Shown piece by piece: positions 1 through 64,000 of a stretch of 64,000 bases of DNA (positions within the stretch are counted from its first letter, which is position 1; each line of letters begins with the position of its first letter). This stretch comes from Rhodovulum imhoffii (GTDB lineage Bacteria > Pseudomonadota > Alphaproteobacteria > Rhodobacterales > Rhodobacteraceae): positions 62,001-126,000 of the forward strand of contig NZ_QAAA01000001.1 in NCBI RefSeq assembly GCF_003046545.1, read 5' to 3'. The notes below the pieces were generated by a model, which had not been told where the DNA came from, ran no database searches, and saw only the letters and a list, made by a program, of their open reading frames with translations. Both the position numbers and the translations under genes were made by a program.

Positions 1-98
1 TTTGCCCGGCGATATCCTGCTCTGTCGCGCTGCGTCGCATTGCGCGGTGAGAAAGGGGGGGGTATGTCCTTTCGATCAGACAACTGGAGGATGGAAAA

Positions 99-296
99 AT
101 GTCAAAGGCGATTGTCGCGATCTTGTGCGCGATTTCCGTGGCCGGCTGCAACATGTCGAATGACGGTGAGCGCGCAGTCACAGGGGCCGTGGCGGGGGCT
201 GTCGTGGCCGACGTTCTGGATGAAAGCGTCGCGGCCGGGGCCGCGACCGGCGCCGCTGCCGGGGCGCTTTGTGACGACGTGGGTCTTTGCAACTGA
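99..296 (+). CDS. Small Gly-zipper lipoprotein
   Basis: A 65-residue protein with a short hydrophobic N-terminus ending in a lipobox (VAGC, Cys17), so it is probably a lipid-anchored envelope protein. After the Cys it is rich in Gly/Ala with small-residue spacing (AVAGAVVADV, GAATGAAAGA), the pattern of glycine-zipper proteins (YMGG/OmpA-like). Two Cys lie near the C-terminus. A good ribosome site (CTGGAGG, 84-90) precedes the ATG. The gene sits upstream of pccA but is cut off from it by a strong intrinsic terminator. A similar small lipoprotein before pccA is common in Rhodobacteraceae. Its function is unknown and no catalytic motif is visible. Confidence 0.8.
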   Translation: MSKAIVAILCAISVAGCNMSNDGERAVTGAVAGAVVADVLDESVAAGAATGAAAGALCDDVGLCN

Positions 297-338
297 CGAA
301 GTAACCGGGCGCGGGCCTTCCGTGCCTTGTGGCATGCA

Positions 339-380
339 CCCCCCATTCGCGGCTTTTCAGGCCGCGGGTGGGGGGTTTTC
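339..380 (+). terminator. Intrinsic terminator between the lipoprotein gene and pccA
   Basis: A 15-bp stem (339-353 with 361-375, two G-T wobbles) with a 7-base loop is followed directly by TTTTC. It lies 43 bases after the lipoprotein stop and about 48 bases before the pccA start. It should end the upstream transcript, or attenuate readthrough into pccA. Confidence 0.75.
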
Positions 381-427
381 GTATTCCGGCCGGGATCGCG
401 ACCGGCCCAATTATGAAAGGGGCAGAA

Positions 428-2428
428 ATGTTCGATAAGATCCTGATCGCAAACCGGGGTGAGATTGCTTGCCGGGTTATCAAAACGGCCCGCAAGATGG
501 GCATCAGGACGGTCGCCGTCTATTCCGATGCCGACCGCAATGCCCTGCATGTTCAGATGGCAGACGAGGCCGTTCATATCGGACCCCCGCCGGCCAACCA
601 GTCCTACATCGTGATCGACAAGGTCATGGAGGCGATCCGCAGGACCGGAGCGCAGGCGGTGCATCCGGGGTATGGCTTCCTGTCGGAAAACAAGCTTTTT
701 GCCGAGGCGCTGGAGGCCGAAGGCGTGGCTTTTGTCGGTCCTCCGGCCAGTGCGATCGAGTCGATGGGCGACAAGATCACCTCGAAGAAGATCGCTGCGG
801 AAGCGGGCGTCTCCACGGTGCCGGGCTATATGGGCCTGATCGCGGATGCCGAGGAAGCCGTCAGGATCAGCCGTCAGATCGGCTACCCGGTGATGATCAA
901 GGCCTCCGCCGGGGGTGGTGGCAAAGGCATGCGAATCGCCTGGACCGACGAGGAGGCGCGTGAAGGCTTCCAGAGTTCGAAGAACGAGGCGGCGAGCAGT
1001 TTCGGCGATGATCGCATCTTCATCGAGAAATTCGTTACCCAGCCACGTCATATCGAGATCCAGGTTCTGGCCGACACGCATGGCAACTGCATCTATCTGG
1101 GGGAACGGGAGTGCTCGATCCAGCGCCGTAACCAGAAGGTCATCGAGGAGGCTCCCAGCCCCTTCCTTGACGAAGCCACCCGCAAGGCGATGGGCGAACA
1201 GGCTGTCGCGCTGGCCAAGGCCGTGGGCTATGCCAGCGCGGGGACGGTGGAGTTCATCGTGGACGGGGACAAGAACTTTTACTTCCTCGAGATGAACACC
1301 CGCCTTCAGGTCGAACACCCGGTGACCGAACTGATCACCGGGATCGACCTGGTGGAGCAGATGATCCGTGTCGCCAATGGTGAAAAGCTCAAGCCGGCGC
1401 AGGCGGATGTGAAGCTGACCGGCTGGGCCATTGAAAGCCGCCTGTATGCAGAAGATCCGTACCGCAACTTCCTGCCGTCCATCGGGCGTCTGACGCGGTA
1501 CCGGCCGCCGGCGGAAACCGCCCACGAGGCGGCAGTGGTTCGCAACGATACCGGCGTTTACGAAGGCGGTGAGATCAGCATGTATTATGATCCGATGATC
1601 GCCAAACTGTGTACCTGGGCGCCGACCCGGGCGCAGGCGATCGAGGAAATGCGTACCGCGCTCGATGCGTTTGAGGTGGAGGGGATCGGCCACAACCTGC
1701 CGTTCCTGTCCGCGGTGATGGATCATCCGAAATTCTGCTCGGGGGAGATGACCACCGCCTTCATCGCCGAGGAATACCCCGAGGGTTTCGATGGGGTGAG
1801 CCTGTCGGAACCGGAACTTCGCAGGGTGGCGGCCGCGGCGGCGGCGATGTACCGCGTGATGGAAATCCGCCGGGCGCGCATTTCCGGCCGGATGGACAAC
1901 CATGAACGCACCGTCGGCACGGATTGGGTGGTCGAGGCGCAGGATACCCGCTTTGCCGTGACGATCGAGGCGGACCAGGACGGTGCGACAGTCCATTTCG
2001 CGGAAGGTGACAGCCACCGTGTGACATCCGGCTGGGCGCCGGGGCAGACCCTTGCCCGGTTGGAGATCGATGGCGAGCCGCTGGTGCTGAAGGTGGAAAA
2101 CGCCACCGCGGGCTTCCGGCTTCGGACCCGTGGGGCGGACATGATCGCGCGGGTCTACACGCCGCGCCAGGCGGAGTTGGCCTCTCTCATGCCGGAGAAG
2201 GTCGCCCCGGATACCTCGAAGCTGCTGCTGTGCCCGATGCCGGGCCTGATCGTGAAGATCAACGTCGAGGAAGGACAAGAGGTTCAGGAAGGTCAGGCGC
2301 TTTGCACGGTGGAGGCGATGAAGATGGAAAATATCCTGCGGGCCGAGCGCAAGGCCGTTGTCAGCAGGATCAATGCCGGTCCGGGCGACAGCCTCGCCGT
2401 GGATGAAGTCATCATGGAGTTCGAGTAA
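428..2428 (+). CDS. pccA: Propionyl-CoA carboxylase alpha subunit (biotin carboxylase/BCCP)
   Basis: A 666-residue biotin-dependent carboxylase subunit of the propionyl-CoA type. It carboxylates biotin with ATP and bicarbonate; the partner beta subunit (PccB, not in this window) transfers the CO2 to propionyl-CoA to give methylmalonyl-CoA. In order it has the biotin carboxylase N-domain (starts MFDKILIANRGE), the ATP-grasp Gly loop (GGGGKGM, about 162-168), the EMNTRLQVEHPVTE catalytic region, a BT linker, and a C-terminal biotinyl domain with EAMKMEN; the biotinyl Lys is about residue 632, some 34 from the end as usual. The frame is open upstream, but ATG 428 is chosen because it follows AAAGGGG and gives the normal family N-terminus. 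Methylmalonyl-CoA mutase follows at 3060, so the pathway is propionyl-CoA to succinyl-CoA. Confidence 0.95.
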   Translation: MFDKILIANRGEIACRVIKTARKMGIRTVAVYSDADRNALHVQMADEAVHIGPPPANQSYIVIDKVMEAIRRTGAQAVHPGYGFLSENKLFAEALEAEGVAFVGPPASAIESMGDKITSKKIAAEAGVSTVPGYMGLIADAEEAVRISRQIGYPVMIKASAGGGGKGMRIAWTDEEAREGFQSSKNEAASSFGDDRIFIEKFVTQPRHIEIQVLADTHGNCIYLGERECSIQRRNQKVIEEAPSPFLDEATRKAMGEQAVALAKAVGYASAGTVEFIVDGDKNFYFLEMNTRLQVEHPVTELITGIDLVEQMIRVANGEKLKPAQADVKLTGWAIESRLYAEDPYRNFLPSIGRLTRYRPPAETAHEAAVVRNDTGVYEGGEISMYYDPMIAKLCTWAPTRAQAIEEMRTALDAFEVEGIGHNLPFLSAVMDHPKFCSGEMTTAFIAEEYPEGFDGVSLSEPELRRVAAAAAAMYRVMEIRRARISGRMDNHERTVGTDWVVEAQDTRFAVTIEADQDGATVHFAEGDSHRVTSGWAPGQTLARLEIDGEPLVLKVENATAGFRLRTRGADMIARVYTPRQAELASLMPEKVAPDTSKLLLCPMPGLIVKINVEEGQEVQEGQALCTVEAMKMENILRAERKAVVSRINAGPGDSLAVDEVIMEFE

Positions 2429-2499
2429 CCCGTGCTGCCCGCTGGCCGGATACCGATATGCCTGCGCGACATGCGCAGACGGCGCCGGCCGGCGGGGGG

Positions 2500-2964
2500 T
2501 TACCGGCGGCCATGTTCATGGCGGATTTCCTGCTGGCGCAGGGGAAACTTGTCGATGGAGCGGGTGATCTCGCGCACGTCCCACGGGAAGGGTTTGCGCA
2601 GTTTGACCCCGCCATCCTTGCCGATTACCACCAGCATGAAGCCGCGCGGGCGCAATTTTTCCCGCAGGGGGGAGACCGGCTCCGGCCGGGTATCGGTCAC
2701 GACGACCACATCGCGCCGGGCCAGTTCCCCGATCCGGGCGGTCAGCAGGTCCATCTGTTCCTGGAACAGAGGGTTGGCGGGGCTGTCGGCAAACACCACC
2801 ACCGGGCGGGCCACCCACAGGAAGTCTTCCAGCGCGGTTTCGGATGCGTCCAGAACGGTGGTCTGGTCCGCCTGCCAGCGGGCCAGAGGTGTGGCATCGA
2901 CGGCGTGCCCGGCTTGCGGGGCAAGGGCCAGGGCGATGGCCAGCGCAACAGACAGTTTTTTCAT
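2500..2964 (-). CDS. DUF4174 secreted protein
   Basis: A 154-residue protein with a clear Sec signal peptide (MKKLSVALAIALALAPQAGHA), so it is periplasmic. The rest resembles the DUF4174 family: a thioredoxin-like fold region with VVVFADS, VVVVTDTRPEP and a C-terminal GKDGGVKLRKP motif, but no CxxC. DUF4174 proteins have no established function. AGGAGG precedes the ATG. The gene lies on the opposite strand between pccA and the mutase gene, so it interrupts the propionate genes and must have its own promoter or be transcribed antisense to that unit. Confidence 0.8.
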   Translation of the reverse strand: MKKLSVALAIALALAPQAGHAVDATPLARWQADQTTVLDASETALEDFLWVARPVVVFADSPANPLFQEQMDLLTARIGELARRDVVVVTDTRPEPVSPLREKLRPRGFMLVVIGKDGGVKLRKPFPWDVREITRSIDKFPLRQQEIRHEHGRR

Positions 2965-3059
2965 GCAACCTCCTGCTGCGCATCATATAGGCGGGGCGGG
3001 CAAGAAAGCGAAGGCCGGTCGGCGTATCGCACCGGTTTGAAAGCGAAGAGGACGATCCG

Positions 3060-5195
3060 ATGACGGACAAGAAGGCACAATGGGCTGATCTCGCGGCGAA
3101 GGAGCTCCGGGGCCGCACGCTTGAGGACCTGACCTGGCAAACACCCGAGGGGATCGAGGTCAAGCCCGTTTACACCGAGGAGGACACCGAGGGCCTGGCC
3201 CACATGGGGGCGATGCCCGGCATGGCGCCGTTCACCCGCGGCCCGCGCGCCACGATGTACACGGGCCGTCCCTGGACCATCCGCCAGTATGCCGGGTTCT
3301 CTACGGCCGAGGAATCGAACGCCTTTTACCGAAAGGCGCTGGCTGCGGGGCAGCAGGGGGTTTCGGTCGCGTTCGACCTGGCCACCCACCGGGGATATGA
3401 CAGTGATCACCCCCGCGTGGTGGGGGATGTCGGCAAGGCCGGCGTCGCCATCGACAGCGTCGAAGATATGAAAATCCTCTTTGACGGCATTCCGTTGGAC
3501 AAGGTTTCCGTGTCGATGACGATGAATGGCGCGGTCATTCCGATCATGGCCAGTTTCATTGTCGCGGGTGAAGAGCAGGGCGTGGATCGTCAACAGCTTT
3601 CGGGCACCATTCAGAACGATATTCTGAAAGAATTCATGGTGCGCAACACCTATATCTATCCGCCCGAACCCTCGATGCGGATCATTTCGGATATTATCGA
3701 GTATACATCGACCGACATGCCGAAATTCAACTCGATCTCGATTTCCGGGTATCACATGCAGGAGGCGGGGGCGAACCTCGTACAGGAGTTGGCCTTCACC
3801 CTCGCCGATGGGAAGGAATACGTGAAGGCGGCGCTTGAGCGGGGGCTGGACGTGGATGCCTTCGCCGGACGGCTGAGCTTCTTCTTCGCGATCGGCACCA
3901 ATTTTTTCATGGAAATTGCCAAGCTGCGTGCTGCGCGGTTCCTGTGGCACCGCATCATGAGTGAGTTCAACCCGAAGAAGGAGAAATCGCTGATGCTGCG
4001 CACCCATTGCCAGACCAGCGGTGTATCCCTGGCAGAGCAGGACCCTTATAACAATGTGGTCCGCACCGCATATGAAGCCATGAGCGCCGTTCTGGGCGGG
4101 ACCCAGTCGCTGCATACCAACGCTTTTGATGAAGCCATCGCGCTGCCAACGGAGTTTTCGGCCCGCATTGCGCGGAACACCCAGTTGATTCTGCAAAACG
4201 AGACCAAGGTCACCAAGGTCGTGGATCCTTTGGCGGGGTCGTACTACGTCGAAAAGCTGACTGCCGATCTGGCCGGTGCCGCGTGGAAGATCATCTGCGA
4301 GATCGACGAGATGGGCGGCATGACCAGGGCTGTTGCCTCCGGCATGCCGAAACTGCGTATCGAGGAGGCCGCCGCGCGCTGGCAGGCCCGTGTCGACCGG
4401 GGCGAGGAAGTCATCGTCGGGGTCAACAAGTTCCGGCTGGAGAAGGAAGACGATATCGACATCCTCGATATCGACAACGTCAAGGTGCGCGAGTCTCAGA
4501 TTGCGCGGATCGAAAGGATTCGGGCCTCCCGCGATCAGACGGCTTGCGACGCGGCGCTGGCCGCGCTTCAACAAGCCGCAAACAGCGGTATCGGAAACCT
4601 GTTGCGCCTGGCCGTGGAAGCCGCGCGCGCACGCGCCACTGTGGGGGAGATCAGCATGGCGATGGAAAAGGCGTTCGGCCGCCACCGGGCCGAGGTCAAG
4701 ACGCTCTCGGGCGTTTATGGGGAGGCATATGAGGGTGACGATGGCTTTGCCGCAATCCAGAAATCCGTGGAGGATTTCGCCGAGGCCGAGGGGCGCCGCC
4801 CGCGCATGCTGGTGGTGAAGATGGGTCAGGACGGTCACGACCGTGGCGCCAAGGTCATTGCCACCGCTTTTGCCGATATCGGGTTCGATGTGGATGTGGG
4901 GCAATTGTTCCAGACCCCCGAGGAAGCCGCGCAGGATGCGGTCGACAACGATGTGCATGTAATCGGTGTGTCGTCGCTGGCGGCGGGGCACAAGACGCTG
5001 GCGCCGCAACTGATCGAGGCGCTCAAGGCCAAGGGGGCCGGGGATATCATCGTGATCTGTGGCGGCGTCATTCCGCAGCAGGATTACGAATTTCTCCACG
5101 GCGCCGGAGTCAAGGCGATCTTTGGGCCGGGTACGAACATTCCCGCCGCGGCCCAGAACATTCTGCGCCTGATCCGTGAGGCGCGCGGCGTCTGA
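3060..5195 (+). CDS. mcmA: Methylmalonyl-CoA mutase, B12-dependent
   Basis: A 711-residue single-chain methylmalonyl-CoA mutase that isomerises methylmalonyl-CoA to succinyl-CoA with adenosylcobalamin. The N-terminal TIM-barrel domain holds the substrate-binding segment ([20 protein letters not shown], about 60-80) and [15 protein letters not shown]. The C-terminal cobalamin domain has DGHDRG (about 591-596), in which His593 is the expected lower cobalt ligand, then SSLAAGH and GGVIPQ. Length matches the usual fused bacterial enzyme (about 710-720). The start follows GAAGAGGA. With pccA upstream it completes propionate/odd-chain fatty acid and branched amino acid catabolism. No methylmalonyl-CoA epimerase or MeaB chaperone gene lies in this window. 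Confidence 0.96.
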
Positions 5196-5270
5196 CGCGG
5201 CGAAAGGTGTCTCTACTTTTTTCGGCACCGGCGGTATTCCTGGTGCCGGGATATTCTTCGTGAGGCTGCG

Positions 5271-5888
5271 ATGCTCGAACTTGACCACCTGGTCGTAAGC
5301 GCGAAAACCCTTGACGAAGGCGTCAGAGCCGTCGAGCGAACGCTGGGCGTACGGATGGCGCCGGGGGGTGCACATCCGGCGATGGGAACCCATAACCGGC
5401 TGCTGCATCTTGGGGCAGGGTTGTACCTTGAGGTTATCGCCGTCGATCCGGAGGCAAAGGCCCCGCCGCGCCGCCGCTGGTTCGGGTTGGATGGCTTTGG
5501 AGAAAAGGCGCGCCTGACCCATTGGGTTGCTCGCAGCGATGACCTGTCCTCCACCCTCGGCGCCGCGCCGGACGGCAGTGGTGCGCTGATGGATCTCACA
5601 CGCGGGGAGTTGAGTTGGCAGATGGCGGTGCCCGAGGATGGGACGGTCCCGTTCGGCGGCGCGTTTCCGGCGCTGATCGGCTGGCAGGGGGCGGAGCATC
5701 CCTCGTCCCGGCTGCCCGATTGCGGGTGCCGGTTGCTGGGGCTCGATATTCAGCACCCGCAGGCCTCAGCCCTCGCCGGGGCGCTTGCGGGGCTGATCGA
5801 CGACCCGCGTATCGCCGTGCAGCCCGGCCCGGCCCCGCGCCTGAGCGCAATGATCGAGACCCCTTCCGGCCGGAAGATTCTGGCCTGA
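5271..5888 (+). CDS. VOC/glyoxalase-like domain protein
   Basis: A 205-residue protein that starts MLELDHLVVSAKTLDEGV, the typical first beta strand and His of the vicinal-oxygen-chelate fold. GTHNRLLHLGAGLYLEVIAVD then fits the paired beta-alpha-beta module of the Glyoxalase_3 type. These proteins may be metal-dependent lyases or dioxygenases or simply binding proteins; the substrate cannot be told from sequence. It follows the mutase gene by 75 bases on the same strand and might be cotranscribed with it. It is not the methylmalonyl-CoA epimerase type, which is shorter (about 135-150 residues). Confidence 0.75.
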   Translation: MLELDHLVVSAKTLDEGVRAVERTLGVRMAPGGAHPAMGTHNRLLHLGAGLYLEVIAVDPEAKAPPRRRWFGLDGFGEKARLTHWVARSDDLSSTLGAAPDGSGALMDLTRGELSWQMAVPEDGTVPFGGAFPALIGWQGAEHPSSRLPDCGCRLLGLDIQHPQASALAGALAGLIDDPRIAVQPGPAPRLSAMIETPSGRKILA

Positions 5889-5955
5889 GGCGGCATTTCG
5901 CGAATGCAGCATTTGCATCGCTGACAAGGGCTTCCGCCCGGTATACTCTGCCCGC

Positions 5956-6639
5956 ATGTCGCTTTGGTCCCGCATATCCGATGCCCTTGCCGCTTTCACA
6001 CATGGCGATTCGCTGGCTGCGGTTTTCGAACGTCTGCGCGGGGCGCCCGAACGGAGTGTCGCCTTCACCATCGCCGTGATTGCGCTGGGTGCGAAGATGG
6101 CCAAGGCCGACGGTCGTGTCACCCGCGATGAGGTGACGGCCTTCCGGGAGGTTTTTACCATTCCCCAAAATGAGGAAAAGGCCGCTGCGCGGGTGTTCGA
6201 CCTTGCCCGTCAGGATGTTGCGGGGTTCGAGGAATACGCCCGCCGGGTCCGCCGCATGTTCGGGCCGGGACAAGGACCGATCTGTGACCTGATGGAGGGG
6301 CTGTTTTTCATCGCTTTGGCCGATGGCGCCTATCACCCGCGCGAGGATGCATTTCTTGCCCGCGTGGGGGAAATTCTTGGTCTGAGCGACCCGCAGTTCC
6401 GAACCTTGCGCGCGCGTTTCGTCCCCGATCTGGCACCGGACCCCTACACGGTTCTGGGTGTGTCGCCGGCGGATGATCTGGAGGCCATCCGGGCCGTCTG
6501 GCGGAACGAGGTGCGGGAGTCGCACCCGGATCGCATGATCGCCCGCGGGGTCCCCGAAGAAGCCGTGAAACTGGCCGAAAAACGCCTGGTTGCCGTCAAT
6601 GCCGCGTGGGAGGCTATCCGGGGGGATCGCGCGGCATGA
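5956..6639 (+). CDS. TerB/DjlA-like protein with C-terminal J domain
   Basis: A 227-residue co-chaperone-like protein. Residues about 30-150 form a TerB/DjlA-type helical domain (IALGAKMAKADGRVTRDEV and a second ALADGAYHPRED repeat, each with the acidic ADG signature). Residues about 160-225 are a J domain with the diagnostic HPD triad (ESHPDRM), so it should stimulate an Hsp70/DnaK ATPase. The N-terminus has no strong transmembrane segment, unlike E. coli DjlA. Its stop overlaps the next start (ATGA, 6636-6639), so the two genes are translationally coupled. Confidence 0.85.
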   Translation: MSLWSRISDALAAFTHGDSLAAVFERLRGAPERSVAFTIAVIALGAKMAKADGRVTRDEVTAFREVFTIPQNEEKAAARVFDLARQDVAGFEEYARRVRRMFGPGQGPICDLMEGLFFIALADGAYHPREDAFLARVGEILGLSDPQFRTLRARFVPDLAPDPYTVLGVSPADDLEAIRAVWRNEVRESHPDRMIARGVPEEAVKLAEKRLVAVNAAWEAIRGDRAA

Positions 6640-7655
6640 GGCTGGCCACCTATAACGTTGAGTGGTTCAATGCGCTCTTCGACGATAGCGGCGCGCTGAT
6701 CAATGACCGCGGCTGGTCCGGGCGCAGGAATGTCCGCCGTCGAGACCAGATCGCCGCGCTGGGGATCGTGTTTACCGCGCTTGATGCCGATGCCGTAATG
6801 GTGATCGAGGCCCCGGATGAGAATGGCCGCCGGTCCTGTGTCGCGGCGCTGGAAGAGTTCGCCCGCGTCCACGACCTGCGTGCGCGTCGCGCCATCATTG
6901 GTTTCGGTAATGATACCCAGCAGGAAATCGCCCTGCTTTACGACCCGGATGTGCTGGACGTGCGCCACGATCCGCGCGGCGACCCGACCGGCAAGAAGGG
7001 TTCTGTCGATGCGCCGCGGTTCGATGGGGTCTTTCGTTGGGATATCGACGTGGATACGGCGCCGGAACTGATCCGGTTCTCCAAACCGCCGCTGGAACTG
7101 GAGGCGGAGGCCTCCGGCCGCCGGTTTCGCATGATCGGGGTGCATGCGAAATCCAAGGCGCCGCACGGGGCGAGCAATGCCGATCAGGCGATCCGTCTGT
7201 CGATCCAGAACCGGCGCAAACAACTGGCCCAGTGTATCTGGCTGCGCCAAAGGATTGAAAGCCACCTCAGGGCAGGCGACCCGCTGATCGTACTGGGGGA
7301 TTTCAACGATGGTCCGGGGCTGGATGAGTATGAAAAGCTTTTCGGCCTGTCAGGGGTGGAGATCGTGATGGGCCACGCGGACGAGGCTGCGCTGCGCCTG
7401 TTCGACCCTCATGCGTTGCAGGTGCGGCTGGCCGCACAGCCGTCCACCGCGCGGTTTTACATCGCGCCCGAAGACCGGTACCTTTCGGCGTTGCTGGATT
7501 ACATCATGGTTTCGCCCGATCTCAGGTCCAAGGCCCGGCGCTGGCGCATCTGGCACCCGTTTGACGACCCCGCGCTTTACCGCGTGCCGGAGTTGCGCGA
7601 GGCGTTGTTGGTCGCGTCCGATCATTTCCCCGTGTCCCTGGATATCGATCTCTAG
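6636..7655 (+). CDS. Endonuclease/exonuclease/phosphatase family hydrolase
   Basis: A 339-residue protein of the EEP fold (DNase I/APE1/inositol phosphatase superfamily). Visible motifs are the N-terminal LATYNVEWFNALF, VMVIEAPDENG (a metal-binding Glu region), VLGDFNDGPG (catalytic Asp-Asn) and C-terminal SDHFPV (catalytic Asp-His). The substrate could be DNA, RNA, a lipid or a sugar phosphate. I see no signal peptide. I chose ATG 6636 because it overlaps the stop of the J-domain gene (ATGA) and gives the usual MRLATYN start; the frame itself is open further upstream. Confidence 0.85.
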   Translation: MRLATYNVEWFNALFDDSGALINDRGWSGRRNVRRRDQIAALGIVFTALDADAVMVIEAPDENGRRSCVAALEEFARVHDLRARRAIIGFGNDTQQEIALLYDPDVLDVRHDPRGDPTGKKGSVDAPRFDGVFRWDIDVDTAPELIRFSKPPLELEAEASGRRFRMIGVHAKSKAPHGASNADQAIRLSIQNRRKQLAQCIWLRQRIESHLRAGDPLIVLGDFNDGPGLDEYEKLFGLSGVEIVMGHADEAALRLFDPHALQVRLAAQPSTARFYIAPEDRYLSALLDYIMVSPDLRSKARRWRIWHPFDDPALYRVPELREALLVASDHFPVSLDIDL

Positions 7656-7687
7656 CCGTGTCGGGGGCGCGGACCTATACTGGTCTC

Positions 7688-8005
7688 ATGAAACATCTTG
7701 TCCTGATCCTGGCGCTGTGCGCCACCCCGGTTTCCGCCCAGTCAGAGGAGGGCGACGTGAACGAGGGCTTGAGCCTTCTGGAAGAGGGGGCGCGGCTTTT
7801 CTTCAGGGGGCTGAGCGACGAAATGGAGCCGATGCTTGAGGAGCTTGCCGAAAACATGCAGCCCGCCTTGCGCAGGTTGATGGAACTCATGGACGATTTC
7901 AACGCCTACGAGATGCCGGAAAAGCTGCCCAATGGCGATATCCTGATCCGTCGCAAGCCCGGCGTCCCGTCGCCGGATGCACCTTCCGGGGAAATCGAAA
8001 TTTAG
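7688..8005 (+). CDS. Small acidic exported protein
   Basis: A 105-residue protein with a Sec signal peptide (MKHLVLILALCATPVSAQ), so the mature part of about 87 residues is periplasmic. The mature part is strongly acidic and helical (SLLEEGARLFFRGL, MEPMLEELAENM, LMELMDDFNAYEMPEKL) and ends in a Pro-rich tail. Similar proteins are common in Rhodobacteraceae; some databases label them 'AAA+ family ATPase', but no Walker motif is present, so that name is not supported. Function unknown. It converges with ppx, overlapping its end by 4 bases. Confidence 0.75.
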   Translation: MKHLVLILALCATPVSAQSEEGDVNEGLSLLEEGARLFFRGLSDEMEPMLEELAENMQPALRRLMELMDDFNAYEMPEKLPNGDILIRRKPGVPSPDAPSGEIEI

Positions 8006-9549
8006 ACCCGGCGCCGTTTGAGCGCGGTGTCAACCCCCAGCGCCTTGGCCAGGGATGCGAAACGTGCCTCGGCGACTTCGCCGAACAGGGGCTCGGCAAT
8101 CGGGGCCAGCCAAAGTTGAAGGACCTTCTTCTTTGGAAAAAGGCGCATTTCGGCCAGCCGGTCCGGGGCCTGCGAAGAGAACATCGCGCCAAAGCGCATC
8201 GCCTTGCCCAGCACCTCGGCTTCTTTTTGCTGTGCATCGCTGAGCAGGTTCAAAAGCGGTTCATGGCGTGCGGCGGTGCGACTGTTCTTGTAGCGGTGCA
8301 GCAGTGCCAGTGCGAGAAATACGCGGCCCTCATGGTCCAGCCCGCCCAGATTGGAGCGCGTGGCCATGTCGAAACAGACCTCATGCCGATAGTCGGGGTG
8401 GGCGCGCCACGCCGTGTCATGCAAAAGGCAGGCGGCCTGGACCAGGCGCAGTTTCTCGGGCCGGGCCGGGCCGAAAAGCGGCTGCACGAACTGGTAGAGC
8501 TGTTCGCCAAAACCCGGCAGGCGGGCGCTGGTGGCCTCGGCAAAATGGCAAGCTTCGATCAGCGGGTCGGTAATGCGCAGGGCAAGGGGCATCTGTTCGT
8601 AAAGCAGCCCTTCGCGGATACCGTAGCTGGAGACGGCAATTTCGGACGGTTTGAACGTGGAAATCAATTGCCGCAGAACCTGGGCGGCATAGGGGACAAG
8701 CGACATCCGATCCGAGGAAACCCCGGTGCTGGCGCGCAGGCTTTCAAGGTCGTTTTCGCCGATCCAGTCGATCGTGGCGCGGGCGGATTTCTTCGTCATC
8801 CGGTACTCGTGCAATACCTTGAACGGATAATCCCGGCGTGCCATGTCGATCTTGGCAATGGCACGCCATGACCCGCCGACGAGAAACAGCCGGTCGTGAT
8901 GTGTGCTGATCTGGCCGGTCATCTTCTCGATCTCGGTGGAGATATAGCTGGCCAGCCCCTTCTTGCCGCCCCCCACGTCGCGCAGTTTCAAAGGGCCGAG
9001 GGGGGAAGTCTGCCGCGTGCCGACCTTGCCGCCGGTCAACTCTGCCAGTTCCATCGACGAGCCCCCGATGTCGCAGACCAGCCCTTCGGCCTCGGGCCAG
9101 CCCAGCAACACCCCCTGGGCGGAAAGGCGTGCCTCTTCCTGGCCGTCGATCACCCAGATTTTCAGGCCGGTCTCCTGCTCCAGCAGAGTCCTGAACTCGG
9201 GTCCGTCGCGGGCTTCGCGCATCGCCGCCGTGGCGACGACGGTCAGCGGTGTGGCGCCCATGCCCTCGGCCAGCAGGGCGAAACGCTTCAGCGCCGCGCG
9301 CGCGCGCTCCCGCCCCCGCGGCGAAAGCCGCCCGGTTTCGCCCAAGCCCGCGCCCAGGCCGCACATTACCTTTTCGTTGAAAAAGTAGGCCGGGCTGCGG
9401 GCCGCACCGTCAAACACAACCAGGCGAACAGAGTTGGACCCGATATCCACCACCCCCACCCGCGACAGGGCGCGGGCGCTGGGGTTCTTGAAAATCGGGC
9501 GCCCGAATGGGCCGAAGCCTTCTGTTCGCTGCTCGGCCGTTCCATCCAT
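8002..9549 (-). CDS. ppx: Exopolyphosphatase Ppx/GppA
   Basis: A 515-residue Ppx/GppA phosphatase that removes terminal phosphate from polyphosphate and may also hydrolyse pppGpp. It has the ASKHA-fold phosphate loops: VVDIGSNSVRLVVF near residue 35, VVATAAMREA, and the second loop CDIGGSSMELAE. The C-terminal half contains an HD-like helical domain (LLHDTAWRAHPDYRHE). It begins 50 bases downstream of ppk1 on the same strand, so polyphosphate synthesis and breakdown are likely coexpressed. Confidence 0.93.
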   Translation of the reverse strand: MDGTAEQRTEGFGPFGRPIFKNPSARALSRVGVVDIGSNSVRLVVFDGAARSPAYFFNEKVMCGLGAGLGETGRLSPRGRERARAALKRFALLAEGMGATPLTVVATAAMREARDGPEFRTLLEQETGLKIWVIDGQEEARLSAQGVLLGWPEAEGLVCDIGGSSMELAELTGGKVGTRQTSPLGPLKLRDVGGGKKGLASYISTEIEKMTGQISTHHDRLFLVGGSWRAIAKIDMARRDYPFKVLHEYRMTKKSARATIDWIGENDLESLRASTGVSSDRMSLVPYAAQVLRQLISTFKPSEIAVSSYGIREGLLYEQMPLALRITDPLIEACHFAEATSARLPGFGEQLYQFVQPLFGPARPEKLRLVQAACLLHDTAWRAHPDYRHEVCFDMATRSNLGGLDHEGRVFLALALLHRYKNSRTAARHEPLLNLLSDAQQKEAEVLGKAMRFGAMFSSQAPDRLAEMRLFPKKKVLQLWLAPIAEPLFGEVAEARFASLAKALGVDTALKRRRV

Positions 9550-9599
9550 GGTGCGACTCCCTTGCCGTGGGCGGAAAGTGCCAAATCAAGGGGGGTGCG

Positions 9600-11768
9600 T
9601 CAATCTTTCGGGATGGCGAGGTTGGGAACGTCCGCCGCTCCGGCCTTGCCGCGCCCCGAGAGCGAGGGGTTCTCCATGAAGAAGCTGTGGCAGTTGAAGG
9701 CGTTGTCTTCGAAGGGCGCACGTTCAAAGCTGCCATCGGCCTGCATGATCCAGCTCTGGCCGGAATCGGCCATGTTCGCGGCCATGATCTGGCCGACGAT
9801 CTGGGCTTTCACGGTGGGGTTGGTGCATTCCACCAATGTTTCCACCCGGCGGTTGAGATTGCGCCCCATCCAGTCCGCCGAGGAGATGTAAACCCGCGCA
9901 GCCGGTGAGGGCAGACCATCGCCATTGCCAAAGCAGGCGATGCGGGAATGTTCGAGAAATCTTCCGATGATCGATTTGACCCGTATGTTCTCCGACAGGC
10001 CCCGGATGCCGGGCCGCAACCCGCAGATACCGCGCACGACGAGGCTTATTTTTACGCCCGCCTGGCTGGCGGCGTAGAGGCCGTCGATCACGTCGGGTTC
10101 GATCAGGGAGTTCATCTTGGCCCAGATTTCGGCCGGACGCCCGGCTTTTGCGTGTTCGATTTCTTCGGCGATGCGCCTGAGCAGCGTGGCCTTCAGATCG
10201 ATCGGCGAAATCGCGAGGTTTTCCAGCGCCTCCGGCTCCGCATAGCCACCGACGAAGTTGAAGATCTTGGTGGCGTCGCGGCCCAGCGCCGGGTCGCAGG
10301 TGAAAAGCGACAGGTCTGTGTAGATGCGTGCGGTAATCGGGTGGTAGTTGCCCGTCCCGTAATGGGTGTAAGTCACGAGCTGGTCGCCCTCGCGCCGGAC
10401 GACGGTGCTGATCTTGGCATGGGTCTTGTAGTTGAGAAAGCCATAGATCACATGCGCCCCCGCGCGCTCCAGCCGCCGGGACTGTCGGATATTGGCGGCC
10501 TCGTCGAACCGGGCCTTGAGCTCCACCAGCGCAGTCACCGATTTTCCGTCTTCCGCGGCTTCGCACAGGGCGGAAACGATCGGGCTGTCTTTCGAAGTTC
10601 GGTAAAGCGTCTGCTTGATCGCCAGCACGTTCGGGTCGCGCGCGGCCTGTTGCAGGAAGCGGACCACCATGTCGAAGGTTTCATAGGGATGGTGAAGCAG
10701 CATGTCCTTTTGGCGGATCGCGGCGAACATGTCGCCCTCATGGTCCTGCACCCGCTCGGGAACGCGGGGGGTGAAACTGGGCCAGAGCAGGTCGTGCCGC
10801 TCCTCCAGGACCAGTTCCTTGAGATCCGCGACGCCGATCAGGCCCCGTACTTCGATGACTTCGTCCTCGTTGATGTGCAATTCTTCCATGATAACGCGGC
10901 GCAACTCTTCCGGCGCCCCGGCGGAGAGTTTCATGCGCACCACCTCGCCACGGCGGCGGCGTTTGAGCGCCACCTCGAACTCCCGCACGAGGTCTTCGGC
11001 CTCTTCCTCCACCTCCAGGTCGCTGTCGCGCAGAACGCGGAAGGTGCAACTGCCAATGGCGCGATAGCCCGGGAAGAGCGAGCCGAGATGGATCAGCAGC
11101 AACTCCTCCAGCGGGAGAAAGCGGAATTCACCCTCCTTTGCGGGCAGGGCGATGAAGCGGGCGATCTGGTTGGGGATCGGCAGCAGCGCCTGCAACGGGC
11201 GCTGGTCCGAAATCCGCTCCAGTTGCAGGGCCAGGCAAAACCCGGTGTTGGGAATGAACGGAAACGGGTGCGCCGGATCGATCGCCAGAGGAGAGAGCAC
11301 AGGGAACACCTTGTGCAGGAAATAATCGCTCATCTCGTCCCGGTCGGCTTTTGTCAGGCGTGAGCGGGTGAGAATGTGGATGCCCTCGGTTTCCATCTCG
11401 CGGCGCAGATGGTTCCAGGCCGCCTGCTGCGCCTGCAACAGTTTGCGCGCGTCGCGGTCGATCAGCACCAGTTGCTCTGCCGGGGTCAGGCCATCGGCGG
11501 CGGGGGTGGTGTTGCCTTCTTTTGCCAGTTCCCGCAGGCCCGCGACGCGGACGGTGTAAAACTCATCGAGGTTGGTGGCCGAAATCGAGACGAACCGCAG
11601 ACGCTCCAGCAGGGGCACGCGTGGGTTCGAGGCCTCTTCCAGAACCCGCCAGTTGAAGCCCAGCCAGCTAAGCTCCCGGTTGAAAAACCGTTTCGGTCCG
11701 CAGATGTGAGGCTCGGGGATGTCGACGGGCTTGGGGAACGGGGCGGTCAGAAAGTTTGCGTGTGACAT
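9600..11768 (-). CDS. ppk1: Polyphosphate kinase 1
   Basis: A 722-residue PPK1 that makes long-chain polyphosphate from ATP reversibly at the membrane. The N-domain is clear ([19 protein letters not shown]), followed by the CHAD-like and PLD-like catalytic domains with [15 protein letters not shown] and the [20 protein letters not shown] segment near the autophosphorylated His. Length matches the family (about 690-730). The C-terminal tail is slightly extended. It lies in the minus-strand run permease - hdaA - ppk1 - ppx, with 39 bases between it and the hdaA-like gene. Confidence 0.95.
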
Positions 11769-11807
11769 GGGAAGCTTATGATCAGTGAAAATGACAGTTA
11801 TGTAAAC

Positions 11808-12494
11808 CTATGCGGGGCGCGGTGTCCGCATGTCCAGCAATTCGGCGGCGAGCCGGATTCCGGGTTTTCGGCCTGTGGCGAGGGCCTCCCGGTCCAGTGC
11901 CGCCACGATGGCCTGCGCTTCGGCGAAAGAACGGTCCATCCGGCCCAAAAGATAGGTAATCAGGCCCGGGTCCACCGCAAGCTGACGGTCGGTAAAAAGT
12001 TTGACCAGCAGCGCGGCCAGAAGGGAATCGTCGGGCGGGGCCACTTGCGCGGTGGAGGCCGCCATGACCCGGCTGCGCAGATCCGGCAAGGCCAGCGGCC
12101 AGTCCCGCGGGCGGGCCCGCGCCGTAAACAGCAGCGCCCCGCATGAGGCCTGCAACAGGTTGTGAAGGTGAAACAGAGCCTCTTCCGCGGCGCGGTTCCC
12201 GGCAATCCTTTCGACGTTTTCCACCGCGACCGCCCCACACCCGGCGATCGGGTAGGGGTCTGTCCCTTCCAGGGCGGCGGCCTCTATCACTGCCGCGCCG
12301 CTCTGTCCGGCCCAGACATGGGCAAGGTGGGTCTTGCCCGCACCTTTTGGCCCGGTCAGCACCAGTTTTCCCTGAGGCCAGTCGCGCCAGGCATCGATTT
12401 GAGCGACCGCCATCTCATTGGCCGGGGAGACGAAGAAATCCTCGCGGCCTCGGGCGGGGCGTACAGGCAGATCGAAGATCAGCTGGCGGGGCAT
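11808..12494 (-). CDS. hdaA: HdaA-like DnaA regulatory ATPase
   Basis: A 228-residue AAA+ protein homologous to the DnaA ATPase domain. It has a Walker A motif (GPKGAGKTHLAH), a Walker B-like VENVER, a LFTARARPRDW sensor region, and a C-terminal lid, but no DnaA domain IV for DNA binding. The first residues, MPRQLIFDLPVRPA, resemble the beta-clamp-binding N-terminus of Hda (QL-F-L pattern). The expected role is to stimulate DnaA-ATP hydrolysis with the sliding clamp after initiation. Its start lies 1 base after the stop of the upstream permease gene, so they are one operon. Confidence 0.85.
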   Translation of the reverse strand: MPRQLIFDLPVRPARGREDFFVSPANEMAVAQIDAWRDWPQGKLVLTGPKGAGKTHLAHVWAGQSGAAVIEAAALEGTDPYPIAGCGAVAVENVERIAGNRAAEEALFHLHNLLQASCGALLFTARARPRDWPLALPDLRSRVMAASTAQVAPPDDSLLAALLVKLFTDRQLAVDPGLITYLLGRMDRSFAEAQAIVAALDREALATGRKPGIRLAAELLDMRTPRPA

Positions 12495-12495
12495 G

Positions 12496-13572
12496 TCACT
12501 CCTCTTCCGGAGGAGGCTTCCCGCTGAGGCCGCGGTAAAGCCTGCTGTTGAGGTACTGGGAGATAGCGAACCGTGTCAGCACCCCGATGGACGCCGCCAC
12601 AGGTACCGCGATCAGCATCCCCACAAATCCGAACGCGGCTCCGAAGACCGACAGCGCGAAGATCAGCCAGACCGGATGAAGTCCGACCGATTTGCCCACC
12701 AGCTTGGGGGTGAGGAAGTTTCCCTCCACCAACTGCCCCGACAGGAAAACGCCTGCGACGGCGAGGATCATCCACCAATCCCCCCAGAACTGGAACAGTG
12801 CCAGCCCGAGGGCGAGCGCGCCGCCGAAGATCGAGCCGACATAAGGGATGAAAGAGATCAGGCCCGCGAACATCCCCACGATCAGGCCGAACTGCAATCC
12901 AAGGACGCCCAGCGCCAGCGCGTAGTACGATCCGAGAATCAGGCAGACGGTTCCTTGCCCGCGGATGAAACTGGCCAGGGTGGCGTCGATCTCTCCGGCG
13001 AGGCGGCGGATCACCGGCGCGTGGTCCCGTGGCAGCAGGCGGTCGATTTCGGCCACCATGCGGTCCCAGTCCATCAGCAGGTAAAAGGTGATGACCGGTA
13101 CCAGAACCGAGATCACGACGATGTTGACGACCCCCGCCGCCGAAGAAGCGAGCCTGTTGAGAAGCTCTCCCCCCCGTGCCTTGATCGTTTCCCCGACCTG
13201 GACCAGTGCCGTGCGCAGGGCGCTTCCGTCCTGGTCGAGCGAGGGAAAATGTCTGGTCACGAAGGACTGGAAGTTGCGGGCCAGGTCCGGTGCGGCGTTG
13301 ACCAGGGCGGTGGCCTGTTCCACCAGGACCGGCACCACCAGGGTCATCACGAGCGAAAAGACAACCAGCGCCCCGGCCGTGATCGTGACCGTTGCCCAGA
13401 TCCGGCTGAGCCCGGCGTTTTCCAGCCGGTCGGCCACCGGATCGAGGACATAGGCGACCGCCATGCCCACGACGAAGGGCAGGATGACGTCACCCAGTAC
13501 CCAGACAAGCGCCAGGAACACCGCCATGGCGATGCCCCAGTATTTGATCTGATCCCGAATCGGCAGGCCCAT
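12496..13572 (-). CDS. AI-2E family (PerM-type) membrane transporter
   Basis: A 358-residue integral membrane protein of the AI-2E/PerM family. It has about 8 hydrophobic segments (e.g. [41 protein letters not shown]), the signature [11 protein letters not shown] and a late [15 protein letters not shown]. Members have been linked to autoinducer-2 export and Na+/H+ antiport, so substrate prediction from the family alone is unsafe. It is the first gene of the minus-strand run to hdaA, ppk1 and ppx, a neighbourhood conserved in Rhodobacteraceae, and is divergent from proS. Confidence 0.85.
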
Positions 13573-13694
13573 TGAGGCTCCCTTCTGCTTTTAGGTTTCA
13601 TCCCTTACGGGCGCCCGGTTTGCAAGCGGCGTGCTTGTCTGGCCGTACGCAATCGCATAGACGGGGCAGAGTTCCAACGAGAGGCCCCGACGCC

Positions 13695-15086
13695 ATGCGC
13701 CTGTCCCGCTATTTTCTGCCCGTTCTCAAGGAAACCCCCGCCGAGGCCCAGATTGCCAGCCACAGGCTGATGCTGCGTTCCGGTATGATCAAACAGTCCA
13801 GTGCGGGAATCTACTCCTGGCTGCCGCTGGGATTCAGGGTTCTCAGAAGGGTCGAGGCCATCGTTCACGAAGAACAGATCCGCGCCGGCCACATCCCGAT
13901 GCTGATGCCGACCCTGCAATCGGCCGATCTGTGGCGCGAATCCGGCCGCTACGACGCCTACGGCCCGGAGATGCTGCGTGTACGCGACCGCCACGACCGC
14001 GACATGTTGTACGGCCCCACCAACGAAGAGATGATCACCGATATTTTTCGTTCTCATGTCAACAGTTACAAGGACTTGCCGCTGACGCTCTATCATATCC
14101 AGTGGAAGTTCCGTGATGAGATCCGTCCCCGCTTCGGCGTCATGCGCGGGCGTGAATTCTATATGAAGGATGGCTACAACTTCGACATCGATCGCGACGG
14201 TGCCCTCCATGCCTACAACCGCCACATGGTCAGCTATCTGCGGACCTATGAACGCATGGGCTTGCAGGCCATTCCGATGCGCGCCGACAGCGGTCCCATC
14301 GGTGGCGAGGACACGCATGAGTTTCTCGTGCTGGCCGATACGGGGGAGTCGGAGGTATTCTACGATGCCGCCATCACCGAACTCAGGCTGGGCGACCGGC
14401 AGGTGAATTTCGACGACCGTTCCGAATGCGCCGCCATCGTCGAGGAATGGACAGCCCCCTATGCCCGCACCGACGAAACCCATGATGCGGAAGCCTTCGC
14501 CCGGATTCCCGAAGCGCGCCGGCGCAAGTCCCGCGGGATCGAGGTGGGCCAGATTTTTTATTTCGGCACCAAGTATTCGGAACCGATGGGGGCCACCGTT
14601 ACCAACGACAAGGGGGAGAAGGTGCCCGTCCACATGGGCAGCCATGGCATCGGCGTCAGTCGTCTCGTCGGTGCGCTGATCGAGGCCAACCACGATGAGA
14701 ACGGCATTATCTGGCCCGAAGGCGTGACGCCGTTTCACTGCGGAATCGTAAACCTCAGGCAAGGCGACGGCGAAACCGATGCGGCATGCGAAAAGCTTTA
14801 CAAGACGCTTGTCCAGAAGGGGCTGGAGCCGCTCTACGATGACCGGACGGAGCGCGCAGGCGCCAAGTTTGCCACGATGGACCTGATCGGCCTTCCCTGG
14901 CGGCTCACCGTTGGCCCGCGAGGCCTGGCCGCCGGCAAGGTGGAGCTGACCTGCCGCCGCACCGGCCAGAGCGAGGATCTGACCCCGGCCGATGCGGTGG
15001 CGAAAGTCGCGGAGATTTATGCCCCCCACCACGCTGCTGCCCATTGGGAACCGATGGCCAACCGTTCCTTCCACACGTGGTTATAG
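13695..15086 (+). CDS. proS: Prolyl-tRNA synthetase, short bacterial type
   Basis: A 463-residue class II synthetase that charges tRNA-Pro. It shows motif 2 ([18 protein letters not shown]), the [11 protein letters not shown] segment, and motif 3 ([14 protein letters not shown]), then an anticodon-binding domain ending about residue 440. It lacks the large INS editing insertion of E. coli ProS, as is normal for alphaproteobacteria. The frame is open upstream to 13572, but ATG 13695 gives the family start [15 protein letters not shown]. In many alphaproteobacteria proS is followed by lolC and lolD; here an opposite-strand gene intervenes. Confidence 0.95.
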
Positions 15087-15093
15087 GGCCGCC

Positions 15094-16734
15094 TCAGGCT
15101 GCCCAGCCGATCTTGTAAAGGTGCATTTCGAAGGTGGGGTGCTGTTCGGCCCCCACCAGGCCCGGGACATGGTGGCGGTAGGTCGACCGCCAGTAGGGTT
15201 GGATGATGACACCCTCGTCACGCAGGATCTGCTGAAGCCGTGCCATCAGGATCCGGCGTTCGTCCGCATCGGCGATCGCCATCGCGCGGGTCAGGGTTTT
15301 ATCGAACTCCGCGTTGGAAAACCCGGTTTCGTTCCATGTCTCGCCTGAGCGGTAGGCCAGTGCCAGCACCTGTACCCCCAGCGGGCGATGCGCCCAGTCG
15401 GTGGTGGAAAAGGGATATTTCGTCCAGTCGTTCCAGAAGGTCGCGCCGGGGATGATCGTGCGTTTCACCCTGAACCCCGCATCGCGCAATTGTGCCGCCA
15501 CCGCGTCTGTCGTGGCGCGCCGCCAGGTATCGTCGATGGAGACCAGTTCATGCTCGAAATCGAGCATCCCGGCGTCTTCCATCAGGGCATGGGCCGCCGT
15601 GGGGTCGAAGGTCGGTGCGGGCATCTCGGCATATTCGGGGTGGATGGGGCAGACATGATGGTTTTCGGCCACATGCCCACGTCCTGCGTAGCCCAGCTCC
15701 AAGCATACGGCATTGTCGACCGCCATCGCCAGCGCCCGACGCACGCGGGCATCGGCGTAGGGGGTCTGGCCGTCGATCCGGGCTGGCTGGTGGGTGCGGG
15801 TCAGGACCGTTGCGGCCGTGACGGTCTGCGAGCGTTCCCAACCGATGGCGTCCAGAACCTCTATGAATTCGCCAAGACTTTCATAGAGCATATCCACCTC
15901 TCCCGCATCGGCGGCGGACACTGCGGTGGCCATGTCGGAGCCGTAGTCGAGAAACTCGATCCGGTCCAGATAGGCCCCCTGACCCCACCAGGCATGGCCG
16001 GTATTTTTTTCCAGCACCGCGCGGACGCCAACCTGGTAATCCGCAGGCAGGTAAGGCCCGGTGCCGATGGGGTTTTCCAGCGGGTCGCCGGTGAAGCCTT
16101 GCGGCACGATGGCGGCCGGGTAATCGGAAAACCCCGCGATCAGCGTGATGTCGGGCGCCGCGAGCCTCAGCCGTACGGTGTGTTCGTCGACCACGGCAAT
16201 GGCGTCTTCGCGCGCGGTTCCGCTTTCGGGGTCGATCAGGGGTGTCATGCGGCTGGCCATCGAATTGCCCTCCACCCCTTTTTCGCACCAGCGGACGATG
16301 TTGAAGGCCACGTCCTGCGCGGTGAACGGCGTGCCATCGTTCCAGCTTACCCCCTTGCGCAGGTTCAGCACATATTCGGTCGCATCGGCGTTGATGTTCC
16401 AGCTTTCCAGCAGCATCGGGGCGATGGTGCCGTCGCGGTTATATTCCACGAGGTATTCCAGCCATCCCCGCGTGACGTTGGACATTTGCGGCCAGTCGTA
16501 GGTGCGGGGGTCTTTCAGGGCCATGACCTCTTGCTGGATGCGCAACGTACCGCCGGCCCGGGCGGTCGCCGCGCGTGCCGGGGCGGGCAGGCCAAGCAGC
16601 CCGTACGCCGCGGCCACCCCCACGCCCAGCGATGTTGCGCGGGTCAGGAATTCGCGCCTTGAAAGCGTGCCGCAGGCGACCTCCTTCGCATAAGAGATGG
16701 CAGCAAAGTGCACCGGTTTCGGGGCATTGGGCAT
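15094..16734 (-). CDS. Oligopeptide/dipeptide ABC transporter substrate-binding protein, Tat-exported
   Basis: A 546-residue family 5 solute-binding protein (DppA/OppA type). The N-terminus carries a twin-arginine signal (LSRREFLTRA, about residues 24-33, then a hydrophobic stretch ending PAPARAATA), so export is through Tat. The SBP_bac_5 core is clear: LRIQQEV, YVLNLRKGVSWNDGTPFTAQDV, GTGPYLP and ARVRRALAMAVDN. ATG 16734 is chosen because GGAG precedes it; the frame is open further upstream without family similarity. No permease or ATPase genes lie nearby, so it is an orphan that must share a transporter or act as a sensor partner. It converges with proS, 7 bases apart. Confidence 0.9.
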   Translation of the reverse strand: MPNAPKPVHFAAISYAKEVACGTLSRREFLTRATSLGVGVAAAYGLLGLPAPARAATARAGGTLRIQQEVMALKDPRTYDWPQMSNVTRGWLEYLVEYNRDGTIAPMLLESWNINADATEYVLNLRKGVSWNDGTPFTAQDVAFNIVRWCEKGVEGNSMASRMTPLIDPESGTAREDAIAVVDEHTVRLRLAAPDITLIAGFSDYPAAIVPQGFTGDPLENPIGTGPYLPADYQVGVRAVLEKNTGHAWWGQGAYLDRIEFLDYGSDMATAVSAADAGEVDMLYESLGEFIEVLDAIGWERSQTVTAATVLTRTHQPARIDGQTPYADARVRRALAMAVDNAVCLELGYAGRGHVAENHHVCPIHPEYAEMPAPTFDPTAAHALMEDAGMLDFEHELVSIDDTWRRATTDAVAAQLRDAGFRVKRTIIPGATFWNDWTKYPFSTTDWAHRPLGVQVLALAYRSGETWNETGFSNAEFDKTLTRAMAIADADERRILMARLQQILRDEGVIIQPYWRSTYRHHVPGLVGAEQHPTFEMHLYKIGWAA

Positions 16735-16955
16735 GGGAAAACTCCAGCTTAATGGGAAAATATGCCTGCGCCGTCCTCCGTTCCGTGTGGCGCTGGCGGG
16801 CCGCGACCCTGTCTTGGCTTTTCTCCATGATGCGAGAGCAGGGTCGCCGGCGTCAACCTTTCGCAGACGGCGCCTTTCGGAGAAACCGTGCAAGGTGGCT
16901 TGACGGCGGGTACGAAAGTCCACACCTTGCGCCCGCAACTTGCGCAGGAGACTCC

Positions 16956-18233
16956 GTGACAGCCCCCTTTGCCTCTTTCGAATGGACAATCGCCTGGCGC
17001 TATCTGCGAGCGCGCCGTGCCGAAGGCGGTGTCAGCGTGATGACCTGGATCAGCCTTGTCGGCATCACGCTTGCGGTCTTCGCGCTGATTGCCACAATGG
17101 CCGTGCGCGCTGGCTTTCGTGCTGAATTCGTAGACACCATCCTTGGCGCGAATGCCCATGTCACGGTTTACAACTCCACCTATGACAGTGAAACCGGGGT
17201 GTCGTCACGCCTGATCGCCGACTATGAGAACATGGCCGCCCGCCTTGCCGGGCTGCCCGAAGTTACCCGCGCCGCGCCGTTGGTCCGGGGGCAGGTCATG
17301 GCCACTGCAAATGGTGTCAACGCGGGGGTCGAGATTTTCGGCCTCTCGCAGGCAGATCTGATGACCATCCCCCGCATCGCCGCCCCCGAGGAGGCATGGG
17401 GCGATATCGCGCGCTTCCGGGAGGGGATCGCCATTGGTTCCGGCATCGCGCGGGAGTTGCGGGTGGGCATCGGGGACCGGATCAAGCTGATTTCGCCCGA
17501 TGGGGTGAAAACCCCATTCGGCACCAGCCCGCGGGTGAACGCCTATGAGATCGTCTATGTCTTTACCGCCGGGCGCTATGACATCGACCGGACACGCGCC
17601 TATCTGCCTTTCACCGAGGCACAGAGCTATTTCAACCGCGAAGGTGCGGCCGACGAGATCGAGGTCATGGTTGCCGCGCCGGAGGATGTGGATGCGCTCG
17701 CGCCGGCGCTGTTGGAGGCCGCAGGGGACAACGCGCTTTTGTGGACGTGGCGGGATGCTTCGGGCAGTTTCCTGCGCGCGCTGGATATTGAGGACAACGT
17801 GATGTTCATTATCCTGTCGATCCTCGTCCTGATCGCGGCGATGAACATCGTTTCCGGGCTGATCATGCTTGTAAAGAACAAGGGCCGCGATATCGGCATT
17901 CTCCGCACCATGGGGCTCAGCGAGGGGTCTGTCCTGCGAATCTTCTTTATCTGCGGTGCGGCGGTGGGGGTGCTGGGTACCGTCGCGGGCGTGGTTCTGG
18001 GATGCCTTTTCGTTGTTTATATCGATCCGATTTTCTCGGCGGTGAACTACATTTCCGGCGGCGGTGTGTGGGACCCTTCGATTCGCGGGATCTACGAACT
18101 TCCGGCCAGGCTGCAGGCGCGCGATGTCATCGCGGCGGTTGGTTTGTCACTGGGGCTTTCGTTCATCGTCACGATTTTTCCCGCACGGCGGGCGGCACGC
18201 CTGAACCCGGTGGAGGCGTTGCGCTATGAGTGA
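16956..18233 (+). CDS. lolC: Lipoprotein-releasing ABC transporter permease LolC/LolE family
   Basis: A 425-residue inner-membrane permease that extracts mature lipoproteins for delivery to LolA. It has one N-terminal transmembrane helix ([18 protein letters not shown]), a large periplasmic MacB-like domain (about 50-265), and three C-terminal helices with [20 protein letters not shown] and [17 protein letters not shown], both typical of LolC/E. The start is GTG 16956, preceded by CAGGAG at 16945-16950; no better ATG gives the family N-terminus. It overlaps lolD by 8 bases. One permease gene seems to serve as a homodimer, as in other alphaproteobacteria. Confidence 0.92.
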
Positions 18234-18918
18234 TCCGGTGCTGGCCTTGCGCGACATCGCCAAAAGCTACAATCACGGGAATCCGAACGAGGTGGTCGTT
18301 TTGCGCGGCGCTTCTCTGGAAATCGCGCCCGGCGAAGCCGTGGCGCTGGTCGCGCCTTCGGGGGCGGGAAAGTCGACGCTGTTGCACATTTCCGGGCTGC
18401 TGGATACCCCGGACAATGGCGAAGTCTGGATCTCCGGGCAGGACATGGCCCGTCAGTCCGATCGTCGCCGCACCGCGGTGCGGTGTGCCGATGTCGGGTT
18501 CGTTTACCAGTTTCATCATCTCTTGCCCGAGTTCACGGCGTTGGAAAACATTGCGCTGCCACAACTGGCGGCGGGGCAAACATCTGCCGCCGCCGAGGCC
18601 CGCGCCCGGGAATTGCTGGAAGCCGTCGGGATCGGGGCGCGGGCAGATCACCGCCCCGCCGCGCTGTCGGGGGGGGAGCAGCAGCGCGTGGCCTTTTGCC
18701 GGGCGCTGGCGAACCGCCCGCGCCTGTTGCTGGCCGACGAACCCACCGGGAACCTCGATCCGGAAACATCCGACACTGTGTTTGCGGCGCTGATGACGCT
18801 GGTGCGGGAAACGGGGCTGGCGGCGCTGATCGCGACGCATAACCCCGACCTTGCCGCCCGGATGGACCGGGTGCTGCGGCTTGAAGGCGGGCGGCTGGAT
18901 CAGACCGTTTCGAGATAG
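18226..18918 (+). CDS. lolD: Lipoprotein-releasing ABC transporter ATPase LolD
   Basis: A 230-residue ABC ATPase that powers the LolC permease. All motifs are intact: Walker [11 protein letters not shown]-loop [15 protein letters not shown] (the FHHLL form is typical of LolD), signature LSGGEQQRV, Walker [13 protein letters not shown] and a His switch (ATHNPD). The start overlaps the lolC stop by 8 bases, giving translational coupling. Its last 19 bases overlap the end of the convergent APH-like gene. Confidence 0.94.
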
Positions 18919-19838
18919 CGGTTGATCGCCCCGCGCAGGGCGGCGGCCCGTACATGGTCGGGGCGCAGGCGTGCCAGTTTGTCGACCATTTCCAGCCCGA
19001 TGAAGAAGGGCAGCAGGGTTTGCCGTTCGTTTTCGGGCAGGGCCACGGTGCCCAGCATGACGTCGATGTCGCGCTCTGAAACCCCGAATTTCAACCCGCT
19101 GTCGCGCTGCGGGATAACGATATGAAGGTACAGCAGGAACCGCGCGATATCGCGGACCAGAGGTTGCGGCGCAACAGACTGGATATCCACCCCATAAAGT
19201 GCCGTTTCCGTCAGGATGAGGTTTGGCGGGGAAAAATCCCCGTGGATTTCGGCCTTGGTGACGCTATGCCCCCGCACATCGGGAATCAGGGCCTCCAGAC
19301 GGGCCAGAAGTGCGCGTGCCAGCACCATGTCAGGCGGATACTGGATGCGCGGCAGGTCGTTGCGTTTGCGCGACAGCCAGAATTTTCCGGCGAAGGTGTC
19401 ACGAAAGAGCGTCGGCCCGGCAAGCCGGGACAGCCAGTGCCCCGCTTCGGCGATGAGGTGATCGCGCTCCCCAAGGGAGGCCCGGATGAGAGCCTGGGCC
19501 AGGGTTTTGCCCTCGATCCGGGTGGTGACGGTAATGCCGAGATTGACCCACGCATCGAGCAGTTCCGGTGTGCGGTAGCGGCCCGTTGACATGAAGGTTG
19601 CGAGGCGCTCCATCTCCTGTTTCTGGCGGCGGGCCTTCTTCTTGAAGTTCGGGCCGCGGAAAAGCTTCAGGATCGCGGGCTGACCATCGTAGAGGCCTGC
19701 GTAAACGGCCGATCGTTCATGGGCGGCGAGCACGCTTTCAGCGGTGAACGCGGCGACGGCCTTCCGGCGGTTTTGCAGGTCGGTAAGTTCTTCGCTCGCC
19801 TCAAGGACTAGCGGCAGGGGGATGTTCTCGGCCGACAT
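18900..19838 (-). CDS. APH/choline-kinase-like phosphotransferase
   Basis: A 312-residue protein kinase-like enzyme. It has a nucleotide-binding Lys region ([20 protein letters not shown]), the Brenner catalytic loop [11 protein letters not shown] (about 216-226) and the metal-binding Asp in YGVDIQ. This places it in the APH/choline kinase superfamily, which phosphorylates small molecules. The substrate is unknown; there is no reason to call it an antibiotic-resistance gene. No signal peptide or membrane segment is seen. It stands alone, converging with lolD and divergent from the cytochrome c gene. Confidence 0.7.
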
Positions 19839-19941
19839 AGGCGCAGCATTTCCTCAAGCCTCCCTGACGTCAAGAAGATTGGCTGCGCAGGGAAGCAAAT
19901 TATGCGATGATGCTTCAGGTTAAGCTGAATAGGGGCAGGAT

Positions 19942-20334
19942 ATGCGGTATTTGGCAGCTATTTTCGGGGTATTGGCGCTCGCGGGTTGTGCGCCCGACAG
20001 CCCGCAAACGGGGCGGGCGCTTTATGCGGATCTGTGCGCGGGATGTCACGGCCCGACCGGGCGCGGAGACGGCCCCGCCGCGGCAGGCCTTTCGCCTGTG
20101 CCGGCGGACCTGACCACCATTGCCGCGCGGAATGGCGGCGTGTTCCCGATGACAGAGGTCATGGCCACGATCGACGGTTACACCAAGGGGGCGCGCGACA
20201 GGGGCTCGATGCCGGCATTCTGGCCGCTTCTGGAAGGGGATACCGTTCTGGTCGAGACAGAGCCGGGTGTGATGACCCCCACGCCCGCGCGCCTGTTGGC
20301 GCTGGCGCGTTACCTGGAGCAGCTTCAGGGCTAG
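19942..20334 (+). CDS. Monoheme cytochrome c lipoprotein
   Basis: A 130-residue class I cytochrome c. A lipobox (LALAGC, Cys16) ends the signal sequence, so it is probably tethered to the membrane facing the periplasm. The haem motif is CAGCH (about 34-38), with the likely distal Met in RGSMPAF (Met about 93). Residues 26-130 are the usual small cytochrome fold. Redox partners are not in this window. It converges with parE with a 4-base overlap. Confidence 0.88.
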   Translation: MRYLAAIFGVLALAGCAPDSPQTGRALYADLCAGCHGPTGRGDGPAAAGLSPVPADLTTIAARNGGVFPMTEVMATIDGYTKGARDRGSMPAFWPLLEGDTVLVETEPGVMTPTPARLLALARYLEQLQG

Positions 20335-22295
20335 ATGTCCAGTTCCTCTACGAAACGGGCGTTTTCCTGAATATACTGGAACCGTGTCTCGGGCTTTTTC
20401 CCCATCAGGCGTTCAACCAGGTCGGCGGTTTCGCCGGGCGTGTCCTCGTCGATCGTGACGCGGATGAGCTTGCGGCTGACCGGATCCATTGTGGTTTCCT
20501 TCAGGTCCTTGGCATCCATCTCGCCCAGGCCCTTGAAGCGGCTGACGTCGATTTTGCCTTTGCCGCCAAGACCCTTTTTCAGCCATGTCTGTTTTTCCGC
20601 CTCGTCCTGCGCGTAAACCCGTCTGGCGCCCTGTGTGAGGCGGAAAAGCGGTGGGCAGGCAAGATAAAGGTGCCCCTGATCGATCAACGGGCGCATCTGG
20701 GTGAAGAAAAACGTCATCAGCAGGCTGGCGATATGGGCGCCGTCCACATCTGCGTCCGTCATGATGATGATTTTTTCATAGCGCAGATCCTCGATGTTGA
20801 AGCGTGTTCCCAGCCCGGTCCCGAGGGCCTGCGTGAGATCGTTGATTTCGGTATTGCTGCCCAGTTTCGAAGAGGCTGCGCCCAGAACGTTGAGAATTTT
20901 TCCACGCAGTGGCAGGAGGGCCTGTGTCCGCCTGTCCCGCGCCATCTTGGCGCTGCCGCCGGCGCTGTCACCCTCGACGATGAACAGCTCTGTTCCGTTG
21001 CGGCTGCTGGCGGAACAATCCACCAGCTTGCCGGGCAGGCGTAACCGCTTGGTGGCGGATTTGCGCTGGGTTTCCTTTTCGGCCCGTCGGCGCAGGCGTT
21101 CCTCGGCCCTGAGGACAAGAAAATCGAGGATCGCGCCCGCGGATTTCGTATCCGATGCCAGCCAGTTGTCGAAATGATCGCGGACTGCGCCTTCGACCAT
21201 GCGGGCCGCTTCGCTCGTGGCGAGACGGTCCTTGGTCTGGCCGACGAATTCGGGCTCCCGGATGAAGCAACTGACCAGCGCACACCCCCCGGCGATCAGG
21301 TCTTCGCGGGTGATGTTGCCGGCTTTGCGGTTGTTCACCAGTTCGCCGTAGGTGCGGATCCCTTTCAGGATGGCGGCCCAGAAGCCCGCCTCGTGGGTGC
21401 CGCCTTCGGGCGTGGGAATGGTGTTGCAGTAGGAATGGATGAAGCCGTCGCGCGACGGGGTCCAGTTGATAGCCCATTCCACGCTGCCGGGCCGGGCGAA
21501 CTTGTCCTGAAAACTTACGCGCCCGGCGAAGGGCTTTTCAGCATAGGTGGCGGCCTTGCCAAGGGTCTCGGTCAGAAAGTCCGAAAGCCCGCCGGGAAAA
21601 TGGAATGTGGCGTCCTGCGGTGTTTCTCCGTCATCCACGACCGATTTCCAGCGGATTTCCACCCCTGAGAACAGGTAGGCCTTGGACCGTACCATCTTGA
21701 ACATCCGCGCGGGCTTGAAGCGGTGCTTGCCGAAGATGTCCGGGTCGGCGTGGAAGGTGACCGTCGTGCCCCGGCGGTTAGGGGCGGCCCCGATCTCCTG
21801 TACCGGGCCTTGTGGCAGCCCGCGCGAAAACTCCTGCGCGTAAAGCGTGCGGTTCCGGGCGACCTCCACCCGAAGACGGTCCGAAAGTGCGTTGACCACC
21901 GAAACGCCCACCCCGTGCAGGCCACCCGATGTCTCGTAAGCCTTGCCCGAAAATTTCCCGCCGGCGTGCAGGGTGCACAAGATCACCTCCAGCGCCGACT
22001 TGCCGGGGTATTTGGGGTGGGGGTCAATGGGGATGCCGCGCCCGTTGTCGCGGATGGTGACGGCGTAATCCGCATGCAGTTCCACCTCGATGCGGGAGGC
22101 ATGGCCCGCGACGGCTTCGTCCATCGCGTTGTCGAGTACCTCTGCCACAAGATGATGCAGCGCCCGTTCGTCCGTCCCGCCGATATACATGCCGGGGCGT
22201 TTGCGCACGGGTTCCAACCCCTCGAGAACCTCGATCGAGGAGGCATCGTAGGACTCGGGGAGCGAGGCCCCTGAAAGCAGGTCGTCGGCGGGCAT
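20331..22295 (-). CDS. parE: DNA topoisomerase IV subunit B
   Basis: A 654-residue type IIA topoisomerase B subunit. The GHKL ATPase domain is clear (EVLDNAMDEAVAGHA, DNGRGIPIDPHPKYP, GGLHGVGVSVVNALS), followed by the transducer and the TOPRIM domain (FIVEGDSAGGSAKMARDRRTQ, MTDADVDGAHIASLL). It ends with the short tail MGKKPETRFQYIQEN. Length and KLVDCSASSRNG before TOPRIM fit ParE better than GyrB (about 800 residues). It decatenates chromosomes together with ParC, which is not in this window. Confidence 0.95.
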   Translation of the reverse strand: MPADDLLSGASLPESYDASSIEVLEGLEPVRKRPGMYIGGTDERALHHLVAEVLDNAMDEAVAGHASRIEVELHADYAVTIRDNGRGIPIDPHPKYPGKSALEVILCTLHAGGKFSGKAYETSGGLHGVGVSVVNALSDRLRVEVARNRTLYAQEFSRGLPQGPVQEIGAAPNRRGTTVTFHADPDIFGKHRFKPARMFKMVRSKAYLFSGVEIRWKSVVDDGETPQDATFHFPGGLSDFLTETLGKAATYAEKPFAGRVSFQDKFARPGSVEWAINWTPSRDGFIHSYCNTIPTPEGGTHEAGFWAAILKGIRTYGELVNNRKAGNITREDLIAGGCALVSCFIREPEFVGQTKDRLATSEAARMVEGAVRDHFDNWLASDTKSAGAILDFLVLRAEERLRRRAEKETQRKSATKRLRLPGKLVDCSASSRNGTELFIVEGDSAGGSAKMARDRRTQALLPLRGKILNVLGAASSKLGSNTEINDLTQALGTGLGTRFNIEDLRYEKIIIMTDADVDGAHIASLLMTFFFTQMRPLIDQGHLYLACPPLFRLTQGARRVYAQDEAEKQTWLKKGLGGKGKIDVSRFKGLGEMDAKDLKETTMDPVSRKLIRVTIDEDTPGETADLVERLMGKKPETRFQYIQENARFVEELDI

Positions 22296-22655
22296 GGCTG
22301 CTCGTTTCTTGATTTTTGGTGCGACGTATTAGAGCAGGTGCCGCCCGCCGGGGCAATCGGTTTCACGGGGGCGTACAGGGGATCGGCGTGAAATCCTGCT
22401 AATGGGCGTACGGGTGGCCAATGCGTTTGTCGTCCAGCCGGTGCGGCCTGGATGCGGGCGGCAGGATATAGTGGGCGGCCATCAGGGGGAGGGGATAATC
22501 CCTGCCGGGTGCAATTTTGCGCGAACGTGTCGCCGGCTTCGCATGTTTGGCGGGCAGGGATCTGGGTCGCGGCGTTTGCAATGATTTGACATCGCTCAAT
22601 GACGGAATGCCATCCAAATGTTAGAATTAGTAAATTTCCAGTGAAAGGAGTGCCC
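22296..22655 (+). other. 360-base divergent intergenic region, no gene seen
   Basis: Region between parE (minus) and ppk2 (plus). It holds an exact TTGACA at 22586-22591 that could be a -35 element for ppk2, but the expected -10 position is poor. GAAAGGAG at 22643-22650 is the ppk2 ribosome site. An open frame on the minus strand (22399-22617) has no recognisable family, no ribosome site and an unusual composition, so I do not call it a gene. No RNA gene or repeat is visible. Confidence 0.5.
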
Positions 22656-23636
22656 ATGGCCGAGCTTCCTTCGACCCCCCCCGTCAAGCCGACCTCTTCC
22701 CCCAAGACCCCGAAACCCAATGGGCAGGCGACCCCCGCAACGGTCGATGCGCCTCCGCGCTGGGCACCTGATCCGGTCAGTATCGCGCATGCGTTCGAGA
22801 GTGGCGAATACCCCTATGACAAGAAGCTTTCCCGCCGTTCCTATGAGGCCCAGAAGGCCAAGTTGCAGGCCGAACTTCTCAAGGTTCAGAAATGGGTGGC
22901 CGAAACGGGGCAAAAGATCGTGCTTTTGTTCGAAGGGCGTGATGCCGCTGGCAAGGGGGGCACGATCAAGCGATACATGGAGCATCTCAACCCGCGGGAG
23001 GCGCGTATTGTCGCCCTGAACAAGCCCTCCGAAAAGGAAAAGGGGGAGTGGTTTTTCCAGCGTTACATCGAACATCTGCCAACCGCGGGTGAGATGGTGT
23101 TTTACGACCGGTCCTGGTACAACCGCGCCGGGGTGGAGCGCGTGATGGGGTTTTGCACCCCAAGTGAATATCTGGAATTCATGCGCCAGACGCCCGAACT
23201 GGAGCGGATGCTGGTGCGTTCGGGCATTCGCCTGTACAAGTACTGGTTTTCCGTCACGCAGGATGAGCAGCACCGCCGCTTTTCAAGCCGTGAGACCGAC
23301 CCGCTCAAGCGTTGGAAGCTGAGCCCGGTCGACAAGGCCAGCCTGGACAAGTGGGATGACTATACCGAGGCGAAGGAGGCGATGTTCTTCTACACCGACA
23401 CTGCCGATGCGCCCTGGACGATCATCAAGTCCAACGACAAGAAACGCGCGCGGTTGAATTGCATGCTGCATTTTCTGAACTCGCTGGACTATCCGGGCAA
23501 GGACCTGAAAATCGCCCATGCGCCGGATCCGCTGATCGTTGGCCGGGCCGAACATGTGATCCACAAGTCGGATCATATCCTCGGGAACTCCCTGCATCCG
23601 GACTTGCGCAAAACGAGGGAAAAAGAGGGCGGCTGA
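22656..23636 (+). CDS. ppk2: Polyphosphate kinase 2
   Basis: A 326-residue PPK2 (class I-like, one catalytic domain) that uses polyphosphate to phosphorylate nucleoside diphosphates. Walker A is FEGRDAAGKGGTIKR (about 90-104), the lid Arg region is LNPREARIVAL, and Walker B is FYDRSWYNRAGVERVMGF (about 148-165). The first 60 residues are Pro-rich and poorly conserved. ATG 22656 follows GAAAGGAG by 5 bases. Together with ppk1 and ppx at 8-12 kb the cell has both the synthesis and the utilisation route for polyphosphate, though ppk2 stands alone here. Confidence 0.93.
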   Translation: MAELPSTPPVKPTSSPKTPKPNGQATPATVDAPPRWAPDPVSIAHAFESGEYPYDKKLSRRSYEAQKAKLQAELLKVQKWVAETGQKIVLLFEGRDAAGKGGTIKRYMEHLNPREARIVALNKPSEKEKGEWFFQRYIEHLPTAGEMVFYDRSWYNRAGVERVMGFCTPSEYLEFMRQTPELERMLVRSGIRLYKYWFSVTQDEQHRRFSSRETDPLKRWKLSPVDKASLDKWDDYTEAKEAMFFYTDTADAPWTIIKSNDKKRARLNCMLHFLNSLDYPGKDLKIAHAPDPLIVGRAEHVIHKSDHILGNSLHPDLRKTREKEGG

Positions 23637-23677
23637 AGGCTCTTGCCCCGCCGGGGGCGTCGGGCTAAGCGGGGCGC

Positions 23678-25036
23678 ATGCCTGCTTCGGAGACGCCTCT
23701 GACCCCGGCGCAGCATCTGCGCGCCATTCTTGTGCTGGGGCTGCCGTTGATCGGCAGCCACCTGGCCCAATTCGCCATCACGGCAACCGATGCGCTGATG
23801 CTGGGCCGGTACGATGTGGAGGCGTTGGCCGCCGAGGTTCTGGGCGGGGCGCTGTTTTTCATTTTTTTCATCATGGGGTCGGGGTTTGCCTGGGCGGTGA
23901 TGCCCATGGTGGCCACTGCCGCCGCCGGAGGTGAAGAGGCGCAGGTGCGTCGCGTCACCCGCATGGGGGTGTGGATTTCGGCGGGGTTTGCGATTGTGAC
24001 CTTGCCGGTTTTCCTGTTGGCGGAATCGCTGCTTCTTATGGGCGGGCAGGAGCCCCATATCGCCGCGCTGGCGCAGGATTACCTTGGTATCCTTGGCTTT
24101 GGCATGTTGCCCGCGCTGGTGGTGATGGTGCTGAAAAGCTACTTCGCCGCGCTGGAACGCACCCGCATTGTCCTGTGGGTGACGCTGGGTGCGGTGGCTC
24201 TCAACGTGCTGGGCAATTACGCGCTGATCTTCGGGCGGCTGGGCTTCCCGGAAATGGGCATTCGCGGGGCGGCGATATCCTCGATCGCGGTCCACCTGGT
24301 CTCAATGGCGGGGCTGGTGGTTTACGCCAGGGTTGCGACCCCGGAACACGCGTTGTTCCAGCGGCTCTGGCGCCCGGATTGGGAGGCTTTCTTTCGCGTG
24401 TTCCGTCTGGGCTGGCCGATCGGGTTGACCAATCTGGCCGAGGTCGGGTTATTCGCGGCATCTTCGGTGATGATGGGCTGGCTTGGGGCGGTGCCGCTGG
24501 CCGCGCACGGGATTGCGTTGCAGATTTCTTCGGCCACGTTCATGGTGCATGTGGGATTGTCGAATGTGGCGACGATCCGTGCCGGGCGGGCGCTGGGCCG
24601 GGGCTCTGAACAGGATTTGCGCCGGGGTGCGCAGGTCGTAACGGCGGTGTCGATGGCGATGGCGCTGGCGGCGGTCGTTTTGTTTCTGACTCTGCCCGGT
24701 TCGCTGATCGGGCTGTTCCTCGATGCGGATGAGCCCCAGCGCGCCGCCCTGATCGCCGCGGGCACCGGGATGCTGGCGGCGGCGGCACTGTTCCAGTTCG
24801 CCGATGCCGCGCAGGTGATTGCGCTGGGCCTGTTGCGCGGGGTGCAGGACACGCGTGTACCGTTGGCGATCGCCGCGATCAGTTACTGGCTGGTTGGTGC
24901 CCCTTCAAGTTATGCTCTGGGCTTTGGCCTGGGATGGGGTGGGGTCGGTGTCTGGCTGGGGCTGGCCTGCGGTCTGGCGCTGGCCGGTGTCTTCATGATG
25001 TCGCGGTTCTGGCTGCGCAGCGTGCGCCATCTCTGA
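23678..25036 (+). CDS. MATE family multidrug/toxin exporter
   Basis: A 452-residue MATE-family transporter with 12 predicted transmembrane helices in two MatE halves (LRAILVLGLPLIGSHLAQF at the start; FRLGWPIGLTNLAEVGLFAA at the second half). The family exchanges cationic drugs or metabolites for H+ or Na+. Substrates cannot be predicted. The gene abuts the end of the convergent gene at 25037 with no gap. Confidence 0.92.
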   Translation: MPASETPLTPAQHLRAILVLGLPLIGSHLAQFAITATDALMLGRYDVEALAAEVLGGALFFIFFIMGSGFAWAVMPMVATAAAGGEEAQVRRVTRMGVWISAGFAIVTLPVFLLAESLLLMGGQEPHIAALAQDYLGILGFGMLPALVVMVLKSYFAALERTRIVLWVTLGAVALNVLGNYALIFGRLGFPEMGIRGAAISSIAVHLVSMAGLVVYARVATPEHALFQRLWRPDWEAFFRVFRLGWPIGLTNLAEVGLFAASSVMMGWLGAVPLAAHGIALQISSATFMVHVGLSNVATIRAGRALGRGSEQDLRRGAQVVTAVSMAMALAAVVLFLTLPGSLIGLFLDADEPQRAALIAAGTGMLAAAALFQFADAAQVIALGLLRGVQDTRVPLAIAAISYWLVGAPSSYALGFGLGWGGVGVWLGLACGLALAGVFMMSRFWLRSVRHL

Positions 25037-25450
25037 TCAGCCTTTGTCGGCGTCCTTTTCCGCCTGCGCGGCGCGTTTGCGGACCAAAACCGTGCGCAGG
25101 TCATGCATGGCCAGCAACAGCGTGTCGGTCAAAGCTTCCAGTTCGGCTTCGGTGGCGCGGCTTTGCGCCCAATGGGCGATGGTGTTCAGGTGATCGATCG
25201 TTCGGAGGATATCATCGAGGGTGCGCGACTCGATCTGGGTGAGCCGCGCATCCATCCATTTCCCGATCTCGGCCTCGTCGGCTTTCGTCAGCTTGCGTCC
25301 GCCCTGTGGTTTGATCTCACCGTTGCGGATATTAACATTGGCCAGCGGTTCGAGGTCCAGCCTGAGGTGGCGGTTTTCCGCGTTGACACGGAAAACCTGG
25401 GCCCCGTTCTCCCGCACCCGGAAAAAATATTTCGGGAGGCCGGCGCTCAT
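25037..25450 (-). CDS. Conserved hypothetical protein, Rhodobacteraceae type
   Basis: A 137-residue soluble protein without signal peptide. It starts MSAGLPKYFFRVRENG, followed by a short beta region (FRVNAENRHLRLDLEPLANVN), then a long helical half (LTQIESRTLDDILRTIDHLN, TEAELEALTDTLLLAMHDL) that could form a coiled coil. I do not recognise a function. The start lies 5 bases after the aspC stop, so it is the second gene of an aspC operon. ATG 25450 is preferred over a start 24 bases upstream inside aspC because it gives the compact protein. Confidence 0.65.
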   Translation of the reverse strand: MSAGLPKYFFRVRENGAQVFRVNAENRHLRLDLEPLANVNIRNGEIKPQGGRKLTKADEAEIGKWMDARLTQIESRTLDDILRTIDHLNTIAHWAQSRATEAELEALTDTLLLAMHDLRTVLVRKRAAQAEKDADKG

Positions 25451-25455
25451 GACGT

Positions 25456-26715
<1,260 letters not shown>

Positions 26716-26745
26716 TCAAGCGGCTTTGCCGGAAAGGCCCGACCG

Positions 26746-27153
26746 ATGAGCGAAGACATCTCCGCCGGTGGCGGCTGGTATTCCAACGATACCGCAACTT
26801 TCGGCGACCGTCTCGCCGGGGCGCGTGAGGCGGTCGGCATGACCCAAAGTGAACTGGCCAAACGCCTCGGCGTCAAGCTGAAGACCATTCGCAATTGGGA
26901 AGAAGATCTCAGCGAACCGCGTGCCAACCGGCTCCAGACGCTGGCCGGGGTGATGAACGTTTCGATCATGTGGCTGCTCAGCGGTCGGGGGGAGGGACTG
27001 GACGGCCCCGCCGAAGAGGTTGTGCTGAGCCCCGATCTGCGCGAAACCCTTTCGGATATCCGCCAGGTCAAGTCCGAGATCGGACAACTGGCAGACCGCC
27101 TTGGGGTATTGGAAAAGCGCCTGCGCCACGCGTTGAAGGAGCACGGGGAATGA
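26746..27153 (+). CDS. XRE-family helix-turn-helix regulator with C-terminal coiled coil
   Basis: A 135-residue DNA-binding protein. A Cro/C1-type HTH spans about 23-75 (FGDRLAGAREAVGMTQSELA, KLKTIRNWEEDLSEPR, NRLQTLAGVMNVSIMWLL). The last third is helical with heptad-like spacing (LSDIRQVKSEIGQLADRLGV), likely a dimerisation coil. ATG 26746 is chosen over an upstream in-frame ATG because GGAAAGG precedes it. The stop overlaps the sdhE start (ATGA), so the regulator and sdhE are translationally coupled. Confidence 0.85.
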   Translation: MSEDISAGGGWYSNDTATFGDRLAGAREAVGMTQSELAKRLGVKLKTIRNWEEDLSEPRANRLQTLAGVMNVSIMWLLSGRGEGLDGPAEEVVLSPDLRETLSDIRQVKSEIGQLADRLGVLEKRLRHALKEHGE

Positions 27154-27413
27154 ACGGAGAATCGCGTGAAGTGCGTCTCAAGCGGATGCGGATGCGGGCC
27201 TGGCATCGTGGGACCAAGGAAATGGACCTGATTCTGGGCCGTTTCATCGATGACCGCCTGGGCGGGATGGATGCCGCCACGCTCGACCTTCTGGATGCGC
27301 TGATGGAGGAGAACGACCAGGATCTTTACCAGTGGGTTACAGGCCAGTGTCCGGCCCCGGCCCGGTTTTCCGCTCTGGTTGCGCAGGTTGCGGCTCATGC
27401 CGGTGTGCGCTGA
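27150..27413 (+). CDS. sdhE: FAD assembly factor SdhE
   Basis: An 87-residue SdhE/YgfY/SDHAF2 family protein that helps attach FAD covalently to the flavoprotein subunit of succinate dehydrogenase. The essential RGxxE motif is present (HRGTKEMDLILGRF, about 20-33), followed by the acidic LLDALMEENDQDLYQWV helix. ATG 27150 overlaps the stop of the XRE regulator gene. The sdh genes themselves are not in this window. Confidence 0.92.
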   Translation: MNGESREVRLKRMRMRAWHRGTKEMDLILGRFIDDRLGGMDAATLDLLDALMEENDQDLYQWVTGQCPAPARFSALVAQVAAHAGVR

Positions 27414-27650
27414 ACGGACGCAAGCCCGAAAATGCAGGGGAATAACCGCCATGCGCTGAATGCAAATGCCAGCTTCCGCCCGTGGCGCAAGGCGTGCGAA
27501 TTCCTGAAAAACATATAATTTCCGGCACGATACCAGGTGGCGCAACTTTATTCTGCGCCGCAGCGCAAGTCCTTGTTCTGCACTGGTCTTTTCCGTGATC
27601 AGGCCGGTATCCTGTGCTGAAAATTTCGCCAGCCACGGAAGGAGACCTGC

Positions 27651-29171
27651 ATGACGGCCTACGAGTCGCGCGTCCGTAACAGCGCCCTGAGAAACCGGGT
27701 GAGCAGCGCGGAGGAAGCCGCAGCCATGATCAGGGACGGCATGACGGTTGGCATGAGCGGTTTTACCCGTGCGGGAGAGGCCAAGGCCGTGCCCCTGGCG
27801 CTGGCCGAGCGGGCGAGGGCAGAACCGCTCAAGATTACGTTGCTCACCGGGGCCTCTTTGGGCAACGACCTGGACAAGACCCTGGCCGAGGCCCGCGTCC
27901 TGGCACGCCGCATGCCGTTTCAGGCCGATCCGGGTTTGCGCCGCGCCATCAACGCGGGGGAGGTGATGTTCATCGACCAGCACCTGTCCGAAACGGTCGA
28001 GATGTTGCGGACCGACCAGTTGCCGCCTGTCGACATTGCCGTGGTGGAAGCCGTCGCGATCACCGAGAGTGGCGGCATCGTGCCCACCACATCGGTCGGC
28101 AACTCGGCCAGTTTCGCGATTCTGGCGCAAAAGGTGATCGTGGAGATCAACCTCAGCCAGCCTGCCGCGCTGGAGGGGCTGCATGACATCTATATTCCCA
28201 CCCACCGCCCGACGCGCCTGCCGATTCCCGTCGTCACGCCAGAAAGCCGCGTCGGTATGCCCTTCATTCCTGTCCCGCCCGAAAAGATCGCCGCGATCGT
28301 GATTACCGAGAAGAAGGACAGTACCTCCACGATCCACGACCCGGACGACGGGACCCGCCAGATTGCCGGCCACCTGAACGAGTTTCTTCTGGGCGAAGTC
28401 CGCAAGGGCCGCCTGGGCCAAAGCCTGCAACCCCTTCAGGCGGGGATCGGCACCATTGCCAACGCGGTGATGCACGGGTTTCTCGACAGCCCGTTTCACG
28501 ATCTGAAAATGTATTCCGAGGTTTTGCAGGACTCGACCTTCGATCTGTTCGACGCGGGCAAGCTGAATTTTGCCTCCGGGTCGTCCCTGACACTGTCGGA
28601 AAATCGCTATCACCGGGTTCTGGAACGGCTGGGCGATTACAAGCACAAGCTGATCCTGCGCCCGCAGGAAATCTCCAACCATCCGGAAGTCGTGCGCCGG
28701 CTGGGGATCATCGCCATCAACACGGCGCTGGAATTCGACATTTACGGCAACGTAAATTCCACCCATGTCGCGGGCACACGGATGATGAACGGTATTGGCG
28801 GTTCGGGCGATTTTGCGCGCAACAGCTACCTGTCGATTTTCGTCACGAAGTCGCTGGCCAAGGGCGGGGATGTTTCCAGTGTGGTGCCGATGGTTTCGCA
28901 TGTGGACCACTCCGAACATGACGTGGACATCCTTGTGACCGAGGTCGGGCTGGCGGATCTGCGCGGCCTCGCCCCGCGTGAGCGGGCGCACACGATCATT
29001 TCCAACTGTGTTCACAACAGCTACCGTGACGGGCTGCTGGAGTACTATCGCCGGGCCGAGTTGCGCGGCGGACATACCCCCCATATTCTGGAGGAAGCCC
29101 TGTCCTGGCATGTGGAGATGGAAAAAACAGGCCGGATGCCCGGTCGGAAACCAGAGACCATTCCCGCCTGA
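27651..29171 (+). CDS. Succinate/acetate CoA-transferase (acetyl-CoA hydrolase family)
   Basis: A 506-residue CoA-transferase of the AarC/SCACT (acetyl-CoA hydrolase/transferase) family, which moves CoA between acetyl-CoA and succinate or similar acids. The N-terminal domain (SAEEAAAMIRDGMTVGMSGF) and the C-terminal AcetylCoA_hyd_C domain are both present. The likely catalytic Glu is in MYSEVLQDSTFDLFDAGK, and NGIGGSGDFARNSYLSIF is a typical CoA-binding loop. GGAGACCTGC precedes the ATG. A LdtR-like regulator follows. This enzyme could link acetate or propionate CoA chemistry to the pccA/mcmA pathway. Confidence 0.9.
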   Translation: MTAYESRVRNSALRNRVSSAEEAAAMIRDGMTVGMSGFTRAGEAKAVPLALAERARAEPLKITLLTGASLGNDLDKTLAEARVLARRMPFQADPGLRRAINAGEVMFIDQHLSETVEMLRTDQLPPVDIAVVEAVAITESGGIVPTTSVGNSASFAILAQKVIVEINLSQPAALEGLHDIYIPTHRPTRLPIPVVTPESRVGMPFIPVPPEKIAAIVITEKKDSTSTIHDPDDGTRQIAGHLNEFLLGEVRKGRLGQSLQPLQAGIGTIANAVMHGFLDSPFHDLKMYSEVLQDSTFDLFDAGKLNFASGSSLTLSENRYHRVLERLGDYKHKLILRPQEISNHPEVVRRLGIIAINTALEFDIYGNVNSTHVAGTRMMNGIGGSGDFARNSYLSIFVTKSLAKGGDVSSVVPMVSHVDHSEHDVDILVTEVGLADLRGLAPRERAHTIISNCVHNSYRDGLLEYYRRAELRGGHTPHILEEALSWHVEMEKTGRMPGRKPETIPA

Positions 29172-29251
29172 CCTGCCTGTAAAGGACTGCTTTAAGACAA
29201 TTTTCGGAACTTCCGCGCTATCCCGTACTGGCACACAACGCGGAGGTTCCG

Positions 29252-29749
29252 ATGAACGCCTACAGCCCGGTCCCAAGGCAACCCTCCCCCGATTTTCTGG
29301 CGGGGCACCTTGAAACCGTTTCACTGATCGAACGGCTTCACCGCCTGTTGCTGGATGTCATCAAGGATGAGTTCGAGCGTCTGGGTGTAATTGATCTCAA
29401 TCCGGTCCAGGCGCTGATGCTGTTCCACATTGCTGACAAGGAAGTCACCGCGGGGGAGTTGAAATCCCGTGGTTATTATCAGGGCTCGAATGTGTCGTAC
29501 AATCTCAAGAAACTGGTGGACGCGGGGTACATGCACCACCAGAGATGCGAAGTGGACCGGCGCGCGGTGCGTGTGCGCCTGACGGAGAAGGGGCGCGCCG
29601 TCCATCGGGCGATTGGGGAACTCTTCGCCCGCCATGCCGACGGGCTGCGGACCCGGCCTGTCCTGGATCGGGATACGCAGGATACGCTGGTTGCCGGGTT
29701 GCGCCGGGTCGAACGGTTCTGGGGGGAACAGATCCGTTATATCTACTAG
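29252..29749 (+). CDS. LdtR-like MarR-family regulator
   Basis: A 165-residue winged-helix protein of the MarR superfamily, close to the LdtR group of alphaproteobacteria. The recognition region reads GYYQGSNVSYNLKKLVDAGY (about 75-94), followed by the wing QRCEVDRRAVRVRLTEKG. LdtR of Liberibacter controls an L,D-transpeptidase gene and responds to small aromatic ligands; whether that holds here is inference. It lies 80 bases after the CoA-transferase gene on the same strand and overlaps the end of the convergent DUF1194 gene by 4 bases. Confidence 0.85.
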   Translation: MNAYSPVPRQPSPDFLAGHLETVSLIERLHRLLLDVIKDEFERLGVIDLNPVQALMLFHIADKEVTAGELKSRGYYQGSNVSYNLKKLVDAGYMHHQRCEVDRRAVRVRLTEKGRAVHRAIGELFARHADGLRTRPVLDRDTQDTLVAGLRRVERFWGEQIRYIY

Positions 29750-30435
29750 GGAATCGCCCGGTCGCCGATCCAGCCCAGAACGGGCGGCACCAGTTCCCGC
29801 AGCAATTTGCGCTGCATCGCATTTGCAAAGTCGTTGTAATCGCGCGCCTGTTCCACGAAGGCCCCCGGCCCCTTGATGACCTGATCTTGGAAATAGCCCA
29901 GAAGGGCGGCGCCGTTTTCTCCGACGCCGATGGCCAGCCCGTTTACGGTGGTGTTTTCCAGCGGGAAATGCGCATAAGCCAGCGCAGGGGGGAAACCGTC
30001 ATTTGTGATCCCGTCGCCGGAGATATCGAGCGTGCGGAACAGGCAATCCGGCGCGCGGTCAAAAATTTGCGCGGCGTGGCCGATGGCATAGCCCATCGCG
30101 GTTGGAAAGTCCTCTGCCCGGCGGGAGGAATGGGCCACCTTCGCCGCCGCTGCACGCAGCGCGGCCGGACTGTCGACAAGGGTCCAGTCCAGTATCGTAT
30201 GCTGCTGGTATCGTCCGCTCCATTCGTACACCGACAGCGCGACGGGGGTTCCCGGCACAGCCAGGAACGCGCGCTCCACCCTTGGGGTTGTCAGGGCCCG
30301 GGCAAGGCCGGCGCGCTGGAGGGCGTCCTCCCGCCCATCGACAGAGGATGAAACGTCAAGCGCCAGAAGCAGCGCCAGGCGACATGCAGCCTCTGCCGGG
30401 GCGGGCAGCAGGGCCATCAGCGACAGAAGCCTCAC
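29746..30435 (-). CDS. DUF1194 VWA-like secreted protein
   Basis: A 229-residue protein with an N-terminal signal peptide (ends about PAPAEA) and a von Willebrand A-like fold of the DUF1194 family. The MIDAS-like motif is LDVSSSVDGRED (D-x-S-x-S), with DISGDGITNDG as the second metal-site strand. Periplasmic location and metal-dependent adhesion-like binding are expected for the fold; the ligand is unknown. I chose GTG 30435 because it overlaps the gloA stop (GTGA) rather than a TTG one codon earlier. It is the second gene after gloA. Confidence 0.8.
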   Translation of the reverse strand: MRLLSLMALLPAPAEAACRLALLLALDVSSSVDGREDALQRAGLARALTTPRVERAFLAVPGTPVALSVYEWSGRYQQHTILDWTLVDSPAALRAAAAKVAHSSRRAEDFPTAMGYAIGHAAQIFDRAPDCLFRTLDISGDGITNDGFPPALAYAHFPLENTTVNGLAIGVGENGAALLGYFQDQVIKGPGAFVEQARDYNDFANAMQRKLLRELVPPVLGWIGDRAIP

Positions 30436-30860
30436 CAATGGCCTGTGTTTTCCATGCTGGCCCAGGGTTCGGCCGGGGACATGGCCTCGCCCATTTGCAG
30501 GAGTTCGACGGAGATGTTGTCGGGGCTGCGCACAAAAGCCATCCGCCCGTCACGGGGAGGACGGTTGATCGTGACACCGTTGTTCATCAGGTGCTGGCAC
30601 ATTGCGTAGATGTCTTCGACGGCATAGGCCAGGTGCCCGAAGTGGCGGCTGTCCGAGGGCAGGGCGTCGTCCCCGTCCCAGTTCCAGGTCAGTTCAATGG
30701 GGCAATCCTCTTGCCTGGGAGGGGCCATGAAAATCAAACTGAAGCGTCCGGCCTCACTGTCCATCCGGCGGGTTTGTCTCAGGCCGAGCAGTTCGTAAAA
30801 GGCAATGGATTTCTCCAGGTCTTTCACCCGAACCATTGTGTGAAGATATTTGATCTGCAT
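30432..30860 (-). CDS. gloA: Lactoylglutathione lyase (glyoxalase I)
   Basis: A 142-residue VOC-fold glyoxalase I that converts the methylglyoxal-glutathione hemithioacetal to lactoylglutathione. Two VOC modules are visible: [20 protein letters not shown] and [18 protein letters not shown], with the metal-ligand Glu regions LIFMAPP...IELT and [16 protein letters not shown] precedes the ATG. It is translationally coupled to the DUF1194 gene downstream and divergent from thyX (110-base gap). Confidence 0.9.
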
Positions 30861-30970
30861 TGTGCTTTCTCCTTTTTCCCGGTGTAGCATGGAATGGCAA
30901 GACGACGAGAGGGTTGGCGAAGCGGCCCGCGCGGGGTATTTCGAGGCGAACTCAACAGGAAGGATACCCG

Positions 30971-31879
30971 ATGAGCCTGTCGCCGGAACAGCGTGCCGAG
31001 ATCGAAGCCCAGCGCGCCACCATCGCATCCACCCGGCGCACCGTTGCCAACGGGATGGAGGCGCAGCTTTACACCGCCCACGAAGTCCTGGACCATGGTT
31101 TTGTCCGGGTCATCGATTATATGGGCGACGATGCTGCGATTTGTCAGGCGGCGCGGGTCAGCTATGGCAAGGGGACCAGGTCGGTCAGCAATGATGAGGG
31201 GCTGATCCGGTACCTGATGCGCCACTGGCATTCGACCCCGTTCGAGATGTGCGAGGTCAAGTTTCACGTCAAACTGCCGGTTTTCGTGGCGCGTCAGTGG
31301 ATTCGTCACCGTACCGCCAATGTCAACGAATACTCCGCGCGCTACTCGATCCTCGATCGGGAGTTCTATATTCCCGCGCCGGATGCGCTTGCGGCGCAAT
31401 CGACGGTCAACAACCAGGGGCGGGGTGCGCTTCTGGAGGGCGAAGAGGCCGCGCGCGTGCTTGAGGTGCTGAAAGGCGATGCCGCGCGCTGTTATGACAA
31501 TTACGAGGCAATGCTCAGCCAGGACGGCCAGAAAGGCCTCGCGCGGGAGCTGGCGCGGATGAATCTGCCAGCCAATATCTACACCCAGTGGTACTGGAAG
31601 GTCGATCTGCACAACCTGTTCCATTTCCTCCGCTTGCGCGCGGATATGCACGCGCAATACGAAATCCGCGTCTATGCGGAAACCATCTGCCGGGTCGTGG
31701 CCGACTGGGTGCCGCTGGCCTATAAGGCGTTCGAGGATTACAGGTTGGGGGGTGTGGCCCTGTCTGCCACCGGAATGGCCTGTATCCGCCGGATGGTGAA
31801 CGGCGAAACCGTCACGCAGGAAAATTCCGGCATGTCGAAGGGGGAATGGCGAGAGTTCGAGGCGCTTTTGAACGGGTAA
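30971..31879 (+). CDS. thyX: FAD-dependent thymidylate synthase
   Basis: A 302-residue ThyX, which makes dTMP from dUMP with FAD, NADPH and methylene-tetrahydrofolate. The signature RHR-x7-S-x-R is present ([15 protein letters not shown], about 114-128), and the C-terminal [18 protein letters not shown] segment is typical. ATG 30971 follows AGGAAGGA; the frame is open upstream without family similarity. It ends 8 bases before a strong hairpin shared with cspA. Confidence 0.95.
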
Positions 31880-31886
31880 GCGCAAA

Positions 31887-31911
31887 GCCCCCTGCGCCGT
31901 GCGCAGGGGGC
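31887..31911. terminator. Bidirectional hairpin terminator between thyX and cspA
   Basis: A perfect 11-bp GC-rich stem (31887-31897 with 31901-31911) with a 3-base loop sits between the convergent ends of thyX (31879) and cspA (31920). On the minus strand it is followed by TTTGCG, giving a short U-run for cspA; on the plus strand no U-run follows, so thyX termination may be weaker. Confidence 0.65.
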
Positions 31912-31919
31912 AGCAGGGA

Positions 31920-32126
31920 TCAGAGCGCCTGCAGGTCGCCGGCCGATTTGCGACCGTCGCGGCCTTCGATCATCTCGAAGGAAACTTTCTGATTGTCGGC
32001 CAAGCCGGTCAGCCCGGCGCGCTCAACGGCCGAGATGTGCACGAACACGTCTTTGCCGCCATCATCAGGCGCGATGAAACCAAAACCTTTGGTGGTGTTG
32101 AACCATTTTACGGTGCCGGTGGGCAT
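31920..32126 (-). CDS. cspA: Cold shock protein
   Basis: A 68-residue single cold-shock domain with RNP1 (KGFGFIAP) and RNP2 (DVFVHISAV), as in RNA-chaperone Csps. ATG 32126 gives the standard MPTGTVKWFN start. It ends next to the shared terminator at 31887-31911. The 210 bases upstream, shared with the divergent ArsC-like gene, may hold a regulated 5' leader, but I see no clear cold-box. Confidence 0.95.
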   Translation of the reverse strand: MPTGTVKWFNTTKGFGFIAPDDGGKDVFVHISAVERAGLTGLADNQKVSFEMIEGRDGRKSAGDLQAL

Positions 32127-32336
32127 ATCCGCTACTCCTTTAAGTTGCCTACCCGCGGAATTGCGGCAGGTCAGGTCACAGCCAGATCTTCCAAGTCTTC
32201 CGGCTGCTCCTGAAGGAGGAGCGGTCGTCATGGTCGTAGGCGTCACGAAATCGACCATGGGGACCGAATCAGATAAAAAGCAAGTGAAAGCTGTGTATAC
32301 TCTTTTGTCATTTGAAAAATTACATGCAGGGGGACA

Positions 32337-32678
32337 ATGCGCTTCTTTGGCCTAAAGTCTTGCGATACATGCAGAAAAGCAAGGAAATCCCTGTCCCCCC
32401 ATTACCAGATGCGCATTATTGATGTTCGCGACGACGGTGTAAGCCGTGGCGATCTGGCGCGCTTTTACCAGGTGTTCGGGGATCGGCTTGTCAACCGGCG
32501 CTCCACCACATGGCGGGAGATCGACGAAGCCATGCGGTCATCGAACCCGGTGGACCTTTTGGCGGCCTGTCCGACGCTGATGAAGCGTCCGGTGATCGAA
32601 CATCGGGGCCTGGTCTACCTTGGCTGGGGGCAGGATGTTCAGGCGGCATTGCTTGACAGGATTCAGGCGTCCAAATAA
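32337..32678 (+). CDS. ArsC/Spx-like thioredoxin-fold protein
   Basis: A 113-residue protein of the ArsC/YffB family. The N-terminal redox motif CDTCRKA (Cys9, Cys12) and the RRSTTWREIDEAMR and LMKRPVIEHRG segments are typical of YffB-type glutathione-dependent reductases. True arsenate reductases of this fold carry additional Arg residues, so arsenate reduction is unproved. It is followed 18 bases later by the frameshifted membrane protein gene. Confidence 0.8.
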   Translation: MRFFGLKSCDTCRKARKSLSPHYQMRIIDVRDDGVSRGDLARFYQVFGDRLVNRRSTTWREIDEAMRSSNPVDLLAACPTLMKRPVIEHRGLVYLGWGQDVQAALLDRIQASK

Positions 32679-32696
32679 CCCGGCAGGAGGTTCCTT

Positions 32697-33052
32697 ATGC
32701 GCAACGCAGCCCTTACCCTTGGGGTGATCGCCGGAATGATCGGCTTGATCGTGGGCTTTTCAGCTATGGCTATACGGTCGTCCTCGATGAGTTTGGCGAA
32801 ATGGGCGATGCCCTGCCCCAGGTCGATAACCCGCAACTGATCCGTGCCGTGGCGCTTGTTTCTCCGATCCTTGCGATTGCCGGGGGGGCCATGGCGCGGG
32901 CGCGCAATGTGCCGGCCGGCGTTTTGCTGTTCTTCTCGGCGGCGGGCATGTATTGGGGCTTTGGGTTCAATGTATTCACGATGTTCCCCATCGCGATGGC
33001 TGCGCTGGGTGGCTTGCTGGCGATCCTGGCGACTCAACCGGATGCGGCCTGA
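32697..33052 (+). pseudogene. Small membrane protein gene with a one-base frameshift
   Basis: Starting at ATG 32697 (ribosome site GGCAGGAGG, 32682-32690) the frame encodes MRNAALTLGVIAGMIGLIVGF and then runs into a wrong reading and a TGA about 47 codons in. Restoring one T in the T-run at 32757-32760 gives a continuous protein of about 118 residues: FSYGYTVVLDEFGEMGDALP, then two more membrane helices to the stop at 33052. The reconstructed protein has 3-4 membrane segments and matches a common uncharacterised Rhodobacteraceae membrane protein. Either a real inactivating deletion, a sequencing/assembly error in a homopolymer, or recoding. Confidence 0.8.
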
Positions 33053-33585
33053 CGGCGCAGCAGCGCATCCACGGAAAACGGCCCGCCCCCTTTCAGGACA
33101 AGTATGCCCAATACCACGAGCCACAAAAGCCGCTGGTCAAGGACAGGGCTGTCAGGGATGCGGTCGAACCACGCACCAAGGGTTTCCGGCTGGCCGAGAG
33201 CCCCATGCCCGAACACATCCGTCCATGTTTGCACCACCACGAAGCCGATCATTCCCAGCGCTGCCAGCCGTGTTGCCAGACCCAGAAGCAGCAGAAGCGG
33301 GAGTACAAATTCGGCCCATGTCCCGACCATCACCACCAGCGTATGGCCGGCATTCAACTGGGTGATGTCGTAGCCCACCGCCTCCATCTTGCGGGGGAAG
33401 ATCTGGGCATAGGCCCCCAGGGCGGGTTGGAACAACCCGTCCCCCAGCTTGGTCATTGCCGATGCCCAGTAATAGACCAGCAGCGTTGCGACAAACGCCA
33501 GCCGGGCGAGCGAGGCGAGGATCGGCGTTGCCAGCGGTTCAAGGGTGTCGAAGGCGGTATCGTGCAGGGTTATCAGGTGTTTCAC
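33034..33585 (-). CDS. DoxX family membrane protein of the bufferin operon
   Basis: A 183-residue DoxX-type protein with four predicted transmembrane helices (LARLAFVATLLVYYWASAMT, AEFVLPLLLLLGLATRLAAL, MIGFVVVQTWTDVFG, LLWLVVLGILVL). DoxX proteins are small inner-membrane proteins, often quinone- or redox-linked. It is the last gene of bufA-bufB-bufC-doxX; its ATG overlaps the bufC stop (ATGA). Some bufferin clusters contain such a gene, suggesting a role in redox support or export. Its 3' end overlaps the convergent frameshifted gene by 19 bases. Confidence 0.85.
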   Translation of the reverse strand: MKHLITLHDTAFDTLEPLATPILASLARLAFVATLLVYYWASAMTKLGDGLFQPALGAYAQIFPRKMEAVGYDITQLNAGHTLVVMVGTWAEFVLPLLLLLGLATRLAALGMIGFVVVQTWTDVFGHGALGQPETLGAWFDRIPDSPVLDQRLLWLVVLGILVLKGGGPFSVDALLRRQAASG

Positions 33586-34322
33586 GGCGCAGGCTCCACA
33601 GAGATCAGGGCATGTCCGGCCAGTAACCGGGAAAGAACCGGGGCGGGGGTGAAGCGGGGCGCCTCGGCCTCGCCGGCCAAGACCGCAGCCCCGAGGGGGG
33701 CGCCCTCCAGAAGGGTCGCGACGAAGGCCGCCCCACCCGGCGGCAGGGCCTGTGGAACCGGGTCGAATAACGGGCGGCAGATCAGAACATCATGCGTGGC
33801 GTCGGAAATGTCCGTCTGGTCCTGATGGGCTTTCCAGATGCGCAAGACAGGCCATCCCGCGCGCAACACCCGTACTGAGGGCGCCAGCCGCAGGATCGCG
33901 GTTGGAAGGTTTTGTGCCGGGATTGCCGCCAGAGCTTCGGGGCGTATCGGCTCGGTGTCTGCGGCGTGGTAACTCTCCCTCAGGGCAAGCTCCAGCCGGG
34001 CGACGTCGGGCAGGTAGGGCAGGCCCTGCACCGGGGGGAAGCGCTCCAGAAAACCGGGCAGTTGCGCGCCATAAAACATCAGGCGGGGGGAACGCGGTGG
34101 ATGCGCGCGGGCGAACTCGGCCGCCATGGCTGCGAAGAATTCCTCCCCGACCAGGGCCCGGACCACGGGAAAACCGGTTTCCAGGGCGCGGACGAGGCTG
34201 CTGATGATGTTATTGCGGTAGATATCGAACCGCTTTCCGGCCGGTCGGCCTTGCGGGTCCGTCAGGCCGGGTGGAACCGGGCGCTTCGGATCCAGGAGCG
34301 CCAGCGTGAATGCGTGGCTCAT
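33582..34322 (-). CDS. bufC: DUF2063/BufC-type partner of the DUF692 enzyme
   Basis: A 246-residue DUF2063 (HvfC/BufC N-terminal domain) protein. It starts [20 protein letters not shown] and has the conserved [39 protein letters not shown] and [13 protein letters not shown] segments. In this family the protein binds the precursor peptide and partners the DUF692 enzyme. ATG 34322 is chosen because it overlaps the bufB stop (34319). The C-terminal half is shorter and less conserved. It overlaps the DoxX gene downstream. Confidence 0.88.
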
Positions 34323-35170
34323 GGGGTGGCCTGTTGCAGCCGGGCTGCCGCGCGGGCGGCCTCGGCGGACAGTACGGGCCAGTCTGGGATGTCCGTATCC
34401 CATTCGATCAGGGTCGGGCAGGGGCCGGTGCGGGTCAGGGCGTGGGTGTAAAGTGCCCAGACCGGGTCGGCCACCGGGGTGCCGTGGCTGTCGATCAGAA
34501 CAGGGGCGCCGTGTTCGTCTTGGTCGGCGTCGTGCCCGCCGAGGTGGATTTCCCCCACGACATCGACGGGGAACGTGTCGATATACGTGCGGGGGTCGAT
34601 CTGCTGGTTGGTGGCGGAAACGAAGACATTGTTCACATCCAGAAGCAACCCACAGCCGGTGCGGCGGCTGATCTCGGCCAGGAATTCCGTTTCCGGCATT
34701 TCGCTTTCGGCAAAGCGCAGGTAGGTTGAGGGGTTTTCCAGCAGCATTGTGCGGCCCAATGTCTCCTGTACCTCGTCGATATGGGACGCGACGCGGGCCA
34801 GCGTGGCATGTGTATACGGCAGTGGCAGGAGATCGTTCAGAAAATGGCTGTCATGGGTGGACCATGCCAGGTGCTCGGAGAAACCGGCGGGGCGCAACCA
34901 GTCGACAAGATGAGCCAGCCGCGCAAGGTGATCCTTGTCCAGAGGCCCGTCTCCACCGATGGACAGGCCGACCCCGTGGACGGAAATGGGAAAACGTTCG
35001 GCCAGTGCCCGCAACTGCGCAAGCGGGCGGCCGCCGTCGCCCATGTAATTTTCGGCGTGGATTTCCAACCAGCCGACAGGGCCGGGGGTCTCCATCAGGC
35101 TGTTGAAATGCTGCGGTTTGAAACCGACGCCCGCACGGGCGGGCAAACTGTTGAAAGGTTGATCAAACAT
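34319..35170 (-). CDS. bufB: DUF692 multinuclear iron-dependent oxidase (MNIO), bufferin-modifying
   Basis: A 283-residue DUF692 (MNIO) protein with the TIM-barrel fold of MbnB. Conserved metal-site residues are visible: [60 protein letters not shown] and LIEWDTDIP, giving His, Glu and Asp ligands for two or three irons. MNIOs oxidise Cys in precursor peptides. The DUF2282 precursor gene directly upstream (48-base gap) is the likely substrate. The stop overlaps the bufC start. Confidence 0.92.
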
Positions 35171-35217
35171 CGGGTCCTCCCAGGGGACATCCCCGGCCCG
35201 AAGGCCGGGGAGACGGC

Positions 35218-35502
35218 TCAGGCGGGGAGGTCGCGGTCAAGCGCTTCAAGCGCGCCCATGCGGCCCTCGGGCAGTTCCATGGTTTCGCAGGTTCCCGCCG
35301 GCACAAGCTTCCACGCGTTGCCTTGGTAGTCGACGGTCGACGTACCGGCGCAGGTGGTGCCCGGCCCGGCCGCGCAGTCGTTTTCTCCGGCCAGTGCAAC
35401 GCCGAAGCATTTTTCCTGTGTTTCCGCCTGTGCGGTCCCGTGGGTTGCCAGGGCGGCGGCAACGGCCCCGGCAAGGGCGAGCGTCTTGGAATGGGTCGTC
35501 AT
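35218..35502 (-). CDS. bufA: Bufferin precursor peptide (DUF2282)
   Basis: A 94-residue DUF2282 protein. A Sec signal peptide (to about GTAQA, residue 26) precedes a mature part with four Cys: [36 protein letters not shown], and AGTCETM. This Cys layout and the [11 protein letters not shown] motif match bufferins, RiPPs whose core Cys are modified by a DUF692 enzyme and then bind copper in the periplasm. ATG 35502 is preferred over a start 57 bases upstream because GGGAG precedes it and it gives a normal signal peptide. It is the first gene of the operon. Confidence 0.88.
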
Positions 35503-35600
35503 GTTGAAGCTCCCTGTTGTGTTTTCAACAATCACAGAAAAGCCGGGGGAGGCGTTCAACTGCCAGTCACAGGGTGGTGTTGCACGGGGCTGTGACGAAT

Positions 35601-35637
35601 TGTAATAATTATAATCTTTTCGCAGCGTGTCCGTAAC
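35601..35637 (-). promoter_or_regulatory. Candidate promoter of the bufferin operon
   Basis: On the minus strand an AT-rich stretch contains an exact TATAAT (35613 to 35608). The hexamer 17 bases upstream (TTACGG) is a poor -35. A start near 35601 would give a leader of about 100 bases before bufA. The position, just downstream of the thrS terminator, fits an independent operon promoter. I did not find an ECF-type GTAAC-CGAA promoter here. Confidence 0.3.
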
Positions 35638-35646
35638 CGATTGTGC

Positions 35647-35680
35647 AAAAAAGAGAAACCTTCCTGAGGGGGAAGGTTTC
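35647..35680 (-). terminator. Intrinsic terminator of thrS
   Basis: A perfect 10-bp stem (35655-35664 with 35671-35680) with a 6-base loop is followed on the minus strand by TCTTTTTTG. It lies about 55 bases past the thrS stop and separates thrS from the bufferin operon. Confidence 0.85.
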
Positions 35681-35734
35681 TTGCCAGGTTCATACCCTTC
35701 TGAGACCCCTGAATGTTTCAGAAACTCTTACGCA

Positions 35735-37681
35735 TCAGCGCAAATCCGGGGGGGTGGCCTCTGCCCGCAAGCCGGTCACCAGCGTGTCCAGATCCATCAC
35801 TTCGGTCTGCTTTTGTCCGAGGCGGCGGACGGAAACCGTGCGGTTTTCGACCTCTTTCTGGCCGATGGCCAGAATCACCGGCACCTTTCCGACAGAATGT
35901 TCCCGGACCTTGTAGTTGATTTTCTCGTTTCGGGTGTCGGCTTCTGCCCGCACGCCGGCGGCTTTCAATGCGGCGGTGACTTCATGCACATACGCATCCG
36001 CATCGGACACGATCGAGGCCACGACGACCTGGCGCGGTGCCAGCCAGAAGGGCAGCCTGCCGGCAAAATTCTCGATGAGGATGCCGATGAAACGTTCAAA
36101 ACTGCCAAGGATCGCGCGGTGCAGCATGACCGGACGGTGCTTGGCCCCGTCTTCGGCGATATAGGCGGCTTCCAGGCGTTCCGGCAGAACGAAATCCACC
36201 TGAAGCGTCCCGCATTGCCAGTCCCGCCCGATGGCGTCGGTCAGCACGAATTCCAGCTTCGGCCCGTAGAACGCCCCTTCTCCGGGGTTCAGGGTGTAAG
36301 TGTACCCGGCTGCATCGGTTGCGTTTTTCAGGGCGGTTTCCGCCTTGTCCCAGACGTTATCGCTGCCGGCGCGCATTTCGGGCCGGTCAGAGAACTTGAC
36401 CTTGAACTCTTCAAACCCGAGGTCCCTGTAAACGGCGCTCAGCATTTCGATGAAGCGGCGGGTTTCTTCCTCGATATGCGCTTCGCGGCAAAAGATGTGC
36501 GCGTCGTCCTGGGTGAACCCCCGCACCCGCATGATGCCGTGTAGTGCGCCGGAGGGCTCATACCGGTTGCAGGCACCGAACTCAGCCATGCGCAGGGGCA
36601 GTTCCCGGTAGGATTTGAGGCCCTGCTTGAAGATTTCGACATGGCAGGGGCAGTTCATCGGTTTGAGCGCATTGATTGATTTTTCGCGCGCATGTTCTTC
36701 ATCGACCTCGACGACGAACATGTGCTCCTGGTATTTTTCCCAGTGGCCGGAGGCTTCCCACAGGCGACGGTCCACCACCTGGGGGGTGTTGACCTCGACA
36801 TAACCGTTCCGATTTTGCTGGCGGCGCATGTAATCTTGCAAAGCCGTGTAGATGTTCCAGCCGTTCGGGTGCCAGAATACCTGTCCGGGGGCCTCTTCCT
36901 GCATGTGGAACAGGTCCATCTCGCGGCCGAGGCGGCGATGGTCCCGCTTTTCGGCCTCCTCGAGGAAGGTCAGGTGGTCTTTCAGGTCCTGTCGTGTCCT
37001 GAAGGCGACGCCATAAATCCGCTGAAGCATCGGGCGGCTGGACTCTCCGCGCCAGTAGGCCCCGGCCACCTTCATCAGCTTGAAGGCGTCGGCCGGGACC
37101 TGGCCGGTGGTCTGGAAATGCGGCCCGCGGCACAGATCCTGCCAGTCGCCGTGCCAGTACATGCGGATCGGCTGTCCTTCGGGGATCATGCCGACCAGTT
37201 CCACCTTGTAGGGTTCGTTGGTGTCCTCGTAATGCCTGACGGCGCGGGCGCGGTCCCAGATTTCGGTGGTGACGGGGTCACGCAGGTTGATGATCTCGCG
37301 CATCTTCGCCTCGATCGCGCCGAGGTCTTCGGGGGTGAAAGGTTCCTCCCGGTCGAAATCGTAGTAAAAGCCATTCTCGATGACCGGGCCGATGGTAACC
37401 TTCACGCCGGGCCACAGTTCCTGTACCGCGCGGGCCATGATGTGGGCACAATCGTGGCGGATGAGTTCCAGCGCCTGCGCGTCATCCTTCATCGTGTGGA
37501 TGGCGATGGAGGCATTCGCGGTGATGGGCCACTGCATATCCCAATGCGTGCCGCTTACCGTCGCGGAAATGGCCTTTTTCGCCAGGGAGCCGGATATACC
37601 TGCCGCCACCTCGGCCGGGGTGACGCCGGCGGGAAAGCTGCGCGATGTACCATCGGGGAATGTCAAGGAAATTTCGGCCAT
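35735..37681 (-). CDS. thrS: Threonyl-tRNA synthetase
   Basis: A 648-residue class II ThrRS with all domains: TGS (start [11 protein letters not shown]), editing domain with the [11 protein letters not shown] metal-type site (about 75-85), and the catalytic core with [28 protein letters not shown] and [17 protein letters not shown], then the anticodon domain. ATG 37681 follows GAGGAG; the frame is open 30 codons upstream without conservation. It is followed by a strong terminator at 35647-35680. Confidence 0.96.
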
Positions 37682-37782
37682 GAATGGCTCCTCGTCGGTT
37701 TGGCGCCCACGGAACGCCCGGTTGCGGGTATGGTTGGCAGGTTCTTTCGCGCCGCATGCAAGGTGTGTCAAGGGCGGACGGG

Positions 37783-37811
37783 AAAAAGGCGCGGGAGAAG
37801 CCCGCGCCTTT
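37783..37811 (-). terminator. Intrinsic terminator of valS
   Basis: A perfect 11-bp stem (37785-37795 with 37801-37811) with a 5-base loop ends on the minus strand in TTTTT. It lies 16 bases after the valS stop (37827) and upstream of thrS, so the two synthetase genes are separate transcription units. Confidence 0.88.
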
Positions 37812-37826
37812 CAGATGGCGCACCGC

Positions 37827-40979
<3,153 letters not shown>

Positions 40980-41045
40980 CGGGGTGTCCTTCGCATCGGG
41001 TATCGGGGGTTGGTCTAGCGAATGCCCGGCCCAAGGCCAAGCCCT

Positions 41046-41480
41046 TCAGACGGTTCGGTCGATCCGGGTGGACAGGTGGATCAGGCTTTCGGAGGATTTC
41101 ACCCCGTCGGTTTCCCCGATGATGTCCAGCACCTTGTCAAGCGCGCTGGCCGTGTCGGCGGCGACATGCACCATCAGATCGAACCGGCCCGACGTGGTAT
41201 GGGCGCTCTGGACTTCCGGCGTTGCTTTCAGCCGGGCCAGAACGGCGGGCTGGGCGCGAGGTTCAAGCGTCAGAAGAATCGTGGCGCGCAACCGCCCGCG
41301 CGCGGCCGCATCGCCCAGACGGACGGTATATCCCGCGATGACGTCGTCGCGCTCCATCCGCTCGATCCGGGTTTGCAGGGTGGACCGGGCCATACCCAGC
41401 TTGCGCGCCATGACGGCGACGGACATGCGCGCGTCCTGCCCCAGAAGGCTGAGAATCCGTTGGTCGACCTTATCCATCAT
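41046..41480 (-). CDS. Lrp/AsnC family regulator
   Basis: A 144-residue Lrp/AsnC protein. The N-terminal HTH (VDQRILSLLGQDARMSVAVM, KLGMARSTLQTRIERMERDD) is followed by a RAM ligand domain (RLRATILLTLEP, SGRFDLMVHVAADT). The start is ATG 41480 (or 41477); ribosome site weak. It is divergent from the PLP decarboxylase gene (115-base gap), so it probably controls that gene in response to an amino acid. Confidence 0.88.
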   Translation of the reverse strand: MMDKVDQRILSLLGQDARMSVAVMARKLGMARSTLQTRIERMERDDVIAGYTVRLGDAAARGRLRATILLTLEPRAQPAVLARLKATPEVQSAHTTSGRFDLMVHVAADTASALDKVLDIIGETDGVKSSESLIHLSTRIDRTV

Positions 41481-41595
41481 TTTGCCACTCTTTTCGTCAT
41501 TATGCCGGCTTTCAGGGCTGAAACAACACTTCTGACCGGTGAAACCGGCGATTATCTGCGGCATTCTGTTTCCACGCCCAAGGAGGGAGGACACG

Positions 41596-42729
41596 TTGAA
41601 CATCACCCGGCAAATCTGGCCCGATCTTTCAGGCTTCCTGGCCCATTCCCAACCGGACCATCCGGTTCTTTTCGCCGCTCCGGAGGCGGTGCAGTCACGG
41701 GCGCAGAGATTCATTTCCGGGTTCGACGGTCTCGTGACCTACGCGGTGAAGGCGAACCCTTCGCCGCTGGTTCTGTCCAACCTGGTTGCGGCAGGGGTGC
41801 GCGCATTCGACGTGGCTTCACCCGATGAGATGGTCCTGGTGCGCGACCTGATGCCCGATGCGGTGTTGCACTACAACAATCCGGTACGTGGGCGCCGCGA
41901 AATCGCGGAGGGCGTACGCCTTGGCGTGGCCTCGTGGTCGGTGGACTCGCGCAGTGAGCTTGAAAAACTGGCCGGCCGGGTTCCCGCAGGGGCCGAAATC
42001 GCCGTCCGCTTCAAGCTGCCCGTGCAAGGGGCCGCCTATGATTTCGGTGCCAAGTTCGGCGCGACCGAGGCCGATGCCATCACGCTTTTGCAAGAGGTCG
42101 CCGCGCTGGGCATGACGCCTGCGCTGACCTTTCACCCCGGCACTCAGTGCACCGATCCGGTTGCGTGGCGCAGCTATATCGCTGCGGCGGCCCGGATTGC
42201 CGAAGGCGCCGGGGTGCGCATTGCGCGGCTGAACGTTGGCGGAGGATTCCCGGCCGGGCGTACCGGCAACGAGCCGCCGCTGGAACTGTTCTTCGCCATG
42301 ATCCATGAGGCCACGGCCCATGCTTTCGGGGCCGGTCGCCCTGCTCTGGTTTGCGAACCCGGCCGCGGCATGGTGGGGGATGCTTTCGCGCTCGCGGTGC
42401 GGGTCAAGGCAATCCGTGACGATGCGCATGTGTTCCTTAACGACGGTATCTATGGGGCGCTGGCGGAGTTTCCGCTGATCGGTCTGCCCGCGGCACCTCG
42501 GGCGCTTTCGCCTGCGGGCACGCCGCGCACGGGCCGTGCGGTGTCACGTACCGTTTTCGGGCCGACCTGCGACAGTCTTGACCGGTTGCCGGGCACGGTC
42601 AGTCTGCCCGCTGATCTGCAGGAAGACGATTACCTCGTCTTTCCCGCGATGGGCGCCTATTCCAGCGCCACGGCAACCCGTTTCAACGGCTATGGGGCAC
42701 TGGAGACGGTAACCGTTCTGACGCTCTGA
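41596..42729 (+). CDS. Ornithine/diaminopimelate-type PLP decarboxylase (fold III)
   Basis: A 377-residue alanine-racemase-fold decarboxylase of the ornithine/arginine/DAP group. The PLP Lys is in TYAVKANPSPLVL, the glycine-rich phosphate site is LNVGGGFPAG, VCEPGRGMV follows, and the substrate Cys-Asp are in VFGPTCDSLD. These fit eukaryotic-type ornithine decarboxylase, so putrescine synthesis is the best guess. The start is TTG 41596: a very strong ribosome site (AGGAGGGAGG, 41581-41590) lies 5 bases upstream. The Lrp-type gene is divergent. Confidence 0.85.
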   Translation: MNITRQIWPDLSGFLAHSQPDHPVLFAAPEAVQSRAQRFISGFDGLVTYAVKANPSPLVLSNLVAAGVRAFDVASPDEMVLVRDLMPDAVLHYNNPVRGRREIAEGVRLGVASWSVDSRSELEKLAGRVPAGAEIAVRFKLPVQGAAYDFGAKFGATEADAITLLQEVAALGMTPALTFHPGTQCTDPVAWRSYIAAAARIAEGAGVRIARLNVGGGFPAGRTGNEPPLELFFAMIHEATAHAFGAGRPALVCEPGRGMVGDAFALAVRVKAIRDDAHVFLNDGIYGALAEFPLIGLPAAPRALSPAGTPRTGRAVSRTVFGPTCDSLDRLPGTVSLPADLQEDDYLVFPAMGAYSSATATRFNGYGALETVTVLTL

Positions 42730-42823
42730 TACGCGTCTTGGCGAATGTGCCGCTTGCCCCTACCATGGAAACGAGGTGAGGGGGCAGGCGTGCGCGATAT
42801 GTCGGGATCGGGAAAGGTAAAGC

Positions 42824-43912
42824 ATGCGGGTGAATGAGCGTGTTGCCCGTCTGCTGCGCCGCCCCCGTGAAGAGGCGGCGCGCCCGAGGCGTGCGTTGCG
42901 CAGCGCCACCGATCACGTCATCTTGCTGGACGGGACGCTCGGGGGGCTCGATGCCGGGGACCTGACCCATGTCGGGCGCACCTATCAACTGTTGCAGGAG
43001 CTTCCGGCCAGTGCGCCGGTTTCGGTTTATTACGAGGCGGGAATCCAGTGGCCGGACTGGACGCGGGCGCATCACGTCGCCTCGGGACGCGGAATCAATG
43101 AGCAGATCCGCCGCGCCTATGGGTATCTTGCCTCACGCTATCGGGTCGGCGATAGAATCTTCCTGATGGGGTATTCGCGTGGCGCCTTCGCGGCACGGTC
43201 GCTGGCCGGTGTGCTGGACAGCGTCGGGCTGTTGAAAGCCGCCCATGCCACCGAACGCAACCTGACCCAGGCGTGGCGGCACTATCGCGCCGGGGGCGAC
43301 AGGGACGCCGCGCAGGTTTTCCGGGAAAAATACTGTCTGCCGGATGTTTCCGTGGAGATGATCGGGGTCTGGGATACGGTCAAGGCTCTGGGTTTGCGGT
43401 TGCCGCTTTTGTGGATGCTGACCGAGCCGCGCCATGCCTTTCACAACCATTCCCTTGGGCCTGTGGTCCGCCACGGGTATCACGCGCTGGCGCTGGACGA
43501 GACCCGAGAGGCGTTTGAGCCGGTCCTGTGGGAATGCCCTGCCGGGTGGCACGGGCATGTGGTGCAGATGTGGTTCCGCGGCACGCATGGGGATGTTGGC
43601 GGGCAGGTGGGCAATTCCACGCAGGCTTTGCCGTTGGCGCATATTCCGCTGGTCTGGATGCTGGAACGGGCCGCCCATCACGACCTTCCCCTGCCGGAAG
43701 GCTGGCGCGCCCGCTTCCCTTGCGACGTGACGGCGCCCTCGGTCGGGATGATGCGGGGGTGGGGCAAGTTTTTCTGGCTGCGCCACCGTCGCCGTATCGG
43801 GCTGGATGTCTCAGAGGCGTTGCACCCCACCGCGCGCCGTAGCGATGATCCGCCGGGCAGCACGCCGCGCAGCGTGGATCAGGCGACCTTCTCCAGCCGC
43901 GCGCAGGGCTGA
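42824..43912 (+). CDS. DUF2235 alpha/beta hydrolase (Tle1-like)
   Basis: A 362-residue protein of the DUF2235 family, an alpha/beta-hydrolase fold that includes the type VI phospholipase effector Tle1. The nucleophile elbow is MGYSRGAFAARSLAG (Ser about 112), ILLDGTLGG is near the start, and GVWDTVKALG and WFRGTHGDVGGQ (a likely Asp/His region) follow. No signal peptide is seen and no immunity or T6SS genes lie nearby, so an effector role is not supported. It overlaps the end of metF by 34 bases. Confidence 0.8.
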   Translation: MRVNERVARLLRRPREEAARPRRALRSATDHVILLDGTLGGLDAGDLTHVGRTYQLLQELPASAPVSVYYEAGIQWPDWTRAHHVASGRGINEQIRRAYGYLASRYRVGDRIFLMGYSRGAFAARSLAGVLDSVGLLKAAHATERNLTQAWRHYRAGGDRDAAQVFREKYCLPDVSVEMIGVWDTVKALGLRLPLLWMLTEPRHAFHNHSLGPVVRHGYHALALDETREAFEPVLWECPAGWHGHVVQMWFRGTHGDVGGQVGNSTQALPLAHIPLVWMLERAAHHDLPLPEGWRARFPCDVTAPSVGMMRGWGKFFWLRHRRRIGLDVSEALHPTARRSDDPPGSTPRSVDQATFSSRAQG

Positions 43913-44745
43913 ACCCCAAGGGCGTGGCAGACATCGCGGGTCAGTGCCGCCTTGTTGAGCGTGTAGAAGTGAAACTCCCCCACGCCACCTTCGATCAGTT
44001 TGGTGCAAAGCTCCGTCGCCAATGAGACGGCCAGCAGATCCTCACGTTGGTCGCGGCGGGCGGTTTCGAAAGCGTCATCCAGCCACGCTGGCACATGGGC
44101 CCCGCAGTTCCTGGCGAACTTGCGCACCCCGGCCCAATTGTCGATCGGCAGGATGCCGGGGATGATCTGACCGGTGATCCCTTCCTTTTCGCAGGCGTCG
44201 CGAAAACGGAAAAAGGTGTCCGCCTCGAAGAAAAACTGGGTGATCGCAGAATGTGCCCCGGCGGCGAATTTGCGCTTGAGCCAGCGCACATCGTCGCCCG
44301 GCGCACGGGCCTCGGGGTGAGGATCCGGATAGGCCCCGACACGAATCCTGAAGCGTCCAGTTTGCGCAAGTGCGGAAATCAGGTCACAGGAATTGGCAAA
44401 GCCATCGGGGCGGGGGGTGAAGCCGCCTTCCCCACGCGGCGGGTCGCCACGCAGGGCAACGATTTCGCGCACGCCGACTTCGGCAAAGCCGTCCGCCACG
44501 CGCAGGGTGTCCTCCCGGCTGTCGCCCACGCAGGTCAGGTGCGCGGCCACGTTCAGGCCGAAATGCTTATGGAGCGCCTTTACCGCGTCATGGGTCAGGG
44601 CCCGTGTGCTGCCTCCCGCGCCATAGGTGACGGAGACGAATTCCGGTTCCAGCGTAGCGAGTTTTTGTGCGGTGTCCCACAGGCGAAATCCGGCCTCCAG
44701 CGATTGCGGGGGGAAGAATTCAAAGGAGACACGCGGGGCGGACAT
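43879..44745 (-). CDS. metF: Methylenetetrahydrofolate reductase
   Basis: A 288-residue FAD enzyme that reduces methylene-THF to methyl-THF for methionine synthesis. The TIM-barrel start VSFEFFPPQSLEAGF, the FAD/substrate segments SVTYGAGGS and IVALRGDPPRGEGG, and ITQFFFEADTFFRF are all typical. ATG 44745 is chosen for CGGAG upstream and the standard MSAPRVSFEFFPP start. A LysR-type regulator gene is divergent, with an exact MetR box in between. Confidence 0.93.
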   Translation of the reverse strand: MSAPRVSFEFFPPQSLEAGFRLWDTAQKLATLEPEFVSVTYGAGGSTRALTHDAVKALHKHFGLNVAAHLTCVGDSREDTLRVADGFAEVGVREIVALRGDPPRGEGGFTPRPDGFANSCDLISALAQTGRFRIRVGAYPDPHPEARAPGDDVRWLKRKFAAGAHSAITQFFFEADTFFRFRDACEKEGITGQIIPGILPIDNWAGVRKFARNCGAHVPAWLDDAFETARRDQREDLLAVSLATELCTKLIEGGVGEFHFYTLNKAALTRDVCHALGVQPCARLEKVA

Positions 44746-44797
44746 GGGAAAACTCCGGCTCAGAAGGGTTTCACGACTTGTCGCATAGGAAATTTTG

Positions 44798-44810
44798 TGA
44801 AACAAATTCA
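44798..44810 (+). promoter_or_regulatory. MetR operator box
   Basis: TGAA-N5-TTCA, an exact match to the MetR consensus, in the 99-base divergent region between metF and the LysR gene. A second dyad, CTTCT-CA-AGAAG, follows at 44813-44824. It supports MetR control of metF and of the regulator gene itself. Confidence 0.7.
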
Positions 44811-44844
44811 TACTTCTCAAGAAGAATATGAGCGGCGCGACAAT

Positions 44845-45750
44845 ATGCATCTGGAATTGCGCCACCTGCGCACGATCAGGGCGATCCACGAAACCGGCGG
44901 GCTGGCCCGCGCGGCGGACGTGCTGAACATCACGCAATCGGCGTTGTCACACCAGATCAAGGCGCTGGAGGAGCAGGTCGGATTGGAGCTGTTCGTGCGT
45001 CGCACCAAGCCCCTGCGCCTGTCGCCGGCGGGCATGAAACTGTTGCGCCTGGCGGAACGGGTGTTGCCGGAAGTCGCCGCCCTGCAAGAGGAATTCGAGG
45101 GGCAGAAAGCCGGGAAGTCCGGCCGGCTCCACATTGCGCTGGAATGTCATGCCTGTTTCGACTGGTTGCTTCCGGTGCTGGAATTATACCGCAAGGCGTG
45201 GCCGGAGGTGGACGTTGACATTCGCCCCGGCCTGTCTTTCGACGCACTGCCGGCGCTGGGCCGGGAAAAGGTGGATCTTGTCGTTTCTTCCGATCCGCAG
45301 GATCTGCCCGGCGTTACCTTCGTGCCGCTTTTCGATTATGAACCCGTCTTTGTTTGTGCGGCCAGCCATCCTCTGGCCGCGCAGGACCGAATCGTCGCGG
45401 AGGATTTTCGTGACCAGACGCTCATCACATACCCGGTGGAGCGCAGCCGGCTGGACGTGTTCACCAGCCTCCTGACCCCCGCGCGGGTAGAGCCCCGCGC
45501 CTTGCGCGGTGTGGAACTGACCGCCGTGATCCTGATGCTGGTTGCGTCGGGGCGCGGGGTGACGGTGTTGCCCGACTGGGTGGTGCGCGAGATCCGCGAC
45601 CACCCCGATTACGCCATCCGTCCGCTTGGTCCGCAGCCGGTGACGCGCCGCATGTATGCCGCGACGCGGGAAGAGGACGCCGCCAAACCCTTCATGGCCC
45701 ATTTCATTCGTCTCGCCCGCAACGAACCCGTGAAACTGCAACGCGCCTGA
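44845..45750 (+). CDS. metR: LysR-type regulator, probably MetR
   Basis: A 301-residue LysR regulator. The HTH is HLRTIRAIHETGGLARAADV and TQSALSHQIKALEEQVGLEL; the effector domain shows LECHACFDWLLPVLELY, a form typical of MetR, which senses homocysteine. The frame is open far upstream but ATG 44845 gives the standard MHLELRHLRTI start. It is divergent from metF with a MetR box between them, so the MetR call rests on both sequence and context. Confidence 0.85.
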   Translation: MHLELRHLRTIRAIHETGGLARAADVLNITQSALSHQIKALEEQVGLELFVRRTKPLRLSPAGMKLLRLAERVLPEVAALQEEFEGQKAGKSGRLHIALECHACFDWLLPVLELYRKAWPEVDVDIRPGLSFDALPALGREKVDLVVSSDPQDLPGVTFVPLFDYEPVFVCAASHPLAAQDRIVAEDFRDQTLITYPVERSRLDVFTSLLTPARVEPRALRGVELTAVILMLVASGRGVTVLPDWVVREIRDHPDYAIRPLGPQPVTRRMYAATREEDAAKPFMAHFIRLARNEPVKLQRA

Positions 45751-45806
45751 CCCCTTGGCATGGGCGCCGCAGCCGCGTATAGCGCCCCCAGGCTAGGAGT
45801 CCGGAC

Positions 45807-46598
45807 ATGCAAGGCAGCGCAAACCTCAACATTATGGTCAAGGCGGCTCGGAAGGCGGGGCGCAGCCTCGTGAAAGATTTCCGCGAGGTCGAGAATCTTC
45901 AGGTTTCGATGAAAGGCGCGGGCGATTTCGTCAGCCGCGCCGACATGGCCGCCGAACGCATTCTCAAGGAAGAGCTTCTCGGGGCGCGGCCCACCTATGG
46001 CTGGTTGGGGGAGGAAACCGGCGAAGATGCGGGCGAAGACCCGACCCGCCGCTGGATCGTGGATCCGCTGGACGGCACCACCAATTTCCTGCACGGGTTG
46101 CCGCACTGGGCAATTTCCATCGCGCTGGAACACAAGGGCGAGATCGTCTCCGGCGTCGTCTTTGACGCCGCCAAGGATGAGCTTTTCTATGCGGAAAAGG
46201 GGGCGGGCGCGTGGATGAATGACAGCCGTCTGCGGGTCTCGGGCCGGTCGCGGCTGAACGAGGCCATCTTTGCCACCGGCGTGCCCTTCGGAGCCAAACG
46301 AACCCTGCCCGCAACCCTGCGCGACCTTGGTCGCCTGATGCCCGAATGCGCGGGGGTCCGGCGTTGGGGCTCTGCGGCGCTCGACCTCGCTTACGTGGCT
46401 GCCGGTCGCTACGATGGGTACTGGGAACGTGAACTGAACGCCTGGGATCTTGCCGCGGGGCTGATACTGGTGCGGGAGGCCGGCGGCCTTGTCGGCCCTG
46501 TGCGGGAGGGGCACGACCCGGTTGAGCATGGTGACGTGCTGGTGGCGAACGAGGCGATCTACAGCAAGTTTGCCGCCATCATCCGCGCCGATCAGTAA
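45807..46598 (+). CDS. suhB: Inositol monophosphatase family protein SuhB
   Basis: A 263-residue Mg-dependent inositol monophosphatase/SuhB. Metal-site motifs are GEETGEDAGED (about 70-80), IVDPLDGTTNFLHGLPHW (about 88-105) and WERELNAWDLAAGLILVREAGG (about 212-233). It probably dephosphorylates inositol or sugar phosphates, and in enterobacteria SuhB also acts in rRNA antitermination. The end overlaps the convergent ghrA by 7 bases. Confidence 0.92.
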   Translation: MQGSANLNIMVKAARKAGRSLVKDFREVENLQVSMKGAGDFVSRADMAAERILKEELLGARPTYGWLGEETGEDAGEDPTRRWIVDPLDGTTNFLHGLPHWAISIALEHKGEIVSGVVFDAAKDELFYAEKGAGAWMNDSRLRVSGRSRLNEAIFATGVPFGAKRTLPATLRDLGRLMPECAGVRRWGSAALDLAYVAAGRYDGYWERELNAWDLAAGLILVREAGGLVGPVREGHDPVEHGDVLVANEAIYSKFAAIIRADQ

Positions 46599-47524
46599 CC
46601 CTGCGCCCGGTCCACGCGAAACAGCAGGGCTTCCCCCGCTTCGCTGCGACGGATGTTTTCAACAATCACCTGTGCGGCCGTTTCCGGTCGCGTGGCAGAC
46701 GCAATGTGCGGCGTAACCGTCACTTGCGGATGGGCCCAGAAAGGGTGAGCGGCGGGCAGGGGTTCGGTGCGGAAGACATCCAGCGTGGCATGGCTGAGAC
46801 CGCCTCTTCCCAGGGCCGCCAGCAGGGCCTCATCGTCGACCAGCGCGCCCCGGCCCGGATTGATCAGCACCGCCCCCTCGGGCATCCAGCCGAGGCGCTC
46901 ATGGTTCAGCAGGTTTTCGGTTTCGGCGGTCAGGGGCAGCAAAAGCACCGCGATCTCGGCCCGGGCCAGAGCGGGGCGCAGGCCATCGGCCCCGTGCAGG
47001 CAGGGGATCCCCTCAAGGCTGTGATGGGTGCGCGCCCAGCCTGCTACGGCGAAATTGAGCGCCCGCAGCGCCTGTGCGCAGGCCCGGCCCAGTTCCCCCA
47101 GGCCCAGAACCGTCACCTTTCGGTCCCGTGCCAGCGGGGGGACCGCCGGGTCCCAATTGTGCAGGGGGTTCACGATATGCCTGTCCATGCTCAGGTGATG
47201 GCGCAGGACGTGGCCGGTGACCCATTCGACCATCCCTTCCTGCAAGCCGGAATCGACCATCCGGCAGAGCGGCTGTGTCAGGGTCGGGTTCAGAACGATG
47301 GTTTCGACCCCGGCCCAAAGGCTCAGCACGGCTTTGCAACGGGAAAACGGCGTGAAGTCAGACACCGGGCCAGCGGGGGCATAGACGATGTAATCGACCG
47401 TCTCCGGTGCGGCGTCAGGGTCGGTGTGCAGGGTCGCTTGCAGGCCGGCTTGGTCAAAGGCACGGAAAAGGGGCGCGCGGTAGGTTTCCCAGCTTGTGGC
47501 CGGGGCGGCGAACAGGACGTTCAT
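46592..47524 (-). CDS. ghrA: Glyoxylate/hydroxypyruvate reductase A
   Basis: A 310-residue D-2-hydroxyacid dehydrogenase of the GhrA type. The NAD(P) Rossmann motif is VTVLGLGELGRACAQAL (about 136-152), followed by INPGRGALVDDEALLAAL and the catalytic Glu/His regions FRTEPLPAAHPFW and VTVTPHIAS. It reduces glyoxylate and hydroxypyruvate. It starts 1 base after the rodA stop, so it appears to be the last gene of the mre operon, an unexpected partner for cell-shape genes. Confidence 0.9.
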   Translation of the reverse strand: MNVLFAAPATSWETYRAPLFRAFDQAGLQATLHTDPDAAPETVDYIVYAPAGPVSDFTPFSRCKAVLSLWAGVETIVLNPTLTQPLCRMVDSGLQEGMVEWVTGHVLRHHLSMDRHIVNPLHNWDPAVPPLARDRKVTVLGLGELGRACAQALRALNFAVAGWARTHHSLEGIPCLHGADGLRPALARAEIAVLLLPLTAETENLLNHERLGWMPEGAVLINPGRGALVDDEALLAALGRGGLSHATLDVFRTEPLPAAHPFWAHPQVTVTPHIASATRPETAAQVIVENIRRSEAGEALLFRVDRAQGY

Positions 47525-47525
47525 G

Positions 47526-48671
47526 TCAGCGGCTCCTGGGGCGGTGGATATGTGCGCTCTGAATCAGGCCGAAGGCGGCCATCAGGACCATCATGGCCGA
47601 CCCCCCGTAGGAGACAAGCGGCAGTGGCACCCCCACCACCGGGGCAAGGCCCATTACCATCGACATGTTCAGCGCGAAAAACAGGAAGAATGTGGTTGCG
47701 ATGCCGATTGTCATCAGGGCGGCGAAGCGGTCGGGGTTTTTCAGGGCGGAGGCGACGCAGAACAGGATGATCAGCATGTAAAGCGCCAACAGGGAGATGC
47801 CACCGATGAAGCCGAACTCCTCAGCCAGGGTGGTAAAGATGAAATCGGTGTGTTTTTCGGGCAGGAAGTTCAGCCGACTTTGTGTGCCCTGCATGAAGCC
47901 GCGTCCGGACCACCCGCCCGACCCCAGCGCGATCTTTGACTGGGTGATGTGGTAGCCCGCCCCCAGCGGGTCGGAGGACGGATCGAGAAAAGTATCGATC
48001 CGGCGGTACTGGTAATCCTTCAGCAGTTGCCATGGCGACCCGCGCGAGGCAAAGACTGCCGCCACCAGGCCGCTGCCCATCGCGCCCACGACCGCGAAAT
48101 ACAGCCAGTGGACCCCAGCGGCAAACAGGACCACCGCCCCGCCCAGAACCAGCAGGAGCGCAGTGCCGAGGTCGGGCTGCCTGAGCACCAGCGCGGCGGG
48201 TAAAAGGATCAGCCCCAAGGCGACCAGGACGTAGAGCGGGTGCGACACCCGGCGCGGGTCCAGCCAGTCGAAATAGGCGGCCAGCGCCATCACCAGGGTG
48301 ATTTTTGTCAACTCCGAGGGCTGAAGGCGGATCACCCCGAGATCGATCCAGCGTTGTGCGCCCATCCCGACCTCACCGAAAAATTCCACCCCCAGCAACA
48401 GCAGCAGTGAGATCCCGAATGCCAGCCCGGCCATGTTGCGCCAGAACCAGACCGGTATGAAGGCCACGGCGAACATCACCCCCAACCCGACGAGAAACCG
48501 CTTGATCTGGGGGGCCGCCCAGGGCTCCATCGCGCCACCTGCGACGGAGTAAAGCATCAGGAACCCGATTCCCGCCACGGCGCACAGCAACGCAACCAGC
48601 GCCCAGTTGACGTAAAACACCTTGCGCAGCCCGCTGGGGACGGTCTTGACCTGATATTCGAGGTAGCTCAT
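47526..48671 (-). CDS. rodA: Peptidoglycan glycosyltransferase RodA
   Basis: A 381-residue SEDS-family glycosyltransferase that polymerises lipid II for side-wall growth. It has about 10 transmembrane helices, with the RQPDLGTALLL motif and GVPLPLVSYGGSAMMVLM near the end, both typical of RodA/FtsW. ATG 48671 overlaps the mrdA stop (ATGA), so it is coupled to its partner PBP2. It ends 1 base before ghrA begins. Confidence 0.94.
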   Translation of the reverse strand: MSYLEYQVKTVPSGLRKVFYVNWALVALLCAVAGIGFLMLYSVAGGAMEPWAAPQIKRFLVGLGVMFAVAFIPVWFWRNMAGLAFGISLLLLLGVEFFGEVGMGAQRWIDLGVIRLQPSELTKITLVMALAAYFDWLDPRRVSHPLYVLVALGLILLPAALVLRQPDLGTALLLVLGGAVVLFAAGVHWLYFAVVGAMGSGLVAAVFASRGSPWQLLKDYQYRRIDTFLDPSSDPLGAGYHITQSKIALGSGGWSGRGFMQGTQSRLNFLPEKHTDFIFTTLAEEFGFIGGISLLALYMLIILFCVASALKNPDRFAALMTIGIATTFFLFFALNMSMVMGLAPVVGVPLPLVSYGGSAMMVLMAAFGLIQSAHIHRPRSR

Positions 48672-50611
48672 GCGCGGTTCCGTCCGGGGCTGGGGGGCTG
48701 AAGCGTGCGCAAGGGCAGGGCATTGAGCCGTTGCTCTGCCTCCCAACGCTGATTGCTCGGGTAGGCGGCAAGGGGGGGCATCTCTCCGTAAAGCGCGCGC
48801 AACGCGATATCGCGGGCAATGGGCGCCGCCGCCGTGGACCCGCCGCCGCCATGTTCCACGACAACCGAAACCGCGATGCGCGGAGCGTCATAGGGCGCGA
48901 AGCAGACAAAAAGTGCATGGTCGCGCCGGTGCCAGGGCAGATCCTCGTTCCGGAAGACGCCGCGCGCGCGCTCGGCGGCGGTGATGTTGCGCACCTGGCT
49001 GGTACCGGTCTTGCCGGCCATCAGCATGTCTTCCGACACGATGCGCGACCGATAGCCGGTGCCGCGCCGGTGATTGGACACCGAGTACATTCCCTTCCTG
49101 ATTCGCGCCAGGTTGTGGGGGGCGAAGGGCAGCGGTGCGCCGCCCCCGACCGGAGTTTCCAGCCCGTTGACCGATTTGATCAGCCGCGGCAGGACCGCCT
49201 GGCCACTGGCCAGCCGCGCAGTCATCACCGCAAGCTGCAAGGGGGAAGTCAGAACGAAACCCTGCCCGATGGATGCGTTCAGCGTGTCGCCGATCACCCA
49301 TTCGGCACCGCGGTTCTCGCGCTTCCACGCAGTGTCAGGCATCAGACCTTCTGTGACGGCCGACATCGGCAGGTCGTGGCGGGCCCCCAACCCCAGATGG
49401 CGGGCCGTTTCCGCGATGCGGTCGATGCCGACCCGCTGGGCGATCTCGTAGAAGTAAACGTCGCAGGATTGTTCTAGGCTCTGGTTCAGGGCGACAGAGC
49501 CGTGACCGCCCCGCCGCCAGCAATGGAACCGTCGCCCGCCCACCTCTGTATACCCCGGGCACCAGACGGTATCCTCGGGGGAGACCACGCCCGCCTCCAG
49601 CGCCGCGAGGGCGGTAACCATCTTGAAGGTGGAGCCGGGCGGGTAGGCGCCCTGCACGGTCTTGTTGGCGAGTGGGCGGTAGGGGTTTTCCGTCAGCGCC
49701 CGGTAATCCGGCACCGAAATCCCGCGGACGAATTTGTTCGGATCATAGCTGGGGGCCGAGGCAATGCCCAACAGGTCGCCGTTGCGGGTATCCATCACCA
49801 CGGCAGCGGCGCTTTCCTTTGCCATGCGGGCCTGCATGAAGTTCTGCAATCCCGCGTCCACAGTCAGTTGCAGGCTTGCGCCGGCCTTGCCCTCGGTCCG
49901 GTCGATCTCCCGGATGACGCGGCCCACGGCATTGACTTCGATGCGTTTGTTGCCGGCCTTTCCGCGCAGGTCGTCCTCCATCTTGGCCTCGACCCCGGTC
50001 TTGCCGATCTGGAAGCGCGGTATCTGAAGTACAGGGTCCGGGGTTTCCAGCTTCGACAGATCGTAATCGCTGACCGGGCCGACATAGCCAATGACATGGG
50101 CAAAATCCTCACCCATCGGGTAAAGTCGGGACAGGCCGACCTCTGGCGTTATGCCGGGCAGGGCAGGGGCGTTTACAGCCACATGCGCGACGTCCGCCCA
50201 GGTCAGACGGTCTGCGACGGTCACCGGCACGAAGGGGCTGCGGCGGGCGATTTCCTTGCGCGCGCGCTCCACCTCGTCAGAGGTGAGCGGAACGATCCGC
50301 GCCACGCGTGCCAATGCCTCCTCCACGTTTCCGGCATCTTCGCGCACCAGCACGATCCGGTAGTTTTGCTCGTTTTCGGCGAGCGAGCGTCCCTGGTTGT
50401 CGAAAATCAGGCCACGCGTCGGGGGGATGAGCCGGATATTGATGCGGTTTTCTTCCGCCATCAGGCGGTATTGGTCCGCCTGTTCGACCTGCAAGTGCCG
50501 CATCCGCAGTGCCAAAATCCCGGCGAATGCCAGTTGCGCCCCCCCCAGCACCAGGGTCCGCCGGCTAATTTTTCGGGTGCTTTGCTCTGTATCCCGCTGG
50601 GGGTGTTTCAT
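48668..50611 (-). CDS. mrdA: Penicillin-binding protein 2
   Basis: A 647-residue class B transpeptidase that cross-links peptidoglycan with RodA. It has one N-terminal membrane helix (SRRTLVLGGAQLAFAGILAL), a PBP dimer domain, and the active-site motifs SxxK (YPPGSTFKMVT), SxN-like (LEQSCDVYF) and KTGTS (AGKTGTSQV). ATG 50611 is chosen because it overlaps the mreD stop and gives the MKHPQRDTEQS start. It couples to rodA. Confidence 0.95.
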   Translation of the reverse strand: MKHPQRDTEQSTRKISRRTLVLGGAQLAFAGILALRMRHLQVEQADQYRLMAEENRINIRLIPPTRGLIFDNQGRSLAENEQNYRIVLVREDAGNVEEALARVARIVPLTSDEVERARKEIARRSPFVPVTVADRLTWADVAHVAVNAPALPGITPEVGLSRLYPMGEDFAHVIGYVGPVSDYDLSKLETPDPVLQIPRFQIGKTGVEAKMEDDLRGKAGNKRIEVNAVGRVIREIDRTEGKAGASLQLTVDAGLQNFMQARMAKESAAAVVMDTRNGDLLGIASAPSYDPNKFVRGISVPDYRALTENPYRPLANKTVQGAYPPGSTFKMVTALAALEAGVVSPEDTVWCPGYTEVGGRRFHCWRRGGHGSVALNQSLEQSCDVYFYEIAQRVGIDRIAETARHLGLGARHDLPMSAVTEGLMPDTAWKRENRGAEWVIGDTLNASIGQGFVLTSPLQLAVMTARLASGQAVLPRLIKSVNGLETPVGGGAPLPFAPHNLARIRKGMYSVSNHRRGTGYRSRIVSEDMLMAGKTGTSQVRNITAAERARGVFRNEDLPWHRRDHALFVCFAPYDAPRIAVSVVVEHGGGGSTAAAPIARDIALRALYGEMPPLAAYPSNQRWEAEQRLNALPLRTLQPPSPGRNRA

Positions 50612-51147
50612 CGCGGGGGTCTCCGGCGGTTGGCTTCGTCCGGGGTTGGACGGCGGACGCCCAACCCGAACTTCGACACGAATACTATCACCGGATAGGC
50701 CGCTAGTGTGGAGACTGTTTGCATCAGGGCCTGTCCGATGCCGGGATGGTGGACTGCGGTCAGGCTGAGGATGAGGGCCTCGAGAAGCGTGATCATCACC
50801 AGCACGACGCCGACGAGCGCCCATTCCACCCCAAAGGGCATCTCTGCCGAAAGCTGACGGCGAGACCGCAAAAACTCCGCCCCCAGAAGCACAAGGGCCG
50901 TCCACAAGCCGGGTGGGCGCAGCAGCATCAGGTCCAGCGTCAGGAAAACCGCAACAAGCAGCAGCGGCGGCAGGTAATCCGGGCGACGCTGCACCCAGGC
51001 GAAGGCAAGACAGAGCATCACGTCCGGCCCCGGAAATCCGCCCACCAGTGAGCCGACGGGCAAAAGCCGCACGAACAGGAATGCCAGACCCACCCCCGCG
51101 AACACCAGCGGGTAAAGAAATTGCCGCATGGAAACCGGATCAATCAT
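50608..51147 (-). CDS. mreD: Rod shape-determining protein MreD
   Basis: A 179-residue integral membrane protein with about 5 helices (LVFAGVGLAFLFVRLLPV, LLLVAVFLTLDLMLLRPP, VLVMITLLEALILSLTAV). GGFPGPDVMLCLAFAW is typical of alphaproteobacterial MreD. It overlaps mreC by 8 bases and mrdA by 4, in the order mreB-mreC-mreD-mrdA-rodA. Confidence 0.9.
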   Translation of the reverse strand: MIDPVSMRQFLYPLVFAGVGLAFLFVRLLPVGSLVGGFPGPDVMLCLAFAWVQRRPDYLPPLLLVAVFLTLDLMLLRPPGLWTALVLLGAEFLRSRRQLSAEMPFGVEWALVGVVLVMITLLEALILSLTAVHHPGIGQALMQTVSTLAAYPVIVFVSKFGLGVRRPTPDEANRRRPPR

Positions 51148-52036
51148 TTGCAGACTCCGGTGCGGGCGGGCCGATCGGGGCGGGGGCGATCAACGCGCCG
51201 GGATCGCGGATTGTTTCGTTGGCATGGCTGCGTAACACACGCAGGAATTCCAGCCGTTCGTAATCGGCGGCCAGACGCACGCGCAGCCGCCCGTCGGTAC
51301 CCTGTGCGACCTGTCCCACCAGCAGCCCGGCCGGGAATACCCCTCCGTTGCCGGACGATACGACCCGGTCGCCGGGTCGCACAAGGTCGGGGTTTTCCAG
51401 AAACTCGATCGGCGGTACCGGACTGTTGTCGCCGGACAGAACCGCCCGCTGACCCGATGGCTGGATGGTAATGGGCACCCGGCTGTTGGGATCCGTCAGC
51501 AAGATGACCCTGGCGGTGCGCTGCCCCACGCCTGAAATTCGTCCCACCAGGCCCAACCCGTCGGTGGTGGCCCAGCCATCCAGGATGCCGTCGCGCGCGC
51601 CGAGGTTGAGAAGCACCGACCGCCGGAAGGGGGAGCCACTGTCCGCCAGAACCATTCCGGTCACATAGGTCAGGGTCGGGTCCAGCCGTACCTTGTTGAG
51701 GTCCAGCAGCTTGGCGTTTTCCTGTTCCAACTGAAGCGCGGCCTCCCTCCAGGCGCGCATTTGCCGCAATTCGCGGCGCAACTCGGCGTTCTGTTCCGCC
51801 AGTCGCGCATAAGAACGAAACCCCTCCGCCATCTCGGTCGCGGCGGTGACCGGGCGCATCGCCCAGCCCATGCCCGGCACGACCCGATCGACCAGTGCGA
51901 TCCGCATCCGCTCCACCCGCGGGCTGTCGATACGCCACAGCAGGAACAGGGCCAGCAAGACGAAAACAAGACCCCCGATCAGGATACGTCTGATGGGGCG
52001 GGTATAGTCTTGGGATGTGTTTCGGTTTTTGGCCAC
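51140..52036 (-). CDS. mreC: Rod shape-determining protein MreC
   Basis: A 298-residue periplasmic scaffold with one N-terminal membrane helix (ILIGGLVFVLLALFLLW), a coiled coil (EQNAELRRELRQMRAWREAA), and the beta domain with GRISGVGQRTARVILLTDPN and GDRVVSSGNGGVFPAGLLVG. It bridges the cytoplasmic MreB filament and the PBP2/RodA enzyme. It begins 32 bases after the mreB stop. Confidence 0.92.
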   Translation of the reverse strand: MAKNRNTSQDYTRPIRRILIGGLVFVLLALFLLWRIDSPRVERMRIALVDRVVPGMGWAMRPVTAATEMAEGFRSYARLAEQNAELRRELRQMRAWREAALQLEQENAKLLDLNKVRLDPTLTYVTGMVLADSGSPFRRSVLLNLGARDGILDGWATTDGLGLVGRISGVGQRTARVILLTDPNSRVPITIQPSGQRAVLSGDNSPVPPIEFLENPDLVRPGDRVVSSGNGGVFPAGLLVGQVAQGTDGRLRVRLAADYERLEFLRVLRSHANETIRDPGALIAPAPIGPPAPESAND

Positions 52037-52068
52037 GTCTGCCGTCCTCCGGACGCCGTGCCGGGGCT

Positions 52069-54820
<2,752 letters not shown>

Positions 54821-54840
54821 GGTAGATCTCTTTGGTTGTC

Positions 54841-54910
54841 CTTAGCCGGGCGGCGCGAAGCGGTACCTCTGAGCGGTCGCGCCACTATGGCACGCTCAGA
54901 GGCAGCTAAG
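54841..54910 (-). promoter_or_regulatory. leuA attenuator-like RNA leader
   Basis: In the leuA leader on the minus strand, 54893-54902 pairs perfectly with 54866-54875 (10 bp, stem 1:2), and an outer stem pairs 54905-54910 with 54841-54846. A competing 7-bp stem pairs 54877-54883 with 54852-54858 (stem 2:3). Strand 1 lies in the last codons of the Leu-rich leader peptide, so a ribosome stalled at the Leu run would free strand 2. No U-run follows, so whether it terminates transcription or alters leuA translation is open. Confidence 0.7.
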
Positions 54911-54982
54911 GAGAAGCAGAAGGCCGGACAGGACCCGCGCGGGGCGCGGGGCATCGGGGGAGATATGTCCAGTGCTCATCAT
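54896..54982 (-). CDS. leuL: leuA leader peptide with five consecutive Leu codons
   Basis: A 28-residue frame starting MMSTGHISPD and ending VLSGLLLLLSCL. Seven of the 28 codons are Leu, five in a row (54908-54922) right before the stop, the classic layout of a leucine attenuator leader. The stop codon (54896-54898) lies inside the first strand of the attenuator hairpin. There is no ribosome site; the predicted transcript start lies only one or two bases upstream, suggesting leaderless translation as for trpL of rhizobia. The hydrophobic tail could be mistaken for a lipoprotein signal but the frame stops at once. Confidence 0.78.
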   Translation of the reverse strand: MMSTGHISPDAPRPARVLSGLLLLLSCL

Positions 54983-54989
54983 TGGGCGC

Positions 54990-55017
54990 ACTATATGGAT
55001 CGGGGCCGCCGGTGCAA
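54990..55017 (-). promoter_or_regulatory. Promoter of the leuL-leuA transcript
   Basis: On the minus strand TTGCAC (55017-55012), a 16-base spacer and TATAGT (54995-54990, 5 of 6 to consensus). The predicted start is about 54984-54983, directly before the leader peptide ATG. The -35 lies inside the inverted repeat at 55005-55038. Confidence 0.5.
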
Positions 55018-55043
55018 AGCAAAAATGCAACCGGCGGCTTTTT
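55005..55043. terminator. Inverted repeat after the symporter gene, U-run on the plus strand
   Basis: A perfect 9-bp GC-rich stem (55005-55013 with 55030-55038), a 16-base A-rich loop, then TTTTT on the plus strand. It lies just past the symporter gene stop (minus), yet the U-run faces the opposite direction, where no gene ends. On the minus strand it could act as an U-less terminator. It also contains the -35 of the leuL promoter. Confidence 0.5.
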
Positions 55044-56515
55044 CACCAAACGCGGTGGCGGTCCAGCTCCGGGCGCAGCGCGGTCTGGAAATCCAGCGCC
55101 TCCTCGCGGGCGGGGGTGATCAGGCTGACCCCGACGAAGAGCGCGACCGTAACACCGATGACCGTGGTCGCCAGAAGAGGGTTGAAGACGCTGACGCCGG
55201 CAAAAATCGCCATGTAAACCGCGACCGCGCTGCCCCCGACCAGCGAGGCCAGAACGCCCCATGCCGTGCCCCCGCGCCAAAAGAACGCGCCGATGGTCGC
55301 GGGGACGGTTACCACCAAACCTGCCGCGGAAAGGGCGGCCAGCTGATCTACGATCTGGGCCTTTTGCAGGGCGAACCACGCGGCGAAAACGACCACCAGG
55401 ACCACGATTACCCGGCCAATGAACACCTGGGTCGCATCGCGCCCGGCACCACGGTTCAGCAGGTCACGGGCCACCATCGAACCCAGCGTCAGCGCGATGG
55501 AATCGAGCGTGGACACCGCGGCAGACAGGACCCCGATGATGAGCAGCAGGCTTACCCCCACCGGCACCGCGCCCGAGCCCAGCAGGGCCGGGGTGGCCAG
55601 AGCACTGTTTTCCAGACCCGGTGTCAGCACCAGCGCGGCGAACCCCCAGATCACCGCGATCAGCGTGAATACCAGGCCAAATCCCAGCACCCAGAAAATC
55701 ATCCGCCGCAGGGCGGAAACGTCACGCACCGCGAACAGCCTCTGGCTGACCTGCGGGTTTGACAGCGGAAAGAAAAACCACGGCAGCGCCAGCGCAAGGA
55801 ACGTGGGCAGGGACCACAGGCCCGGACCCGGCACATCCAGCCATTGCGGGTTTGACGCTTTCACCTTCGCGACGAAGCTGTCCACGCCGCCGATGGCCGC
55901 CACCACAAATCCAACGGCAAGCAGCGCCGAGATCAGCATGAGGCTCGCCTGCACCGCATCCGTCCACGCGACGGAGCGAAGCCCGGCGATCAGCGTCCAG
56001 AGAATCGCCAGGACCGCCCCGGTCAGAATGGCCGCGGGCAGGCCGATGTCTCCCCCGGTCACGCCGGACAGCAACAACCCGATTCCGGCCATCTGAGTCG
56101 TGCAGTAGGGCATCAGGAACACAAGACTCAGCACCGCGACCAGCCGCGCGATGGTGCGGTCGCCGTAGCGCGCGCCCAGCATCTCGGCGGGGGTGATGAA
56201 GCCCCATTTCCGTGCCGCCAGCCAAAATCGCGGCCCGAACAGGACCAGAAGTGTCAGACCGGAGAAGTAAATCAGTTCGAAGCCCAGCGCACCGACGCCG
56301 CCGCGATAGGTCAGCCCCGTCAGGACCACCAGCATGAAGGCCGAATAAGTTGTGGCGGCATAGGACAACCCCGCCACCATGCCGCCGATATTGCGTCCGC
56401 CAAGGTAATAGTCATCGGCGGTGCCGGTATTGCCGCGCGCGGCTTTCAGCGCAATCGCGCCGCCCAGCAACGTGAACAAAAGCACCGAGACCCATATCAG
56501 AGTGGGAGAGATCAT
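55043..56515 (-). CDS. Sodium:solute symporter, PanF-like
   Basis: A 490-residue SSS-family symporter with about 13 transmembrane helices. Signature segments are YYLGGRNIGGMVAGLSYAAT, GFITPAEMLGARYG, LSAAVSTLDSIALTLGSM and WTDAVQASLMLISAL. It resembles PanF (pantothenate) and related carriers; the substrate is not certain. A 59-residue membrane protein gene lies immediately upstream, ending 1 base before this start, as in panF-yhdT-type pairs. Confidence 0.85.
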   Translation of the reverse strand: MISPTLIWVSVLLFTLLGGAIALKAARGNTGTADDYYLGGRNIGGMVAGLSYAATTYSAFMLVVLTGLTYRGGVGALGFELIYFSGLTLLVLFGPRFWLAARKWGFITPAEMLGARYGDRTIARLVAVLSLVFLMPYCTTQMAGIGLLLSGVTGGDIGLPAAILTGAVLAILWTLIAGLRSVAWTDAVQASLMLISALLAVGFVVAAIGGVDSFVAKVKASNPQWLDVPGPGLWSLPTFLALALPWFFFPLSNPQVSQRLFAVRDVSALRRMIFWVLGFGLVFTLIAVIWGFAALVLTPGLENSALATPALLGSGAVPVGVSLLLIIGVLSAAVSTLDSIALTLGSMVARDLLNRGAGRDATQVFIGRVIVVLVVVFAAWFALQKAQIVDQLAALSAAGLVVTVPATIGAFFWRGGTAWGVLASLVGGSAVAVYMAIFAGVSVFNPLLATTVIGVTVALFVGVSLITPAREEALDFQTALRPELDRHRVW

Positions 56516-56516
56516 G

Positions 56517-56696
56517 TCAGCCCCTCCACCGTGTAACGCCCGCGGCGATCGCCACGACCACCGCCGCGCCGAAGACACACCAGAACACGAAGACCTCCAC
56601 CGAGACCGTGCCGCCACTCAGCGCCCCGTAGGGGATCGCGATGCCTGAAAGAATGAGAATGCCGACCACCAGCAGCCAGCGTTGAAACCCGGTCAT
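56517..56696 (-). CDS. Small two-helix membrane protein, partner of the symporter
   Basis: A 59-residue protein with two hydrophobic helices (WLLVVGILILSGIAIPYGAL and FVFWCVFGAAVVVAIAAGV). ATG 56696 starts MTGFQRWLL. Its stop is 1 base from the symporter start, so it belongs to the same unit. Small membrane proteins of this kind (YhdT/DUF997-like) often accompany PanF-type carriers; the homology here is suggested by size and context only. Confidence 0.65.
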   Translation of the reverse strand: MTGFQRWLLVVGILILSGIAIPYGALSGGTVSVEVFVFWCVFGAAVVVAIAAGVTRWRG

Positions 56697-56761
56697 GCGG
56701 AAATACTCCCAGCCGTTGCAAAGGCAGGGATAAACGATCGCCGCCCTGCGCGCAAACGGGG

Positions 56762-58174
56762 TTAGTTCGCGGGGGGGGTCAACGTACCGCCGTCCCACTG
56801 CCCCCGTGCTTCGCGCCCGGTGGCATAGCGCATCACGCCCTCGCCCTGGCGCTGGCCGTCGACGAACTTGCCTTCGTAGCTGTCCCCGTTGGGATAGCGG
56901 GCAATGCCATGGCCGCTGATCCGGCCGCCCTCCCAGGCGCCTTCGTAGGTGAACCCGTCGGTCATGGTCAGAGTGCCGGTCCCTTGACGCTGGCCCTCCG
57001 TGAACCCGCCGGTATAGGTGCTGCCGTTGGGATAGGTGGCGATGCCCGTGCCGTGGCGGGTGCCGCGCACCCAGTCACCGTCGTAGGTATACCCGTCGGG
57101 ATAGGTCATTTCGCCCTTCCCGTGGGGGGTGGCGTTCAGCAACGCACCCTCGTAAACCTGACCGCTTGCATAGTGGGCGATACCTGTCCCGGTGATCTGG
57201 CCGTTCTGCCAGCCGCCCTCGTAGGAGGAGCCGTCGGCATAAGCGATCCTGCCCTGGCCATGGGGCTGGTCGGCCTTGAAGGCGCCTTCGTAGACCGATC
57301 CGTCGGGGTAGGTTGTCGTCCCCGCTCCCTCGATCCGGCCCATGACCCACTGGCCTGTGTAAATCATGCCGTCCGTTCCCCGGAACGTGCCGGTTCCATG
57401 GCGCTTGTCGTTTTCGAAAGTGCCTTCATAGGTATCCCCGTTGGCGTAGGTTTCCACCCCCGGACCGTTGCGCTTTCCCGCCTTGAACGCCCCGTCGTAG
57501 ACATCCCCGCCGGGTTGGGTCAGACGGCCTTCGCCCTCCATCTGTCCGTTGACCCAGCCGCCTTCATAGACCAGCCCTTCCGGGGTGCTCAGCGTTCCCT
57601 GACCTGCGCGCCGGCCGTCTCGCATCCCGCCTTCGTAGACCGTTCCGTCGGCATAGGTGATGCGGCCCTGCCCGTGTTTTACACCCTCTGACCAGGTGCC
57701 CTCATAGACATACCCGTCCTCACCGGTCAGCACACCGTGGCCATGGTGGAGCGCATTTTTGAACGTGCCCTCGTATCGCAGCCCGTTGGCGTAAGCCGCC
57801 ACGCCCGCGCCGGTCATCTTGCCGTTTTCCCATTTGCCTTCATAGGTTGACCCGTCGGCGAAGACGATGCGCCCTGTCCCCTCGGGCTGCCCTTTCTCGA
57901 AGGTGCCGGTATAGACGGAGCCGTCCGCGAAACGGGCAGTGCCCCGGCCGCGGATTTCGCCGTCTTCCCATGTGCCACTGTATTCATACCCATTGGGCAG
58001 CCGGTAGATCCCTTGCCCGTGCTGAAGCCCGTTGCGGAAAGTGCCTTCGTAAATGCCGCCGTCGTCATATTGTTTGGTGACAATCGCGCCGCCATCTTGC
58101 GCCAGCGCGCCGCCCGCCGCGATCCCAAGCGCCAAAACCAGCCCTGCCCAGTGTTTTCCCCGGTTCTGCGCCAC
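56762..58174 (-). CDS. Secreted MORN-repeat protein
   Basis: A 470-residue protein with a signal peptide (ends about AGGALA) followed almost wholly by about 18 tandem MORN repeats of 23 residues (pattern Y-E-G-x-F/W-x-x-G-x-x-x-G-x-G). The last repeat is degenerate (EARGQW). MORN arrays form long beta sheets that bind lipids or proteins; bacterial secreted versions have no settled function. The gene is divergent from nadE, 135 bases apart, and shows no partner. Confidence 0.88.
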   Translation of the reverse strand: MAQNRGKHWAGLVLALGIAAGGALAQDGGAIVTKQYDDGGIYEGTFRNGLQHGQGIYRLPNGYEYSGTWEDGEIRGRGTARFADGSVYTGTFEKGQPEGTGRIVFADGSTYEGKWENGKMTGAGVAAYANGLRYEGTFKNALHHGHGVLTGEDGYVYEGTWSEGVKHGQGRITYADGTVYEGGMRDGRRAGQGTLSTPEGLVYEGGWVNGQMEGEGRLTQPGGDVYDGAFKAGKRNGPGVETYANGDTYEGTFENDKRHGTGTFRGTDGMIYTGQWVMGRIEGAGTTTYPDGSVYEGAFKADQPHGQGRIAYADGSSYEGGWQNGQITGTGIAHYASGQVYEGALLNATPHGKGEMTYPDGYTYDGDWVRGTRHGTGIATYPNGSTYTGGFTEGQRQGTGTLTMTDGFTYEGAWEGGRISGHGIARYPNGDSYEGKFVDGQRQGEGVMRYATGREARGQWDGGTLTPPAN

Positions 58175-58309
58175 GCCCTGCCTCGTTCATGTGATATTGA
58201 AAAGCGAGCGAACCCTAATTGAGGGACAGGGGGGTGACAACGGGTTTTGCATCTATCGGCTTTTACTTGCGCGTCACTCTGGTAAAGCAGTCGCAAAAGG
58301 AGGTTCCCC

Positions 58310-59962
58310 ATGTCTCGCTTTCGCCTGACGCTTGCCCAACTGAACCCGGTTACGGGGGCGCTTGCGCAAAACGCCGCGCGCGCGCGTGTGGCGTGGGCGC
58401 AGGCGCGCGCAGCCGGGGCCGACATGGTGGCCCTGCCGGAGATGTTCCTGACCGGCTACCAGGTGCAGGATCTCGTGCTGCGCCCGGCTTTCGTGGCGGA
58501 TGTTGCGGCGCAACTGTCGGCGCTGGCGGGGGATTGCGCCGGGGGGCCGGCACTGGGGATCGGCGCGCCCTGCGCAGAGGGGGACGGGCTCTACAACGCG
58601 TATTTCGTGCTGCAAGAGGGCGAGGTCCGGGCGCGGGTGTTCAAGCGTCACCTGCCCAATGTGGGTGTTTTCGATGAATACCGGGTTTATGACAGTGGCG
58701 AAGACGCCGCGCCTTACACGGTCGGCCCCCTGTGTATCGGCACCCCGATCTGTGAGGATGCCTGGTATCCTGGGGTCTCGGATGAACTGGCGCGGGCGGG
58801 GGCCGAGATCCTCCTGGTGCCGAACGGGTCACCCTATTATCGGGAGAAATCCGGCGTGCGCCTGTCGCATATGGCCGGGCGGGTGGCCGAGACCGGGTTG
58901 CCGCTGGTTTATCTCAATCTCGTTGGCGGACAAGATGATCAGGTGTTCGACGGGGGCAGTTTCGTGCTGAACCCGGAGGGGCTCGCCGTGCGTCTGCCGG
59001 TGCTGGAGGAGGCGGTTGCCCATGTCGATTTCACCTCTGCACCGGCGGGTTGGCGTGCGCAGGCAACCCCGCTTTCCCCCGAGCCCGGACCCTGCGAGCA
59101 GGACTACCGCGTGATGGTCGCCGCGCTTGGCGATTATATGCGAAAGTCGGGGTTTTCCAGGGCCCTCCTGGGGTTGTCCGGAGGGGTGGACAGTGCGCTC
59201 GTGGCGGCTATTGCCGTCGATGCCCTGGGGGCCGAAAACGTGCGCTGCGTGATGCTGGCCTCGGAATATACCTCGCCCGGATCCGTGGAAGATGCGACCG
59301 CGGTGGCCGATGCGCTGGGGTGCAGGCTGGACAATCTGCCCATATCCGGGCCCCAAACGGCGGTAGAGGCCGCGCTTGCGCCGTTTTTTACCGGGTGCCT
59401 GCCGGATGTGACCGAGGAGAATATCCAGTCCCGTCTGCGCGGTCTGTTGCTGATGGCGCTGTCCAACAAGTTCGGCGAGTTGCTTTTGACCACGGGCAAC
59501 AAGTCAGAGGTCGCGGTAGGGTATGCCACGATCTACGGCGATATGGCGGGGGGGTATAATCCGATCAAGGATCTCTACAAGACGCGGGTGTTCGAAACCT
59601 GCCGCTGGCGCAACGCCAACCACCGCGTCTGGATGAATGGCCCGGCGGGCGAGGTGATCCCGCCCCGTGTGATCGACAAGCCCCCCAGCGCGGAGTTGCG
59701 CGCGGACCAGAAGGATGAGGACAGCCTGCCGCCTTACGAGGTGCTGGACCGCATACTTGAAGGGTTGATCGACCATGATGCCTCGGTTGCGGATCTGGTT
59801 GCGGCCGGTTTTGAGCGTGAAACCGTCAGGCGGGTGGAGAACCTGATTTATACAAGTGAATACAAACGCTTCCAGTCCGCACCCGGCGCACGGTTGACGC
59901 CGCGCGCCTTTTGGCTGGATCGGCGGTATCCGATCGTGAATCGCTGGCGCGACCCGGGTTAG
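58310..59962 (+). CDS. nadE: Glutamine-dependent NAD synthetase
   Basis: A 550-residue NadE with an N-terminal nitrilase-type glutaminase domain (Glu in ALPEMFLTGY, Lys in FKRHLPN, Cys in GTPICEDAWYP) and a C-terminal ATP-pyrophosphatase domain with the P-loop GLSGGVDSALVAAI (about 288-301) and LLTTGNKSEVAVGYATIYGD. It amidates deamido-NAD. AGGAGG precedes the ATG. It converges with the small secreted protein gene, overlapping by 4 bases. Confidence 0.95.
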   Translation: MSRFRLTLAQLNPVTGALAQNAARARVAWAQARAAGADMVALPEMFLTGYQVQDLVLRPAFVADVAAQLSALAGDCAGGPALGIGAPCAEGDGLYNAYFVLQEGEVRARVFKRHLPNVGVFDEYRVYDSGEDAAPYTVGPLCIGTPICEDAWYPGVSDELARAGAEILLVPNGSPYYREKSGVRLSHMAGRVAETGLPLVYLNLVGGQDDQVFDGGSFVLNPEGLAVRLPVLEEAVAHVDFTSAPAGWRAQATPLSPEPGPCEQDYRVMVAALGDYMRKSGFSRALLGLSGGVDSALVAAIAVDALGAENVRCVMLASEYTSPGSVEDATAVADALGCRLDNLPISGPQTAVEAALAPFFTGCLPDVTEENIQSRLRGLLLMALSNKFGELLLTTGNKSEVAVGYATIYGDMAGGYNPIKDLYKTRVFETCRWRNANHRVWMNGPAGEVIPPRVIDKPPSAELRADQKDEDSLPPYEVLDRILEGLIDHDASVADLVAAGFERETVRRVENLIYTSEYKRFQSAPGARLTPRAFWLDRRYPIVNRWRDPG

Positions 59963-60246
59963 CGGGCCCGGAGCACCGCGATCCGCCCGCCGGGTTCGCG
60001 AAAGACCCATTGTCCGGTGGCCGGATCATAGCCGAAATCTCCCGCCGTCTTACGGGCACTCAGTCGCAGGGCAGGACGGGGCGCGGGCATGGTGGACGAC
60101 CGGTCTGGCAGGCCCTTGATGTCGACATCCACGATCTTTCCCGCGCTCAGCGTCAGGCCGATTCCGAACAGTGGGTCCGCTTGCGCCCGCGGCGTAGCCA
60201 GCAGGCTGGCCGCCAGCGCGACCGAAGCCCAAAGAATCATCTGCAT
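59959..60246 (-). CDS. Small exported hypothetical protein
   Basis: A 95-residue protein with a signal peptide (WASVALAASLLATPRAQA) and a mature part of about 70 residues: FGIGLTLSAGKIVDVDIKGL, then a basic-polar linker and DFGYDPATGQWVFREPGGRI. No family recognised, but similar small proteins occur in Rhodobacteraceae. The start may be at 60246 or two codons later (60240). It lies 59 bases after the PfkB kinase gene on the same strand. Confidence 0.6.
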   Translation of the reverse strand: MQMILWASVALAASLLATPRAQADPLFGIGLTLSAGKIVDVDIKGLPDRSSTMPAPRPALRLSARKTAGDFGYDPATGQWVFREPGGRIAVLRAR

Positions 60247-60304
60247 ATCATCCCCCGGAACGTTGCACCGGAGGGCAGGGTGCCCCGCAGACGTGAATGA
60301 AATC

Positions 60305-61258
60305 TTAGTCAGGCAGCCGGGATACCGGGCATTTTCTCAAAAGGGCTTCGGTATCTTCGCGCGTGCACAGGGCGGTGGCATCGGTCATGACTGCCGCGGA
60401 CGCCGCGGCCGCGCCCCATTGCAGGGCTTCGGCCAGTCCCGCCCCATGTGCCAGCCTCAGCGTAAAGGCCGCCACGAAACTGTCGCCTGCGCCGACCTTG
60501 CTTTTGACAGGGACCCTCGCCGCTTCGGCGAACAGGCGTTCCTGCGGACTGACGGCAACGGAGCCGTCCGGACCCCGTGCCACGATCACCACTTTCGCCG
60601 CGCCGCGTGCAACCATCGCAGCGGCGAAATCGGCACTGTCGCGACGGTTGGGGAGTGTGCGTCCGGCCAACGCTTCGGCTTCGCGGCTGTCCATGCGCAA
60701 CACCTCCGGTGGGCATTCCAGATCCTCGGTCAGGCGATGCAGGGCGGCGGACGAGGTATCCACGATCAGCCGTGTGTCACGGTCCCGGAGCTTGCGGCAG
60801 ACGCGGGCGGGGAAGTTTTCGGGCAGTCCCTCCGGGATCGAACCGCTGAGCACGACCAACCCGCCCTGTGGTACGGCGGTGGTGATGGCGGCCATGATCG
60901 CGCGCAGCCCTTCCTCTGCCCAGGCGGGGCCGGGAAGGACAAAACGGAACTGGCGGCCCGTATCGCTTTCGGTGATGGAGATGGCCTGCCGGGTTTCGCC
61001 CGGTGCCTGAAGGGGGATCAGGCGGATTCCCTCTGCCTCCAGAAGCGATTTCAGTTTGCGCCCGTTATGACCCCCGATGGCGACCAGGGCGTGGCTTTCT
61101 CCCCCCAGAAGCCGGATTGCACGGGAAACGTTGATCCCCCCTCCGCCGGGGTCGGTAACCGCGGGCGCGCAGCGCAGCTTGAGAGCGGGTTCCAGCCGTG
61201 CGACTGAGGTCGAGATATCCACGGCGGGGTTCAGAGTGACGGTGAGAATGGGTTCCAT
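60305..61258 (-). CDS. pfkB: PfkB-family hexose kinase (1-phosphofructokinase/6-phosphofructokinase II type)
   Basis: A 317-residue ribokinase-fold sugar phosphate kinase. The N-terminal start ILTVTLNPAVDIS, the GGGGINVSRAIRLLGG substrate loop and the catalytic GAGDSFVAAF (about 254-263) are typical of 1-PFK, tagatose-6-phosphate kinase and PfkB. No PTS genes are nearby, so 6-phosphofructokinase II is the best guess. ATG 61258 gives the family start MEPILTVTLNPAVD. Confidence 0.85.
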   Translation of the reverse strand: MEPILTVTLNPAVDISTSVARLEPALKLRCAPAVTDPGGGGINVSRAIRLLGGESHALVAIGGHNGRKLKSLLEAEGIRLIPLQAPGETRQAISITESDTGRQFRFVLPGPAWAEEGLRAIMAAITTAVPQGGLVVLSGSIPEGLPENFPARVCRKLRDRDTRLIVDTSSAALHRLTEDLECPPEVLRMDSREAEALAGRTLPNRRDSADFAAAMVARGAAKVVIVARGPDGSVAVSPQERLFAEAARVPVKSKVGAGDSFVAAFTLRLAHGAGLAEALQWGAAAASAAVMTDATALCTREDTEALLRKCPVSRLPD

Positions 61259-61345
61259 CGGTTCCGGGCTTTCGTAGTTTGCGCGCACACTGCCACCCCG
61301 GCACGGGCGCGCCAAGGTACTTCTCCCGGACGGTTCCCGCGTGGG

Positions 61346-62269
61346 TCAGTTCCCGCCGGCCTGGAGAAGAAACTGATAACTTTCAGGGATATAGGCAAAG
61401 CCGTCATTATGGGATTCCACGTATCCCAAGCCCGGAAACGGCATGTGGTAACCGATGAAGGGCATTTTTTCGCCCGCCAGCATTTCCAGAATCCGCCGTC
61501 GCGTCGCCGCGGCCTGCGCCTTGTCGCGGTCGTAAAGCACCTCCCAGTCCGGATGGGCGAGCGACCAGACGTAGTGATTGGCGAAGTCCGCGCCGATCAG
61601 CAGCGTCTGCCCCGCGCTTTCGATCATGTAGGCCATGTGACCGGGGGTGTGGCCGAATGCCTCTATCGCGGTGATGCCGGAGGCGACCGAATCGCCGCCG
61701 TCAAGGAAGGTCGTGCGTTCGGCCAGCGGCCGCATGCTGGCTTCGAAGGTTTCGTTGCCGGACAGGTCCCATTCATCGAATTCCACGGCGCCGGTGTAAT
61801 GGGTGGCGTTGGAATAGGCTGGGGCCCCTTCGCGCATCAGCCCGCCGATATGGTCGGGGTGCATATGCGTCAGGACAACGGCGTCCACCTGGTCGGGGGT
61901 GTAGCCCGCCGCGGTCAGGGCCGTGCCGGTGCCTTCGGCGGAGAGGCCGGTGTCGAACAACACCAGACGCTGCCCGGTATTCACCAGCGTTGGGGTGAAG
62001 AAGAACTGTGCCCGATCCGCGGGGATATGCGCTGCGGCAGAGACCTGCGCGAAGGTCTCTGTGCTGATATCGAGGCCGAAAATCTTGTGCGGGTCGGGCA
62101 CGGTCCGGGTTCCGGCCAGAAGGGTCGTGATTTCGAAGGTTCCCAGCCGGAAGCGGCGGAAATTCGCGCTGGCCGGGCCGAGAAGGGGGGCGGCGGCCCG
62201 CGCCGTGTGCGCAAAAGGCACCGCGGCACCGGTCATCAGAACGTGGCGGCGGGTGAAGGTCGTGGGCAT
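61346..62269 (-). CDS. MBL-fold metallohydrolase, Tat-exported
   Basis: A 307-residue metallo-beta-lactamase-fold protein with an N-terminal twin-arginine signal (FTRRHVLMTGAAV, then a stretch ending TARAAAP). The metal site is intact: HMHPDHIGG (about 137-145), with later FGHTPGHMAY and YHMPFPG supplying ligands. Members range from lactonases to hydrolases with unknown substrate. It begins 54 bases from the zincin gene upstream on the same strand. Confidence 0.85.
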   Translation of the reverse strand: MPTTFTRRHVLMTGAAVPFAHTARAAAPLLGPASANFRRFRLGTFEITTLLAGTRTVPDPHKIFGLDISTETFAQVSAAAHIPADRAQFFFTPTLVNTGQRLVLFDTGLSAEGTGTALTAAGYTPDQVDAVVLTHMHPDHIGGLMREGAPAYSNATHYTGAVEFDEWDLSGNETFEASMRPLAERTTFLDGGDSVASGITAIEAFGHTPGHMAYMIESAGQTLLIGADFANHYVWSLAHPDWEVLYDRDKAQAAATRRRILEMLAGEKMPFIGYHMPFPGLGYVESHNDGFAYIPESYQFLLQAGGN

Positions 62270-62322
62270 GGTCTCCTCCCTGTTTCGTGGCAGGATAGCA
62301 TGACATGTGCGGTTTGGCGAAG

Positions 62323-62733
62323 CTACTCCCACCAGCGGTCGATGCGGGCGATGTCGGCATCGGACCAGCCGAAGTGATGGGCCAGTTCATGCACCAGAAC
62401 ATGGGCGACCAATTCATCCAGCGCCACGGTTCCGCGCCCGGCCCATTCATCGAGGATGGGGCGGCGGAACAGCCAGATTGTGTCCGGACGATCAGGCTGA
62501 TCCATAACCGATTTTTCCGTCAGCGGAATACCCTCGTACAGGCCTGTCAGTTCGAACGGGTCTTCGAGGCCCAACGCGTCCAGGATTCCGTCCGGGGCGA
62601 AATCCTCCACCCGCAGGGCCACGGCGCGGGCCGCGGCGCGATAGGGGGCGGGCAGGGCCTCGCGCGCGGCAAGGGCAAGGGCTTCGACATCCTCGAGAGA
62701 AGGTGGGATAAGCGATGCTGTCATGCCCTTCAT
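62323..62733 (-). CDS. Zincin-like metallopeptidase family protein
   Basis: A 136-residue protein of the small zincin-like family (PF06262 type). The zinc motif HExxH is present (VLVHELAHHFGWSDADIARI, about 113-132), with a distal acidic residue. The N-terminal half is helical. It is soluble and its substrate is unknown. Two starts are possible, 62733 and 62724; neither has a convincing ribosome site. It is divergent from gltX, with only 52 bases between. Confidence 0.75.
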   Translation of the reverse strand: MKGMTASLIPPSLEDVEALALAAREALPAPYRAAARAVALRVEDFAPDGILDALGLEDPFELTGLYEGIPLTEKSVMDQPDRPDTIWLFRRPILDEWAGRGTVALDELVAHVLVHELAHHFGWSDADIARIDRWWE

Positions 62734-62785
62734 ATGGACAAAAGCGCCGGTCTGTGAAAGAGCAGCCGTGAATCAGGAGGGACTC

Positions 62786-64000
62786 ATGACCATCACCCGC
62801 TTTGCGCCTTCGCCGACCGGATATCTGCATGTGGGCAACCTGCGCACCGCCCTGTTCAACTTCCTGATCGCCCGCAAGGCGGGGGGGACGTTCATCCTGC
62901 GTCTCGACGATACCGATACGGAGCGGTCCCGGCAGGAATATGTCGATGGTATCCGCGAGGATCTTGAATGGCTGGGGCTGACATGGGATCGGGAGGAGTA
63001 CCAGTCCCGTCGGCTTGACCGGTATCGGGCCGCGGCGGAGGCGCTGCGTGATGCAGGGCGGTTTTACGAATGTTTCGAAACCCCGACGGAGCTGGACCTC
63101 AAGCGCAAGAAACAGCTGAACATGGGGCGTCCGCCGGTTTATGACCGTGCCGCGCGGGCTCTTTCCGAGACCGAAAAGGAGGCCCTGCGTGGGGATCGCT
63201 CCGGGTACTGGCGCTTCTTGCTTGACCATGAGCGTATCGAATGGGCCGACGGGATTTTGGGGGATATCTCCATCGACGCGGCCAGCGTTTCGGACCCGGT
63301 GCTGATCCGGGGCGACGGGCAGGTGCTTTATACGCTGGCTTCGGTCGTCGATGACACCGAAATGGGAGTGACCCACATCGTGCGGGGCGCAGATCACGTG
63401 ACCAACACCGCCACGCAGATCCAGATCATCGCGGCGCTGGGAGGATCCGTGCCGGAATTTGCCCACCATTCCCTGCTGACCGGGCCGAAGGGGGAGGCAC
63501 TGTCGAAGCGGCTGGGGGCGCTCAGCCTGCGGGATCTGCGTGCGCAGGGGGTGGAGCCGATGGCGCTGCTGTCGCTGATGGCGCGGCTGGGTTCAAGCCA
63601 GCCGGTCGAACTGGCCGGGAGCATCGGGGACCTGGCCGAGGGTTTCGATATTGGCAATTTCGGGGCTGCCCCGACGAAATTCGATGAAAACGATCTTTTC
63701 CCGCTGACGGCGCGTCTTCTGCACGATCTGCCGTTCGGCGCGGTGCAGGACGAGATTGCCGCGCTGGGCGTGCCCGCCGATCTGGCGGAGCGGTTCTGGG
63801 ATGTGGTGCGTGAGAATATCGCCACCCGTGCCGACATGGCGGAGTGGTGGACGCTGTTTCATGATGGCGTGGCCCCCGTGGTCGAGGACGACGACCGCAC
63901 CTTTGTCGCCGAGGCTCTGACCCTGCTGCCCGACCCGCCCTACACATTGCAGACCTGGGGGGAATGGACCGCCGCCGTCAAGGAAAAGACCGGCCGAAAG
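62786..64000 (+). CDS. gltX: Glutamyl-tRNA synthetase (cut by the window end)
   Basis: The first 405 residues of a class I GluRS; no stop is reached before the window ends. It starts MTITRFAPSPTGYLHVGN with the HIGH-type motif HVGN, then DDTDTERS, the tRNA-acceptor segment YDRAARALSE, and the KMSKS-equivalent LSKRLG (about 239-244). The ribosome site AGGAGG (62775-62780) is 5 bases before ATG 62786. Family members of this type are about 440-450 residues, so only a short C-terminal tail is missing. Confidence 0.93.
   Translation, partial: MTITRFAPSPTGYLHVGNLRTALFNFLIARKAGGTFILRLDDTDTERSRQEYVDGIREDLEWLGLTWDREEYQSRRLDRYRAAAEALRDAGRFYECFETPTELDLKRKKQLNMGRPPVYDRAARALSETEKEALRGDRSGYWRFLLDHERIEWADGILGDISIDAASVSDPVLIRGDGQVLYTLASVVDDTEMGVTHIVRGADHVTNTATQIQIIAALGGSVPEFAHHSLLTGPKGEALSKRLGALSLRDLRAQGVEPMALLSLMARLGSSQPVELAGSIGDLAEGFDIGNFGAAPTKFDENDLFPLTARLLHDLPFGAVQDEIAALGVPADLAERFWDVVRENIATRADMAEWWTLFHDGVAPVVEDDDRTFVAEALTLLPDPPYTLQTWGEWTAAVKEKTGRK

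Follow-up and report, generated by a model that had tools for sequence, protein, structure and literature searches.

The window, that is, the whole stretch of 64,000 nucleotides of Rhodovulum imhoffii DNA analysed here, carries on its minus strand a gene for 2-isopropylmalate synthase (leuA), preceded by a short Leu-rich reading frame and by an RNA segment in which four helices (A to D) can be drawn. Among the proteins compared, the closest named relative of the enzyme is the LeuA of Rhodovulum robiginosum (88%, very near records possibly having been left out). The features, in the order in which they would be transcribed, are as follows.

55017 to 54990, minus strand: promoter-like element, with a -35-like TTGCAC (55017–55012), a spacer of 16 nt and a -10 TATAGT (54995–54990).
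54982 to 54896, minus strand: leader ORF of 28 codons, MMSTGHISPDAPRPARVLSGLLLLLSCL and stop (ATGATG...TGA), probably leaderless.
54922 to 54908, minus strand: run of five Leu codons (CTT CTG CTT CTC CTT) within the leader ORF, the putative sensor.
54912 to 54905, minus strand: 5' strand of helix A, TCCTTAGC, made of the last Leu codons and a Ser codon (fold, covariation, swap test).
54902 to 54893, minus strand: 5' strand of helix B, CCTCTGAGCG, holding the leader stop codon (fold, covariation).
54892 to 54889, minus strand: 5' strand of helix C, TGCC, at the tip of hairpin B and alternative to D (fold).
54883 to 54878, minus strand: 5' strand of helix D, GGCGCG, in the loop of B (covariation).
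54875 to 54866, minus strand: 3' strand of helix B, CGCTCAGAGG (fold, covariation).
54857 to 54852, minus strand: 3' strand of helix D, CGCGCC, the pseudoknot partner (covariation).
54846 to 54839, minus strand: 3' strand of helix A, GCTAAGGA.
54833 to 54827, minus strand: likely Shine-Dalgarno (SD) region of leuA, AAAGAGA, picked out by direct view.
54820 to 53267, minus strand: leuA, 2-isopropylmalate synthase, above the cut-off of TIGR00973 (leuA_bact).

The gene mreB lies 160 nt past leuA (52072–54820 for the pair, minus strand). Of 80 relatives with flanks of at most 2 kb, 45 likewise have mreB on the leuA strand and downstream of that gene, and this holds outside the family too; genes for cell shape and for leucine synthesis may be co-transcribed.

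The leader ORF ends in LSGLLLLLSCL, with its stop codon at 54898–54896, and direct view of the minus strand gave the same numbers as an earlier note on this DNA: 28 codons, with seven Leu codons in total and five of them consecutive. The promoter read there, TTGCAC-N16-TATAGT, is present, but only its downstream half held up in a 17-row genus alignment (the genus search covered 16 genomes, our own included): the -10 is kept, whereas the -35 as read is unconserved and relatives carry CTTTCC-like letters at its position. The gap between the end of TATAGT and the leader ATG (54982) is 7 nt. Among the 145 leaders with enough upstream sequence, 100 have an in-frame ATG 5–12 nt past a -10-like hexamer, 82 of them at a spacing of 7 or 8 nt, against none of the 48 control loci that have an out-of-frame ATG. 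This conserved spacing suggests that transcription starts at or beside the leader AUG, much as the note had proposed, and that the leader ORF is probably leaderless. A 9-bp inverted repeat (GCCGCCGGT/ACCGGCGGC, direct view) spans the -35 region on the minus strand (55005–55038) and may terminate the transcript of the upstream sodium:solute symporter.

Codon choice within the Leu run is strongly skewed. In 143 of 146 leaders the Leu run closes, four codons before the leader stop, with CTT or CTA, and at positions -8 to -4 before the stop CTA and CTT make up 16% and 42% of the Leu codons; the values for the comparison set, the first 130 codons of leuA, are 0.3% and 8%. Such a bias fits slow decoding and equally fits pairing in helix A. 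As judged from their placement, the regulatory Leu codons would be well positioned for ribosome stalling, which agrees with the original proposal. Since conservation of the peptide lies mainly in its last codons (by eye), a trans-acting role, like that of peTrpL, seems unlikely.

Hairpin B is a perfect 10-bp stem (54902–54893 with 54875–54866) with the leader stop codon inside its first strand, exactly as the note had described it. The competing 7-bp hairpin of the same description fared differently. The pair exists (GGCGCGA, 54883–54877, with TCGCGCC, 54858–54852), but the 5' strand of helix D lies in the loop of B and its partner further downstream, and the helix could form a pseudoknot with B. 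The 3' strand of D lies 8 nt past B (7 nt counting TCGCGCC) and starts 6–13 nt past B in 83 of 87 leaders, a spacing that would suit a loop spanning a 10-bp stem. Helix C pairs TGCC with GGCG, the first four bases of the D 5' strand doubling as the C 3' strand; C and D are mutually exclusive, and B and D jointly amount to a pseudoknot in terms of pairing potential. The key element, overlooked in that sequence-only reading, is helix A, which pairs Leu codons with the segment before the leuA start. In the window, 19 nt separate the end of its 3' strand from the leuA ATG, and the likely SD stays uncovered; the median distance among leaders is 21 nt, and of 83 leaders 14 (the window not among them) have A reaching into the best SD hexamer, the other 69 being without overlap. 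The minimum-energy free fold of the window leader is A+B+C, with a fold energy (z = -2.57) that none of 200 shuffles equalled.

The element is genuine and widespread. At 86 of 95 loci, window included (list read by eye), leuA is preceded by a Leu-rich ORF whose stop codon falls within a hairpin; the nine misses were L011, L026, L045, L048, L052, L064, L068, L075 and L079, and L054 was excluded as truncated. A covariance model (R1), built from 55 Rhodobacterales leaders, detected one copy in our own genome and one copy each in 96 of 100 genomes of the family (E ≤ 1e-4). Across the class, 21 of the 142 genomes drawn had a copy (E ≤ 0.01), and LeuA was directly downstream in all 20 matches besides our own. 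The low class-wide figure probably reflects, at least partly, limited sensitivity, because leader and hairpin were seen at 22 of the 26 loci from outside Rhodobacterales; tests outside the order used 22 of these 26 loci, omitting L064, L068, L075 and L079. At further family loci leuA lies within about 400 nt of the element in 90 of 95 cases, 88 of which show leader and hairpin in a scripted search, and in the remaining five the element adjoins a reading frame like the cupin genes of L026 and L048.

In L026 and L048 the element sits further upstream, before an inserted gene matching Cupin_2, and leuA then follows. A small gene stands beside the leader in both of these and in L153, L193, L199, L201 and L205 (Cupin_2 in the two checked, L026 and L048), and by eye a possible base stem can be traced at the cupin-like gene's own start, with at least 6 bp in L026, L048, L153, L199, L201 and L205, and only 5 bp in L193. 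In L205, for example (GGTTAGGACCCCATG), TCCTAACC pairs with GGTTAGGA, followed by CCCCATG (by eye). R1 also matches further upstream in L011, where a motif scan found no motif. Some other layouts depart from the usual one: about 200 nt separate leader stop and leuA in L043 and L185, the base stem near the leuA start being lost or moved, and in L213 the element precedes a small 72-aa reading frame, with the leuA start further downstream.

The helices were examined on two structure-blind MAFFT alignments. A2 contains 55 Rhodobacterales rows, taken from 70 loci after removal of L011, L026, L043, L048, L052 and L054 (element displaced, absent or gene truncated) and, from the remaining 64, of L006 and L045 (odd), L086 and L096 (near-copies) and L022, L032, L034, L037 and L056 (long inserts). 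A3 contains 69 rows, the window and 68 of 84 relatives non-identical to the first set, over-long and near-identical leaders being omitted. Compensatory changes on both sides affected 5 of the 8 pairs of A, 3 of the 10 of B and 1 of the 6 of D on A2, and 6, 4 and 2 pairs, respectively, on A3. None of 500 shuffles of A2 matched the covariation score and 2 of 500 matched the number of pairs with both-side changes; for A3 it was 0 of 500 on every measure. Paired cells amounted to 99.1% (A2) and 98.4% (A3) for B, 88.7% and 93.2% for D, and 79.4% and 66.5% for A, which is lowest on fixed columns and whose register shifts along the Leu codons. With the A3 partners slid by -1, the both-side cells numbered 40 versus 43 observed, and the paired cells dropped to 39.9% versus 86.5%. 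Replacing D by C on A2 gave a similar result, with 92.3% of the cells of C paired and changes mostly one-sided, and RNAalifold, run unaided on A2, predicted B only. A comparison of leuA leaders across Rhodobacteraceae had been suggested in the earlier note as a check, and the Leu run is kept in most leaders, with covarying stems on both alignments. Attenuation of the trpL type through two competing hairpins, also put forward there, is not supported; what is conserved is a base stem (A) closing B, plus a helix (D) from the loop to downstream sequence.

We also used an alignment-free swap test, in which the own downstream segment of each leader is compared with the segments of other leaders for its fit to the Leu run. 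In the main version, with 108 non-redundant leaders, four 21-nt windows and, as partner, 35 nt of sequence up to a point 3 nt short of leuA, the Leu run gave z = 10.6, a value reached by 0 of 5000 permutations; the three control windows gave z = 2.3, 1.7 and 2.5 (49, 209 and 36 of 5000). The Leu run and the segment before the leuA start coevolve, and we regard this as the main result of the analysis. For 70 non-redundant new leaders the test returned z = 6.0 for A and 7.7 for D (both 0 of 5000 permutations), the control segment pair being above chance as well (z = 3.5); this value and the mildly raised control windows (36–209 of 5000) mean that kinship or composition adds to the signal. When ungapped helices were scored in 42 non-redundant Rhodobacterales leaders, the own value was reached by 0 of 5000 permutations for A, 0 of 5000 for D and 227 of 5000 for the control, and outside Rhodobacterales (19 leaders) the result was weak (150 of 5000 for A and 291 of 5000 for D). 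A version based on duplex energy, now superseded, was weak because GC-rich strands pair with almost anything (in Rhodobacterales, 37 of 2000 permutations for A, 4 of 2000 for D and 138 of 2000 for the control).

A U-run is absent, as first read, and a terminator scan of 54800–55000 found none. From the leader stop to early leuA, a simple scan detected a terminator-like site in 0 of 146 Rhodobacterales leaders and in 0 of 22 leaders from other alphaproteobacteria, which supports the idea, already voiced in the note, that the output step is something other than an intrinsic terminator. The one terminator-like site seen, at 55049–55031, lies upstream of the promoter. The ilvB gene of the same genome (L218, C1 134816–136501 region) resembles leuA in having a short leader ORF, here containing Val, Leu and Ile codons (MGHVLVIFGNRRMGR), and differs in having a terminator-like GC hairpin followed by a T-run (TTTTTTG) directly before the gene; the same genome therefore carries a textbook-type leader elsewhere. 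At trpE neither a Trp-rich leader nor a terminator-like site was found, so that no comparison could be drawn from this gene. No family of Rfam 15 reached its gathering threshold within the window, and a c-di-GMP-II-GAG match near the element (20.3 bits, E 0.15, cut-off 40) was dismissed as chance.

The effect of a ribosome on the leader was modelled by placing a ribosome-sized mask on 146 leaders and computing the cost of opening the leuA start (ViennaRNA, no pseudoknots). Whichever of codons -8 to -4 was masked, the region that begins 28 nt upstream of the ATG and ends just past it became easier to open, by a median of 2.4–2.7 kcal/mol and by more than 1 kcal in 105–111 of the 146 leaders; a control mask further upstream gave a drop of 0.28 kcal/mol and exceeded 1 kcal in 47 of 146. 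When the start region was narrowed to begin at -20, the median fall was about 1 kcal, with more than 1 kcal in 70–76 of 146 leaders (control 36). In the window, the model predicts A+B+C for the free leader, B+C with A open for a ribosome stalled on Leu codon three, and, for one standing at the stop codon, the D hairpin. In the set of leaders, a ribosome in this last position makes the start region accessible to nearly the same extent (104 of 146), and a switch of this kind must therefore rest on ribosome dwell time.

The analysis shows the ORF, the pairing potential of the helices with its covariation, the lack of terminator-like sites, the conservation of the leaderless layout and the skewed codon choice. 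From these data we infer ribosome stalling, open and closed states of the RNA and translation as the output; in our estimate the odds are roughly two in three that this is a cis-acting, leucine-responsive leader acting at the initiation of leuA translation. Transcription would start at or beside the leader AUG. When leucine is plentiful, ribosomes would cross the Leu run fast and come off once they reach the stop codon within hairpin B, and between ribosomes the RNA would close as A+B+C, or as the A+B+D pseudoknot. The closed base stem A would then hold the segment beside the leuA ribosome-binding site (overlapping it in some relatives) and lower initiation. In a shortage of charged leucyl-tRNA, a ribosome waiting on the Leu codons would cover the A 5' strand, the start region would open and leuA would be translated. 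The Leu run would thereby have two roles, as sensing codons and as a pyrimidine-rich strand to which the purine-rich start region can pair. Such a switch could function provided that ribosomes linger when stalled and depart quickly when terminating, a kinetic step that the scheme presumes.

Translation initiation is favoured as the output because A adjoins the first start codon and no terminator was found. The same ribosome could act on transcription instead, the free or closed leader deciding whether Rho, or another factor, ends transcription ahead of leuA or within its first part. This would need no U-run and agrees with the terminator scans, Rho has been suggested for similar actinobacterial cys leaders (PMC1262725), and polarity after poor leuA translation would have the same result; we consider it unlikely, as it leaves unexplained why the A 3' strand comes so near the start codon (its median end 21 nt before) and why the inserted cupin gene, too, allows a base stem to be drawn at its start. 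Control at both levels, with helix A governing initiation and the untranslated leuA mRNA then being cut or terminated so that the RNA falls too, is a frequent outcome of bacterial translational control, and we give it a somewhat smaller chance still.

A more distant alternative is an RNA that binds a protein or ligand, its leader ORF being incidental. The strong conservation of hairpin B and helix D would suit this, and for the actinobacterial element discussed below a regulatory protein was favoured, with mutational results from S. coelicolor cited alongside (both in PMC1262725). Against this, most leaders keep the Leu run, its rare codons and an in-frame start of the leaderless type, and no Rfam family reaches its gathering threshold in the window; we regard such a binding element as improbable. 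Leu runs do occur in hydrophobic ORFs and GC-rich DNA folds readily, but an origin by chance or as a coding-region artefact is contradicted by the presence of the element in 96 of 100 family genomes, by the covariation on A2 and A3 and by the swap test with its control windows, and we give it hardly any weight.

Amino-acid leaders of proteobacteria are usually described as transcription terminators. The abstract of Vitreschak et al. (2004) reportedly deals, for alphaproteobacteria, with ilvIH only, and an earlier mention of leuA in that work is possible. Among the literature matches listed, which covered few subscription papers, we found no description of an alphaproteobacterial leuA leader; the portions available of PMC1273637, PMC4117421 and PMC10117765 mention none, and a term search of PMC4833913 returned no mention of leucine, leu or alphaproteobacteria. 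The element in the window is covered by no Rfam family. With covariation as support, a widespread group of leaders thus appears to use the leader ribosome for control of the translation start.

Of the features of a classical trpL/leuL attenuator, the leader ORF with regulatory codons is present, and the intrinsic terminator with its U-run is absent. In Escherichia coli, leuL precedes leuABCD and encodes a 28-aa leader peptide with four Leu codons, the leader ending in a terminator/antiterminator choice (PMC6123439); our leader resembles it in its 28-aa peptide with Leu codons before leuA and differs in having no terminator-like site. The trpL leader of Sinorhizobium meliloti (rnTrpL) is a transcription attenuator that yields an sRNA and has a leaderless ORF (PMC10117765). 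It shares with ours the leaderless leader ORF, the alphaproteobacterial host and the position before an amino-acid biosynthesis gene; here, in contrast, there is no terminator-like site and the base stem reaches the start region of the gene.

The two leuA enzymes at issue in the remaining comparison differ. The window enzyme is of the leuA_bact family and scores 139.5 bits against leuA_yeast, below the cut-off of 697.4, while actinobacterial LeuA is a protein that we take to belong to leuA_yeast. The actinobacterial LEU element, from another phylum, is the nearest known layout. In the description by Seliverstov et al. 2005 (PMC1262725), a leader with a Leu run precedes leuA, the Leu run pairs with the leuA SD in a base stem, and a pseudoknot and an alternative hairpin stand on that one stem; how the element acts was not settled in 2005, and mutations in the S. 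coelicolor leuA leader had effects inconsistent with classical attenuation. In Streptomyces lividans, LeuL1 is MRFGLLLLSCRGEGL, leaderless and without a typical terminator (PMC8079986), the latter a trait of actinobacterial leuA leaders that ours share.

Likeness concerns the layout only: a Leu-run ORF upstream of leuA, a base stem to the leuA start region, a pseudoknot as pairing potential (D covaries beside B) and an alternative hairpin, C. Among the differences, the leader stop of the window lies three codons past the Leu run, inside hairpin B, and that of S. lividans seven (PMC8079986), and the base stem of the LEU element pairs with the SD (PMC1262725), whereas here 14 of 83 leaders show such an overlap and the window does not. 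Judged by the published description, the match in layout is close; because the SD overlap is found only sometimes, membership is not claimed. A LEU-like layout points to translation initiation as the output. We suggest, tentatively and at slightly less than even odds, that the leuA leaders of Alphaproteobacteria and Actinobacteria could be one kind of switch in two phyla and before two leuA enzyme families (the actinobacterial one presumed): a pseudoknotted RNA in which Leu codons are both the sensor and the strand that closes the start region, and in which the dwell time of the leader ribosome would set leuA translation directly, without a terminator. With a look-alike of the LEU element in Rhodobacteraceae, the question of its mode of action becomes directly testable in laboratory strains.
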